From IMG/VR virus record IMGVR_UViG_3300038311_000057, positions 1 through 49,474 of that record: a DNA stretch of 49,474 nt; one strand, written 5' to 3'. A program made the position numbers and the translations under genes. The DNA is from a virus. Below the pieces are notes generated by a model, which saw only the letters and a list, made by a program, of their open reading frames with translations, ran no database searches and had not been told where the DNA came from. Numbering within the stretch: the first letter of the stretch is position 1; the number at the start of each line of letters is the position of its first letter. Shown piece by piece: positions 1-49,474 of this stretch.

Positions 1-100
1 AATCCATTTCAACTAGAAGAAGTTCTGATCAATTTATTGAATAATGCCAAAGATGCGCTCGAAGGCTTGGCTAATCCCCAGATATGGGTTACAACCGAAC
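1..100. repeat. Terminal overlap, left copy (circular closure)
   Basis: Bases 1-100 are the same as bases 49375-49474 except at one position (99 = A, 49473 = G). The repeat lies inside a histidine-kinase gene whose reading frame continues without interruption from the right end to the left end. I read it as the assembly overlap of a circular molecule, so the true unit is about 49,374 bp. It is less likely to be a packaged terminal repeat, because it is coding and is not next to the terminase genes. Confidence 0.93.
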
Positions 101-351
101 ATTTAGTTACTGGTGAAACTAGAATTCAAGTAGCCGATAATGGTCCTGGCATCACACCAGAATTTGCAGAAAAGTTATTTATGCCATTTGAGAGCACTAA
201 GTCAACTGAACGTGGAACTGGTTTGGGATTACATATTTCCCGCAAAATCATTGAAGCACTTGGTGGTACACTCAATTACACAGCACGAAATGGTGGTGGT
301 GCCGCTTTTTATATCACTTTCCCATCCCTATCAGAAAATGAGGCAGTATAA
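1..351 (+). CDS. Histidine kinase, C-terminal (ATPase) part, continues from 49474
   Basis: These are residues 119-234 of a 234-residue sensor kinase whose first 118 codons lie at 49021-49374. The HATPase_c boxes are all visible: N-box NNAKDAL near residue 132, G1 box DNGPGI near 164, F-box FMPFESTKS near 179 and G2 box GTGLGL near 190. The ATP site therefore looks intact. The gene ends at a TAA at 349-351. The product should bind ATP and phosphorylate the histidine in its N-terminal half. It is a soluble protein with no membrane segment. No response regulator is encoded beside it or elsewhere in the genome, so the target would be a host protein or is unknown. Confidence 0.93.
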   Translation, partial: NPFQLEEVLINLLNNAKDALEGLANPQIWVTTEHLVTGETRIQVADNGPGITPEFAEKLFMPFESTKSTERGTGLGLHISRKIIEALGGTLNYTARNGGGAAFYITFPSLSENEAV

Positions 352-396
352 ATGTCAAAAAAAATGGATATTTTCCCTAATTTAGGTACTAGCGTT

Positions 397-416
397 ATAT
401 CCTTAAAAAAGGATAT
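397..416. promoter_or_regulatory. 8-bp inverted repeat between kinase and next operon
   Basis: ATATCCTT and AAGGATAT form a perfect 8-bp stem around a 4-base A loop, in the 115-base gap after the kinase gene. No U-tract follows, so it is a poor intrinsic terminator. It could be an operator or a weak attenuator for the replication operon. Confidence 0.3.
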
Positions 417-466
417 CTTAATAACCCAAAAGAAACAGACACGTTAACAATAAGGAAACCAATATA

Positions 467-691
467 ATGGACAACAGCATGAAAACTAACATTCTTGATC
501 TCCTAAAGGAGAATCAAGATACTGATATTCTCCAAACAATTGTAGATTGGGCGGATTCGCCTAAAGACAGGTACGCTAAAGCACGGCGCTGGGTGGACAT
601 AAACGATGCTATGAAAAAAGCCATCCAAAACACTAGTGAACTCGCTGAAATATACATTCTCATTAACAACACGGATAGTGACAATGTTTAA
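467..691 (+). CDS. Small hypothetical protein upstream of primase-polymerase
   Basis: 74 residues starting at an ATG preceded by AAGGAAA at a good distance. I do not recognise the family. The product is acidic and mostly helical by eye, with no cysteine pairs, membrane segment or obvious HTH. Its last codons overlap the start of the primase-polymerase by 8 bases (ATG at 684, TAA at 689-691), so the two are probably translationally coupled. That placement suggests a replication accessory role, but nothing in the sequence proves it. Confidence 0.7.
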   Translation: MDNSMKTNILDLLKENQDTDILQTIVDWADSPKDRYAKARRWVDINDAMKKAIQNTSELAEIYILINNTDSDNV

Positions 692-2863
692 TAGTATACC
701 AACAACCCTAACCCAGGCTCGTGCCTGGGTTTTGTGGCAGTTTAAAAAAAAAATAACAAGTTAACGAAAGTCCCGTTAAAAATCGATGGGTCATACGCAA
801 AAACTAACGATCCATCGACTTGGGAAGAATTTTCTACTGTCGTTTCTACATATGAGGCTGATAAGTTAAAATTCAGCGGCATCGGTTTTTGCCTATGCGA
901 TAATATCGTAGGCATCGATTTAGATCACATTATTACTGCGAATGGAGGAGTAGTAAATTCGGTAGCCCACGATATTATTGAGAAATTCAGCACGACGTAC
1001 ATAGAATATTCACCTTCAGGGACTGGCGTGCACATTTTTTGCACAGGGGATATAAAACGCAGTGGTAAAGGCTCGACTGAAAAATGGATCGAGATATATG
1101 ACCGCAATTCGCCTCGCTATCTCACTGTCACTGGGTCGCGTTTTCCAGTCAGTTCAAGTAATGTCACAAACTGTCAATCGTCCCTGGATTGGCTTTATGA
1201 AAAGTTTTTTACAAAAAAACACCCCCTCCAACCCCCCAGCCCCCCCCTAAACTTTTCGGATTCCGAGATAATTTCCAAAGCTCAAAAAGCTAAAAACGGA
1301 AATAATTTTAATGCGTTAATGCGTGGTTTATGGGAAGGCAGATACCCTTCTCAGTCGGAAGCCGATGCGGCTCTTTGTTCAATTCTGTCATTTTGGACGT
1401 CTGACGAAGCGCAAATAGACAGAATCTTTCGTTCATCAAGTCTTATGAGGGAAAAATGGGACAAACGTCATTCAGCAACAGGGGAAACTTATGGCGACAT
1501 GACCCTACGAAAAAATCGAGCCGGTAATGTTTATGTTTTTGGCAGTGGCCAAACTGGCAAACAAACTGTGGAAAAAAAACAGGCTATGGAATTAGTACAA
1601 ATAGATCCTGTAGAGCCACCTGCAAAAATTACCACTTTTCCAACCATCCCCCCATTCGAGAAATTTTCACAATTAACTGAAATCATTATCAATTCCGCTC
1701 CAAAAAAACAGCCCGAGTTGACCGTTGCCAATTTGCTGGCAGCAATTGGCGTCATATTGGGAGGGAAAGTGTCAACTCCGACCGATCTCCGCACCAACCT
1801 ATATTTTTGCGCAATTGTTGGTCCAGGACGTGGAAAAGATCATAGTCGAAAATTCGTACAACGTTTGTTCAGGTTGTTGGAACTAGAGAAATTTTGCAGC
1901 CTGAAGTTAGGCACCGGCGCCGGGGTAGTAAAACTCATGGACACGATCCCCCCCTCAAAGTTGTTCATGCACGATGAGTTTGGACTATTCTTAAAAATGG
2001 TTGGAAATGAAAGGACATCAGCGCCATGGCGGGAAATAAACGAAGTACTAAATGATTTTTTTAGTGCTGCAAACAATGTTTACCATTCCACGGCTACAAA
2101 AGGGGGTGGAGTTGTGGTTATTCGGGAACCGTGCCTTGGTATTTATGCCACAAGCACCCCCGATGAGTTCTATGCCGGACTAACCCCAACTATGCTGAGC
2201 AGCGGCATGTTATCCCGTGTTATTTTCATTCGTGGAAATGAGAATGCCACAATTGAGTTGGAGCCTCAATTGTTGGCAATCCCAAAAAACCTTTTGAAGC
2301 ATTTGAGAAATATAGCAAATATGCCGTATGAATACAAGGCCGATCCTATTAGTGGGATAAAAATTCAATCCGCCAAGCGAATTGAATTCGCGCCAGCGGC
2401 TAAACAACTCTGGAATAAATTTCGGCTGCGAATGGATTTGCAAGTGTTAGAGAGTGACCAAAAATTTGCTTCAATTTATGCTAGGGCTGGTGAGCACGCT
2501 GCAAAAATAGCGTTAATTTTATCTTTATTCGAGCTAGAAGGGACAATATCAATAGAGGCGGTACGTTGGGCTACCCTGTATGTAGAAAACGCCATAAATC
2601 TTCTAATAGGTGCCTTAGATGAGCATATGGCAGAAAACCTGACTGAGGAATATGCAAAAAGAGTTTTGGCTCTGATCAAACGTAAGGGAGGATCGATGAC
2701 AAAGAGCGAATTGGTTAGAAACACAAAGTGGCTCGACAAACAAACTCGCGATAACCTGTTGAATTCCCTAACTGAAGGCAAGGAATTAATTTTAATTGAT
2801 GATACGCCTTCAGGTTCTTTTAAAAAAACAAGTACTTACCATTTATCTATCGACAAACGGTAG
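684..2863 (+). CDS. Primase-polymerase (NrS-1-like) with DUF3987-type ATPase domain, interrupted by a frameshift at an A10 tract
   Basis: The reading frame starting at 684 encodes a typical primase-polymerase N-terminus (QARAWVLWQFKKK) but stops at 762. The -1 frame then continues the same domain without loss (LTKVPLKIDGSYAKTNDPST). The switch falls on ten A at 744-753. If joined, the protein is about 726 aa. Archaeo-eukaryotic primase motifs are present: GIDLDH near residue 76 and SGTGVHIF near 112. A helical PriCT-like region follows (PSQSEADAALCSILSFW). The C-terminal half resembles DUF3987, with a P-loop-like GPGRGKDHSRK and Walker-B-like LFMHDEFG. It probably primes and extends phage DNA and may unwind the origin that lies just downstream. 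The ATG at 1028 would remove the catalytic aspartates and is not a credible start. The break may be a sequencing indel, a mutation, or programmed slippage. Confidence 0.85.
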
Positions 2864-2887
2864 ATATCTATCTACAAACGGTAGATA
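2844..2887 (+). repeat. Two 23-bp iterons (plus a partial third at 3203)
   Basis: Copies at 2844-2866 and 2865-2887 differ at one base. The core is ACAAACGGTAGATA preceded by TATCTATC(G/T). A 15-base partial copy (TATCGACAAACGGTA) occurs at 3203-3217, and a degenerate AAATGGTAGATA follows near 3231. The first copy overlaps the stop codon of the primase-polymerase. Confidence 0.8.
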
Positions 2888-3066
2888 AAATGAGATAAAT
2901 GAGTATAAATGGTATTTTAGTAGTATAATTATAGAAATCATGTACTTATCTCGTAAGTAGGATAAATAAGAAAAAGTGTTTCCTTTATATAAACATAAAC
3001 TTACGAGGTAAATGAGTAAATGAGTAAAATGAGATATTACCCTATATATATTTATTTTAAAATAAA

Positions 3067-3156
3067 CATTTTACTCATTTTACTCATTTTACTCATTTTA
3101 CTCATTTTACTCATTTTACTCATTTTACTCATTTTACTCATTTTACTCATTTTATT
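3067..3156 (+). repeat. 9-bp tandem repeat, about ten copies
   Basis: Nine perfect tandem copies of CATTTTACT run from 3067 to 3147, and a tenth with one mismatch follows to 3156. The complement, AGTAAAATG, appears as shorter forward copies at about 3008-3037. There is no spacer structure, so it is not a CRISPR array. It is probably part of the origin or a protein-binding array. Confidence 0.9.
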
Positions 3157-3255
3157 CTAACTTATTAAGTTATATATATTATTATATATAATATATAAAA
3201 TATATCGACAAACGGTAATTTGTCACAGATAAATGGTAGATAAAAAGTCCTTTAC

Positions 3256-3307
3256 AAACTATCAACGTGCTCTATAATATACACACTATAGAGCACGTTG
3301 ATAGTTT
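3256..3307. promoter_or_regulatory. Perfect 21-bp inverted repeat (operator candidate)
   Basis: Arms at 3256-3276 and 3287-3307 are perfectly complementary around a 10-base AT-rich centre. The arm contains GAGCACGTTGATAGTTT. The site lies 47 bp upstream of the XRE-type regulator gene at 3354. A DNA-level operator or replication control site is more likely than a terminator, because no U-run follows. Confidence 0.65.
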
Positions 3308-3352
3308 CTAGTAACGAATAAAGAGCACGTTTATAGTTTTAGTAACGAATAA
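3291..3352 (+). repeat. 30-bp direct repeat before the regulator gene
   Basis: GAGCACGTTGATAGTTTC followed by TAGTAACGAATAA (3291-3321) is repeated at 3323-3352 with small changes (GAGCACGTTTATAGTTTT then AGTAACGAATAA). The first copy overlaps the right arm of the 21-bp inverted repeat, so three copies of the GAGCACGTT element occur within 100 bp. They look like a cluster of binding sites just before a start codon. Confidence 0.7.
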
Positions 3353-3353
3353 T

Positions 3354-3857
3354 ATGAATAATATGAGTAACAAAATTAATTTGAAATATGTTTCAGTAGA
3401 ACATTTGGCACTAGACTTAGTGAAATTCATCCAGTTTTACTACAGTAACTTGGACATTTGCCATCCTTTTTTTGTTGGGATCAATGGGAATGGGAAACTA
3501 GCAATGTCCTGTAGAAGAATATTTGAAGTGAACTTTTTTGATGGTGAATGGAATTTCGGGGATCTTGGTCCGTATAGTTTCATTAGTGGTTCGAGAGCTG
3601 AAAGGCGCATAAGGATGGTTCATTACATTGCAAATGAAATAAAAAAGAACATTCAGCTAAGGGGAATCGTCCTCAATTTTGCTCCAATCGAAACCCCTGA
3701 AGATATTAAGAGTTTCAGAAGAGCCGGTGGTTTTAGCCAAAAGCAGTTCGCAGCCTGGCTCGGCGTTTCTGAGCATACGGTTCGTAGATTAGAAACTGGA
3801 AAAACTGAACTCAAAAAATCTGCCGCTTTCAAAATATTGAGGGCGAAAGTAGAGTAG
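3354..3857 (+). CDS. HTH regulator (XRE-like C-terminal domain) with novel N-terminal domain
   Basis: 167 residues. The C-terminal 55 residues form an XRE-like HTH (GFSQKQFAAWLGVSEHTVRR, then LETGKTELKKS). Residues 1-110 do not match a family I recognise and are rich in aromatics. They could bind a ligand or mediate oligomerisation. The ATG at 3354 abuts the direct-repeat cluster and a second ATG lies at 3363; neither has a clear Shine-Dalgarno. Its HTH resembles the one at 46526-47041 (shared pattern QKxFAxWLxVxExTxRRLExG), so the two regulators may be paralogues. Autoregulation through the adjacent repeats is a reasonable inference. Confidence 0.8.
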   Translation: MNNMSNKINLKYVSVEHLALDLVKFIQFYYSNLDICHPFFVGINGNGKLAMSCRRIFEVNFFDGEWNFGDLGPYSFISGSRAERRIRMVHYIANEIKKNIQLRGIVLNFAPIETPEDIKSFRRAGGFSQKQFAAWLGVSEHTVRRLETGKTELKKSAAFKILRAKVE

Positions 3858-3874
3858 TTTTATATAAAAAAGTG

Positions 3875-3900
3875 TTGACAACTGTATAAATTGGTACATA
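3875..3900 (+). promoter_or_regulatory. Promoter P1, partial early-promoter motif
   Basis: AAGTGTTGACA with a -35 TTGACA at 3875-3880, matching the left half of the early promoters at 4088, 6849 and 11608. The -10 is poor (TACATA at 3895, short spacer) and no GTCAAC half-site follows at the usual distance. It would drive the pentapeptide ORF. Confidence 0.4.
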
Positions 3901-3914
3901 AAAGAAAATATATC

Positions 3915-4055
3915 ATGTCTATGCTAAAAAATACAGTTGAACTCCACGTCAAAGAAGGGATGTCTTTGAGCGGAGCTAATCTAAGTGGCGCTGATCTTAG
4001 CGGGGCTAATCTAAGTGATGCCGATTTTAGTGGTGCCAAATTAACCTATAATTAA
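3915..4055 (+). CDS. Short pentapeptide-repeat protein (46 aa)
   Basis: The ORF runs from ATG 3915 to TAA 4053-4055. After about 16 N-terminal residues it consists of A(N/D)LSG-type pentapeptides (GANLSGADLSGANLSDADF), about five repeats, or one and a bit turns of the beta-helix such proteins form. This is much shorter than DNA-mimic pentapeptide proteins such as Qnr or MfpA. Out of frame after the stop, the sequence AGTGGCGCCAAAAGT still encodes SGAKS, which suggests a longer ancestor cut by a frameshift. It lies between a weak promoter and the strong promoter of the helicase gene. Function unknown. Confidence 0.55.
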   Translation: MSMLKNTVELHVKEGMSLSGANLSGADLSGANLSDADFSGAKLTYN

Positions 4056-4087
4056 TTTATAGTGGCGCCAAAAGTAATAAAAAAAGT

Positions 4088-4123
4088 GTTGACAAGAATA
4101 TAAAACAGTGTACAATGGTCAAC
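4088..4123 (+). promoter_or_regulatory. Promoter P2 with split palindromic operator
   Basis: The -35 is TTGACA (4089-4094), the spacer is 16 bases and the -10 is TACAAT (4111-4116). GTTGAC at 4088-4093 and its complement GTCAAC at 4118-4123 lie exactly 30 bp apart. It drives the SNF2 helicase gene 40 bp downstream. Confidence 0.8.
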
Positions 4124-4163
4124 TCTATTGAGAAAGTAAAAACTTAAAGGAAGGAATTATAAC

Positions 4164-6836
4164 ATGGCAACCAAAGCAACTAAAATTTCTAAAGCACAAT
4201 TCGTGGCAAAAGCACAGAGTTTTTTTGGCGATAACGTAAAAGTAGAGTATCGCCGGGCAACTGGTTCTGGTTGGTACTTATGTAAAGATAATTATGATTG
4301 TCGCATAGGAACAAATATAAATGAAGCTTGGGACTGGCTAAATCAAACGCATAAGTTTGATATTCAAACTGAAGTGGGGCAGATTCGTGCTGGTGCTACA
4401 ATCCAGGCGCTGGACCCAATAGAAACAGATGCTTTTCCAACCCTTTTTGAGAAACCCCTTGTCACAATCCACCAAGCTTTGAAATATCTTAGTGCTCGGT
4501 GTGATGGAGCTAATGCTCAAGATGGATGTGGATTCAATAAATTTGATGCTCAATATGGTCAATATCTCGCCTCGTTACCTGAACTAACCCAACATCAGGC
4601 ACGTACTGGCTGGGTACTTCTGAAGAAGTACCGTAAACAATTACAGGAAGGCGGCATTGACTACGACGCTATCCCAGAGCCACCAAAACCTACCGGAGCT
4701 CAACCAGATCGGTATATTGCGTTCAATACTTCTGGCCAATTTCTGGTGTATTCACATTTCGATGATAACAGTGAGTTTCAAAATTTTTTAGCGGCTATCA
4801 GGAAGGTATCCGGTCGCTATTTTGATTACGGTACCAAAACTAACGTGATTCCAAGACGTGTTGAATCTGTTGAAGCTATGGTGGAAATTGCTCAGCATTG
4901 GCATTTTGAGTTTTCGGGAGCAGCGTTGAATGCCATAGCTGAAATAATGGAACATCCAGAACAAGCTGAACATGCTCGGCAAATTAGCCTAGATGGCAAT
5001 CGCTTTCGAGTTCGATTCGATTATGACGCCAACGTTATCGCAGCAATGCGAAACGTCCCTAGACGAAAATATCAAGATGGGTATGGCGATTCTGTGCCTC
5101 TCTTCCGTAATTCCTGCATAGCACTACGGGAAGTGGCACAACAGTTTAATTTTTACGTTTCCCCTGAAGCCCGCACAGCCTTGGACAATCCACCCCCAGA
5201 GGTAAAGCAGATCCGCGCTGGTACGGATTTTTTAGTTGTGGAGTACTCCCATGATAGGGATTTCACAGCCGCTATGAACTTTCCAGGTTCCAGATTTGTC
5301 GAAGAACGTCCTGATGGTATTGCCATCAGGCATGTGGCACTCAGCGTAGACAGCATTAGCAGAATGTACGACATCGCGACAGATTTTGGGCTTAAAATTA
5401 CCGATCAAGCCGATCACATGATGCAAGAAGCTCTAGAGCAAATGAAAGCGAATATTGAGGCTAGCCGTGCCGAGAATTCCGATCTTAGAGTAGAAGGATT
5501 AGGTGGTGAGTTACGTCCGTTCCAGCGCGCGGGTGTAGCATACGCGATACGGGCTAAACGCGCTTTTATTGCAGACGAAATGGGACTTGGTAAAACAGTG
5601 CAGGCACTTGCCACCATCCAGGCTACCGGAGCTTATCCAGCCCTAATCGTATGTCCAGCTAGTTTAAAATTGAACTGGCAACGAGAAGCCAAAAAATGGT
5701 TGCCAGGGCGTTCTGTATCGATTTTTACAGCAGCCGGATTGGCTGCTGAAATTGAAATAATAAACTATGACATTCTAAAGAAAAACTTAAATCTGCTTAA
5801 AATGCGCGGATTTAAAGCTGTAATTTTCGATGAGTCCCATGCCCTAAAAAATAGGAAATCGCAACGTACTGAAGCTGCTGCTGAATTATCCAAGGGCATT
5901 GAAATTCGCCTTGCTCTGACTGGAACACCAGTCTTAAATCGTCCACAAGAACTCCTTAGCCAACTAAAGATTCTTGGGCGATTAGATGACGTGGGGGGCT
6001 TCTGGAAATTTGCCGAGCGGTATTGCGCAGCCCAAAAAACGCGCTGGGGCTGGGATTTCAGCGGCTCGGCTAATCTAACCGAGCTTAACGAGAAGCTCCG
6101 TTCAATATGCTACATTCGCCGCGACAAGGCGGGTGTTTTAGCAGAATTGCCTGCAAAACAACGTAGCGTAATTTCTCTGGACATCGATAATCGCCGGGAA
6201 TATCAAAAAGTCGAAAGAAATTTAATTGAATGGCTTACCGAGCAAAAAGGGGAAAAATTGGCTGAACGTGCCAAGTATGCTGAGCAGTTAGTAAAAATAG
6301 AGTATTTAAAACAACTGGCTGCTCAGGGGAAATTATCGGCCTTGTTTGAATGGATAGAGTCTTTTCTAGAAAGTGGCGAAAAATTGGTACTTTTCGCAAC
6401 CCATCAAAATATTATCGATGCCATAGCGGAAAAGTTCAGCAGCGCGTTAACGCTCACTGGAGAAACGCCTCAAACCCAACGACAAGAATTGGTCGATAAA
6501 TTCCAAACCGATCCGGAAACTAAGCTGATTGTGATGAATATGAAAGCAGGGGGAGTTGGGCTAACTCTGACAGCAGCCAGCAATGTTGCGTTTTTGGAAC
6601 TGGGCTGGACTCCTGCTGACCACAGCCAGGCCGAAGATCGTTGTCATCGTATTGGGCAGAGAAGTAGTGTAAATGTTTGGTATTTATTGGCAAACAAAAC
6701 GATTGATGAGGAAATATATCAGCTTATTGACGCAAAAAGAAAAGTTGTGGATGTGGCAACGGAGGGTGGCGAAATGGAGAAAAATCGTATTTTGCAAGAG
6801 CTAATCGCTTCACTGGGGGTTAACTTTGAGAAGTAA
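4164..6836 (+). CDS. SNF2-family DEAD/H helicase
   Basis: 890 residues with a good Shine-Dalgarno (AAGGAAGG) before the ATG. Motif I is DEMGLGKTVQAL (about residue 470), motif II DESH (about 555), motif III LTGTP, and the C-terminal lobe has MKAGGVGLTLTAASN and QAEDRCHRIGQRSS (about 821), which are diagnostic SNF2 motifs. A double-strand DNA translocase acting in replication-fork remodelling or recombination is expected. Residues 8-65 form a small domain (GDNVKVEYRRATGSGWYL) that is repeated at the start of the protein encoded at 6992. Residues 95-170 include a CDGANAQDGCGFNKFDAQ block, which I believe recurs in phage and plasmid SNF2 proteins. It is transcribed from its own operator-promoter. 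Confidence 0.93.
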   Translation: MATKATKISKAQFVAKAQSFFGDNVKVEYRRATGSGWYLCKDNYDCRIGTNINEAWDWLNQTHKFDIQTEVGQIRAGATIQALDPIETDAFPTLFEKPLVTIHQALKYLSARCDGANAQDGCGFNKFDAQYGQYLASLPELTQHQARTGWVLLKKYRKQLQEGGIDYDAIPEPPKPTGAQPDRYIAFNTSGQFLVYSHFDDNSEFQNFLAAIRKVSGRYFDYGTKTNVIPRRVESVEAMVEIAQHWHFEFSGAALNAIAEIMEHPEQAEHARQISLDGNRFRVRFDYDANVIAAMRNVPRRKYQDGYGDSVPLFRNSCIALREVAQQFNFYVSPEARTALDNPPPEVKQIRAGTDFLVVEYSHDRDFTAAMNFPGSRFVEERPDGIAIRHVALSVDSISRMYDIATDFGLKITDQADHMMQEALEQMKANIEASRAENSDLRVEGLGGELRPFQRAGVAYAIRAKRAFIADEMGLGKTVQALATIQATGAYPALIVCPASLKLNWQREAKKWLPGRSVSIFTAAGLAAEIEIINYDILKKNLNLLKMRGFKAVIFDESHALKNRKSQRTEAAAELSKGIEIRLALTGTPVLNRPQELLSQLKILGRLDDVGGFWKFAERYCAAQKTRWGWDFSGSANLTELNEKLRSICYIRRDKAGVLAELPAKQRSVISLDIDNRREYQKVERNLIEWLTEQKGEKLAERAKYAEQLVKIEYLKQLAAQGKLSALFEWIESFLESGEKLVLFATHQNIIDAIAEKFSSALTLTGETPQTQRQELVDKFQTDPETKLIVMNMKAGGVGLTLTAASNVAFLELGWTPADHSQAEDRCHRIGQRSSVNVWYLLANKTIDEEIYQLIDAKRKVVDVATEGGEMEKNRILQELIASLGVNFEK

Positions 6837-6848
6837 TTGAAAAAAAGT

Positions 6849-6884
6849 GTTGGAAAATATTAAAAATACTATATAATAGTCAAC
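6849..6884 (+). promoter_or_regulatory. Promoter P3 with split palindromic operator
   Basis: The -35 is TTGGAA (6850-6855), spacer 16, -10 TATAAT (6872-6877). The half-sites GTTGGA (6849) and GTCAAC (6879) are 30 bp apart. The symmetry extends to AAGTGTTG and CAACACTT. It lies 108 bp before the next start codon. Confidence 0.75.
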
Positions 6885-6938
6885 ACTTGATGATATTGAT
6901 AATGTTGATACAAGCATTAAAAGTCACTGCAAAACAGT

Positions 6939-6975
6939 GTTGACTACTGTATAAAACATATAATAATATGTCAAT
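6939..6975 (+). promoter_or_regulatory. Promoter P4, degenerate copy of the early promoter
   Basis: CAGTGTTGACT with GTTGAC at 6939-6944, TATAAT-like AT-rich bases at 6959-6968 and an imperfect GTCAAT at 6970-6975 (31 bp away). The second of two tandem promoters before the 314-aa gene. Its -10 overlaps an in-frame ATG at 6968, which argues that translation starts later, at 6992. Confidence 0.5.
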
Positions 6976-6991
6976 CCTAGGAAATTATACT

Positions 6992-7936
6992 ATGGAAAAT
7001 TTAAAAACCCAAACGCTGACCAAAGACCATTTATTAATGTTGACCAAATACCATTTCGGGCAAAATGTCCAAATTAAATACAAACAGAATGGTTTAACAT
7101 CAGGGTGGTACTTAGGTAACAATAACCATAGCTATTACATTAGTAAAGATGCATTTTCAGCTGCTTTGTGGCTCATCAGTAGTTCCCCACATTTTATTGA
7201 ACCAAATTCCTTCACAACCCCCGTTTTCAGTTGGATAAATCTTGGATATCAGGAGTATCTCAACAATGTCATTGCACATCAACTAATCGACCAAAACGAG
7301 TGTTCTACTAAACCAGATAATAACATTCGGTCATCTGCTGAGTATCTCGATGAGATACTCACCAACTTTAAGCAAATGGGTGGAAATAATTCAGCATTAT
7401 TGGTGCTCATATGGACATTAGGAATGCCGCTAAAGTGGTTTATAGGATATTATCCAAAATTAATCCTCATTGGAGAGGAACACGGTATTTTCAAAGTCGA
7501 TAAAAACGCTCTACTAAACCGTATAGAGAAAACCGTGCCCGGTTTTCTTCAAAGGGAGGATGATATCCCGAAAATTCTTAGGTGCCAATCCTCTTTCTCT
7601 TCCAAAGAATTCTCCCCTGAAACGATAAAAATCGAACTACTTAAAACCACTCAACCGCCGCCAGCCTCAATTAATAATTGGCCGGTAACCGAGTGGCTGG
7701 ATTTTTTATGTGCAATTAACCGGTCTGAATTTGACGACATTCTTGAGCATTGCTACCAGGATTATTGCCTGGTCACCGCGCCAGACACAGAATTTATGCC
7801 AGACAGAATAAATAATACGATAGTAATGCTACTAACGTGGAAACTGATCTGCCTATTTTTAGGCCGCCAATTGAGATGGGAACACAATGGGGAAAGGGTA
7901 GACGATATCGACATAAGCATTCATTCAGATATATAA
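6992..7936 (+). CDS. Orphan protein sharing the helicase N-terminal (GWYL) domain
   Basis: 314 residues from ATG 6992, chosen because AGGAAA sits 7 bases upstream; the in-frame ATG at 6968 lies in the promoter -10. Residues 10-65 (FGQNVQIKYKQNGLTSGWYL) align with residues 14-65 of the SNF2 helicase (FGDNVKVEYRRATGSGWYL), including spacing and the following aromatic strand. The remaining 250 residues match nothing I recognise. They are rich in W, F and Y and contain no nucleotide-binding motif or signal peptide. The shared domain and shared operator suggest that the two proteins bind the same partner or DNA structure. Function unknown. Confidence 0.8.
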   Translation: MENLKTQTLTKDHLLMLTKYHFGQNVQIKYKQNGLTSGWYLGNNNHSYYISKDAFSAALWLISSSPHFIEPNSFTTPVFSWINLGYQEYLNNVIAHQLIDQNECSTKPDNNIRSSAEYLDEILTNFKQMGGNNSALLVLIWTLGMPLKWFIGYYPKLILIGEEHGIFKVDKNALLNRIEKTVPGFLQREDDIPKILRCQSSFSSKEFSPETIKIELLKTTQPPPASINNWPVTEWLDFLCAINRSEFDDILEHCYQDYCLVTAPDTEFMPDRINNTIVMLLTWKLICLFLGRQLRWEHNGERVDDIDISIHSDI

Positions 7937-7942
7937 CGCAAT

Positions 7943-8218
7943 ATGCCTAAACAAGTTAATATGAAACCACACAATCTATCGCCTTTGGCGATAAAAGACA
8001 GACTTGTGCAAAATGGCTACACACTCACCGATTTTTCTCGCAAAATTGGTGTAAGTAAGGCGAATTTGTGTGCCGTTATTAATCGGCACTGCGGCCGTGA
8101 AACACGGCCATCCGGTAAACTGACATATAAAATTCTCCTAGCTCTAAGTAAAGAGCTAGGATTTCCAGTGCATAGAGTTGTCTCTAAGGAGGCTATTAAT
8201 AATGTCATTTCTAACTGA
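7943..8218 (+). CDS. Small HTH DNA-binding protein
   Basis: 91 residues, with an alternative start at ATG 7961. The HTH is clear: TLTDFSRKIGVSKANLCAVI, followed by a basic loop (NRHCGRETRPSGK) and a helix. It resembles Ner/XRE-type phage regulators. The gene sits 6 bp after the preceding stop and overlaps the start of the Sak4-like gene, so it belongs to that operon. It is one candidate for the protein that binds the GTTGAC/GTCAAC operators, but there is no direct evidence. Confidence 0.75.
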   Translation: MPKQVNMKPHNLSPLAIKDRLVQNGYTLTDFSRKIGVSKANLCAVINRHCGRETRPSGKLTYKILLALSKELGFPVHRVVSKEAINNVISN

Positions 8219-9050
8219 TAAAACAATTATTGGAAAAAAAAATAAGCCATTTTTTGCAGTGTTGTACGGAACTGGCGGAGTTGGAAAATCCACGCTGTGT
8301 TCGGCAGCACAGTCCCCATATTTTCTCGATATTGAGGATGGAATTTTCCACATCGATGCACCGAAATCTGGCGAAATAATTTCATCGCCGGAGAGTCTTT
8401 TGGACTATATGCAGGCACTAATTAACGAAAAACACAATTATAAAACAATAATTGTGGACTCGTTATCGGCATTAGAGCCGCTGTTGATCCAGTCCGTGTT
8501 TAAGAAATTTACGCGGGACAACGGTCTAAAAGCCAAGTCCATAGAAGATTTTGGCTATGGGAAGGGCTATGTTCATCTCTTATCAGTTTGGCAGGGGTTC
8601 GTGGGCATGTTGAAAAGAATGAATATGGCAGGACTTAATGTGATTCTTATCGGACACCAAAAAATTGCGTCTTTTGAATCTTCTAATGGAGTGTCATACA
8701 AATATTACACAATCAATTTGTATGATTCTGATAAAAACTCAGTGCTCCGACTCGTTACTGAGCAAGCCGATTTCGTCGGCTATATGAGTTTTGAATCATC
8801 ACCACCTGAAAATCAGGCGACTAACCAGTTCCCATCCACTTATACAGGGAAACAAAAATTTAAGCCTAAAAAAATTGCCCCCAAAATCACGCAACCACGC
8901 ATTATTTATACCGAAGGGACAATGGCTTTTTATGCGAAATCCCGGTTCGATTTAGAGGGCCAATATTCTGTAGACGACTGGGATTGGAACTTTCTGTCAG
9001 TTCAAGCCACCATAGGGGAAAAAGTCCCACCAGTACAGGATGTTCCCTGA
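8202..9050 (+). CDS. Sak4-like RecA/Rad51-type ATPase (AAA_24 family)
   Basis: 282 residues from ATG 8202, chosen for the strong AAGGAGG at 8186-8192; the upstream in-frame ATG at 8178 lacks one. Walker A is YGTGGVGKSTL (about residue 23), followed by YFLDIEDG, and Walker B is IIVDSLSAL (about residue 90). This layout is that of phage AAA_24/Sak4 proteins, which act with SSB in single-strand annealing or strand exchange. A RusA-type resolvase follows at once and SSB is encoded elsewhere in the genome, giving a complete phage recombination set. The acidic, proline-rich C-terminal 40 residues are variable in the family. Confidence 0.8.
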   Translation: MSFLTDKTIIGKKNKPFFAVLYGTGGVGKSTLCSAAQSPYFLDIEDGIFHIDAPKSGEIISSPESLLDYMQALINEKHNYKTIIVDSLSALEPLLIQSVFKKFTRDNGLKAKSIEDFGYGKGYVHLLSVWQGFVGMLKRMNMAGLNVILIGHQKIASFESSNGVSYKYYTINLYDSDKNSVLRLVTEQADFVGYMSFESSPPENQATNQFPSTYTGKQKFKPKKIAPKITQPRIIYTEGTMAFYAKSRFDLEGQYSVDDWDWNFLSVQATIGEKVPPVQDVP

Positions 9051-9466
9051 TGTTCCCTGAAAATCGAAAAATGGCTATGAACCAGATTTACTTGGAGACT
9101 AGAGTCCCTTCAGTGAATCACTACTGGAAAAGTAATGGTCGCCATCGTTATATTAGTCAAGAAGGAAGGACTTTTAAACAACAGGTTGCCCAACAAGCTA
9201 AGCATAATAACTGTCAGCTATTGGAAGGGGATGTTGAAGTTATCATCAATTGGTTTAAGAAAGGTAGGCAACGTGGCGACCTCGATAACATCTTGAAAGT
9301 CATTATGGATTCCTTAAGTGGCATTTGTTACCAGGATGACAAACAAGTCAAGAGCATTATTGCCAAAATGTGGGAGAAAACGGGCAATGATGGTGTAGAA
9401 ATTCAGGTTTTACCAATATCACTAATATCAAAGGAGCACAATAACCTTGTTGTTATGTCGAAATAG
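9050..9466 (+). CDS. rusA: RusA-like Holliday junction resolvase
   Basis: 138 residues if translation reinitiates at the ATG of the TGATG stop-start overlap at 9048-9052; an ATG at 9071 would give a 131-residue protein. The motif RGDLDNILKVIMDSLSG followed by YQDDKQV carries the conserved aspartates of RusA nucleases. PSVNHYWK near the N-terminus also fits the family. It should cleave Holliday junctions and resolve branched replicating phage DNA before packaging. The ten-base unit ATGTTCCCTG is tandemly duplicated at the gene junction, which may have created the overlap. Confidence 0.88.
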   Translation: MFPENRKMAMNQIYLETRVPSVNHYWKSNGRHRYISQEGRTFKQQVAQQAKHNNCQLLEGDVEVIINWFKKGRQRGDLDNILKVIMDSLSGICYQDDKQVKSIIAKMWEKTGNDGVEIQVLPISLISKEHNNLVVMSK

Positions 9467-9498
9467 CAACGTAATCTAGGAAAATTCCGTAAATTAAT

Positions 9499-9533
9499 AA
9501 CCGTAGCCATGATTTCCCATCGTGGCTACGGTT
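9499..9533 (+). terminator. Hairpin terminator after rusA
   Basis: A 15-bp stem (9499-9513 with 9519-9533, one G-U pair) around the loop TTCCC, containing AACCGTAGCCA and TGGCTACGGTT. Only a short AT-rich tail follows, so it may be a terminator or an RNA-processing site closing the recombination operon. It lies 33 bases after the rusA stop. Confidence 0.6.
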
Positions 9534-9564
9534 TATAAGTCTACCTTACTACAGAAGGTGAATT

Positions 9565-9762
9565 ATGTCAGCTAATCATACTAAAAAACATTATTACCGC
9601 CAGCACAAACAGCACAAAGCCAAACAATTACCACCAAAACCCCAAAAACCATTCCTAGAATGGTTAAACTCATGGTTTTGGTGGTTATTTTTTAGATTGG
9701 TTTTTTGTTATTTCATTTTCATGCTGGGTTATATCGTGGGCAGCCCAACCGGAGGGATGTAA
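9565..9762 (+). CDS. Small basic single-pass membrane protein
   Basis: 65 residues. The first 30 are strongly basic (H, K, R, Q), and one hydrophobic aromatic segment (WWLFFRLVFCYFIFMLGYIV) is followed by a short glycine-rich end. The basic N-terminus is expected in the cytoplasm. The stop at 9760-9762 is two bases before the FtsK-like gene start, whose Shine-Dalgarno GGAGGG lies inside this gene. Tight coupling suggests a small membrane partner of that ATPase. Family unknown. Confidence 0.7.
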   Translation: MSANHTKKHYYRQHKQHKAKQLPPKPQKPFLEWLNSWFWWLFFRLVFCYFIFMLGYIVGSPTGGM

Positions 9763-9764
9763 CA

Positions 9765-11594
9765 ATGCTAAAATTTGCCGCGACTTTAATTTTGATAATA
9801 TCCATCATGATTTCCGCTATATTGACAGTGCGGTTCATGATGATGCAGGGCGCCAGCAGTGAGATGGATATGATCCTTAACATTGGCATGGGTATAGTTC
9901 TAGCAATTGCCGAGGTTGTTTTTGCCGCCATGCTGGTGTATTTGTATGATATTAATAGATATTTTCTTTCGGTCTTATTTTTATTTGTGACCGGGCCACT
10001 GGTCGTAACATCGATCATTGCAAGCAACTTACAATTACTCGATTCACGGGCAAAAACTGAACATTACGCAATGGCAAACGATGCTGGTTACAACGCTTTG
10101 CTACAAATGCAAAAGGGGTATTCGGAACAGATTGCCCAAATTAGGGCACATCCGTACTATAATGAGCATAACCCAATTAACAAAAAACATTTTGATGAGC
10201 AGATTAGCGTAATCCTTGCCGAGCAAAGGCTAGTTAGTCAGCAAATTGCCAGCTTCAATCCAGCTACCCTTGAGTCCGGTAACGGATTTCAGGTTATGGG
10301 GGAATGGTTAGGCATGTCTGCAAATCAATTCAAGCAGAATGTGTTTTTCGCAGCATCGATATTATTAGAAGCTGTTATGTTGCTATGTACTATATTCTTA
10401 ACCGTAACATCACCACCTGGACCATCTGGACCATCGACTAGACCTCGTAAAGGATTTTTCAAGAATCTTTTTTCCTCATTTAAATTACCGAGTATTGTTC
10501 AGCAACCCACTGCTCAACCTGGCGGAGCTAGAGCATTGAATATTCAAGGGAATATTAACAAGGCCGGTCGGAATATTCCGGAATATTCCGTTGATAAAAG
10601 CCACACACTAAATTTTGTGGTGTCTGATGATTTAGTTGCTAACTTGACAAAATTCCCTCATATAATTATTGCTGGAGTAACTAACTCTGGGAAAAGCAAT
10701 TTTTTAAAGGGCATGATTTCTCAATTAATATCGCAAAATAGTCCGGAAAAACTGAAGATACTACCAGTTGATCTAAAGGAAGGTGCTACTCTATTCCGAT
10801 TCAAAAATGTTCCACACTTTGAGAAACCGTTGGCCACGAGCAACTCAGATGCGCTTAAATATTTAGAATGGTTAGAGCATGAAACTGCTCGCCGGCAGAA
10901 GCTACTTACCGCTGCCTCATGCGAAGATGTTAAGGAATATGTTAAGGAATATGGTAAAGAGCCATTCCCGTATTTGCTGGCGGTATTTGAAGAAGTGGCA
11001 TTTTTAAGCGATTATGATAAATCGGTTCGTTCACGCTTATCGTCAGTGGCGTCAAAAGCGAGAAGTGCTGCAATTAGCTTGGTTTTGTCAACGCAATACC
11101 CAAGGAAAGATGTTTTAGATTCTAAAATTACAGCTAATTGTTCAGGACGGTTTTGTTTTTTTTTGGAGAGCGTTCAGCAAAGCCTCGTTGTTCTTGGACA
11201 AAAAGGAGCAGAAAGCCTAAAAGGGAGTGGGCATGGAATATTTAAGCATGGTGGGTTCTTAACCGAATTTCGTTCAAAACTGTGGGATAAGATGGCTGTT
11301 CAAAAAGCGGTTAATGACGTTATTCATAGGTATGGTGAGAATATTTCAAAGTCGAATGTTATTCAATTTCCTAAGAATATTCATGATGATACTGGGAATA
11401 TTCCAGAGGATATTCCAGAAACAGAGAATATTCCAGAAACAGAGAATATTAAAAATATTCCCGATAAGAATATTCCAATTGCAGACCTAGCTAAAAAGCT
11501 CCGTCAAGAAGGAAAAAAACAGGTTGAAATCGGTGGTATTCTTGGAATACCACAGGGGACAGTCTCAAAGCTCTTGAGAAAAAGTAGTAATTGA
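9765..11594 (+). CDS. FtsK/SpoIIIE-type DNA-translocase ATPase with N-terminal membrane segments
   Basis: 609 residues from ATG 9765, chosen for the GGAGGG Shine-Dalgarno and the coupling to the upstream gene. Hydrophobic segments lie at about residues 3-25, 36-85 (probably two) and 200-220. The motor domain has Walker A AGVTNSGKSNFLKG (about 302) and Walker B LLAVFEEVAFL (about 405). A linker of NIP(E/D) repeats follows, and a C-terminal HTH (KKQVEIGGILGIPQGTVSKL) could read DNA sequence as FtsK gamma domains do. A membrane-anchored DNA pump is unusual in a siphophage. It could serve segregation or transfer of an extrachromosomal form, or host takeover; its role is inferred only. Confidence 0.85.
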   Translation: MLKFAATLILIISIMISAILTVRFMMMQGASSEMDMILNIGMGIVLAIAEVVFAAMLVYLYDINRYFLSVLFLFVTGPLVVTSIIASNLQLLDSRAKTEHYAMANDAGYNALLQMQKGYSEQIAQIRAHPYYNEHNPINKKHFDEQISVILAEQRLVSQQIASFNPATLESGNGFQVMGEWLGMSANQFKQNVFFAASILLEAVMLLCTIFLTVTSPPGPSGPSTRPRKGFFKNLFSSFKLPSIVQQPTAQPGGARALNIQGNINKAGRNIPEYSVDKSHTLNFVVSDDLVANLTKFPHIIIAGVTNSGKSNFLKGMISQLISQNSPEKLKILPVDLKEGATLFRFKNVPHFEKPLATSNSDALKYLEWLEHETARRQKLLTAASCEDVKEYVKEYGKEPFPYLLAVFEEVAFLSDYDKSVRSRLSSVASKARSAAISLVLSTQYPRKDVLDSKITANCSGRFCFFLESVQQSLVVLGQKGAESLKGSGHGIFKHGGFLTEFRSKLWDKMAVQKAVNDVIHRYGENISKSNVIQFPKNIHDDTGNIPEDIPETENIPETENIKNIPDKNIPIADLAKKLRQEGKKQVEIGGILGIPQGTVSKLLRKSSN

Positions 11595-11607
11595 GAATAA
11601 AAAAAGT

Positions 11608-11643
11608 GTTGACAAGTATTAAAAATGCTATACAATAGTCAAC
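11608..11643 (+). promoter_or_regulatory. Promoter P5 with split palindromic operator
   Basis: The -35 is TTGACA (11609-11614), spacer 16, -10 TACAAT (11631-11636). GTTGAC (11608-11613) and GTCAAC (11638-11643) are exactly 30 bp apart. Nearly identical to P2, including the A-rich leader. It drives the gene at 11671. Confidence 0.8.
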
Positions 11644-11670
11644 TTCTAATAACCTAAAAGGAAATATTTC

Positions 11671-12153
11671 ATGTACCGCAGATCCTATAGCTTCACTCTT
11701 ACTGGCAAACCAATTCCTAATTTAAAACAGTTGATTTGCGACAATAAGAATTCCAATTTCATCTTCCTTTCTTTCGTGAGAAAGTTCGCATATCAAGAAT
11801 ATGTCGAACTAAATTCTCTTCTTTTCGTAAGAAGCTCTTTTTTAGATGACTTTTCTACTTTCGACCAATTTAAATTACTGGGCGAGTATATTAGCCCAGA
11901 TTGGGGATTTCCAAAAATCCAAATTGGGAGGCTCAGTCGTACGAAACTGTATGTATCACATGAGGAACTAGCAAAAAATCCTTCGTGTGATATTTACTCG
12001 CTAGAAAATAGCTATGGGTATAGGTTCTCGTATATTTATGCGCCTCCCCAAGGTAGGCTGGGTGTCGATGAAATTATTTCTCAGCAAATCGAACCTGCTA
12101 GACGCAATTTAGCTACATTTAAAGCTAAATATAGTGTTGTCTCTCTCGTTTGA
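11671..12153 (+). CDS. Hypothetical protein under early promoter P5
   Basis: 160 residues with the Shine-Dalgarno AAAGGAAA before ATG. I recognise no family. It is rich in F, Y and S, without membrane segments, cysteine clusters or nucleotide-binding motifs. The first 85 residues alternate hydrophobic and polar residues, suggesting a beta-rich fold. Sharing the early operator-promoter with the SNF2 helicase and the GWYL orphan suggests an early host-takeover or counter-defence protein (inference). Confidence 0.75.
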   Translation: MYRRSYSFTLTGKPIPNLKQLICDNKNSNFIFLSFVRKFAYQEYVELNSLLFVRSSFLDDFSTFDQFKLLGEYISPDWGFPKIQIGRLSRTKLYVSHEELAKNPSCDIYSLENSYGYRFSYIYAPPQGRLGVDEIISQQIEPARRNLATFKAKYSVVSLV

Positions 12154-12243
12154 GTTGAGTGGGGCTAACTGGTTTTTTGGTTGGCCTCCTCTCTCCTGCT
12201 CATGGCAGATATACAACAGGTTTCTGATATTGGGGGAAGAAAA

Positions 12244-12687
12244 ATGGATAAACAACAGATTGCATTAAATTTAAAGCAAGCACTGACGGTGATAACGACA
12301 GTTGTTAATGCCCTTCAAAATGTCTTTGATGACGACAGTAAGGGGGTTACTTTTGAAGAAATTAGTGAAATTGAAAACAAACTACGTTCTTATTTGGCAA
12401 AAACTGCTAGCACCCAGTGCGAAGCTTTTAAATACCTCATCAATCATCCGGAGGTTAGCCAGGTTGTTGGGTACCGAGGATACTTTGCACTTGGCGACGC
12501 TCACGCTATAGTGAGTTACTCTGGAAATGGAGACAACCTGCTAGTTAAAGATTATCAAGATGAAGTTGTGTTGGTAGAAATCACCGACGAACACTATCAG
12601 TTTCAGCACTGGGGATTTCAATTCCATTATTCACTATACCCCGAAGTTAAACCAACAATTTTCACAAATTTAGTTGCGGATCGGTGA
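12244..12687 (+). CDS. Hypothetical protein, 147 aa
   Basis: The ATG at 12244 is preferred because GGGGGAAG lies just upstream; in-frame starts at 12202 and TTG 12181 would add up to 21 residues. The N-terminal half is helical (KQIALNLKQALTVITTVVNAL style), and the C-terminal half is beta-rich with many aromatic and acidic residues. No family recognised. The 90-base gap before it holds an imperfect 9-bp stem (GGGGCTAAC with GTTGGCCTC) without a U-run. Confidence 0.65.
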   Translation: MDKQQIALNLKQALTVITTVVNALQNVFDDDSKGVTFEEISEIENKLRSYLAKTASTQCEAFKYLINHPEVSQVVGYRGYFALGDAHAIVSYSGNGDNLLVKDYQDEVVLVEITDEHYQFQHWGFQFHYSLYPEVKPTIFTNLVADR

Positions 12688-12745
12688 TGCAGCGGTACTG
12701 ACTTGAAATAAACATAATGTCTACAACTTAGAGTAAGTAATTATA

Positions 12746-13264
12746 ATGAACGAAAACAGATTTTTTGATAACAATACTGGTACAATTTATGACCGCCAAA
12801 CTAATTTGGTTTGGCTAAAAAATCCAATGGCCATTAACCCAACGAGTTGGCTATCGGCGAGTCAATTATGCTCGCGTCTAAAACACGGGGACTATTTGCT
12901 GAATGATCATTCTTACTTAGGGGAATGGAGGTTACCGTCGATACACGAGTTTATGACGATTATTGACTACAACATGCAAGAGCCGGCACTCCATGAGTAT
13001 TTCTGTAATTGTGTGCCACCCCCCCTTCCGGGGGTGTATTGGACATCGAACAGGTTAATTTCCTTTCCAAACAGGTCATGGTGCGTAGATTTATTCAATG
13101 GGCGGGTATTTTATGAGTATACAGGAAAAGCACCATTGCCAAATCTACGCATTCCCATTTATATGGAGCGATTTATTTCGTTAGATTCATTTGAAAATGC
13201 GGAATATGTAGCTTTTGTATGGCCTGTTAAAAACGCGCGAAACGCGGGAAGGGTGTTCTGTTAA
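12746..13264 (+). CDS. DUF1566 (Lcl C-terminal-like) domain protein
   Basis: 172 residues. The DUF1566 signature is plain: a start with GTIYDRQTNLVWLKN, then GEWRLPSIHEFMTIID, a YWTSNR strand and a C-terminal WPVKN. The domain is beta-rich and occurs in surface-exposed and adhesin-like bacterial proteins. No signal peptide is visible, so it stays cytoplasmic unless carried on the virion. It is the last gene of the rightward early block and is convergent with the lysis-like genes. The gap to 13402 (138 bp) holds nothing I can name. No reverse transcriptase is present, so it is not part of a diversity-generating element here. Confidence 0.8.
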   Translation: MNENRFFDNNTGTIYDRQTNLVWLKNPMAINPTSWLSASQLCSRLKHGDYLLNDHSYLGEWRLPSIHEFMTIIDYNMQEPALHEYFCNCVPPPLPGVYWTSNRLISFPNRSWCVDLFNGRVFYEYTGKAPLPNLRIPIYMERFISLDSFENAEYVAFVWPVKNARNAGRVFC

Positions 13265-13402
13265 GTTTCAATCCTTGTTGTACTGGATATAGCTCAAGAG
13301 CCTTTTGGAATATGTTAACTACCCGCAGCGTATATGAGTATCAATATTACAAATATTATTAAATATATTACGAAAGTAATTACCAATCTCTTCATGTTTT
13401 TT

Positions 13403-13741
13403 TTACTTACCTACTTGCTTGCTAGTAAACTTGGTTAAAACTAATTTTACGATTTGTTGTAAAATATTCCTCAAAAAAATTTTTATTTCCTCGTTGGAGA
13501 ATAGAGAAACACTGCACGAGCAACACACTCCACTAGCCAGCATGATAATGTTATTTTGTCCGGGAAGAATGTAAGATGATATACCGCCGCCCACGATTCC
13601 CAAGAAACCACAAAGGATAGCGTTTGAAATTGTTACAGCTAAAGGGGGAATGTTGCCCCCACGAAAGGGCAACACCCCTCCTGCCACACCCCCCGCCAAA
13701 AATAGGATAAACAATAAATTATATTCACTATAGTCGATCAT
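13403..13741 (-). CDS. Holin-like membrane protein
   Basis: 112 residues, last gene of the leftward structural operon. Three hydrophobic stretches are visible: LLFILFLAGGVAGGVL, ISNAILCGFLGIVGGGIS and IIMLASGVCCSCSVSLF. They are followed by a basic C-terminus. Size, glycine-rich membrane helices and position after the tail genes fit phage holins of the LydA/superfamily III type. It would permeabilise the inner membrane at lysis. It overlaps the upstream small membrane gene by 14 bases. No endolysin gene lies beside it. Confidence 0.55.
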   Translation of the reverse strand: MIDYSEYNLLFILFLAGGVAGGVLPFRGGNIPPLAVTISNAILCGFLGIVGGGISSYILPGQNNIIMLASGVCCSCSVSLFSNEEIKIFLRNILQQIVKLVLTKFTSKQVGK

Positions 13742-13949
13742 GTTGGCATAATTTATTGTTTTCTTTTATGTCAATCAATCTCGCGATAATCGAGTCCAAT
13801 TTCGCAGATGCTTCCTCATATTGGGAAATGTTATACATTAGTATTGCCATACATAGTATTACGCCAAAAAAAACCAGGAGTGCCACGAGTGCCACGAGGG
13901 GATTTTTGGTAGTTTTTTCTTTTGTATCACCGCTTGAGTTTTTTATCAT
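13728..13949 (-). CDS. Small membrane protein with cytosolic or periplasmic helix (lysis-associated?)
   Basis: 73 residues: a polar N-terminus, one strong membrane helix (NPLVALVALLVFFGVILCMA), then a charged helical tail. It overlaps the tail gene upstream at TAATG and the holin-like gene downstream by 14 bases, so it is translationally coupled to both. One membrane helix plus a coiled tail is compatible with an antiholin, a spanin-like protein or a second holin. I cannot decide among these. Confidence 0.6.
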   Translation of the reverse strand: MIKNSSGDTKEKTTKNPLVALVALLVFFGVILCMAILMYNISQYEEASAKLDSIIARLIDIKENNKLCQHDRL

Positions 13950-15073
13950 TAATACCCACTAATTTTTAAACCAAAATCCCATTCATTCAGGTACTTAGCG
14001 TCGCAATCCATTACGCTATCCCTCAGCGTAATTTTTAATTCGTTTTTCGGAATGAAGCCCGCAAAAACGTAATTTTTCTCAGCATGTGACAAAAAAAATA
14101 GAACGTCATCGCCATTTGCTACAATTGTAGTTGCCATTTCATTCAGCCGCGTGTAGGTCGTTATGTCTAAATTATAGTATTTTATAAAAATTTCATGAAT
14201 AGCTTTGTCATTAACAAAATTAATTACCGTTTCAAACGGTTTTTCGATATAGGCATTCCTAATCGTTGATTGCCCAATGAACAATCTCATCATGGCAATT
14301 CCAGATGTAGCCCCGCCTGCTATCGTTAATTTTCCACAGTAAACGCTGTTTTCCGATAGATATTCGCTATCAAAAATTGGAACAATAAACTGATCCGATA
14401 CCCCTGTACCATCATAGCCTCCCCAGGGGATTGTGAGCGAGTATGGCGTCCACGTGCCCCACGGATAAATAGGAAGGACGCCGCGGTACTCGCGGTCAAA
14501 AATAATATCATCGTCACTATTCCCGAGTTTATCATAATAAACATCATCACCGGCATTGACACTAACCTCTAACGCTAGCGGGTCTCCTAATTCACTTACC
14601 AGATTTACCGTGACGTGATCACCACCTTCCCATTCATATTCCTGTGCTAACCAGTATTTTGTACTCAAGCCCTTGAAAGTAATCCAATTATTCTCATTTA
14701 ATAATAGAGTATCTGTCGATGCTATAGTCACAGAGAAATTGCCTTGATTTGCTGCACTATACACCGTTGTCACGGGGATGGTTACAGATTTGCTGAATTG
14801 TAGCCTGAATTTTAACTCAGGAGTGCCGGTGCTATTCAAGTTAAATGGACAGAAGATGTCCGGCCTGAAAAATTTGTTGTGGTTCTCAAAGAAAAATTTG
14901 ATTTCGCACGAGCTGTCCCGTGATCGAAAAAGCCGCTGGTTGGGTTGGGTGAGTATTTCAGGTCCATGGTTTTGAAGGTAATTTGATGCTGAAATATAAT
15001 AACCATCTGCGGGTTTTTCTGAGAGAAGGTAATTTACATCAAACGTTTGGTTATCATTCTTCGTATTCGCCAT
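13949..15073 (-). CDS. Distal tail/structural protein, 374 aa
   Basis: Beta-rich protein with many F, Y, W and N and no coiled coil. It overlaps the upstream tail gene by 20 bases and precedes the holin-like pair, the usual place for tail-tip or baseplate components. I recognise no family. The pattern of short strands (YEWEGGDHVTVNLVSELGDP, TPYSLTIPWGGYDGTGVS) fits a virion protein. A receptor-binding role is possible but not shown. Confidence 0.65.
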   Translation of the reverse strand: MANTKNDNQTFDVNYLLSEKPADGYYISASNYLQNHGPEILTQPNQRLFRSRDSSCEIKFFFENHNKFFRPDIFCPFNLNSTGTPELKFRLQFSKSVTIPVTTVYSAANQGNFSVTIASTDTLLLNENNWITFKGLSTKYWLAQEYEWEGGDHVTVNLVSELGDPLALEVSVNAGDDVYYDKLGNSDDDIIFDREYRGVLPIYPWGTWTPYSLTIPWGGYDGTGVSDQFIVPIFDSEYLSENSVYCGKLTIAGGATSGIAMMRLFIGQSTIRNAYIEKPFETVINFVNDKAIHEIFIKYYNLDITTYTRLNEMATTIVANGDDVLFFLSHAEKNYVFAGFIPKNELKITLRDSVMDCDAKYLNEWDFGLKISGY

Positions 15074-16898
15074 AAAATATTCCGTTTATTACTATTTTCC
15101 TAGACATGTCTAGCCGCTCTGTTTCTGTAACAAAAACATTTATGCCGCTAATCATTCCGTGTCTAGGGTAAGTGACGTTAATTACATCGCCTGGTAAAAC
15201 TTCAAAAAAAGCGTTGCCAGTCAATTTTATTTTTGATATAGGCGTTGATGAAAGTACTTGCCGATAATTAGCTTCTACCAGTAAATCAGATTCCGATTGT
15301 ATTAAAGTTTCGATTGGCTCGCCTTCGGGAACCGGATAGTCGCTATCCAGTATGGCATCGGATCTCACTGTTTTGAAGTCAGTTTGAACGAAATCCACGC
15401 GATCCATCCTAGCGTTGTAACTGGCTGTAGATTCGCCCTGCTGCTGAACTCTCTTTAATACTTCTGGTATTCCGTCCAATTTTAGCACAGTGTTGTTTTT
15501 TAAACCTTTTAGTTTCGTATTCCTGAAAACAGTCCCAAGTACTGCCACTTCGACAGCCCCCACAATCGTACTTTCATCGAAAAAGAATGAAGGCGTGGCA
15601 AGCCGCGGGTCTACAAACAATCCGAATTGAAACTTGTTTTCATTATCAATTAGCCGCCAGCCCCATACTGAGTCCAAAACCATATCCAAAACATCGATTA
15701 TTGTCATGCTTGAATCGATGTAAATCCCCAGTTCGTAAGTTTTATTGGCGATATCCCCAAAATCACCAAAATATTTATTATAAAAATCAGTGTTCTTTGA
15801 AACCAAATATTGAACCAAATCCAGCGCCGTTTTATCAGTGTTTGTCACGTCACAAGTCACGGTGTAAAACGGTTTCCATTGTTGAGAATTTGGCGTTATT
15901 TGCCCGTTTGAGAATACCCAGTTATAAGTCACGTCGTTACCCCCCTCATAGACTTTTGAGGGGGAAATATTGCCCCCTAGGGTGTGTGTTTGAGTAGCGG
16001 AATTAACTAGTACAGGACTTAAATTCAGGCATTTTCCCAGAATAATTGGGATGGGTTTATCGATATTCACCCCCGTGCTTATGAATTGGTCTTGGATTGG
16101 GATATTTAGCTCTTGCCAGATATCGCCAAACCGAAATGACACCTCATTTTCGCCAACTTCGGGATTGAGTTCATTCGGCTCATTTTTCACGGCTCCAACA
16201 AAAATCGGATAAGCCATCATATCGCTCAATGGCCATGACGGATCACCCAGACAAATAACGATCTGTTTCCCTTTAAAATACAGATAAGACCAGTAATCCA
16301 GTTCGCCGTCGTTATTTAAAATCAATTCACCGGTGTCGTTTTTTGATCCCGAATTGAAAATGGAAATTGATCGGCGCTGGTACGGGATATCTTTTATAAT
16401 AGGGAGAAATTGTTGGTTGGTTGGTGAATCGTTAGCAGTACTTGAATAAGGCTGACTAGAAACATATATTTTTTGTTCACCTGCGGACTGCTCATGGTAT
16501 GTTCCAACCGATATCCCTAAACGGGACGTAATATTAGCCTGATCGTTTTCACTCTTAGCCACAGTGATTGGATCGCCGATGATGAGTGACTTAAAACCAA
16601 TGTGGAATGTTTTGGCGCCTCTCCTACGAAAGAGGTACGGCTTGACATTAGCAATGCTAAAATCAAATTCCCTTAATTGTGCCAAAGTTGAATGATGATT
16701 ATTTGAATTTATTGTAATTGAGACCTCCACTCCGTTGATCAGTACTTTTCCCCCAGCCAAATTTATTCCCTTAGAGACGTTGGCACGACATGTAAAACTA
16801 GCTAGTTTTTTGGGGTAATATGCGGTAATTATAGCAAGGAAAACCTGGTTTTTCCTATGGCCGTTTAGCCATTTGAAGTACTCTTTCTTTGTGATCAT
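15054..16898 (-). CDS. Tail tip / hub-like protein, 614 aa
   Basis: Starts in an ATGA overlap with the tape-measure stop. The stretch with ELILNNDGELDYWSYLYFKG then QIVICLGDPSWP resembles siphophage distal tail proteins that begin by describing a planar ring. The C-terminal part (FFEVLPGDVINVTYPRHGM) is typical of hub-like domains. Position right after the tape measure supports a distal tail or hub role, which closes the tail tube and initiates tail assembly. The first 11 codons recur, in the opposite orientation, as a remnant at 44643-44714. Confidence 0.7.
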   Translation of the reverse strand: MITKKEYFKWLNGHRKNQVFLAIITAYYPKKLASFTCRANVSKGINLAGGKVLINGVEVSITINSNNHHSTLAQLREFDFSIANVKPYLFRRRGAKTFHIGFKSLIIGDPITVAKSENDQANITSRLGISVGTYHEQSAGEQKIYVSSQPYSSTANDSPTNQQFLPIIKDIPYQRRSISIFNSGSKNDTGELILNNDGELDYWSYLYFKGKQIVICLGDPSWPLSDMMAYPIFVGAVKNEPNELNPEVGENEVSFRFGDIWQELNIPIQDQFISTGVNIDKPIPIILGKCLNLSPVLVNSATQTHTLGGNISPSKVYEGGNDVTYNWVFSNGQITPNSQQWKPFYTVTCDVTNTDKTALDLVQYLVSKNTDFYNKYFGDFGDIANKTYELGIYIDSSMTIIDVLDMVLDSVWGWRLIDNENKFQFGLFVDPRLATPSFFFDESTIVGAVEVAVLGTVFRNTKLKGLKNNTVLKLDGIPEVLKRVQQQGESTASYNARMDRVDFVQTDFKTVRSDAILDSDYPVPEGEPIETLIQSESDLLVEANYRQVLSSTPISKIKLTGNAFFEVLPGDVINVTYPRHGMISGINVFVTETERLDMSRKIVINGIFYGEYEE

Positions 16899-19800
16899 TG
16901 ACGTAGTTTCCTTTCTTCAATCGCCCTCTGTTGAGACTTAAAGCCATTTTTTGTCTCCATATTTAATTTATTGATGGCGTCAAGAATTTTTAGTAGTAAT
17001 TCGGCATTTTTGTTATTACTATTACCGTTTAACAACGTGGATAACAACTTTACTACTTCCTTAATGTCATTGTTATTTGTTTGTTTCCCATCTACTTTTT
17101 GGAGTAACTCAGGCAACTTAGAAAGGGGGATAACGGCCTCACTTTCATCCCCTTCACCAACATAGGCGTAAGTCGGTTTTGTAACAATTCCGCCTTCAGC
17201 CATTCTTGGCGCGCTAACCGGTACTATTTTACCGGTTTTTTTGTCTACAATGAGGGGGGGGTCTGTGGTTGTTGCCGGTAGTGAACTTTTTGCGGATTGT
17301 TCTTGTTGTACTGAAGCGGGTTTTACTACCACTGCTGCCGCGGCTGCGATTTGAGACGCGACATCAGATTTTAACTGTGTCATTGAAGTCCCAAGTGAAT
17401 TGACAGCATTTGTGAATGTTATCCCCAATTCTCGCAATGGCGCTGTAATGTCGCGTTGGATTGCTGTTTCTAGCCTGGCCGCGACGATCGCCTGATTTTC
17501 TGGGCTGAGTCGGTCATAAATCCCTGTGAGGCTAAGTGAAAGAGAATTTTTAAGCTCGGTATCTAACTGAACTGTCATCTGTGACAATAATTGTAATTCG
17601 GCAACAGTAGCATTCTGTGTTTCGGAAATCTTGGCGGCAAACTCAGAATCGTCGAATTTTGGTTGGTTTTCAGGATTCAATTGCTCAGTTAGTATAATCA
17701 TTTGTTCATTAAATGCTCCTAACTGCTCGTTTGCGCCTGTTCTAATGGCTTCCACTTGACTTTCAGGCAATGGGGATGGTTCGCTATACATGGCGCCAAG
17801 AATGGTGTCAAGCTGAGTTAGTTGGGCCAATGTTTCAGCAGCGGCTTTCTCTTGAATTTCCTTTAAAGCCAAAACGTTCGAGCCGGTAATAGTTTCATCA
17901 ATCGGTATATTAGCTTCTTTTTGGTTAGCCTGTTGTCCAAGCGATATTCCGATCTCTTGAAATGCAGCAGATACTTGCTCAATTATTCCACCTTTCCCTG
18001 TCTGCTCTTGAGCAGAACCGTAAACTTTTTCACCCTGCTGAACATACGATGTTCCAGCGGCTCGTAACGCATCGAGTGTTGCGCTGCTTGTATCGCCGGA
18101 TTTATATTTAGCGAGTAGTTCTTGAAACCCTGCTTGTTCTAATTCAAGTACGCGAGTGTCTGTTTTGCCTTGCTTACGTAAATCACTGACTGATTTTAGG
18201 AACGATTCCGATTGTTTGCGTAATTCGTCAATTCCTTTTCTTTCATCCTCAATATGCTTTTTCGCTGAATTGAACCTATCTTCTTCAAGTTTTTTCTGAG
18301 AATCGACTTGTGCTTGGTAGCTTTCATAGGCTGCATTTTGCGCGTCTTGAATGAGTTGGATATTTTCCTCAGATGCCGCCATATCCGGCGATATTTTGGA
18401 CATGAGAGTTTGGAACTTAGCAATCGGATCACCTTGATCACCAACTATTTTTTCACGAATACCTGCTGATGAAGCTAAGCCCTTTTGGATCGATTCATTG
18501 AGTTTTTCTTGCGCTTCTCTTGCTGTCTTCGCTGATTCAATTCGCTTTTCATCCAACGCAATTTCTTCATCTATAGCAGTTTTTATGGCCGAGGGAATCT
18601 GCTTGGCAATTTCCAACTTTTTCTCGAAATCGGTCTCGTTGGCGAAATCATTCAACAATTTTTGCTTTATTGTTGTTGCGCTATTTGCCTGGCCAAGCAC
18701 CTTTGTTATTTCGCCAATGTTAGCCGAAACATCCGACAGTATTTGTGAAGAGGAATCGTGCAATTTTTGGTAGTAGGCGATTTCGTCATTGTATGCAGAT
18801 TGAGCAATATCGCGCGCTTTTTCAATATCAGCAATTTCATTCTTTCGACTCTCAACCAATGTTTTTTGGTATTCGTCGATATTCGTCAGTAGTTGCTCAG
18901 TCGAGTCAGGTTGGTTCACATCGACTACCGCCCTAGGGCGAAATATTTCGCCTCTCAAACTGGATAGTTTGTTTTGTGTCAGTTGATTAAGTTGATCCTC
19001 GGAATAGAATGATTTTATCGATGTTGCTAGCCCTTCGGCAACCGAGGCGATTTTATCAGCTAATTTAGCAAAGACACTAAATAAACCATCAACTTGCTGC
19101 ATCAGTTCGTCTTGTTGCTTCTCATAGGCAGCCTGCTGCTCTTGCGCAGCTTTCTCCATAGCGGCCTGCTGTTCTTGCGCAGCCTTCTCCATGGCTTCTT
19201 GTTGTTCTTGCGCGGTTTTTTGCCTATCCTCATTAGCTTTTTCCATGGCTTCTTGTTGTTCTTGCGCTATTTTCTGTTGCTCCTCAAGAGCTGATTTTTC
19301 AATTTCGGCCTTTTTCTGTTCTTGTGAGCGCAAATTATTTATATAAGTTTTTGATTCGTCTATTGCTCTATCGAGCGAATAGCCCATACCCGCCGCGATC
19401 TGCGTGAGATTGTCAACTTGCGCAGTGTCCATTGACGCCAGCGATGCACTGATCTCATAACTATTTTTCCCTAGGGTTTGTAAGTAATTAACTAATTCAG
19501 GACTTGTTTGTCCAAGTTTTTTCATTGAATATTCGACATCATCAAGAGTTGATGCCGTTCTATCCATGTCACCAATAAAGCCCGTAATTTTGAAAGTACG
19601 TTCAGCAGTTTGGTCACTAATCGTTTTAGTAGTCTCGCTGAACGATTTCATATCCCCAATCAATTCCGTAGTAGCTACCCCGGCCTCTTTGGCATAATTC
19701 TCAAATTGCTTATCGCTAAGACCTCCGAGTTTCAAATTTAATGTTTCCACAGAAGCACTACCCAAACCCAGCGTTTTTATTAAATCTGGATATTTATTTT

Positions 19801-22800
19801 TGAAACCATCCAAACTTAGTGCGGTACTGTTAGTTTCACCAGACATTACCTTCAAACTATTTTTTAAATCCGTTGTTGCATTACTAACCTCAGCGGCCTG
19901 ACTGTTAATACCGTCCAACGCCCCTTCTAACTTTGTTACATCATCCAAAATTGATTGAATGCTATAACCGGATGCTTCCGATAGACCGGAGATAGCCTCA
20001 GTTGGATTCGATATATTCCCAACAAACTCTTGAACATCTAACGATGTTAATCCTTCCTTTGATATTGCCGCAATGATGTCTGGGAATTCTTGATATTTTT
20101 TCTTTAATTCATCAAGTACCAATTTGTGTTGATTGATGCCTGATGCAACTTTTACCGCCTCTTGTTGCTGTTGTTGAAAAGCCGTAACTTGTCCTTGAAT
20201 TTGATTTAATGCTTGCACACCTGATATGACTTTTGCTGTTACTTGATCCAGAGATAGCCCGTATTGCATACTAACGCCGGTTAGCGTGTCAATCGGAATA
20301 GAATCTACAGCATTAGCAACGTCTGTTGCCGATATTCTGAATAAGTCAGAACTCGTGACAAAACCGTCAAACTCCTTATCAAGATCCCTTAGAGTTTTTT
20401 GAGCACCATCTATCGGGTCTCTAATATCCGCCATTACCTCATGCAACCCCTTCATTGTTGCTTCGGTTGCATCAGCTTTCGCATCCATTTCCTTCATCGC
20501 ACCGATAATGGATGACGCTGCATTTATAAAATCTTCTTGTGATTCGATTCCGACTTTTGAAGCAAGCTTTGCAAATTCGGCTGGGGTTTCCATCGCTGTT
20601 AGTAATTCATTAGCGGCCTGCTTAGATGTCATCACCATACCTTGAATTGCAACAGTATTACCATCCACAGCGATACCAATTCCAGGAAACTGTTTCGCGA
20701 TAGCCATTATTTTTTGCGTTGACTCATCGCTAGTGCCGGCAACCAATTCAAGACTACTTCGCAACGATCCAAACTGGGATTGTAGTTGCAATGCAACCGA
20801 TGCAACACCGTTAAGATCGTCCTTGAATTTACCAATGCTTGCGGAATCGGCAGCAACACCAACCGATTGCATCAATTCTACCCATTGCTGCTCAGAGTAA
20901 TTTACTGCATCGTTTATAATGCCCTGAATATCACTACCAACAACCATCTGGCCGATGTCAATACCATAATTTTGTGCAGTAGCAACCGCTTGACTTTCCT
21001 TCGTTACATTTTTCAAGCTGGATAAGTCGATCACATTGCTTTGCAACGACTTGATAGCATCTGAGTTCTCATCAGCGTATTTTTTTATGACATCCGCCCG
21101 CTGTTGCTCAAATGCTTGTGTTACTAGGACAGTATCAGCCCCGAGTTCGTTGGCCTGTTTTAGTGCGACTTCAAAATCCGTAGCAATTTTTTCTAGTTCC
21201 AGTTGCTCGGATGACTTACCGATTTGCTCAATTTGCTCTCGGTATTGCCTCTCAAAATCGCTAATTGCCTGTAACTGTTCATTGGCAACTTTCTTTTTCT
21301 TTGCCGCATTGATTTGTTCGGCAACGGCTACGTCACCGCCGGCCGCGATAGTATCATCAATTAATTTTTTATATTCATTATCGTCGTTATAGGCTTTTAG
21401 TTCTTTATCCGAGAGTTGCAACGTTGCCAGTTGTTCGGACAGATCTTGGTTATATTTTTTTACGCCATCTTGGCGTTCTTTCTCGGCTTTTTCTTGATTA
21501 CCTAAAATATCAATATAATCCTGAATATCAGATGAAAAGTTTTTTACACTAATATCTGTTCCATTCAGTGTCATTGTCATTTGCTCGAACGAAATTGAGG
21601 AAACTCGTTGGGCTAGTTCCTGGCTAGAAATACCGACAAAGTCTTGCACAAATGAGAGGTTCTTATATTTCTCTCCTAAATTATGGAGTTTTAACTCATC
21701 CCCATCCAAACCCGTTGCCAGGTTAGTTAGACTTATTTTTAGGCCATCGAAAGCATCTTTCGACTCTTTTAAAACATCGTTGGTTGACGATACTGAATCG
21801 TTGATTTGCGAAGCTGTGTTAGAAATTGAGGAGGGCATGGCCACTTCACTGATTTGCGAAGAGCTATTGTTCACACTGATTTGCGAAGAGCTATTATTGT
21901 CCACATTTGGGATAAAGCTAGTAAAATTGGAGAATACCGTGTTTCCAAGATTTTCCATTTGCGCCTGGAATTCTACATCATTTCTTATGGCATCCATCAC
22001 TTGAGAATTGACCAATATAATTTGTTTTACGGTCTCAACTGTGCTAGCGAGCGCTTCAGCAGACAGTCTTCCTCCAATAATCATTGATTGACTTGCACTA
22101 TTCCCACCCGTGGCTATTTGTTGTGCGGTGTAAGAACCGCTCTGAGCTAAATTTCCTGCTGTTACTGTCCCTGCTTGGGACAGATTACTGGCAGTGTTCG
22201 CGCCAGCCACAGATAAAGTATTACCAGCGTTAACTCCCCCAATTTGCATGTTTGCTGATGTTTGTACCGACGCATTAATCATAGGCGTGACAACCGAATC
22301 CATGATTATTGTTGACACAGAATTTAGTGTGGAGGATAAGAATTTCGATTGAATATCGTCAATGAACGAGGAATAAAACGTTGCACCAGCATCGCCCCCC
22401 TGGTTGCCCGCTTCAATTCCTTTTTGTAGAGCACCGCTAACATTACTGACATCAATACCGACTATTTGCTTGGCAGCGTTATACAGTTGAGTCAGTGCGG
22501 GCGTTGCTGACATCAATGAGCTATACAACTCCTGACCGGATTCACTTGTGAGATCGATTGATTGGATCAGCGAATTAAATTCAGAGACACTATTAGGAAC
22601 AGTTATGCCGAGATCTGAAAACACCCGTGTAACATCGGTCAAAGACGAAGAATAAACCGCAAACTCTGTTTGCGATTCAGATAAACTACCCTCTAGCAAT
22701 TCGACACTAGAAAACACTGTATCCACAGTAGGGCTAAGTGCAATAAGAGAAGCGTACAATTTGGACTGAGCGGCATCGGTCATATCAAGACCTGTTACCA

Positions 22801-25800
22801 GATCCGTAAATTCTTGCCTAGTTTTGGGAATTGATACGCCTAATTTCGACAATTCAGTAACCATACTATCGACCGAGCCACCAATCGGTTTGAGTGATTC
22901 AGGCAACTTCAAGAACTTCTGATTGAAGGACTCGACAGCAGTATAAAAAATATCGAATTTATCTGAAGTCCCGACTAATTTCGCTAAAGCCTCCTCAGAA
23001 CCAGCGCCAGCATTGGACAAGCCGCGAACCAGATCAGCGAATCCCTCCCTGGTTTGTGGCAAAACCACATCCGCACTTGCAACTGCCTTCGTGATCCCAG
23101 ATAATGAATCCTGAATCGCTAACGCCTGTGCCTCGGTTTCAGAAACAAATTTATCTTTAAAAATACCAGTGCTAGCCGATAGTTTTTCCAACCCGCCAGC
23201 GGCATCGATAAACGTTTCAGTGATCGCATTCGTTGATAGTCCACTTTCCCTGAAAGTATTTTTCAATCCAACCATTTCATCGATGAATTTTTTCAATTCC
23301 TCAGCAGAACCCTCGAACGTGTTCGCCATGCCGCGAAGCGTGCTAAAGAAACCCGTATCTTCTGTCACAGCGAATTCACTCACGCCGGTTTGAACGAACA
23401 GGATCGCATCATTGATGCGCTCGGCCAAAGTTTGGCTAAGAGAATCAAACGTGCTTTGGGGGATATCATGTACACCGATATCGGCAAACATAGCCTGCGT
23501 TTTTTTCGCCAAATCAGCTTGGATTTCGTCAACATTCATATTGCTTAAATCCATGCCTCTTACATACTCTAACAGCCCCGAAGTTAGCTTATCATGATAC
23601 TTTTCACTGTTTACCTCGTATTGTCCAAGGATCCTATCCAAATCGCCATTCCACGTTGAGTCTGCAACCGCCATGTCATAATCGACTTTATAAGTCATGT
23701 CGGTAAAAAGTCCCATCAGATCCGATACCCGCTCCGATATATTATTGGCTACATTTTCTTGCAACGATTTTGTTGCATCATTATCAATGCCTGCTATCTG
23801 CATATTTTCGATCGCATGAGTAAGCATTTGTTTTTGGGCTTCTTGCATTGATTTCGCAAGAACTTCTGCTCCCAGACCTTCACGATCCTCGACATGGACT
23901 TGAAAATCCTTCATGCCCTCCATGAGATTAATATCAAGGCCGGATAACGAATCATTTAACTGCTCGACAGAATCACGAATTGTTGAAAATTGTTCGTTGA
24001 GTTCTTCCAGTTCTTCTTTCGACACTTCGGAGTATGATGTTCGTGTTCCCCCTCCAATCATGGAGTCTTTTGTCTCTCGCACTCCTTTTTTGAATTCCGC
24101 TGAAAGTCCCTTTATATCTACAGATATCCATTCCGCTTCTTTCACCCATTCCGCACCTACACCTGCGAAACTCGAAAAGGCTTTTACAGCGGCTCCCCCT
24201 AATGGTCCTAGCGGTGTCATGCTTGCGGCAAGTGCAGCTGCATCAACAGCTGCATTCTCAAATTTCCCGCTGATCAAATCCATTCCAATACCAAGTGCTT
24301 GGGTGCCTCCTAGTGATCCTGCTATACCGCTAATATTTTTGCTGATTTCTCCTAGATCACCTTCTAAAATACTTGACAACCCACCACCTGCCATAATCGA
24401 ATCAATTTTATCGATGCCAAATAAGGAGGATGCACCGCCCAACAACCCCCCTTTTTCAAACATTCCCTTTTGAAACACTTCCGATATTGCATTCGTCAGT
24501 CCACCCAACCCCCCTTGAGGGGACGCAACGATTCCAGGGTTCATTGCAGCGACGTTTGCTATTGCAACTGCACCTTGTTCCGTCGCTTGTGCGTGCACAA
24601 CGATGACTTCAGCGTCCTTCATTGTAGCTGTTTGGCGTTGCGCGTTTACAGCAGCCATAGCCTCGTTATGAGCAGCACTAGAAACCAGATCTTTTTGATC
24701 CACTTCTGCTTTTTGAAGCTGAATAGCTTGAACTCTTTGAGTCATTGTTTGTTGAGCATCGGCTGCCTGGTCTTGGGTGCTGGCAAGAATTTTACTTGTA
24801 TCGGATACTTTCTCAATTGTATCGGATACTCTCTCAACCGGTGGTTTAACCGATGCAACAGCCTTATCAACATTTTTGACTGATTTTGTTAGCTCTTCAG
24901 CACCAGCAGTTATATCTTTCCCACCATTTTTCAGAGTAGCAGCATAAGCAATCGCATCTTTCTCTTCATTCCTATATCTAGACTGCAAACCTTTATGGAA
25001 TTTTCCTGCATATTTTGTACGTTCCTCGTAAAATGCTTTTATTGTAGAGTCAATATCCCCTAGAGCAGATTGGTGATATTTCGCTACATTTGCTATGATT
25101 TTTTTCACGTTTCCATGTTGTACAGAGCCGCTCCAAATCATATTTTGGATGGCTTCATTTGACATATCGAATCCCTTCGACGCCGCATATTGTGCGGCAG
25201 GTTCATAATGCGTCCTCTTTATGAACGCATGTTGTGCATTCTCAAAAGCATCATGTTGCGTTTTTGCAAATTTTTTCCATATTTCATCAAACTGCGTTGA
25301 CGCTAATTTCACGCTTTTTAGCATCGGAGCGAAAGGAGAAGCTTCTTTTGAATTTAGAAAAGCACTTAATGTCCCAACTTGGGACGCAAGTTGCCAACTC
25401 CCGTAACTTTTACCACCTTTATCGCCAACACCGGATGAAATTGTTGCCGCCCCGCCTTTTCCTACTTCATATTTTTCTGAGAGAAATCCCAGTCTGTGCG
25501 AACCTGATGTTATACTAGCGCCAACCCCAGATGCAGCGCTTGTAATATCAGATGCAGCATCCCCAATTTGGGATGCGCTATCCTTCATAGCCTGCGCGGC
25601 TTTTTCCAGCGCATCGGCTTGTTGTTCGTATGTTTTTTGCTGGGTAATAGCATCATTTATTTTTGTGGCAAAACCATCTATTGAAGTGGATAGTTTTTTC
25701 CCTGCTTCATCAACAGCCTTTGCAATCGTCCCCGAAAAATCCTGGCTCTTTGTAATGACCTTCGCCGTATTTTCATCAAACCATTTCGTTGCTTTCGCCA

Positions 25801-28800
25801 AATTATCATCTACAGCATTTCCAACTAATTCAGCATTCGACTGCTTCCCTGCAAGACCTTGCAACTGATCTCGCGCGGCTTTAAAAAGCTCTTTTGACGC
25901 AAAAGCTGAAATCTCATCGGCCATGCTCTCTATGCTCTTTAGGGCTTCTTTGCTGGACATGGAACCAGAAGAAAACTTTTCAAAAAAACCGCCGGCAATT
26001 TTTCCTGCTTCATCTAACCGATCTTTTGATGCTCGTATCGCTTCATTTAATTCCATTTGCTGCGTTATGGCATCGTATTGCTCAGGAGCGGCGTCTTTTA
26101 TAGCGTTATAACGCTTTTGCTCTTCAGAAGTCATCTGAAGAAGTTTGTGCTCTTCTTGCAAAGAAGCTAATGTTGATGACCCTTTCGAGCGAGCTGCTGC
26201 TAATTCTTGATTCTGAACGATTTGCTTGGCATTCTCCACCCCAACTTCACGCATAAGTTTGACATATTCGCGCTGTTTATCGTTGAGTGTAGATTCGCTC
26301 ACCAAATCTTGGCTGTCAGCAACTCGCTTTTGGATCTCGATTTGTTCTTTGCTAGCATCCAAGAAACGCTGTTGCTGAACTAATTCTTCAGCAACAACTT
26401 TCGTATACTTTTGCGACAGTTCGATACGGAGTTGCTTATACTTTATCTCCGTATCGATATCTTGTTGACTCACTCCCTGCACACGCAACGCTTGCATATC
26501 GGACTGAGCACTAATTTTTTGTTGTTCTAGTTGAATTGAAACCAACTCTGATTGTGCTTTGGCTAAATTTTTTACGACAGCTACTTGAGCACCATATTCT
26601 ATCCCTAACTCCTTAACCCCGTTGTATAGTTCCTTTTCGTATTCTGTCATCCCACTAGTAACTAAAGCAGTTTGTGCTTCCATCAATGAGGAATGAAACT
26701 CTTTGAGTTCATTTATGTGTTCGCCAAGCGCTTTTGCCGCCTCACGATATCCTTTCGCGGTATTATCGATTTGATTTGCTTGTTCGTTTAACGCCTTTTT
26801 TAGGCTATCGATTTCTGCCTTAGCTTGCTTGTTTTCCTCAGCTTCAGCTTTCCTTGCTATGGCTTCTTGTTCCCTAGCTTTTCCTTTAGCATCGCTGGCT
26901 GATTTCTCGGCAGCTTGAGAAGTTGCCAACGATTTTGCGGTTTTGTCAGTTTCTTTAACAACAATGTTTGTAGCTTTAACAGCTTCGTTATTAGCTTCCG
27001 TAAAAGTTTGCAGTTCACTAACATTTTCCTGAATTTTTGTTTTATTTTTTTCAAATTCATTAGATAAATTAGCCAATTTGTCTTTTAAGTCACTATCCCC
27101 CGCTGCCTGTATAGCATCTTTGTTTTTCTTTATGGCCTCACTTTGTTTAATGTAAGCTTCAATTGTTGCATCAACAGATTCGGTAGCCGCAACTCCCATC
27201 GATTTCATGGATTCAGAACTATTCTTGATACTCGCCGATAGGGAGTTTAGGCCTGATGACGCTTGATCAAGACCGGGGATAAAATCGGCATAGCTCATGG
27301 CGCTAGCAAGACCTGACACCATCGCACCGAATTTGTCCATTATCCAACTAACCATTTCGCCAATTATTTTCTGCCCGGTGCCAGATAAAATTGCAAAAGC
27401 CGATTGAATACTCAAGATTGACTGCTGGGCGTAGGCCGATCCTGTAGCAATAGTATCGCTAACGAAGTCCGTTGCTTCTTGAAAACTACTTCTAAATATT
27501 GTTGTTGTGACTTGTGTGTAGTATTGAATTGATAGGAAATATTCTTCCATTTTTCCTACAAATTCATACGCATAGTTTTTTACGGCTCCAAAAGCAGCGC
27601 CCATATTGGCGGTTAAATACATTAACGAATCGTTTAAAACGCCAATCACCGATTGGAATAAATCGGAACTAGCTATTGAACCTGATAGCGTGCGAGTAAA
27701 CGAACTCCATGTGCCAGCCAAAGATTGGTTTACAACATTAGCGCGCTCCATTGCTCCACTTAAATCAGACATTTTTACGGCCGAAAAATCGATTGCCTCC
27801 AGCGCTGAATCACCAAGATCCTCGAACTGAGTACCAAGAAGTCCTGCCCCGGCTTGCATTCGCAACGATGCGTCGTCAGTTTCATTTAATTTATTCGTTA
27901 CTTCTTGGAAAGCACCTACAACAGTAGTTGTGCCATCACCTAGCCGTTGCATCAAATCTTGCGAGTTAATTCCTAATAATTGCAAAGACTCAAATGTTTT
28001 CTTTGAACCATCCTGAATTCGGAGCCTAAACTCCTTAAAAGCATCCAGCGCTTTATCAGAACTCAAATATCCTCGCGAATACCCAGTTTCCAGCATTGAA
28101 AAAAACTGCTCAGCATTCGCCCCCCCATTTGAAAATTGTGTTGCATATTCCGATATTGAGTCTGTGAAATCCCCGCTACTATTTAATCCACGTTGATAAC
28201 CTAGACTAATAAAGTCCAAAGCCTCAGCCGAGGAGAGACCAAACTGTTTCATCAGAATGCTCGTAGCATTTATATTCTCTTGATAATCAGTACCATATGA
28301 GCTACTTAGCGTTAGAACATCCTGAGTCACTCCTTGGATTTCGCTTTTCGAGGTAACGCCGAGTTCCTTTAAATTTTGCGCAACAGAAATAACTGCTCTC
28401 GATGTTTCCTCTAACGATTCTCCCCATGCTCCCATGTATATTTCGTTCGCTATGTTAGCGAAGCCCTCGGCTTCCTGCTTAGTTATACCCAATGCCCCGG
28501 CTATATCAAGAACGGATTTTTCAATTTCAGCAGCGTTTTTCAGTAAGGAAACAAAACCAAACCCCCCCGCTAAAGCTCCTGCTAATCCCGCAACTTTTTT
28601 CAGCAGCGTGTCACTTGCTTTTTCCATTGACACGAAAGAACCATTTGTTTGTTTTGCTGCATCTTTTGCGGCAGTTTTCATACTGTGAAACGATGATGAA
28701 AACTCTTCTTTTATCCGCCTAGTTTTTTCCTGCAGCTTGTTAAAAGCTTCCTGCATATTATTTACGGACTGTTTCGTACCGCCTAAGCCTTCTCCAATTT

Positions 28801-28933
28801 CTTTACCAAACCTTTTTGTCTCATTAACTAGCCTTAAAAAAGCTTCTGATGCCTTATCAGTTGGAGATCTTAACTCATTGAGAGCAGCTTTTGCCGGGCT
28901 ACTATCTATACTAATTTTTAGAACTGTTTCCAT
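16895..28933 (-). CDS. Giant tail tape-measure protein (4,012 aa) with internal muralytic-like domain
   Basis: ATG 28933 is chosen over 28969 because AAAGGAC sits at the right distance. Almost all of it is helical and rich in A, Q, S and K. A hydrophobic Ala/Gly segment lies near residue 120. Residues 1140-1335 look like a cell-wall hydrolase (FLSEKYEVGKGG, GDKGGKSYGSWQL). A run of short N/G/A repeats lies near 2224-2283 (AGANTASNLSQAGTVTAGNL). A tandem AQEQQ(E/A)AMEKA coiled coil is at 3214-3281. The C-terminus carries the tape-measure signature VGEGDESEAVIPLSKL (about 3915). It sets tail length and is ejected into the host. At about 0.15 nm per residue, a tail near 600 nm is predicted. The gene takes up 24% of the genome. 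It overlaps the next gene by ATGA. Confidence 0.95.
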   Translation of the reverse strand: METVLKISIDSSPAKAALNELRSPTDKASEAFLRLVNETKRFGKEIGEGLGGTKQSVNNMQEAFNKLQEKTRRIKEEFSSSFHSMKTAAKDAAKQTNGSFVSMEKASDTLLKKVAGLAGALAGGFGFVSLLKNAAEIEKSVLDIAGALGITKQEAEGFANIANEIYMGAWGESLEETSRAVISVAQNLKELGVTSKSEIQGVTQDVLTLSSSYGTDYQENINATSILMKQFGLSSAEALDFISLGYQRGLNSSGDFTDSISEYATQFSNGGANAEQFFSMLETGYSRGYLSSDKALDAFKEFRLRIQDGSKKTFESLQLLGINSQDLMQRLGDGTTTVVGAFQEVTNKLNETDDASLRMQAGAGLLGTQFEDLGDSALEAIDFSAVKMSDLSGAMERANVVNQSLAGTWSSFTRTLSGSIASSDLFQSVIGVLNDSLMYLTANMGAAFGAVKNYAYEFVGKMEEYFLSIQYYTQVTTTIFRSSFQEATDFVSDTIATGSAYAQQSILSIQSAFAILSGTGQKIIGEMVSWIMDKFGAMVSGLASAMSYADFIPGLDQASSGLNSLSASIKNSSESMKSMGVAATESVDATIEAYIKQSEAIKKNKDAIQAAGDSDLKDKLANLSNEFEKNKTKIQENVSELQTFTEANNEAVKATNIVVKETDKTAKSLATSQAAEKSASDAKGKAREQEAIARKAEAEENKQAKAEIDSLKKALNEQANQIDNTAKGYREAAKALGEHINELKEFHSSLMEAQTALVTSGMTEYEKELYNGVKELGIEYGAQVAVVKNLAKAQSELVSIQLEQQKISAQSDMQALRVQGVSQQDIDTEIKYKQLRIELSQKYTKVVAEELVQQQRFLDASKEQIEIQKRVADSQDLVSESTLNDKQREYVKLMREVGVENAKQIVQNQELAAARSKGSSTLASLQEEHKLLQMTSEEQKRYNAIKDAAPEQYDAITQQMELNEAIRASKDRLDEAGKIAGGFFEKFSSGSMSSKEALKSIESMADEISAFASKELFKAARDQLQGLAGKQSNAELVGNAVDDNLAKATKWFDENTAKVITKSQDFSGTIAKAVDEAGKKLSTSIDGFATKINDAITQQKTYEQQADALEKAAQAMKDSASQIGDAASDITSAASGVGASITSGSHRLGFLSEKYEVGKGGAATISSGVGDKGGKSYGSWQLASQVGTLSAFLNSKEASPFAPMLKSVKLASTQFDEIWKKFAKTQHDAFENAQHAFIKRTHYEPAAQYAASKGFDMSNEAIQNMIWSGSVQHGNVKKIIANVAKYHQSALGDIDSTIKAFYEERTKYAGKFHKGLQSRYRNEEKDAIAYAATLKNGGKDITAGAEELTKSVKNVDKAVASVKPPVERVSDTIEKVSDTSKILASTQDQAADAQQTMTQRVQAIQLQKAEVDQKDLVSSAAHNEAMAAVNAQRQTATMKDAEVIVVHAQATEQGAVAIANVAAMNPGIVASPQGGLGGLTNAISEVFQKGMFEKGGLLGGASSLFGIDKIDSIMAGGGLSSILEGDLGEISKNISGIAGSLGGTQALGIGMDLISGKFENAAVDAAALAASMTPLGPLGGAAVKAFSSFAGVGAEWVKEAEWISVDIKGLSAEFKKGVRETKDSMIGGGTRTSYSEVSKEELEELNEQFSTIRDSVEQLNDSLSGLDINLMEGMKDFQVHVEDREGLGAEVLAKSMQEAQKQMLTHAIENMQIAGIDNDATKSLQENVANNISERVSDLMGLFTDMTYKVDYDMAVADSTWNGDLDRILGQYEVNSEKYHDKLTSGLLEYVRGMDLSNMNVDEIQADLAKKTQAMFADIGVHDIPQSTFDSLSQTLAERINDAILFVQTGVSEFAVTEDTGFFSTLRGMANTFEGSAEELKKFIDEMVGLKNTFRESGLSTNAITETFIDAAGGLEKLSASTGIFKDKFVSETEAQALAIQDSLSGITKAVASADVVLPQTREGFADLVRGLSNAGAGSEEALAKLVGTSDKFDIFYTAVESFNQKFLKLPESLKPIGGSVDSMVTELSKLGVSIPKTRQEFTDLVTGLDMTDAAQSKLYASLIALSPTVDTVFSSVELLEGSLSESQTEFAVYSSSLTDVTRVFSDLGITVPNSVSEFNSLIQSIDLTSESGQELYSSLMSATPALTQLYNAAKQIVGIDVSNVSGALQKGIEAGNQGGDAGATFYSSFIDDIQSKFLSSTLNSVSTIIMDSVVTPMINASVQTSANMQIGGVNAGNTLSVAGANTASNLSQAGTVTAGNLAQSGSYTAQQIATGGNSASQSMIIGGRLSAEALASTVETVKQIILVNSQVMDAIRNDVEFQAQMENLGNTVFSNFTSFIPNVDNNSSSQISVNNSSSQISEVAMPSSISNTASQINDSVSSTNDVLKESKDAFDGLKISLTNLATGLDGDELKLHNLGEKYKNLSFVQDFVGISSQELAQRVSSISFEQMTMTLNGTDISVKNFSSDIQDYIDILGNQEKAEKERQDGVKKYNQDLSEQLATLQLSDKELKAYNDDNEYKKLIDDTIAAGGDVAVAEQINAAKKKKVANEQLQAISDFERQYREQIEQIGKSSEQLELEKIATDFEVALKQANELGADTVLVTQAFEQQRADVIKKYADENSDAIKSLQSNVIDLSSLKNVTKESQAVATAQNYGIDIGQMVVGSDIQGIINDAVNYSEQQWVELMQSVGVAADSASIGKFKDDLNGVASVALQLQSQFGSLRSSLELVAGTSDESTQKIMAIAKQFPGIGIAVDGNTVAIQGMVMTSKQAANELLTAMETPAEFAKLASKVGIESQEDFINAASSIIGAMKEMDAKADATEATMKGLHEVMADIRDPIDGAQKTLRDLDKEFDGFVTSSDLFRISATDVANAVDSIPIDTLTGVSMQYGLSLDQVTAKVISGVQALNQIQGQVTAFQQQQQEAVKVASGINQHKLVLDELKKKYQEFPDIIAAISKEGLTSLDVQEFVGNISNPTEAISGLSEASGYSIQSILDDVTKLEGALDGINSQAAEVSNATTDLKNSLKVMSGETNSTALSLDGFKNKYPDLIKTLGLGSASVETLNLKLGGLSDKQFENYAKEAGVATTELIGDMKSFSETTKTISDQTAERTFKITGFIGDMDRTASTLDDVEYSMKKLGQTSPELVNYLQTLGKNSYEISASLASMDTAQVDNLTQIAAGMGYSLDRAIDESKTYINNLRSQEQKKAEIEKSALEEQQKIAQEQQEAMEKANEDRQKTAQEQQEAMEKAAQEQQAAMEKAAQEQQAAYEKQQDELMQQVDGLFSVFAKLADKIASVAEGLATSIKSFYSEDQLNQLTQNKLSSLRGEIFRPRAVVDVNQPDSTEQLLTNIDEYQKTLVESRKNEIADIEKARDIAQSAYNDEIAYYQKLHDSSSQILSDVSANIGEITKVLGQANSATTIKQKLLNDFANETDFEKKLEIAKQIPSAIKTAIDEEIALDEKRIESAKTAREAQEKLNESIQKGLASSAGIREKIVGDQGDPIAKFQTLMSKISPDMAASEENIQLIQDAQNAAYESYQAQVDSQKKLEEDRFNSAKKHIEDERKGIDELRKQSESFLKSVSDLRKQGKTDTRVLELEQAGFQELLAKYKSGDTSSATLDALRAAGTSYVQQGEKVYGSAQEQTGKGGIIEQVSAAFQEIGISLGQQANQKEANIPIDETITGSNVLALKEIQEKAAAETLAQLTQLDTILGAMYSEPSPLPESQVEAIRTGANEQLGAFNEQMIILTEQLNPENQPKFDDSEFAAKISETQNATVAELQLLSQMTVQLDTELKNSLSLSLTGIYDRLSPENQAIVAARLETAIQRDITAPLRELGITFTNAVNSLGTSMTQLKSDVASQIAAAAAVVVKPASVQQEQSAKSSLPATTTDPPLIVDKKTGKIVPVSAPRMAEGGIVTKPTYAYVGEGDESEAVIPLSKLPELLQKVDGKQTNNNDIKEVVKLLSTLLNGNSNNKNAELLLKILDAINKLNMETKNGFKSQQRAIEERKLRQ

Positions 28934-28934
28934 T

Positions 28935-29669
28935 TTATTTGTCCTTTCGCCGTTTTTCGGCTTCTTCATGTTGAAAATTCACGTAAATAGAATCTAACCG
29001 GCGCATCAGGAGCAGGTAACGGTTGATTCCCCAAACTGAATCAAGTCTTGCAGTAAAACTATTTCCTGATTGAATTACTTTTATATAGTAATCAATAAAC
29101 TCGCTAATGTGGACTGAATTGTAAATAACCCCGAACCCACCTTGGATTGCCCGACTTTCGCGAAGTATTTCAAAGAAACTAATGTGTTCATTCCCTAAAA
29201 CATAGTAGGGGGAGCCATAGTGCGGTTCAATTTGTTGTTTTTCTTCAACGCCAGCAGGGTTATTGTATTGCGCAATAATACTCCTTAGCCTATTGAAAGC
29301 GCCATTCGTTGTGAAATTATTTAATTTTGCGGCGTAAATATCGCAAGCGTAAGAAAATACTTGCTCCCAATCGAATATGCCGGCGTTACTTTGGGAAAAT
29401 GAAGTGACTATGATTTGATATAGTAATTGATCAAATTCTCGATGAGAAAAAAGCTCAGCACAATTAAGTGCTGAGAATGGTAGAGAAGAATCGGTGGGTG
29501 AGTTTGGATTTGCGTCGGTTTCGGTGATGCCTTCCCAATCGGATATCAGGAATTGCATGAAATCGACCCATTCCTCCGGGATAATTTCGGAGGAATTCAA
29601 AGCGGAATCAACTTCTTTTACAGTGAAGCTAATTCCGTCGGCAAGTTCTATTTTTTTAGAGCCATTCAA
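28935..29669 (-). CDS. Tail assembly protein before tape measure (chaperone position)
   Basis: 244 residues, apparently starting at a TTG that overlaps the previous stop. In-frame stops lie immediately upstream, so no longer reading is possible. Largely helical, with a highly charged C-terminus (EEAEKRRKDK). Two genes in this position normally encode tail assembly chaperones (G/GT), often linked by -1 frameshifting; here the frames barely overlap, so frameshifting looks unlikely. The stop is 1 base before the tape-measure ATG. Function rests on position only. Confidence 0.6.
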   Translation of the reverse strand: MNGSKKIELADGISFTVKEVDSALNSSEIIPEEWVDFMQFLISDWEGITETDANPNSPTDSSLPFSALNCAELFSHREFDQLLYQIIVTSFSQSNAGIFDWEQVFSYACDIYAAKLNNFTTNGAFNRLRSIIAQYNNPAGVEEKQQIEPHYGSPYYVLGNEHISFFEILRESRAIQGGFGVIYNSVHISEFIDYYIKVIQSGNSFTARLDSVWGINRYLLLMRRLDSIYVNFQHEEAEKRRKDK

Positions 29670-30373
29670 TCAGTTTCATTCCGAAGCCCGTCTCTATCAA
29701 AGTCCATCAACGATCTGAACGGCCGATCAACAAATACAGCATCGGTACAAAAACGCAACGCCAATGAGTTTCTAGGCTCATTGAAAAAATCTCTAATATT
29801 TCGTTGGGTGCACGGCACCTCTGCTTCAAAAAAAGCCGACGCTTTTAAAAGCAGGCTATTCCCATTTTCTTCTGATATTGAGAATTTAATAACTAACTCA
29901 GAAATTAATTCGTCATAGTATACAGTGCGTCCATCTTTCGTTAAGATGCCATCTTTGGATAGATATTTCTCAGTATAAACCGATGGCAAAACATCGTCAG
30001 GGGTTTTATCCAGCGGATCAAATTCTTCTCTGATAAATTTTAGCGTTCGCTCGCTAATTTCCTTATCAGACATCACATCAATTTTTGTAATTTTTTTCCA
30101 GTCTTTTAGCCCAAATTCAATCAGGCAGTCTTTGATAAAGTTATTGAATAGAGAAATATTAGCAGCTTTTTCATGCCACCCATAGAACGGACTCGTTCTC
30201 TGCTTTGAGTTATTCAACGCTATTTGATAGCGTTGATTTGTAGCCTCAGAAAAGTATTGGAGCCTAAAACTCGGCGCATCAGTTACATCAACTCCATCCA
30301 TTTTTAATGTTTGCCATGCGCCCGAATGAATTGCTTGAACATTGAGCGCAAAATTGCTACGCAGTAAACTCAT
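29666..30373 (-). CDS. Tail protein / tail assembly protein, 235 aa
   Basis: Between the probable tail tube gene and the second pre-tape-measure gene. Mixed alpha/beta composition (WQTLKMDGVDVTDAPSFRLQ at the N-terminus) and an acidic middle. I do not recognise the family. The starting ATG overlaps nothing and the gene ends inside the start of the next. First tail chaperone or a tube-associated protein are both possible. Confidence 0.6.
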   Translation of the reverse strand: MSLLRSNFALNVQAIHSGAWQTLKMDGVDVTDAPSFRLQYFSEATNQRYQIALNNSKQRTSPFYGWHEKAANISLFNNFIKDCLIEFGLKDWKKITKIDVMSDKEISERTLKFIREEFDPLDKTPDDVLPSVYTEKYLSKDGILTKDGRTVYYDELISELVIKFSISEENGNSLLLKASAFFEAEVPCTQRNIRDFFNEPRNSLALRFCTDAVFVDRPFRSLMDFDRDGLRNETD

Positions 30374-30378
30374 TTCTT

Positions 30379-32685
30379 TTATACCACCTTGTCAAATCTT
30401 GACCAGTTGCAGACCAAATTCCTATAACCATAATAAGGGTCACCAACCTTACGAATTTTCTCAAATCCAGATTGGAAATCGAGCATTAACTGCCCGGTTT
30501 TTGCCTTCGTTCCCGTATCAAGATTTGCAGGCACATTCCTAGCAGAATAGTATGTGTACGCATCTTCCTCTTGCAGATCCTCACATTGAGGGGAATTTCC
30601 GATTGTAAAAAGCAAATCCTGCTCCAAACAACCCCTTAAGTACTTTTGTTTCGTGGTGAAAGAGTCAAATTCCAAACTATACTTCGTTTCAGTGTCAAGA
30701 GGATTCCGCGCAATAGTTCTTGCGAACGGAGTTCCTAACGCCCCTTTCACGTCTGTTAGCCCTTTCGCGCTCCACGTGAATGAATTTAAAATTGTTGCCA
30801 CTCCGTTCCGAACGAAAATATTGTTTTCGGATGCTGCGGAAATAACTTTAATATTTTTGTCTAAGAACCTAACTAAGGTTCCTTTATAAGGGAATGTTCG
30901 CCCCAAGCCTTCATAACCTGTGCCATCAAAAGTCACATCCATTGTGATGATTGCTTTTTCTCCTAATGTCACATTCATGGCTTGAACTGTTTGTCCGGAA
31001 TAGAGCGTGATAAAGGGGATGTTAGCGTGTTCGATTTTTTCCACTTTAAAGGCACTTGATCTCAGCCCATTCTCACAAACCGAGCACTGGAGGGCGTAAT
31101 TATCATTCACGGGTTCCTCAAGGAAAAGTTCACCGGCTAATAAGGGAGCGTCTAAACTTTTTGCCAACTTAAACCGGTACACAGGCCCATATGATTGGAT
31201 TGCGGAAATAATAAATATGCCATTATTTGGGCGAACTAGCGTTTGATTTATTGTCCTGGTTTGGTTAGAACCTGAAAGCCTAACTGGGTAACCTACCCGT
31301 AGTTGTTCGGCAACTACTGTATCGGTCATTTCAATGATATCACTCGCTGCAATTGGAAGCACATTATTAGTGACCATTTTTTCAGTCCATTGCCCGCCCA
31401 TTGCAGCTTCTAGCATCATATCAACTAAGTCACCATAGTACATATCGATCGCAAAACCACCGCCACTGGGCTTCTCAGTAATAGCTGCATCAACTACACC
31501 ACCGCTTGAGCTAATTATTGCGGAAGCAGTATTGGTTGCCCCTGTTTTAAAACTTTCTGAATTCAGAAATGATAAATCATAATATTGCCCTGGAATAATC
31601 AAATTCTCATTTGTGTCAATTGTTACGTCAGCATCGTGTATTCGAGACGTTAATTGGCCATCAACAAAGAGAAGAGTATACCTGCGGCTAGTATACACAT
31701 CACCAATTTGAACGTACTCGTCCGGACTACCAGAAGCAGCTTTTGCGTAATCATACGTTGCATCAGAAATGCTCTGATTCACAAACCAGATCTTCCCATA
31801 CTTATTGCCTGTAACATCAATAAGTTCCAATTTATCGACAGTACTTGTTACCACTAACCGGATATCCGGTTCAGGATCAATTGACAATAGTTCAACCCGT
31901 AACCGATCACCAATCTTAATTAAATTGAACTGGTCTTGCCCCCCCGCATCCAACAGATTGGTTAACAAGTATACTTTTTCTTCTACAGCGTCCCATTTTA
32001 GCTCGACTACTTCCATAGCAGGCGATTCAGCACTATAGCGCTTCAAATCAGCATACATAATCATATTAGTGCCGGAGAAATTGATATTTTGCGTATCCGG
32101 ATCAAGGGCTAGATACCGCTCCGGTAAATATGCTTCGACATACTGGCCGTGACAAAGCCCATTCAAAGTGCTTTGTTCGGAACCTATTTGCTCGAAAATT
32201 TGATAATAATCTGCCACACCAATGGTAAATGTTGCTGCATCAAACGTATCTGGGTTAAGAATGTCAAAATAATTGGTTGTAATGCTTGGATTAGCTAACT
32301 CTAGGACATAGTCCCCGCCAATATCTTGGTACGCTGCCGTAATATAAAAAGTGCCATTATGCGGTTGCATACTGTCAACCAAAGGTAGTCCTGCAATGGT
32401 GATAGCGAAACAGTATGCTACCAGCAACGGATCAGTTGCTGGTAGCCCCGCAGTAATATTTGCGAAGTTCGTTGCGGTTGTTGCCGCTAATTGAGCAACC
32501 CCCGCCTCCTTGTATTTCAAAAAGATGACATCGGAAATTGTTGGTATATCCCCACCGGGAATCACCAAACTTTTTAAACTAACTGAATTCACTCGTGGAA
32601 ACTGGACAGTATCCACTGGAATGTAATTTCTATCAGTATTCGGATCTTTCCGAATAGCTAGTTCTATTGTGCTTACTGAACTCAT
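30379..32685 (-). CDS. Probable major tail (tube) protein with large N-terminal extension
   Basis: 768 residues, beta-rich throughout. The C-terminal third contains SAFKVEKIEHANIPFITLYS followed by GQTVQAMNVTLGEKAIITMD. This resembles the tube-domain pattern of long-tailed phages (a strand, a 'yrG' turn, then a run ending in 'G.fdf.G'). Tube proteins are usually 200-400 aa, so roughly 450 residues are extra and probably decorate the tail surface. Its place between the tail terminator-like genes and the tape-measure cluster supports the call. A separate shorter tube gene is not present. Confidence 0.6.
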   Translation of the reverse strand: MSSVSTIELAIRKDPNTDRNYIPVDTVQFPRVNSVSLKSLVIPGGDIPTISDVIFLKYKEAGVAQLAATTATNFANITAGLPATDPLLVAYCFAITIAGLPLVDSMQPHNGTFYITAAYQDIGGDYVLELANPSITTNYFDILNPDTFDAATFTIGVADYYQIFEQIGSEQSTLNGLCHGQYVEAYLPERYLALDPDTQNINFSGTNMIMYADLKRYSAESPAMEVVELKWDAVEEKVYLLTNLLDAGGQDQFNLIKIGDRLRVELLSIDPEPDIRLVVTSTVDKLELIDVTGNKYGKIWFVNQSISDATYDYAKAASGSPDEYVQIGDVYTSRRYTLLFVDGQLTSRIHDADVTIDTNENLIIPGQYYDLSFLNSESFKTGATNTASAIISSSGGVVDAAITEKPSGGGFAIDMYYGDLVDMMLEAAMGGQWTEKMVTNNVLPIAASDIIEMTDTVVAEQLRVGYPVRLSGSNQTRTINQTLVRPNNGIFIISAIQSYGPVYRFKLAKSLDAPLLAGELFLEEPVNDNYALQCSVCENGLRSSAFKVEKIEHANIPFITLYSGQTVQAMNVTLGEKAIITMDVTFDGTGYEGLGRTFPYKGTLVRFLDKNIKVISAASENNIFVRNGVATILNSFTWSAKGLTDVKGALGTPFARTIARNPLDTETKYSLEFDSFTTKQKYLRGCLEQDLLFTIGNSPQCEDLQEEDAYTYYSARNVPANLDTGTKAKTGQLMLDFQSGFEKIRKVGDPYYGYRNLVCNWSRFDKVV

Positions 32686-33074
32686 TCTTCCTCCTTTTCT
32701 GGAGTTGCTGTTTCTGGAGTTGCTGTTGATGAATTTCCATTCTCCTCCTCAAGCGTTTTAATTCGTTTTTCATGATTTTCTAAACGCTCTTTCGTTTTCT
32801 TATTATCTTTCTCTAATTCCTCTATTTTTGCGTCCTGTTTACTATTTTCCAGTTTAATGTTAGAAGCCAACAATAAAAGCTTTGACAAATTATTGTCTAA
32901 ATCATTGAGCCTTTCTGTATGACTTTCTAACACAATAGAGTTAGCATACGCAGCCCTTTGATCGACATAAGTGCTTAAAATAATCAGTAAATAAATGAAT
33001 AAAATGTATGTTGGTATATCCCTTATTTTCCGCCAATTACTGAAAACAAGGGTATTGATATTCACTGGTAGCAT
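32682..33074 (-). CDS. Membrane-anchored coiled-coil protein
   Basis: 130 residues from ATG 33074, chosen because GAGGGGG precedes it; the ORF start at 33107 does not have one. One membrane helix (IPTYILFIYLLIILSTYV, about residues 22-40) is followed by an E/K-rich coiled coil and a TPETATPEKEEE tail. It is unusual in the middle of a tail module. It could be a misplaced holin/spanin-like or superinfection-exclusion protein. It overlaps the tail tube gene by 4 bases, so it belongs to the late operon. Confidence 0.65.
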   Translation of the reverse strand: MLPVNINTLVFSNWRKIRDIPTYILFIYLLIILSTYVDQRAAYANSIVLESHTERLNDLDNNLSKLLLLASNIKLENSKQDAKIEELEKDNKKTKERLENHEKRIKTLEEENGNSSTATPETATPEKEEE

Positions 33075-33076
33075 AA

Positions 33077-33547
33077 TTATCCCCCTCTTTGGGACAAAAA
33101 GTAACAATTGTAATTTAAAGCAATTGCGTTATAAATTGAATAAATAGAGTTACTGCCTAATCCAACACGTACACTACTTGTAACTAATAAAGTACGATAA
33201 TAAATGTACCTAAAAGTTTCGTCGAGCCGATTAACCCAACTTTCTCGTACATCCCCTGGTACATTTCCTGGAAAATAAAGGCAAATTGCAATCATGCAAA
33301 AACATCTTTCAGGAGCATTGGCTCCAATGTACTCCCGAATCCGCTCCCCAAATTTTATATCCAAACTAAGCCACGTTTGGACTGTTGGAATTTCATCGTA
33401 TTCCCTCCATACGCCATTCTCGTAAATAAGGAATTTCCCACCAAAAATACTGATTCCAATTCTAGATCCATCCACCTCTCCCCAGAAATCCAAACGGTTA
33501 AAGATTCTTTTGCGGACAAAATCCGATACCTCTGAATCGGTCATCAT
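33077..33547 (-). CDS. Tail terminator-like protein
   Basis: 156 residues. The pattern VRKRIFNRLDFWGEVDGSRI, then YENGVWREYDE, and a 'FPG..' segment (LYFPGNVPGDVRESWVNRLD) is reminiscent of small head-tail/tail terminator proteins. Position between the gp10-like neck gene and the tail tube gene is right for the tail terminator. It overlaps the upstream gene by 4 bases. Family assignment is tentative. Confidence 0.55.
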   Translation of the reverse strand: MMTDSEVSDFVRKRIFNRLDFWGEVDGSRIGISIFGGKFLIYENGVWREYDEIPTVQTWLSLDIKFGERIREYIGANAPERCFCMIAICLYFPGNVPGDVRESWVNRLDETFRYIYYRTLLVTSSVRVGLGSNSIYSIYNAIALNYNCYFLSQRGG

Positions 33548-33930
33548 TTCCTAAAGAACTCCGTTTCTAGTTGTGCAACGATAGCCGACAACGTTCCCGG
33601 CGGAGTCTGCTTGGAGTGGCCATACTCCGTAATTCTTAGAGCATATGGCATCGGATTTGTGAGCGTCAAAACTCCCAATTGTTTGAATTTTTCAATTTCA
33701 CCTACCCCCCTTGTCATAGCAGCCATGCCATCGCGATCTGACGTTTGAGTAGCCTTCGCGTCCTGGAAATTAACGGTAATAAACCAGTTTGCCACGCAAA
33801 CTGACTCATCCTGCGGCGTAATTAGAATTACGCGCCGAAGAAGGGTGAACATTTGCTCTTTTTGCTCCTTAATCACCCCCGCTTCGACTCTATCGAAGAA
33901 ATCTTGTAGCGAATCTTTTAAATCACTCAT
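33544..33930 (-). CDS. Neck/tail completion protein (HK97 gp10-like)
   Basis: 128 residues from ATG 33930; an upstream GTG at 33960 would add 10. Neither start has a clear Shine-Dalgarno. The N-terminal helix (LQDFFDRVEAGVIKEQKEQM), the phrase ILITPQDES(V)..ANWF and the ending YALRITEYGHSKQTPPG match the pattern of HK97 gp10-like neck proteins (TPVDTG...SNWRV...PYA..LEYGHS...P.G). It joins the connector to the tail. Confidence 0.75.
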   Translation of the reverse strand: MSDLKDSLQDFFDRVEAGVIKEQKEQMFTLLRRVILITPQDESVCVANWFITVNFQDAKATQTSDRDGMAAMTRGVGEIEKFKQLGVLTLTNPMPYALRITEYGHSKQTPPGTLSAIVAQLETEFFRK

Positions 33931-33967
33931 TTTTTTACAGATTTTTACAGATAGTATCACTATTATT

Positions 33968-34213
33968 TCAACGCCGTAAGGCTAATATTTCTTTTGCTTG
34001 TTCGTCAGGTATGTTGCATGTTAATTCACCGTACATGCCATCCATAATTATACTTAAGACATTTTCATTCTTCGTAGGAAGAATGCATATACACTGCAGA
34101 TCATTAGCACCGCCTTTTAACTCACTAAATTGGAGCTTAAAAGTAGTAATTTGTTTGCCATCAATCATTAATATCGGTTGCCTTTTTTGACTCAGATTCA
34201 ACTTTATTTCCAT
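33968..34213 (-). CDS. Small hypothetical protein in neck module
   Basis: 81 residues, beta-rich, no membrane helix. It starts inside the 3' end of the previous gene (53-bp overlap in another frame). Two small ORFs sit here where siphophages usually carry one connector gene. I do not recognise the family. Confidence 0.5.
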   Translation of the reverse strand: MEIKLNLSQKRQPILMIDGKQITTFKLQFSELKGGANDLQCICILPTKNENVLSIIMDGMYGELTCNIPDEQAKEILALRR

Positions 34214-34427
34214 TCTTATTTTTCACTATATAAAATGTTGTTCCAATTCCAATTGCTCCTGTAATTATCGTTGCAATGAGTTCGGCTAACTGGGAAAGCG
34301 TATCCGGGTCAAAACTCGAATCAAGGTTTAAAACACTCAAAATTAGTACAGCTAACCCAAGGTACGGGCTGGGATCATGGCTGGGAACATGGCTGGGATC
34401 ATGGCTGGGATCATGTTCTGTATCCAT
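34161..34427 (-). CDS. Small membrane protein with SHDP repeats
   Basis: 88 residues. The N-terminus consists of four tandem DPSH-type units (HDPSHDPSHVPSHDPSP) encoded by a 12-bp DNA repeat. Two hydrophobic segments follow (GLAVLILSVLNL and IATIITGAIGIGTTFYIV), then a polar, charged C-terminus. The size and the two helices are holin-like, but it lies between neck genes. It follows the hairpin at 34463-34535, so it may have its own promoter. Confidence 0.6.
   Translation of the reverse strand: MDTEHDPSHDPSHVPSHDPSPYLGLAVLILSVLNLDSSFDPDTLSQLAELIATIITGAIGIGTTFYIVKNKNGNKVESESKKATDIND
34369..34416 (+). repeat. Four tandem 12-bp repeats
   Basis: Unit CTGGGATCATGG, four copies with single-base changes in the second (GAACATGG) and last (ends ATGT). 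They encode the repeated SHDP residues of the small membrane protein on the minus strand. The copy number may vary by replication slippage. Confidence 0.9.
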
Positions 34428-34462
34428 AATAAAGTTCCTTAAAAAATATTAAAAAATATTTG

Positions 34463-34535
34463 GGTTGATGGCTTTCTCTGGTAATAAGTATTCGAGGTCT
34501 TAAATTTGGCCAGAAAGAACTGAAAGCCATCAACC
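34463..34535 (-). terminator. Long hairpin with U-rich tail between head and neck genes
   Basis: A perfect 14-bp inverted repeat (GGTTGATGGCTTTC, 34463-34476 and 34522-34535) encloses 45 bases, inside which CTGG and CCAG can pair too. On the minus strand it begins at the stop codon of the 126-aa gene and is followed by ATATTTTTTAATATTTTTTAA, a U-rich tail. It could terminate or process the late transcript after the head genes, or be a minute inverted-repeat element. Confidence 0.55.
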
Positions 34536-34915
34536 TAAATGTTTCTCAAGACTATTCGATAAAACAACGGTACATTGGTTAAGTTGAGTTCAGTAGCAAT
34601 ACCAATAACCTCAGCTTCGCACCCATTTATAGTTATTGAACTCCCCTTTTTAGGCAATTCATATTGTTTCCCTGTAGAATCAAGCGGGCTTAACATTAAC
34701 ATAAAGTCCCCATAATGGAGTTCTATCCCATCAGGAAATGGTTTACGCAAAACTGAAACTCTCAGCCCATACACGCCAATAATTACGGTTTCCCTACTCG
34801 AAATCCCCTTAACAGGATCATAAGTACCCACACCCTCTGTTGTTATTAAAAATAGTATGCCATTTTTTCTCAGCTTCTCATCAACAGAATGTTGTATTTC
34901 CAGATAATTAAGCAT
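34535..34915 (-). CDS. Head-closure / head-tail joining protein
   Basis: 126 residues, small beta-rich protein between the DnaT-like adaptor and the hairpin. The ending ITINGCEAEVIGIATELNLT fits phage head-closure ('stopper') proteins in size and layout, but the sequence is not diagnostic. It shares a base with the upstream gene's stop (34915). Confidence 0.5.
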   Translation of the reverse strand: MLNYLEIQHSVDEKLRKNGILFLITTEGVGTYDPVKGISSRETVIIGVYGLRVSVLRKPFPDGIELHYGDFMLMLSPLDSTGKQYELPKKGSSITINGCEAEVIGIATELNLTNVPLFYRIVLRNI

Positions 34916-35451
34916 TACCTTCTAAATACTATAGGCATATCAATAATTGAAGCATATTTGAAAAACGGCCGCAGCAAGTTTTCTAAACGTGTGAAAATCT
35001 GCACATCGACCCGTCCCGATGTGGCAAATGTTACGGACTCAGTGAGCACATCCACAGTTGAAGTGTATGACTTTACGCCGCCAACATTTTCAAGCTTTGG
35101 TTCCAGTGTTTCCAAACCATTAAAGAGAATTTTTGCGGCTTCAATTTGCCAATATTTGACGTTGCGGGGAATATAATTTGATTCAAGAATTTCGCCGGTT
35201 TCAACATCAACCATATTTTTTCTAGGAAAAATCCCTGCCTGGTTCGCCTGCACTTTTTGCCCTTGTAATCGTCCCCAGTACAGACTATCCATCGCCCGAA
35301 ATGCAAGCACCAGGTTCTCGGATATCTGTATGTCACTAGAACTACTAGTATCAATGCCGACATCCAAAAAATATAGACGATAATCGTCTACGGAGACGAA
35401 ACTATTCGCCCCCTCGACGATTTCACCTGTTTCGATGACTATTATAGGCAT
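34915..35451 (-). CDS. DnaT-like head-tail adaptor protein
   Basis: 178 residues. The N-terminus IVIETGEIVEGANSFVSVDD followed by YRLYF, then RAMDSLYWGRLQGQK, FPRKNMVD and IPRNVKYWQIEAAKIL is the standard pattern of the phage 'DnaT-like' family, which in structural studies is a head-tail connector subunit. It abuts the capsid gene (stop and start share 35451). It should sit beneath the portal in the assembled head. Confidence 0.8.
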   Translation of the reverse strand: MPIIVIETGEIVEGANSFVSVDDYRLYFLDVGIDTSSSSDIQISENLVLAFRAMDSLYWGRLQGQKVQANQAGIFPRKNMVDVETGEILESNYIPRNVKYWQIEAAKILFNGLETLEPKLENVGGVKSYTSTVDVLTESVTFATSGRVDVQIFTRLENLLRPFFKYASIIDMPIVFRR

Positions 35452-36455
35452 TATGTTGCCGGCAAGACGTTCTTAATCACGGCATGGTAACTAAAGCTAC
35501 CAGGATTTATAGTAAAATATGTTCCAACTCGCCCCTCTTCTGCTCCAGTCTTCTTTGAAGACTCTTTTATGCTAAAAATAACGTCGTTGAATTGTTGGGA
35601 TCCACTTTCGTCCGTGTACCGAGTTTGCAAGAATGACAGCCTGCATTTAGCAATATCCATCAGCACTATAGAATTTGGATCCATTTTCGGCGAAATCATT
35701 ACGCGAACGGGCTGGGTGCTAAGTGCTACGTACACCAATGGTTCACTAAGAGGACCAATATTTGCCGCTGGGGTTGTGTACGATTTTATTTGCGAAAAAA
35801 AAGCGCCGGGGATAAAAAGCACAGGCTGAGCCATAGGCGGTACAAGAAGTGATAAATTTGTGAGCATAGCCGATGTTAAAGTGGCACCGGCAGCATCAAT
35901 AACGTTGGTGCAACCGTTTATAATCCCCTGCGCCTTCCATTTATCCAGATCGGTTGACGGGATTTGCAATTCACTATTGAAGACAACCCACTCCATCCGC
36001 TGCACGAGCGCCGCCAGCGCTTTTATTTCCTCCAGCGTATAGGAGTCCATCTGATTTATCTTAGTGGCATCCAAATATCGATTCCCACTAACCATCTGAT
36101 CGTAAGGAATAATTGCGCCGGGCTGAATACTTTGGGAAAGCTGGCTAGCACTGATATCATGTTTTAAAAAATGGATACACTGGGATTGTGGTGTTTGTGG
36201 CGTTATTTGAGGGTCCCAAACTAGAGTCTCCGCCGTACTTGTGCCTAAGTCTTCAGCACTACCGAGATCAGGAATATTTGCAACGGTAAATGCCGGCGCA
36301 CTTAGGATTTCGACATCACGCAAACCAGCAACCGAGCCATCTGGGTTAAAGTTAACCCCCAGCGAATAAACCAGGGGCGTTTGATATGCCCCCGTAAAAA
36401 TTAGCGGACCAAATTTTGACGCCTCGGTCACGGGCATTATTACGCCTGCGGGCAT
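35451..36455 (-). CDS. Major capsid protein (HK97 fold, likely)
   Basis: 334 residues with GGAGG ahead of the ATG. It is the highest-quality ribosome site in the late block. Immediately downstream of scaffold and upstream of the head-tail adaptor, the canonical capsid position. Features include an N-arm, a helical middle (EEIKALAALVQRMEWVVFNS, the spine-helix type) and the C-terminal ending of a beta-rich P/A domain. I do not see an upstream protease, so maturation would rely on a separate scaffold. Confidence 0.8.
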   Translation of the reverse strand: MPAGVIMPVTEASKFGPLIFTGAYQTPLVYSLGVNFNPDGSVAGLRDVEILSAPAFTVANIPDLGSAEDLGTSTAETLVWDPQITPQTPQSQCIHFLKHDISASQLSQSIQPGAIIPYDQMVSGNRYLDATKINQMDSYTLEEIKALAALVQRMEWVVFNSELQIPSTDLDKWKAQGIINGCTNVIDAAGATLTSAMLTNLSLLVPPMAQPVLFIPGAFFSQIKSYTTPAANIGPLSEPLVYVALSTQPVRVMISPKMDPNSIVLMDIAKCRLSFLQTRYTDESGSQQFNDVIFSIKESSKKTGAEEGRVGTYFTINPGSFSYHAVIKNVLPAT

Positions 36456-36457
36456 TA

Positions 36458-37231
36458 TTACATCCTCCGTTGGGCAGCAAGCATTCCTTCAACGTCTTTA
36501 CGCGCCAAAGCTTGTTGAAAATCGGTTTTTGCTGACTCTTCTTTAGATTTATTTTGTGGATTGTATGGAGAAAACTCCACTTCTTTCGCCGATAAAAACA
36601 GTTCAGGAAATTCTTTCCTGATGCTGTCCATTTTTTTTGCGGGCGTATTAATGAGTGACTCAGGATCTGTCCCTGTTAGTTTTAGACTGTTATCTTCGTC
36701 GAGAGTGAATAGTTTTAGAAAACTATCCTTAAACGTTGGGACATACTTTGGCTTTAAGTCAGGGGCTAATTTAGCGATTCCTTCCCATAGTTGAATGTTC
36801 CTTATTTGCTCAGAGTATAACCGATTCTTTTCCTCCAGATCGGCCAGCATTTGTTTAAAACTATTATCCTTCTTCGCGAGTTCATCAGTTAGCCGTTTCT
36901 CCGATGCTGCCTTAATCTCATCGAGTTTCTTCTTAAAGTCATCGTTCCCGGCAACTTGGGAAGCTTCAAGCTCCTCCCAATTTTTAATTTTCTCGGATAA
37001 CTCAGTAGGGTTTGGTGCAAAGGATTTATATTTATCAAGTTCCGAAGTTATTTCAGCTAGCTGGGCTTTCAACGCTTTTTGGGACGTTGTGTATCCGCCA
37101 CGCTGCAACACGTTATTTAGGGCAATATCAACCGTTGCAACGCCCGCGTCAACATTTTTCTGATAATAAATTTGGGTAGCCACTGGCAATCTATCAAATT
37201 CTTCTAAAGTTATTTGATCCGGTAATTCCAT
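36458..37231 (-). CDS. Capsid scaffold protein
   Basis: 257 residues from ATG 37231, chosen for the AGGAG upstream rather than the ORF start at 37255. Residues 55-140 are a strongly charged coiled coil (LKAQLAEITSELDKYKSF, SEKRLTDELAKKDNSFKQM). The C-terminus is basic and ends QALARKDVEGMLAAQRRM, resembling scaffold C-termini that bind capsid. No protease motif is seen. It lies two bases upstream of the capsid gene. Confidence 0.8.
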   Translation of the reverse strand: MELPDQITLEEFDRLPVATQIYYQKNVDAGVATVDIALNNVLQRGGYTTSQKALKAQLAEITSELDKYKSFAPNPTELSEKIKNWEELEASQVAGNDDFKKKLDEIKAASEKRLTDELAKKDNSFKQMLADLEEKNRLYSEQIRNIQLWEGIAKLAPDLKPKYVPTFKDSFLKLFTLDEDNSLKLTGTDPESLINTPAKKMDSIRKEFPELFLSAKEVEFSPYNPQNKSKEESAKTDFQQALARKDVEGMLAAQRRM

Positions 37232-37247
37232 TATGTACGCTCCTAAT

Positions 37248-37349
37248 TTACACACTTTTCAGATGCCATGTTATCAGTTCAGTTACTTGAGTTTTCAACT
37301 CTTTTTCACACTCTTCTAAAGTAACTTGATTAAGTAATTCCACTATCAT
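37248..37349 (-). CDS. 33-aa mini-ORF, duplicated 5' end of the scaffold gene
   Basis: ATG 37349 with AGGAG ahead, ending at TAA 37248-37250. Its sequence VELLNQVTLEECEKELKTQ parallels the scaffold N-terminus (ELPDQITLEEFDRLPVATQ), and the DNA is also alike, including the stretch CTTTAGAAGA. It looks like a partial duplication that placed a leader ORF ahead of the scaffold gene. It may be a non-functional scar or a translated leader. Confidence 0.55.
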   Translation of the reverse strand: MIVELLNQVTLEECEKELKTQVTELITWHLKSV

Positions 37350-37367
37350 TTATTCTCCTGGTTGCAG

Positions 37368-37392
37368 AAAAAATATCGAATTTATCTGAAGT
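37368..37392 (+). repeat. 25-bp exact copy of a tape-measure gene segment
   Basis: Bases 37368-37392 (starting AAAAAATATCGAATTTATC) are identical to 22945-22969 within the tape-measure gene, in the same orientation. Here the copy lies in the non-coding divergent region between scaffold leader and terminase promoter. A 25-bp chance match in a 49-kb genome is improbable. Confidence 0.85.
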
Positions 37393-37420
37393 ATCCAACT
37401 GGTTATTGATACAATTATCA

Positions 37421-37449
37421 TTTACAATAAACTCGCAATAGTATATAAC
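37421..37449 (+). promoter_or_regulatory. Promoter of the terminase operon
   Basis: TTTACA (37421-37426), a 17-base spacer, then TATAAC (37444-37449), 34 bases before the terminase start. No GTTGAC/GTCAAC sites are present, so it is not in the early regulon; it is a likely late promoter facing right. Confidence 0.6.
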
Positions 37450-37483
37450 ATAACGAATTTTTTTTTGCAACGATTTTTCTAAT

Positions 37484-38053
37484 ATGCTTGAAGACTTACT
37501 GGACCCAATAGCAAATGAAGACCCTACTTGGCACGCAAGGTTCCTTATTTATGTTGATGTTATAAAAGAAGGCCCGCACGTTTTTAGAAGCGCGCTAAAA
37601 AGGGTATATGAGCTATCCCCTACGCCTGACGGAAAATTGATGCCAAATTCGTGGTATGAAAAGGCGAAGGAATTTCATTGGGAGAGCCGTGCTCAAAAAT
37701 ATCTACTTGCGCGCGCAAAAGAACGTTTATGTGCCGAACGCAAAAAAATAATTAGTGAGACAGAGAGAAATTTAAGCGACATTCTTAACCTTGAATTTTC
37801 CGAGAGATATAAACGCATCAAAGCATCAGCAACGCTATCCAATGCCTTTCTGGTATATGTGAACGTTTTAGAAGAATCGGCAATGAAATATCAGCAGGAT
37901 TGGCTTGAGCAACTAGCTGACATAAAAACACACGTGGGTGTACTTAGGAACATCGGAGAAGCAATAGCAAAAGTATCGACATACCAGCCCCAGGATTTTG
38001 AGGCAGGGAAAAACAATAATGAGCATAATGATGTTGAATTTGAGTTAGATTAA
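37484..38053 (+). CDS. Probable terminase small subunit
   Basis: 189 residues directly upstream of the large terminase gene (3-base gap). The helical N-terminal half contains SWYEKAKEFHWESRAQKYL, a pattern seen in small terminase DNA-binding domains. A long helix follows (oligomerisation type), and the C-terminal tail is acidic. It should recognise phage DNA and load the motor. No Shine-Dalgarno is apparent. The family is assigned by position and pattern. Confidence 0.65.
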   Translation: MLEDLLDPIANEDPTWHARFLIYVDVIKEGPHVFRSALKRVYELSPTPDGKLMPNSWYEKAKEFHWESRAQKYLLARAKERLCAERKKIISETERNLSDILNLEFSERYKRIKASATLSNAFLVYVNVLEESAMKYQQDWLEQLADIKTHVGVLRNIGEAIAKVSTYQPQDFEAGKNNNEHNDVEFELD

Positions 38054-38056
38054 ATC

Positions 38057-39385
38057 ATGCTGAGCGACATTAGCAGTGACCTCTTTCTATACAATTCTCC
38101 TTATCTTACCCGTAGGAAGAAGACGAAACGGGTAATTCCTGTTAATTGGCATATTAAAAAAGTCCTGGCATCTAACGCACAAAATATTCTTCTTCGGGGC
38201 GGATATGGGGCAGGGAAATCAAAATTTTTGGCATTAAAAGCAGCCTCCCTACTCCAAAGGGACCGGGTGAATATTTTATTTATGACATTGACTCATGGTT
38301 ATATCGTGAAAATATTAATCCCATATTGTGCGTGGGCATTAGATCTAATTGAACTACCGCACGAAATCAACTTACAAAACAAGTACATACTGGTGTATGG
38401 GTACGGATATATTTACTTCTTTTCCTACTCAGACCCTGCAACACTAGTATCGCTTAACGTTGGTCACATTCTACTGGATGAATTCGATGAGCAACCAAAA
38501 AAAAAGGCGCAACTTGTTTTCGAGCAGTCGTCTGCAAGAAAACGGCTAAAAATATCAAAAAACAGAGTTGCACAAACAATTATAGCCACTACCCCGCGCG
38601 CCATCGGTAGTTTTTGCTACGATTTATTTGAAGTTCAAAATGCGGATAACCCCAATTTTACTCAGTTTGAAATCCCTACTTTTGCAAATTGGAAAAATCT
38701 CCGCGAAAGTTACGTACAAGAACAACTGGCAATCCTCCCTGAAAACCGAATTCTATCACACATTTACGGGAAATGGGCGCCATTAACTGCCAATGCCGAT
38801 TTAGTTTATTATTGTTTTTCCGAAGAAAATTTAATTAACCACACTAACCCAAATTACCCAAAATCCTTCGAGCAGTTGCTTGTAGGAATGGATTTTAACG
38901 TCGGAAAAATGGCAGCAGTAGTTAGCGTAGAAGTTAAAAAAAATAACACTAGAAATATCATAGTGGTAAACGAATTAGTTGGTTTAAAAAATACTGAGAA
39001 CATGATCAAGCAATTAAAAACGGAATATCCAAACTCATTCCTAACTGTCTACCCTGACTATTCTGGGGGTAGTAGAAACACTGTGGTGAACGACACCGAT
39101 GTTTCTCTCCTAAAAGCCTCCGGTATCAGGGTAATAACTAAGCCGAACCCATTGATAAAAAACCGGGTTAACGTTGTGAACAGTGCATTCAAAAATGCAC
39201 TTGGCCAAAGAATGACACTCATTAATCGTGAAAAATGTCCAAAACTAATAACAGCCCTAACTTCACAGGGGTACACTCAGTCCGGTGAGCCAGATAAATC
39301 GCAGGGGCATGATCATGTCCTTGATGCGTTGGGTTATCTAATTTATAACCGGGTTGGAAAAACACAAATAAGAGGATATCAGTAA
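38057..39385 (+). CDS. terL: Terminase large subunit
   Basis: 442 residues. Walker A GGYGAGKSKFLALKAA, Walker B ILLDEFDE and coupling motif ATTPR form the packaging ATPase. The C-terminal nuclease has GMDFNVGK, PDYSGG and DHVLDALGYLIY with the acidic residues expected of an RNase H-like headful nuclease. It packages DNA into the head and cuts it. It sits between small terminase and portal in an operon. Packaging mode cannot be decided from sequence, but the absence of clear ends suits headful packaging of concatemers. Confidence 0.95.
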   Translation: MLSDISSDLFLYNSPYLTRRKKTKRVIPVNWHIKKVLASNAQNILLRGGYGAGKSKFLALKAASLLQRDRVNILFMTLTHGYIVKILIPYCAWALDLIELPHEINLQNKYILVYGYGYIYFFSYSDPATLVSLNVGHILLDEFDEQPKKKAQLVFEQSSARKRLKISKNRVAQTIIATTPRAIGSFCYDLFEVQNADNPNFTQFEIPTFANWKNLRESYVQEQLAILPENRILSHIYGKWAPLTANADLVYYCFSEENLINHTNPNYPKSFEQLLVGMDFNVGKMAAVVSVEVKKNNTRNIIVVNELVGLKNTENMIKQLKTEYPNSFLTVYPDYSGGSRNTVVNDTDVSLLKASGIRVITKPNPLIKNRVNVVNSAFKNALGQRMTLINREKCPKLITALTSQGYTQSGEPDKSQGHDHVLDALGYLIYNRVGKTQIRGYQ

Positions 39386-39386
39386 A

Positions 39387-40850
39387 ATGAATGGGTTTAA
39401 AACATTTGAACAAGAATACAAAGGCATTTCTCTTTTTATACGGGACAGCGGCGAAATCATAACAACCGATGAAGCATATAGTGAATGCTCAGTTAATTGG
39501 GCATTCGCCGATATAATTTATAGTGAGAACTCAAGAAAGCTAAGAAAGTTAAATACCATTTTTCTAAAACCAGCACTTTTTGAGCGCGGGTATGCGGACG
39601 AAATAGAGCGATATAATATTAGGTTGCAAAATAGTTGGATTACACCAGGCTACAAAAATTTACTTGGTTCAAGTATCGGATTGATTTTGGATAGGAAAAA
39701 TACAATAAGATTTACCGGCAAAATTAGTGAAAATCTCGAAAAAGTGATAGTCAAACCGTCTAATCAACAAAATTTAAACAATTTGGTTATTGATTCACTA
39801 TTTAACGCATTCCAATACGGGACTTCAATATTAATATTGGATTTCGTTACTGGACTTGGGAGTAATGAAATCCAGCCCGTGATAACCAGCATACCCCCGA
39901 AAAAAATACTGAGCATTAAGTACCACGAAACACTGAGTGAGAAACATGTTATCGATATTATAATTAAAGTAACAAATGAAACATATATTCGCTTTTCTAA
40001 AAAATCAGAAAATAACATAAAATACATAGAAAAAAGCGAATATACGCTAATTAAAAATACTAACCAGCTGAAACTCGTTGCTGCCGAAATTCTTGTTGAT
40101 GAGAATCGAAACCTCCTACAATCAATACCTATTTTTATAACTAATGTCACCGATAATTTTAATCCATTATGTCGCGATAATCCGTTTTACTGGGGCTATG
40201 CAGAACAAACTGAACGACTATACAACATTCTTTCTCAGCATCGGGGGCTGATCTCAAAATTCGCCGCCAAATACCCATTTCTGACGGTGGAGGCAGACCT
40301 AGATAACCCAACACAACCTGGGGAGGTTGATGCTGCCACAAAAATGCAGCAGCAACTCCTGGGACGTAGCGGCCATGACAGCATAGCTATCATGAATCGC
40401 GGTGATCGAGTGAACGCGCTGAGTCCCGACATGAAAATACTGGAAATCGATTGGCAAGAAATCGTTCAAGCTTTCCAAGAACGAGATAAAGCGGGGATTT
40501 CCCATTTGATCAACGAATTCAACGTAACAGCAACTGGCGTTGCTACTGCTGATAGAAATCAAAAATCACAAATTGAAATCATTACCGATAACCAAAGTTC
40601 TTTATGGGAGCAGCTTTTTAGATCAATTAGTGAGTACTTTGGTGAAGAGCCTTTAGAAAGTGTTCGGGTTGGCCGTGATTTTTCTGCAACCGAGGATCGA
40701 CTAACCAACTTCCAGATCATAAATGACTTCTTCGATCGGGGATTAATTTCGCAAGATGAAGCGCGCCAAATCATAAAATCATCCAAAGCTTTCGGGGATG
40801 CAACCAACATTTTTGAGCCAGTAGATCAAGTGGATGCCCCTTATGCCTAA
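39387..40850 (+). CDS. Portal protein
   Basis: 487 residues with start 1 base after the terminase stop. The second half has the usual portal features (IDWQEIVQAFQERDKAGISH and a wing-stem region), then NEFNVTATGVATADRNQKSQ and a helical crown ending (EPLESVRVGRDFSATEDRLT). It resembles SPP1/DUF935-type portals. It forms the dodecameric entry channel. The C-terminus overlaps the MuF start by 17 bases. Confidence 0.88.
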   Translation: MNGFKTFEQEYKGISLFIRDSGEIITTDEAYSECSVNWAFADIIYSENSRKLRKLNTIFLKPALFERGYADEIERYNIRLQNSWITPGYKNLLGSSIGLILDRKNTIRFTGKISENLEKVIVKPSNQQNLNNLVIDSLFNAFQYGTSILILDFVTGLGSNEIQPVITSIPPKKILSIKYHETLSEKHVIDIIIKVTNETYIRFSKKSENNIKYIEKSEYTLIKNTNQLKLVAAEILVDENRNLLQSIPIFITNVTDNFNPLCRDNPFYWGYAEQTERLYNILSQHRGLISKFAAKYPFLTVEADLDNPTQPGEVDAATKMQQQLLGRSGHDSIAIMNRGDRVNALSPDMKILEIDWQEIVQAFQERDKAGISHLINEFNVTATGVATADRNQKSQIEIITDNQSSLWEQLFRSISEYFGEEPLESVRVGRDFSATEDRLTNFQIINDFFDRGLISQDEARQIIKSSKAFGDATNIFEPVDQVDAPYA

Positions 40851-41886
40851 TCGCAAATCCGCCAACATTCTCCTCGCAAATAAGTTTAAAAAGCACTTTA
40901 AAGAGCTTTTGGATAACTCTAACCGAGTGGAGAATACTATTGAAAAAATGATGCTTGGGATGAGGATGGAAATTCTCAGAAAAATAAGGAGTGGAAAAAG
41001 AAATGAACTCGGAATTATTTTGCAACAAATTGAGGAAATCATCAACAATAAATTCATAAAAGCAGGGCAGAAAATTGTTGATGAAAGTATACAGCTGTAC
41101 CGCAGTGAAAGTGTTTTTGTCACAACATCGATCAATGGAACTATTGGAGCAAGTATTACTGTTCCTATATTGAACGAACAATTGATAACAGAAGCTGTCA
41201 GTAAAGCTGCAATTAAAAATAAAACGATGGTATCCTTTTGGAAAAAACAAAGCGAGGTAATGATAAACGGATTTAGAAAGGAATTCATGAAAGGGTTTTT
41301 GCAAGGAGAAACAATGAACGACCTTACAGAACGCCTTCAACGAAACACAACACTAAATCTGGCAAAAAATAATATGCGCACCATCGCCAGAACAACTCTT
41401 TCAACGGTAACAGATAGTGCGCATATGGATACGTACAAATCGAATTCTGACGTTGTTGGTTATATCGAAAGTATGGCTGTACTCAATGAAAGGACAACAT
41501 TTATCTCTATGGCATATAACGGCTGTAAATGGACTTTGCCCGATCTAGTCCCCTTTGGGGCTAGACAATTGCCATATAAGCCACTTGCGCTTCATTTGGG
41601 GGAACGCGACCGGCGCATTCCCGGTCTTAGGAGTTATCAGGAATTGCCTGAAGAGAAAAAAAAACTAATTCCCCCTGAAAAACGTGCCAGTATGGATGGG
41701 TTAGTGACAAAACCTGATGATTTTGATGAATTTCTAAAAAAGCGCAGTGATGCCGAACTTAAAAAAATGTTAGGCAGAACTGGTGCTGAGCTTTGGAAAA
41801 CAGGTAAGATAACAACTAATGATTTAATTGATGACCTTGGTAACCCACTCACCCAAAAACAACTTAAGGAAAAGTATGCTAGTTAA
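40834..41886 (+). CDS. MuF-like minor head protein
   Basis: 350 residues. The central region (NNMRTIARTTLSTVTDSAHM, then ESMAVLNERTTFISMAYNG) is the SPP1 gp7/MuF signature. The helical N-terminal half is also typical. This minor head protein is packaged beside the portal and can be injected with the DNA. A second in-frame ATG at 40843 would shorten it by 3 residues. The protein lacks an extra C-terminal toxin domain, as found in some MuF proteins. Confidence 0.85.
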   Translation: MPLMPNRKSANILLANKFKKHFKELLDNSNRVENTIEKMMLGMRMEILRKIRSGKRNELGIILQQIEEIINNKFIKAGQKIVDESIQLYRSESVFVTTSINGTIGASITVPILNEQLITEAVSKAAIKNKTMVSFWKKQSEVMINGFRKEFMKGFLQGETMNDLTERLQRNTTLNLAKNNMRTIARTTLSTVTDSAHMDTYKSNSDVVGYIESMAVLNERTTFISMAYNGCKWTLPDLVPFGARQLPYKPLALHLGERDRRIPGLRSYQELPEEKKKLIPPEKRASMDGLVTKPDDFDEFLKKRSDAELKKMLGRTGAELWKTGKITTNDLIDDLGNPLTQKQLKEKYAS

Positions 41887-42265
41887 TCCAAATTTAGGTA
41901 AAAAAAACTCAGATCAAAACGATGTAGATACATACTGCGATGTGACAGGCTTCACGAGATCCAATGGGGAGAAACCAACTACTGAGAGTATTTGTAAGGC
42001 ACTTAACGAAAAATCCACATCATTTGTGGGAAATTATAAGCCAATCAACATGAATGGGCATAACATCAAAAATGTTTCTAACACTTTAGAACAAAATTCA
42101 ATAGTTACAATGGGACACGCAGCAGCTTTTTTACTAGTAAATTCAATTGACCCGTCTACATATCCCCCAGGGGGGATTATTACTATAAATTCATCAGGAA
42201 ATGATTTAACAACAGAAAAAATTAATGAAATTAAGAGTAAAGCGGAAAAATTACTAATTTTATGA
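41876..42265 (+). CDS. Tail-fibre-like small protein 1
   Basis: 129 residues from ATG 41876 (AAGGAAAAG ahead), which overlaps the MuF stop. It contains INMNGHNIKNVSN, the tail-fibre 'DMNGxxIxNV' repeat found in many phage fibres. The next gene has the same motif, so the two are related. Small fibre subunits or adaptors for the adhesin downstream are likely. Confidence 0.7.
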   Translation: MLVNPNLGKKNSDQNDVDTYCDVTGFTRSNGEKPTTESICKALNEKSTSFVGNYKPINMNGHNIKNVSNTLEQNSIVTMGHAAAFLLVNSIDPSTYPPGGIITINSSGNDLTTEKINEIKSKAEKLLIL

Positions 42266-42717
42266 GTATAATCGATCCAAATTCAGGACATTTCCCAGTG
42301 GGGGAAGGGTACATTTATAATGGCACGTTATACCCATTGCACGCGGGAATGACCAGCCTCGAAGTGTATTGCAGAGCGCTGGGGATTACGCTTCCAGACG
42401 GAACAATTCCCAATGAGGGAGTAATTTACCAAATAAATCATAATCTTGTCCCCTACGATCTGAGTCAGTCAGACAACGCCCGCGATATTGATATGAATGG
42501 GTACACGATAAAAAATGTTGGCATTGGAATATCCCCGTCTGATGCGGCTACAGTTGGTTATTTGCACAACCTGTATGACGGAGGAGTCGAGTTAAGTGAT
42601 ATTGGCGCCCCCGGTGACATTCTAACAATATCGTTGGATGGCACTAATTTAGTGGGAGTAAACAAAAAAACTATCACAACAAAATTTACAAAATTAATGT
42701 CATTTCTTAGCCTCTAA
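42262..42717 (+). CDS. Tail-fibre-like small protein 2
   Basis: 151 residues, starting in an ATGA overlap with the previous gene. It contains IDMNGYTIKNVGIGISPSDA and ATVGYL, the full tail-fibre repeat (DMNGxxIxNLxxPxxxxDAAT). A trimeric fibre or baseplate attachment piece is expected. It shares the motif with the upstream protein but they are not otherwise identical. Confidence 0.75.
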   Translation: MSIIDPNSGHFPVGEGYIYNGTLYPLHAGMTSLEVYCRALGITLPDGTIPNEGVIYQINHNLVPYDLSQSDNARDIDMNGYTIKNVGIGISPSDAATVGYLHNLYDGGVELSDIGAPGDILTISLDGTNLVGVNKKTITTKFTKLMSFLSL

Positions 42718-42728
42718 ATTAAAAAATT

Positions 42729-43049
42729 ATGCCAACATACCAAACCATTCAAGCCCTAGCAACAACGAGTTCAGTTACAATATTTACAGCTACTGCCATA
42801 TATACACAAGTATATGATTTATCAGTTAAAAATATTGATACATCGAACGATATTAGACTGACAATTGCACACGTGAAATCCGGTGAAACGGAATCCAGTT
42901 TGAACCGTTTTGTTTATGATATCATAAAATCAGACGATAACAAGCCATTATTCAACCGTCCTGTTTTGGCAACAGGCGATAAAATCAATATATCGGCCAG
43001 TATTACCAATAAGTTGGCGGTTTTTATAACATTATTAGAGTTGGAATAA
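42729..43049 (+). CDS. Small beta-rich structural protein
   Basis: 106 residues. Alternating hydrophobic strands, rich in T, S and I; no membrane helix. It ends where the glycine-rich adhesin gene begins (base 43049 is shared). It could be a fibre-associated or decoration protein. No family recognised. Confidence 0.6.
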   Translation: MPTYQTIQALATTSSVTIFTATAIYTQVYDLSVKNIDTSNDIRLTIAHVKSGETESSLNRFVYDIIKSDDNKPLFNRPVLATGDKINISASITNKLAVFITLLELE

Positions 43050-44137
43050 TGAGAAAATATCCGTTTTCCCACCTAAACAATTTCCCAAACTATCCAAGCT
43101 ATCTGCAAAGCAACGCCGGATATTATGAGCCGTGGACTGAGCCCTATTTTGGGACGGGTGCCGACGGTGATCTAAATACAACAGGAAATGTTACATTGCC
43201 GTCAACGACAGATGGCGGCTATGTTACTAAAAATTACAATAATTTAACAATTAATTCAGGACACACTCTCACAGTGTCTAATCGTTGTAAAGGACTTGTT
43301 CTTTATGTGAATGGTACTTTCACACTGAATGGCAAACTATCAATGACTGACAAGGGGGGGAATACTATTCCACTATTACCGGAAAGCTTTAATATTTACG
43401 TGACGAAAAAACGCACTCCTCCACTTGATATAATCGATATAATTAGCTACCAAAATCTCGTAATTGGGAATTACGCAACAAACTCTATTCCAATACAGAC
43501 GGTGAGAGGGACATCAAGCTGGATTCTTTATAATGGAAATAATGGGAAGGCCGGGCTGGCTATTGGGATGGGAGGAGACGGAGGAAACGGTGCAATAGGT
43601 CGTTCAGCTTCTTCCAATTTCGGCGAAGTATTCAACATCGCTGGTATGGGAAATATTTACTCAGGGGGACCTGGGGCTGGCGGTGTATATGAATATGGAG
43701 GACTTACAACAACAGGAGTTGATTACAAAACTACGGGGGCAGGAATAACCGGAATTGGAGGAAACGGAATTGCAAACAATTCTGAATTCGGAGCCGGTTC
43801 CGGTGCCGGCTCTCCTCCCGGAACCCCCGATGGGACTTACGGCGAAACAGGGGAAACAGGGAAGGGCGGATCCATAGTTCTCATCGCTAGAATATTTACA
43901 GGAAACGGAACAGTAGAATCGATTGGAAGAAAAGGCGGGAACGCAAGAGGATCTACAACATCTAGAGCTGTTGGCGGGGGTGGAAGTGGTGGTGGCCCGT
44001 TTACGGGTAGATTCGGAGAAAATAATTTTACAGGTAATATCAACACTGTTGGTGGGCTAGGGGGGGTCCCGTTAGTCTACTCAGGCTATACCGGCGGCGC
44101 AGGTGGGGCGGGTTATATTAGTATCGCTTTACTTTAA
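43049..44137 (+). CDS. Glycine-rich tail adhesin / receptor-binding protein candidate
   Basis: 362 residues. An N-terminal beta region (LTINSGHTLTVSNRCKGLVL, then YVNGTFTLNGKLS) looks like the solenoid of phage fibres. From residue ~165 the protein is extremely glycine-rich (GGDGGNGAIG, GAGSGAGSPPG, GGGGSGGG), the kind of sequence that forms polyglycine-II packed tips in phage adhesins. Its place at the end of the fibre cluster supports a receptor-binding tip. It is the most obvious host-range determinant in the genome. Confidence 0.75.
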   Translation: MRKYPFSHLNNFPNYPSYLQSNAGYYEPWTEPYFGTGADGDLNTTGNVTLPSTTDGGYVTKNYNNLTINSGHTLTVSNRCKGLVLYVNGTFTLNGKLSMTDKGGNTIPLLPESFNIYVTKKRTPPLDIIDIISYQNLVIGNYATNSIPIQTVRGTSSWILYNGNNGKAGLAIGMGGDGGNGAIGRSASSNFGEVFNIAGMGNIYSGGPGAGGVYEYGGLTTTGVDYKTTGAGITGIGGNGIANNSEFGAGSGAGSPPGTPDGTYGETGETGKGGSIVLIARIFTGNGTVESIGRKGGNARGSTTSRAVGGGGSGGGPFTGRFGENNFTGNINTVGGLGGVPLVYSGYTGGAGGAGYISIALL

Positions 44138-44156
44138 GGCCTTAACAAGGACTAAA

Positions 44157-44603
44157 ATGGAAATTAAACAAGTTACTTTCATTTATCATCGTTACGATTC
44201 ACTCTCAAAAAATATACTCGATGTAATCCCAAACGACATCGAAAAAGTGGACGTATTTACAGACGAATCAAACGGTCCTCTCGAGGAAATGCACAGCCCA
44301 TTGGAATGGATACAATCGTGCCGAACATGGGCGGAACAAAGTGATCATTCTGTTCAGACTCCGGACGGTGATATATTGATCGTAGATAAAGATTGGGTAG
44401 ATAACAATGACATGATTAGATGGCGCGGCACTACCGCATTTGTCATTATTACCCCCCCTTATCGTTATCATTCGGAAGAATATAGTGCTAATATTGCCAC
44501 TGAGTGTCATTTTTATGAACTAAATTCCAATTCAACATGGCAAGACGTACTAGATTATGTTTCTATTGTGAATGAACGGGCACACATCCATCCACCCACT
44601 TAA
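44157..44603 (+). CDS. Hypothetical protein after the adhesin (possible fibre chaperone)
   Basis: 148 residues from ATG 44157, preceded by AAGGAC. The ORF could extend to 44103 inside the adhesin gene, but the Shine-Dalgarno decides for 44157. The protein is rich in D, E, W and Y with mixed alpha/beta pattern (IEKVDVFTDESNGPLEEMHS). Proteins at this position are often fibre assembly chaperones; there is no sequence proof. It is the last intact gene of the rightward late operon. Confidence 0.65.
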   Translation: MEIKQVTFIYHRYDSLSKNILDVIPNDIEKVDVFTDESNGPLEEMHSPLEWIQSCRTWAEQSDHSVQTPDGDILIVDKDWVDNNDMIRWRGTTAFVIITPPYRYHSEEYSANIATECHFYELNSNSTWQDVLDYVSIVNERAHIHPPT

Positions 44604-44604
44604 A

Positions 44605-44714
44605 ATGCGGAGGCAGGCAATTGAGGAAAGGAAACTACGTTAGTGATCACAAAGAAAGAGTATTTCAAGTGGTTAAAACGAGGAGATCAAACTCTTTTTA
44701 ATGAAGGGGGCTAA
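44605..44714 (+). pseudogene. Remnant of a tape-measure end / tail-gene start junction
   Basis: The sequence encodes RQAIEERKLR and a stop, then GTG ITKKEYFKWL followed by 13 unrelated codons to a stop at 44712-44714. The same junction (KSQQRAIEERKLRQ stop, then MITKKEYFKWL) occurs at 16865-16935 on the opposite strand. About 60 bases match, with differences mainly in third codon positions, so the copy diverged while both were coding. It is a scar of an older tail module in this place and orientation. Confidence 0.8.
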
Positions 44715-44727
44715 GTAGCACCCCCTA

Positions 44728-44763
44728 CTACTTATAGATTAACATCTACTTATAGATTAACAT
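44728..44763 (+). repeat. Two tandem 18-bp repeats
   Basis: Two exact, abutting copies of CTACTTATAGATTAACAT, followed by CAACTA, in the non-coding DNA between the tail remnant and the helicase fragment. No function is apparent; this may be a recombination or slippage product. Confidence 0.9.
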
Positions 44764-44773
44764 CAACTATTTT

Positions 44774-44956
44774 TTAAACCTTCCTTTCTCCCATTCGCCA
44801 GGGGGTGCCGGTAAAGCCTATGCACGCAACATTGCTGTTTTTTGATTTCTCTATAGCCAAAACACGCCGGTATTGGCTATTCTCGTTCGTTGGAACGAGA
44901 TGACACTCATCAATAATGACAAAGTCGAATACACCCGAATTTTCGACATAGTTCAC
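44774..44956 (-). pseudogene. Fragment of a RadD-like superfamily II helicase
   Basis: 60 codons give FDFVIIDECHLVPTNENSQY, RRVLAIEK and IGFTGTPWRMGERKV. These are motif II (DECH) and motif III (TGTP, here FTGTP) of a RadD/YejH-type helicase. Full proteins exceed 500 residues; the P-loop half and the C-terminal helicase lobe are absent on both sides. No full copy is present in this genome. A degraded remnant of a captured gene. Confidence 0.75.
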
Positions 44957-45007
44957 TTGGAATCAACCAACACCAACACTTGCTCCTGGTACAGCCGTAA
45001 TATTTTT

Positions 45008-46129
45008 TTATTCTTTGTATTTGTCAATAAGTGATTCAATGGTTTTGAATCTTGTGGTAATAGCAGTTTTACTTGCCCCAGCATCAATTGAACGAAGAAA
45101 GTTATTTTCTTTCAAACACGATTGAAAGTCGTTAATCAACTTGCTTTTGTTTGATATTAAACACTCAGTTTCCCCATTACTTAAAGGTCCAGTAAGCACA
45201 GTCCATACTTCAAACAATGCCATATTTAATTTACGCCGATTGCCACTTCCTAAGATAGATTTACTAAAAATATTTTTTTCAAATAAGGTTTGACATGTTT
45301 TTAGTGCATTCCATAGATATTGTTTAAGTTGGTCTAATCTTTTGTCATCTAACTTATCTAAATGTTCCATGCCTTTATCAAGAAATTTAGTAAAAGGAGG
45401 TTCATATTCGGTATAATGCTTATTGGAAAAAGCTAGGTAACGCAAAATTAATTCGCGGTCAGCCATACGTTCATCTTTGACGACAATGACATCTTTAAAA
45501 TGCTTATCTTCAGATAGTTCTTTTAAATATTCTGCTGGTTTTCCCTGATTTAGAGCATGACGTATTTCTTGCAGGGTTAAAACTAATCCGCCGGTATTGA
45601 TTCGTCTAAAAAGGTCATACCGCACTTCTTTGGGGGTGTGAGGCTTTATTAAATACGTGGTGATTTGATATCGTTGCATCCGCCTTTGTAAATTTCTGTC
45701 TAAATCTTCAAATTTTTTGCCATTCAAATTGACCAATAAAGTTAAATCTTTTAAAACCAACCATTGGTCTATCACAAATTTTTTTAGACTCCAAAGCCTT
45801 TGTAAACCATCCACGACTAACCATTTTTCATCATTAGTCCCTTCAGAGGCGTCAAAATAGAAAGCCGGGATAGGAATTTGTAACAAAATAGATTCTATCA
45901 AACGGCTCATCGTGGTTTCAGACCATAAATTACCTTTACGCTGAAATTCAGTATTAAGGTCAATCGTACCATCCTCAATCATTGAAATAATAGTAGATAG
46001 ACTGTTCTGTTCAGTCGTGATATCAATTTTTCTGGGATCAAAAGCTGGAGATGAATTATCTTCAGGAAGAACATCCTCATCATTTTCTCCTTTTTCAATT
46101 TCCATCAGTTCATCATCTGTAGTCGTCAT
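45008..46129 (-). CDS. DUF262 (GmrS/ParB-like nuclease/NTPase) domain protein
   Basis: 373 residues from ATG 46129, chosen for the strong AGGGAGG 6 bases before it; the ORF continues upstream into a duplicated HTH fragment without a convincing start. DUF262 motifs: LSTIISMIEDGTIDLNTEFQ, QIPIPAFYF, WLVVDGLQRLWSL (a DGQQR-type active site with L instead of Q) and LFRRINTGGLVLTLQEIRHA. The C-terminal third is helical and lacks an HNH motif. DUF262 proteins are common in anti-phage systems (GmrS, SspE, BrxU) where they act with a nuclease; here, on a phage, it may exclude competitors. Function is unproven. Confidence 0.85.
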   Translation of the reverse strand: MTTTDDELMEIEKGENDEDVLPEDNSSPAFDPRKIDITTEQNSLSTIISMIEDGTIDLNTEFQRKGNLWSETTMSRLIESILLQIPIPAFYFDASEGTNDEKWLVVDGLQRLWSLKKFVIDQWLVLKDLTLLVNLNGKKFEDLDRNLQRRMQRYQITTYLIKPHTPKEVRYDLFRRINTGGLVLTLQEIRHALNQGKPAEYLKELSEDKHFKDVIVVKDERMADRELILRYLAFSNKHYTEYEPPFTKFLDKGMEHLDKLDDKRLDQLKQYLWNALKTCQTLFEKNIFSKSILGSGNRRKLNMALFEVWTVLTGPLSNGETECLISNKSKLINDFQSCLKENNFLRSIDAGASKTAITTRFKTIESLIDKYKE

Positions 46130-46180
46130 TCCAAACCTCCCTATTGATATACTTTCGCCAACTCTTGGATTAGTACCTGG

Positions 46181-46262
46181 GGAGTTTCCGGATTCCAGTC
46201 TACGAATGGTTAATTCGTTCACATTCAACCATTTCGCGAATTCTTTTTGCGTGAAGCCAAGT
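46181..46262 (-). pseudogene. Duplicated HTH fragment upstream of the DUF262 gene
   Basis: The 80 bases encode GFTQKEFAKWLNVNELTIRR LESG-type residues identical to those of the HTH gene at 46526-47041 and then leave the match. The fragment is in frame with the DUF262 ORF but has no start, since a stop (TAA at 46262) lies directly upstream. The DNA match to 46915-46994 is roughly 85% by eye. It lacks the first helix and cannot fold as an HTH. Confidence 0.75.
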
Positions 46263-46522
46263 TAAGGTGCTGAAGGTAAAATCAAAACTCTTAACTTCAC
46301 TTCAAAATCCTCATCACAAGCTTCACAATCTTCATTATCACAGGTTATACTAATTTCTTTAGGAATGTGGGGTAATTCGTCGATATAGCCTGTTCGGAAT
46401 TCCTCCAATTCATCTTTTAAAAAATCGAAATAAGACTTTCCACATACAGGACATCTACTTTTTTCTTGTAGTTGTTCAGAGATTTCAACCGGTGCCCAGT
46501 CGGGTTCTGTATTTAAAGACAT
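46262..46522 (-). CDS. Small zinc-ribbon-like protein
   Basis: 86 residues. One CPVC pair at about residue 24 and a CDNEDCEACDEDF cluster near 60 give five cysteines in a spacing typical of a zinc ribbon. Acidic overall, no membrane segment. It follows the HTH gene by 3 bases and precedes the HTH fragment. Zinc-ribbon proteins of this size often bind DNA, RNA or protein partners; the function here is not known. Confidence 0.65.
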   Translation of the reverse strand: MSLNTEPDWAPVEISEQLQEKSRCPVCGKSYFDFLKDELEEFRTGYIDELPHIPKEISITCDNEDCEACDEDFEVKLRVLILPSAP

Positions 46523-46525
46523 TTT

Positions 46526-47041
46526 TTATACCTCTTTTTCGCATTGTCGTATGGCATACTCCCAACGAGTTTGGCGGTCTCCCTCGATGTCATACCAGGC
46601 CCAAATAAATTTTTGGATTTTATTTGTCACTTCTTTAAACTCTTCTTTTGTCATTTCGGATGGTCGTTTTTCGGAGGGAAATTGTTCTTGACAATAATTG
46701 TAAACATCACCTACTGTAATTGGGTCTCCGCTTTTTAAAAAAGCCTCTAGGTGAGGGGGTAGTCCTAATCCTAAGATAAAGTCGTCTGGGATATCGTTTT
46801 CTTGTTTTTGAGCATTATATGACTTTTTCCATGCTTCTTGATCTATTTTCATGTTTAACTCCAATAATTTCAAATTTAGCAGTAGAATTCGTACTGTAGA
46901 CGAATTTTTAATTGGCGTTTCTCCAGATTCCAGCCGCCGAATCGTTAATTCATTCACGTTCAACCACTTCGCGAATTCTTTTTGCGTGAAGCCGAACATT
47001 AATCGACAATTTTTAAACTGGATTGCGTTTTCAATTATCAT
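46526..47041 (-). CDS. HTH protein with a C-terminal extension
   Basis: 171 residues from ATG 47041, just after the NrdB stop (TGAtaATG). The N-terminal ~60 residues are an XRE-type HTH (FGFTQKEFAKWLNVNELTIRR, LESGETPIK). From residue ~70 the protein changes character (MKIDQEAWKKSYNAQKQEND), with helical, acidic segments and a W/Y-rich end, so it may be a fusion of an HTH regulator to a second small protein. Its HTH is very like that of the 3354-3857 gene and is partly duplicated at 46181-46262. Confidence 0.75.
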   Translation of the reverse strand: MIIENAIQFKNCRLMFGFTQKEFAKWLNVNELTIRRLESGETPIKNSSTVRILLLNLKLLELNMKIDQEAWKKSYNAQKQENDIPDDFILGLGLPPHLEAFLKSGDPITVGDVYNYCQEQFPSEKRPSEMTKEEFKEVTNKIQKFIWAWYDIEGDRQTRWEYAIRQCEKEV

Positions 47042-47043
47042 TA

Positions 47044-48111
47044 TCAATCCCAAGAGAGTTGACTACCGGTTTGGTATTCACGTACTCGACCTTCAAAAAA
47101 ATTAACTTCCTGATTTAATTCATACTCACTTAGCCAAGGTATTGGATGTTCTTTAAGCGCAAATAAAGGTTTCAATCCCAAACTTTGGCAAATCTGATTA
47201 CCTATAAATTGCGCAAACTCAAAGTAAGTTGTGATAGACATTCCTAGAATGCCACCGTCAGGCATAGATGCTTTAGCATATTCAATTTCTAATTTGACCG
47301 CTTCATCAATAATAGCACGAGAACGTTCCCGCATAGCAGTGTCCCAGAACATTGGATTTTCCGAAGTAATTTGCCGAATCAACCACAGGTTATTGAGCGC
47401 ATGTAAATTTTCATCGCGCCAAATATAGCTATATTGCTGAGCGGTATTACGGAGTTTACCTTTGCGCGCTAAAGCAAAAATCTGCGAGAATCCCAGCGGA
47501 AAGAACAAGTATTCAAAAATATAGTAGCTAATCAGATCTTCTAATAACGCCCGGTTGGCTTCCATTGAGCCGACTGGTGCATCGCAATGAACTACGTTAT
47601 TAGTAAAGTTGATATTCCAATTTAACTTATTGGTTAAGGCTGGAATTTCTTGGTATAAGTTAAAAATTTGTCCTTGTCCTTTTTCATCTAAACCAAACGA
47701 TTCGAGGATAAATAAGTAGGATTCAATATGATTACTTTCTTCACTGATTTGCCAGCGTAGATATTGCCTCATTTCATTGGCAGTAATATGTTGCAAAATC
47801 GCATTATTCAGATTGTCCGGTACTAAGTTATCACTGGCGGTTAGATAAGAAATATTGGTTTTAAAGAGCCATTTTTCTGCTTCAGTTAATTGCCCAGTAT
47901 TCCATTGTAATTTATCTTCTCCCATCGGAACATCATTGGGTGTCCAAAAATTTCTCCGGGCATTTAAAAATCGTTCTCTGACTTGAGGATATTTAATTGG
48001 AATCGGTTGCCGCAAATCGTAACCGCGTCCGCCAATAATTTTAATATCGTCAGCATGAGGTCGTTTAGCACCGATAGTAATGGGATCAAGGCTACTCGCT
48101 ATGGCAATCAT
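47044..48111 (-). CDS. nrdB: Ribonucleotide reductase class I, beta subunit
   Basis: 355 residues from ATG 48111 (GGAGTAAAAAAAATG). All di-iron ligands are in place: Asp94 (ASDNLVP), Glu125 and His128 (ESNHIESY), Glu200 (FEYLFF), and Glu234/His237 (RDENLH), with the radical Tyr132 four residues after His128. These positions correspond to E. coli D84, E115, H118, E204, E238, H241 and Y122. It generates the tyrosyl radical for NrdA. No nrdA, nrdD or glutaredoxin is present in the genome, so it would need the host alpha subunit. It lies between SSB and the HTH gene in one operon. Confidence 0.93.
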   Translation of the reverse strand: MIAIASSLDPITIGAKRPHADDIKIIGGRGYDLRQPIPIKYPQVRERFLNARRNFWTPNDVPMGEDKLQWNTGQLTEAEKWLFKTNISYLTASDNLVPDNLNNAILQHITANEMRQYLRWQISEESNHIESYLFILESFGLDEKGQGQIFNLYQEIPALTNKLNWNINFTNNVVHCDAPVGSMEANRALLEDLISYYIFEYLFFPLGFSQIFALARKGKLRNTAQQYSYIWRDENLHALNNLWLIRQITSENPMFWDTAMRERSRAIIDEAVKLEIEYAKASMPDGGILGMSITTYFEFAQFIGNQICQSLGLKPLFALKEHPIPWLSEYELNQEVNFFEGRVREYQTGSQLSWD

Positions 48112-48124
48112 TTTTTTTACTCCT

Positions 48125-48613
48125 TCAAAAAGGTATATCATCATCGTCAAAATGACGGTCAGCAACCGGTGCTGGATTAGAAGGGCGCGGGGGTGAAGAG
48201 GTAGGTGGAATAGTGGGTGGATTTACTCCTTTGTTAACCGGCGGTGGTGCGTTGTAGTGAGTCGTTGTACTTTCACCACGTCCACCTAACATTTGCATGT
48301 CAAGCACCACAACTTCAGTCGTATAACGATCTATCCCATTTTGATCTTGCCATTTACGGGTTTGTAAATGGCCTTCCACATAAATTTGCGAACCTTTGCG
48401 TAAATATTGTCCAGCGACTTCTGCCAATCGTTTAAACAGAACGAGTCGATGCCATTCCGTTTGCTCTTGCCATTCACCGGTTTGTTTATCTTGCGAACTG
48501 TAACTGGTTGCTAAACTCAAATTAGCCATCACCACGCCACTAGCACTATAACGTACTTCGGGATCAGCACCTAAATTTCCTATTAAAATCACTTTATTAA
48601 CGCCTCGTGACAT
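48125..48613 (-). CDS. ssb: Single-stranded DNA-binding protein
   Basis: 162 residues. The OB-fold starts [18 protein letters not shown] and continues with [20 protein letters not shown] and [16 protein letters not shown], all near-consensus for gammaproteobacterial SSB. A Pro-rich linker and the acidic tip DDDDIPF, which recruits host replication proteins, complete it. AAGGATG precedes the ATG. It protects single-stranded DNA during replication and cooperates with the Sak4-like protein. Its stop is 14 bases before the nrdB start, so they share a transcript. Closeness to bacterial SSB suggests recent acquisition from a host. Confidence 0.95.
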
Positions 48614-48653
48614 AATAATACATCCTTCACTTTAAGTAAGTTTTAAAAAACAG

Positions 48654-48682
48654 AGTGTACATGATGTACTGTATTAATGCAA
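48654..48682 (-). promoter_or_regulatory. ssb-nrdB promoter with palindromic operator
   Basis: On the minus strand -35 TTGCAT (48677-48682), 17-base spacer, -10 TACACT (48654-48659). The palindrome GTACATgATGTAC (48657-48669) overlaps the -10 and spacer, a good position for a repressor. Confidence 0.6.
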
Positions 48683-48722
48683 TATCTAATACAAAGAGTG
48701 CCATAATTATTAAAAATAATAT

Positions 48723-48751
48723 TTGCAATTATTAGACATTTTGTCTAATAT
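48723..48751 (+). promoter_or_regulatory. Promoter of the HTH-kinase operon with palindromic operator
   Basis: -35 TTGCAA (48723-48728), 17-base spacer, -10 TAATAT (48746-48751). The perfect palindrome TATTAGACAtttTGTCTAATA (48730-48750) fills the spacer. It is a textbook position for a repressor, probably the HTH protein encoded 35 bases downstream. Confidence 0.7.
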
Positions 48752-48784
48752 ACTTTCGAGCTATATAAAATAGAGCGGGTAAGC

Positions 48785-49018
48785 ATGAAAGGAAAAAAAC
48801 CTATAGAACTTACTCCTACTGAGTTCGCAAATCTTCGTAGGAGTTATAAACTTACGCAGAAATGCCTCGCAAAGTATATAAATGACTATTTTGTGCATTG
48901 TACTGACCGAACTATTTCCCGCTGGGAAACTAACCGGAGTCGAATACCGTTCTACGCCATTACGGCGTTACGGGCGTTAATAATACACAAATCTCATGAA
49001 CATGAAGGAGAATACTAA
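48785..49018 (+). CDS. Small HTH regulator upstream of the kinase
   Basis: 77 residues. The HTH (FANLRRSYKLTQKCLAKYIN) is followed by a second part (HCTDRTISRWETNRSRIPFY) typical of XRE-type proteins with RTISRWE as recognition helix. It is transcribed from a promoter with a palindromic operator and precedes the histidine kinase by two bases. The product may autorepress and set kinase levels. It is divergent from ssb. Confidence 0.8.
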   Translation: MKGKKPIELTPTEFANLRRSYKLTQKCLAKYINDYFVHCTDRTISRWETNRSRIPFYAITALRALIIHKSHEHEGEY

Positions 49019-49020
49019 TA

Positions 49021-49474
49021 ATGCTTCAACAACTTAAAGTGGAAAATATGGTCGTCGCAGTTGCCCACGAAATTAACCAACCGGTAGGAATTATCCGTGC
49101 AGCCACTGGCGCCGCTCTAGCGGATATTCAAGATAATTTATTTCAACCAACTGAACTAGTACCGCTATTAAATAAAATTTATGCGCAAACCGAGCAACTA
49201 AAAAATATAATCGAGAGTTTTCGCAAATTTGCTAACGGTGATCGCCAGCACCGGGAGAAAGTTAATTTAAATCAAGTAGTCGCCCAGACAATAGCTATTT
49301 TCGGAGAACAATTTAAGCACCACAATTTAACAACGACACTAGTAGAAATACCCCCGGAACCAATTGCTTGGGCGAATCCATTTCAACTAGAAGAAGTTCT
49401 GATCAATTTATTGAATAATGCCAAAGATGCGCTCGAAGGCTTGGCTAATCCCCAGATATGGGTTACAACCGAGC
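49021..49474 (+). CDS. Histidine kinase, N-terminal (HisKA) part, continues at base 1
   Basis: The ATG at 49021 is preceded by AAGGAG and lies two bases after the stop of the HTH gene, so the two form an operon. Translation gives VAVAHEINQPVG at residues 12-23, a classical HisKA H-box with the phospho-acceptor His16. A dimerisation helix pair follows to about residue 75, and the frame then runs into the HATPase_c domain at window base 1 (the last 100 bases shown are the circular overlap). The protein has only 234 residues and no PAS, GAF or transmembrane input domain, so it is a bare kinase core. Input could come from another protein. The family call is firm; the role in the phage is unknown. 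Confidence 0.92.
   Translation, partial: MLQQLKVENMVVAVAHEINQPVGIIRAATGAALADIQDNLFQPTELVPLLNKIYAQTEQLKNIIESFRKFANGDRQHREKVNLNQVVAQTIAIFGEQFKHHNLTTTLVEIPPEPIAWANPFQLEEVLINLLNNAKDALEGLANPQIWVTTE
49375..49474. repeat. Terminal overlap, right copy (circular closure)
   Basis: Right-hand copy of the 100-base overlap with the start of the window. The only difference is at 49473. The mismatch sits one base from the contig end, as expected of an end-of-assembly error. Confidence 0.93.

Follow-up and report, generated by a model that had tools for sequence, protein, structure and literature searches.

A short N-terminal domain common to a phage SNF2 helicase and its neighbour, a putative ATPase-dead derivative of a primase-helicase

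The window (the whole stretch of DNA that was analysed, 49,474 nucleotides) is an IMG/VR virus record in which bases 1-100 and 49375-49474 are identical except for one mismatch. These near-identical 100-base ends make it likely that the window represents an entire, circular-mapping phage genome, about 49.4 kb long. The gene pair under study encodes an SNF2-family helicase (P1) and the protein that follows it (P2); the surrounding genes encode a primase (NrS-1/DUF3987 type), Sak4, RusA and FtsK. The primase of the window is assigned to phrog_3022, a different family from phrog_5629. The phage also carries genes for an SSB (48125-48613) and a ribonucleotide reductase (RNR) small subunit (47044-48165). 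The features of the locus are listed below; GWYL denotes the N-terminal domain common to P1 and P2, and P3 denotes a relative of P2 in a second phage, IMGVR_UViG_3300038311_000061 (45,974 bp; referred to as G002).

4076..4124, plus strand: operator-promoter before P1 (TTGACA-16-TACAAT within a GTTGAC...GTCAAC inverted repeat; boxes AAAAAAGTGTTGAC...GTCAAC)
4164..6836, plus strand: P1, SNF2-family helicase, 890 aa (open reading frame; SNF2-rel_dom 3.3e-28, Helicase_C 4.4e-15, phrog_62 DNA helicase 5.7e-117)
4173..4373, plus strand: GWYL domain of P1, residues about 4-70 (profile of P2 and P3, E 4e-11)
4461..4658, plus strand: 'GFN' module of P1, residues about 100-165 (phmmer matches in viral SNF2 proteins)
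4719..5423, plus strand: about three HARP-like repeats of P1, residues about 186-420 (Pfam HARP, sub-threshold)
5511..6776, plus strand: SNF2 ATPase motor of P1, residues about 450-871 (motifs DEMGLGKT, DESH and QAEDRCHRIGQ intact)
6837..6885, plus strand: operator-promoter before P2, upstream copy (boxes AAAAAAGTGTTGAC...GTCAAC)
6931..6955, plus strand: operator-promoter half-site before P2, proximal copy (boxes AAAAAAGTGTTGAC...GTCAAC)
6992..7936, plus strand: P2, 314 aa from the likely start at 6992 or 322 aa from 6968 (open reading frame; conserved bases at the inner ATG in P2 and P3)
6992..7204, plus strand: GWYL domain of P2 (profile of P1 and P3, E 1e-10)
7340..7564, plus strand: P2 remnant before and at Walker A, W-LG-LK-GYYP kept and GxGKS lost (G002 primase 588-657; phrog_5629 551-608, E 8e-5)
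7670..7861, plus strand: P2 remnant after the ATPase core, WP..WL.FL helices (G002 primase 754-817, BLASTP 3e-10; phrog_5629 709-778, E 0.02)

Further copies of the operator-promoter were located at 3862-3910 and at 11596-11644, the latter before the gene at 11671; no such repeat was found in G002. The original prediction placed P1 and P2 under one operator-promoter: the two genes do have the same type, but it is not a private link between them, as copies occur elsewhere in the window.

Several other features of the genome were recorded. In the primase gene (684-2863), ten consecutive A residues (744-753) separate the N-terminal part (ATG 684, MFNSIPTTLTQARAWVLWQFKKK) from the long frame, as a result of a sequencing error, slippage or a real frameshift. 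Between the primase gene and an XRE gene, the 9-mer CATTTTACT is repeated in tandem about ten times (3067-3156), with inverted repeats nearby; this array is possibly an origin or iteron region. A gene spanning the junction (49021-49474 into 1-351) encodes a short histidine kinase with a HEINQP box and HATPase_c (PF02518 2.9e-20) and no visible sensor domain; a kinase on a phage is unusual. A GmrSD_N protein (45008-46228, minus strand), next to the RNR small subunit and SSB genes, gave a strong PADLOC match to NsnA (6e-117).

The N-terminal domain that had been predicted to be common to P1 and P2 was confirmed by alignment of residues 4-59 of P1 with residues 13-69 of P2 (30% identity, BLASTP E 1e-5). 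The Smith-Waterman score of the two domains was 74, and the highest of 5,000 shuffles reached 48. When the first 75 residues of P1 were compared with the open reading frames of the window, P2 was the sole match (2.4e-5), and at the DNA level 81% identity is retained in a 26-nt segment (4266-4291 and 7100-7125). Given the P2 start at 6992, the domain has an equal offset from the start in both proteins (F21 in P1, F22 in P2). To test this independently, viral contigs were scanned with a DNA pattern encoding FGx[ND]Vx[VI]...GWY; of the 86 stretches returned, one was a true relative, P3, which matches the domain of P1 at about 1e-10 and that of P2 at about 2e-11. Profile searching, the check proposed with the original prediction, gave the same answer: each two-member profile retrieved the third member (E 4e-11 for P1, 1e-10 for P2 and 1e-16 for P3), and among 19,773 open reading frames the leave-one-out profiles matched nothing below 0.05 beyond the held-out member. 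These comparisons demonstrate, at the sequence level, that a GWYL domain of about 55 residues is common to P1, P2 and P3 by descent. Pairwise domain scores were 114 for P1/P3, 118 for P2/P3 and 74 for P1/P2; a recent duplication inside this genome is unlikely, as the domains of P1 and P2 are each nearer to that of P3 than to each other.

In the collections searched, three copies of the domain are known, in two phages. Neither tblastn with both domains against phages (E<=10) nor tblastn with P2 against phages and plasmids gave a match. IMG/VR pattern scans with P1, the P1 N-terminus and P2 singly found no domain-bearing relative, a scan with a two-member alignment found no relative, and a three-member alignment found G002 alone in IMG/VR and had no match among 84,980 prokaryote genomes; such alignment and pattern scans depend on short near-exact peptides, so that distant members can escape them. 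No family in Pfam, PHROG or NCBIfam matched the domain convincingly. A profile match to the lectin Ika8 (7e-4), spanning 27 positions without a passing stretch, was attributed to chance. AlphaFold2, run with three sequences, predicted an alpha-beta-beta-beta-alpha arrangement for P1 residues 10-61 (pLDDT about 80). The P2 model is poor (mean pLDDT 39) and usable solely for the order of elements in the domain, which is the same; to that extent the two predictions may represent one fold. Fold searches with GWYL returned no significant structural relative. The predicted order of elements would be compatible with a dsRBD-like fold and with many other small folds, and for this reason no function is drawn from it.

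P1 combines the GWYL domain with three further parts. Its motor is that of an SNF2 protein with intact ATPase motifs (PF00176 3.3e-28, PF00271 4.4e-15), and phage helicase phrog_62 is its best family by score. With phmmer, matches to the GFN module (1e-5 to 1e-14) were obtained in nine viral SNF2 proteins and, C-terminally, in a further two. Its position is N-terminal in P1 and its relatives but C-terminal in the helicases of L005 (Thermus phage phiLo) and L042; the module is mobile and has no name in Pfam. The HARP-like repeats, counted by eye as three, score below threshold in P1 (15.1 bits, Pfam cut-off 25) and above it in the relative L009 (26.5 bits); HARP was detected at E<0.05 in six of 11 relatives. 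Viral SNF2 helicases of phrog_62 (e.g. L006, 54% identity in the best segment) share the GFN module, the HARP-like repeat and the motor with P1 but differ in the GWYL domain, which is absent from all 80 of the nearest viral SNF2 loci; the nearest complete relatives start at the GFN module. GWYL was probably joined to P1 within this lineage. Third-position G+C is 0.27 in the GWYL domain of P1 and 0.39 across the remaining gene, which, over so short a stretch, is in keeping with an added module. In two of the viral loci (L016 4980-7949 and L017 2598-5567) a 990-aa SNF2 protein carries an insertion within Walker A (DEMGLGK / AQPLSEPVLTPSGWRPMAGIRVGDQV...) that looks like an intein.

The stretch GGAAATTATAYYATG, which ends at ATG 6992 and includes a ribosome-binding site, recurs at the inner ATG of P3, and GGAAATTATACTATG upstream of the inner ATG of P2 (6992) recurs as GGAAATTATATCATG in P3; because this looks like a ribosome-binding site retained in both, the start of P2 is probably ATG 6992 rather than 6968. 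The phrog_5629 DNA primase profile matched P2 at 1.6e-5 in two collinear places, and the primase of G002 matched it with a total of 4e-18 through residues 588-657 and 754-817, again collinear (BLASTP 4e-10 and 3e-10). Aligned with two primases from Burkholderia phages, P2 has both its pieces at the borders of the ATPase core; there Walker A has been lost, and a segment of some 100 residues containing Walker B and sensor 1 has shrunk to some 35-40. Pfam found neither a CHC2 zinc finger nor a Toprim domain in P2; both are present in the G002 primase. As two independent routes (the PHROG profile and the G002 protein) lead there through two collinear segments, P2 is, as judged from these alignments, a shortened, ATPase-dead descendant of a phrog_5629-type primase-helicase. 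Relative to such enzymes (G002; Burkholderia phages Musica, KL3 and FLC5), it retains the helices flanking the ATPase core but is without CHC2, Toprim, Walker A and the Walker B/sensor region, and has GWYL in front. P2 had been described as belonging to no known family, which no longer holds with this ancestry detected, and as having no helicase motifs, which is correct except that their absence reflects loss of a helicase core. A broken copy of the present window primase was considered as a source of P2 and rejected, since that primase belongs to the other family.

P3 lies at 5431-6726 of G002 and has 426 aa from its inner ATG. Its layout is that of P2, GWYL followed by a dead primase-helicase remnant, although it is longer at the C-terminus and adjoins an intact phrog_5629 primase (973 aa, CHC2 and Toprim, 5e-231); P3's own primase match is weak. 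P2 and P3 are homologous over most of their length (3e-23) and have in common the motifs VTAP and PD.INNTI.ML, which were not seen in primases. This common layout and the motifs absent from primases indicate a dead form retained by two phages, and by these comparisons P2 and P3 are a separate family, non-catalytic as ATPases. In G002 the domain occurs in P3 only and there is no GWYL-bearing SNF2 protein; P1 and P2 are thus not an obligate pair.

The C-terminal extension of P3 (L175 6301-6723, in G002) runs about 140 residues beyond P2, carries DHVIPL...NAVLQITSAEFNQQ and is perhaps HNH-like, with a weak match (HNH_4 E 0.14). The two phages, otherwise far apart, have FtsK-like proteins (window 9705-11594, L175 16901-18682) that are 59% identical, with a nearly unchanged membrane N-terminus; a scan of two collections with this protein found only the G002 copy. 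A small XRE-like protein is also common to both phages.

Among characterized proteins P1 most invites comparison with the SMARCAL1/HARP annealing helicases, as a separate module at its N-terminus is followed by HARP-like repeats and then by the SNF2 motor. In SMARCAL1 an N-terminal motif binds RPA and the enzyme rewinds RPA-coated DNA (PMC3409536). P1 differs in that its GWYL domain has no detected homology to the RPA-binding motif and its HARP match lies under the Pfam cut-off. UvsW of phage T4 stands outside the SNF2 family. It is a phage rewinding helicase (PMC3778716), and by analogy P1 may resemble it in function, provided that P1 does rewind DNA.

A link of P1 and P2 to replication or the fork is plausible in view of the SNF2 motor and HARP-like repeats of P1, the probable primase-helicase ancestry of P2 and the neighbouring primase, Sak4, RusA and FtsK genes; P1 and P2 may have a common target. 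The reading preferred here, tentatively and with a probability of about 0.4, is that GWYL recruits accessory proteins to the replication-recombination machinery of the phage, with P1 as a motor and P2 as a non-catalytic partner on a common target. GWYL would be a small domain that recruits both proteins to this machinery, by docking or by binding nucleic acid. P1 would rewind or remodel phage DNA (annealing, branch migration or fork regression), with GWYL supplying its target in analogy with the RPA-binding motif of SMARCAL1. P2 would meet the same target and may act as an adaptor or as a brake on P1 or the replisome. The ligand is a guess because the fold matches nothing significantly; foremost among the candidates would be the SSB that the phage encodes, or else branched or single-stranded DNA. 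We consider it unlikely that dead P2 and active P1 are tethered by GWYL to one replication target as a fork-remodelling unit, with the timing of the motor's action controlled by the pseudo-helicase.

The same observations can be read in other ways. P2 might be a decaying relic of a primase-helicase with little present function, the common domain merely recording module shuffling: its ATPase core is deleted, the window primase is of another family (phrog_3022) and P2 is rare across the collections searched. We regard this as rather unlikely, however, since the frame is open for 314 codons with promoter-like boxes and a ribosome site of its own, and the same dead layout, homologous at 3e-23, has been kept in G002 beside an intact primase. 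It is also somewhat improbable that GWYL is a general nucleic-acid-binding or oligomerization module which P1 and P2 use separately, on different substrates and with no joint work. The confinement of the domain to P3 in G002, the greater nearness of the P1 and P2 domains to that of P3 (114 and 118, against 74 to each other) and the occurrence of the promoter type beyond P1 and P2 would all fit separate use, but the two genes are neighbours in one module, each with this promoter type, and both proteins appear to be of DNA-replication ancestry.

A defence or counter-defence unit is highly improbable. The motor of P1 does resemble those of ZorD, DpdE and DrmD (best PADLOC E 2e-56), and the NsnA/GmrSD-like gene lies elsewhere in the phage (45008-46228). 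Against this, the matches of P1 are confined to the SNF2 motor and miss the NCBIfam whole-protein cut-offs for Zorya ZorD (89 of 1500 bits) and DISARM DrmD (70 of 610 bits) by far, phage helicase phrog_62 is its top-scoring family, and PADLOC finds nothing in P2; the counter-defence role suggested originally for the pair is accordingly not upheld.

A short, undescribed domain now has three confirmed members and clear ends, and P2, until now an orphan, can be placed as a probable retained, ATPase-dead derivative of a phage primase-helicase. The locus also lends itself to a simple test of whether different replication proteins of phages carry a common docking tag, comparable to the RPA-binding motifs on eukaryotic fork-remodelling helicases.
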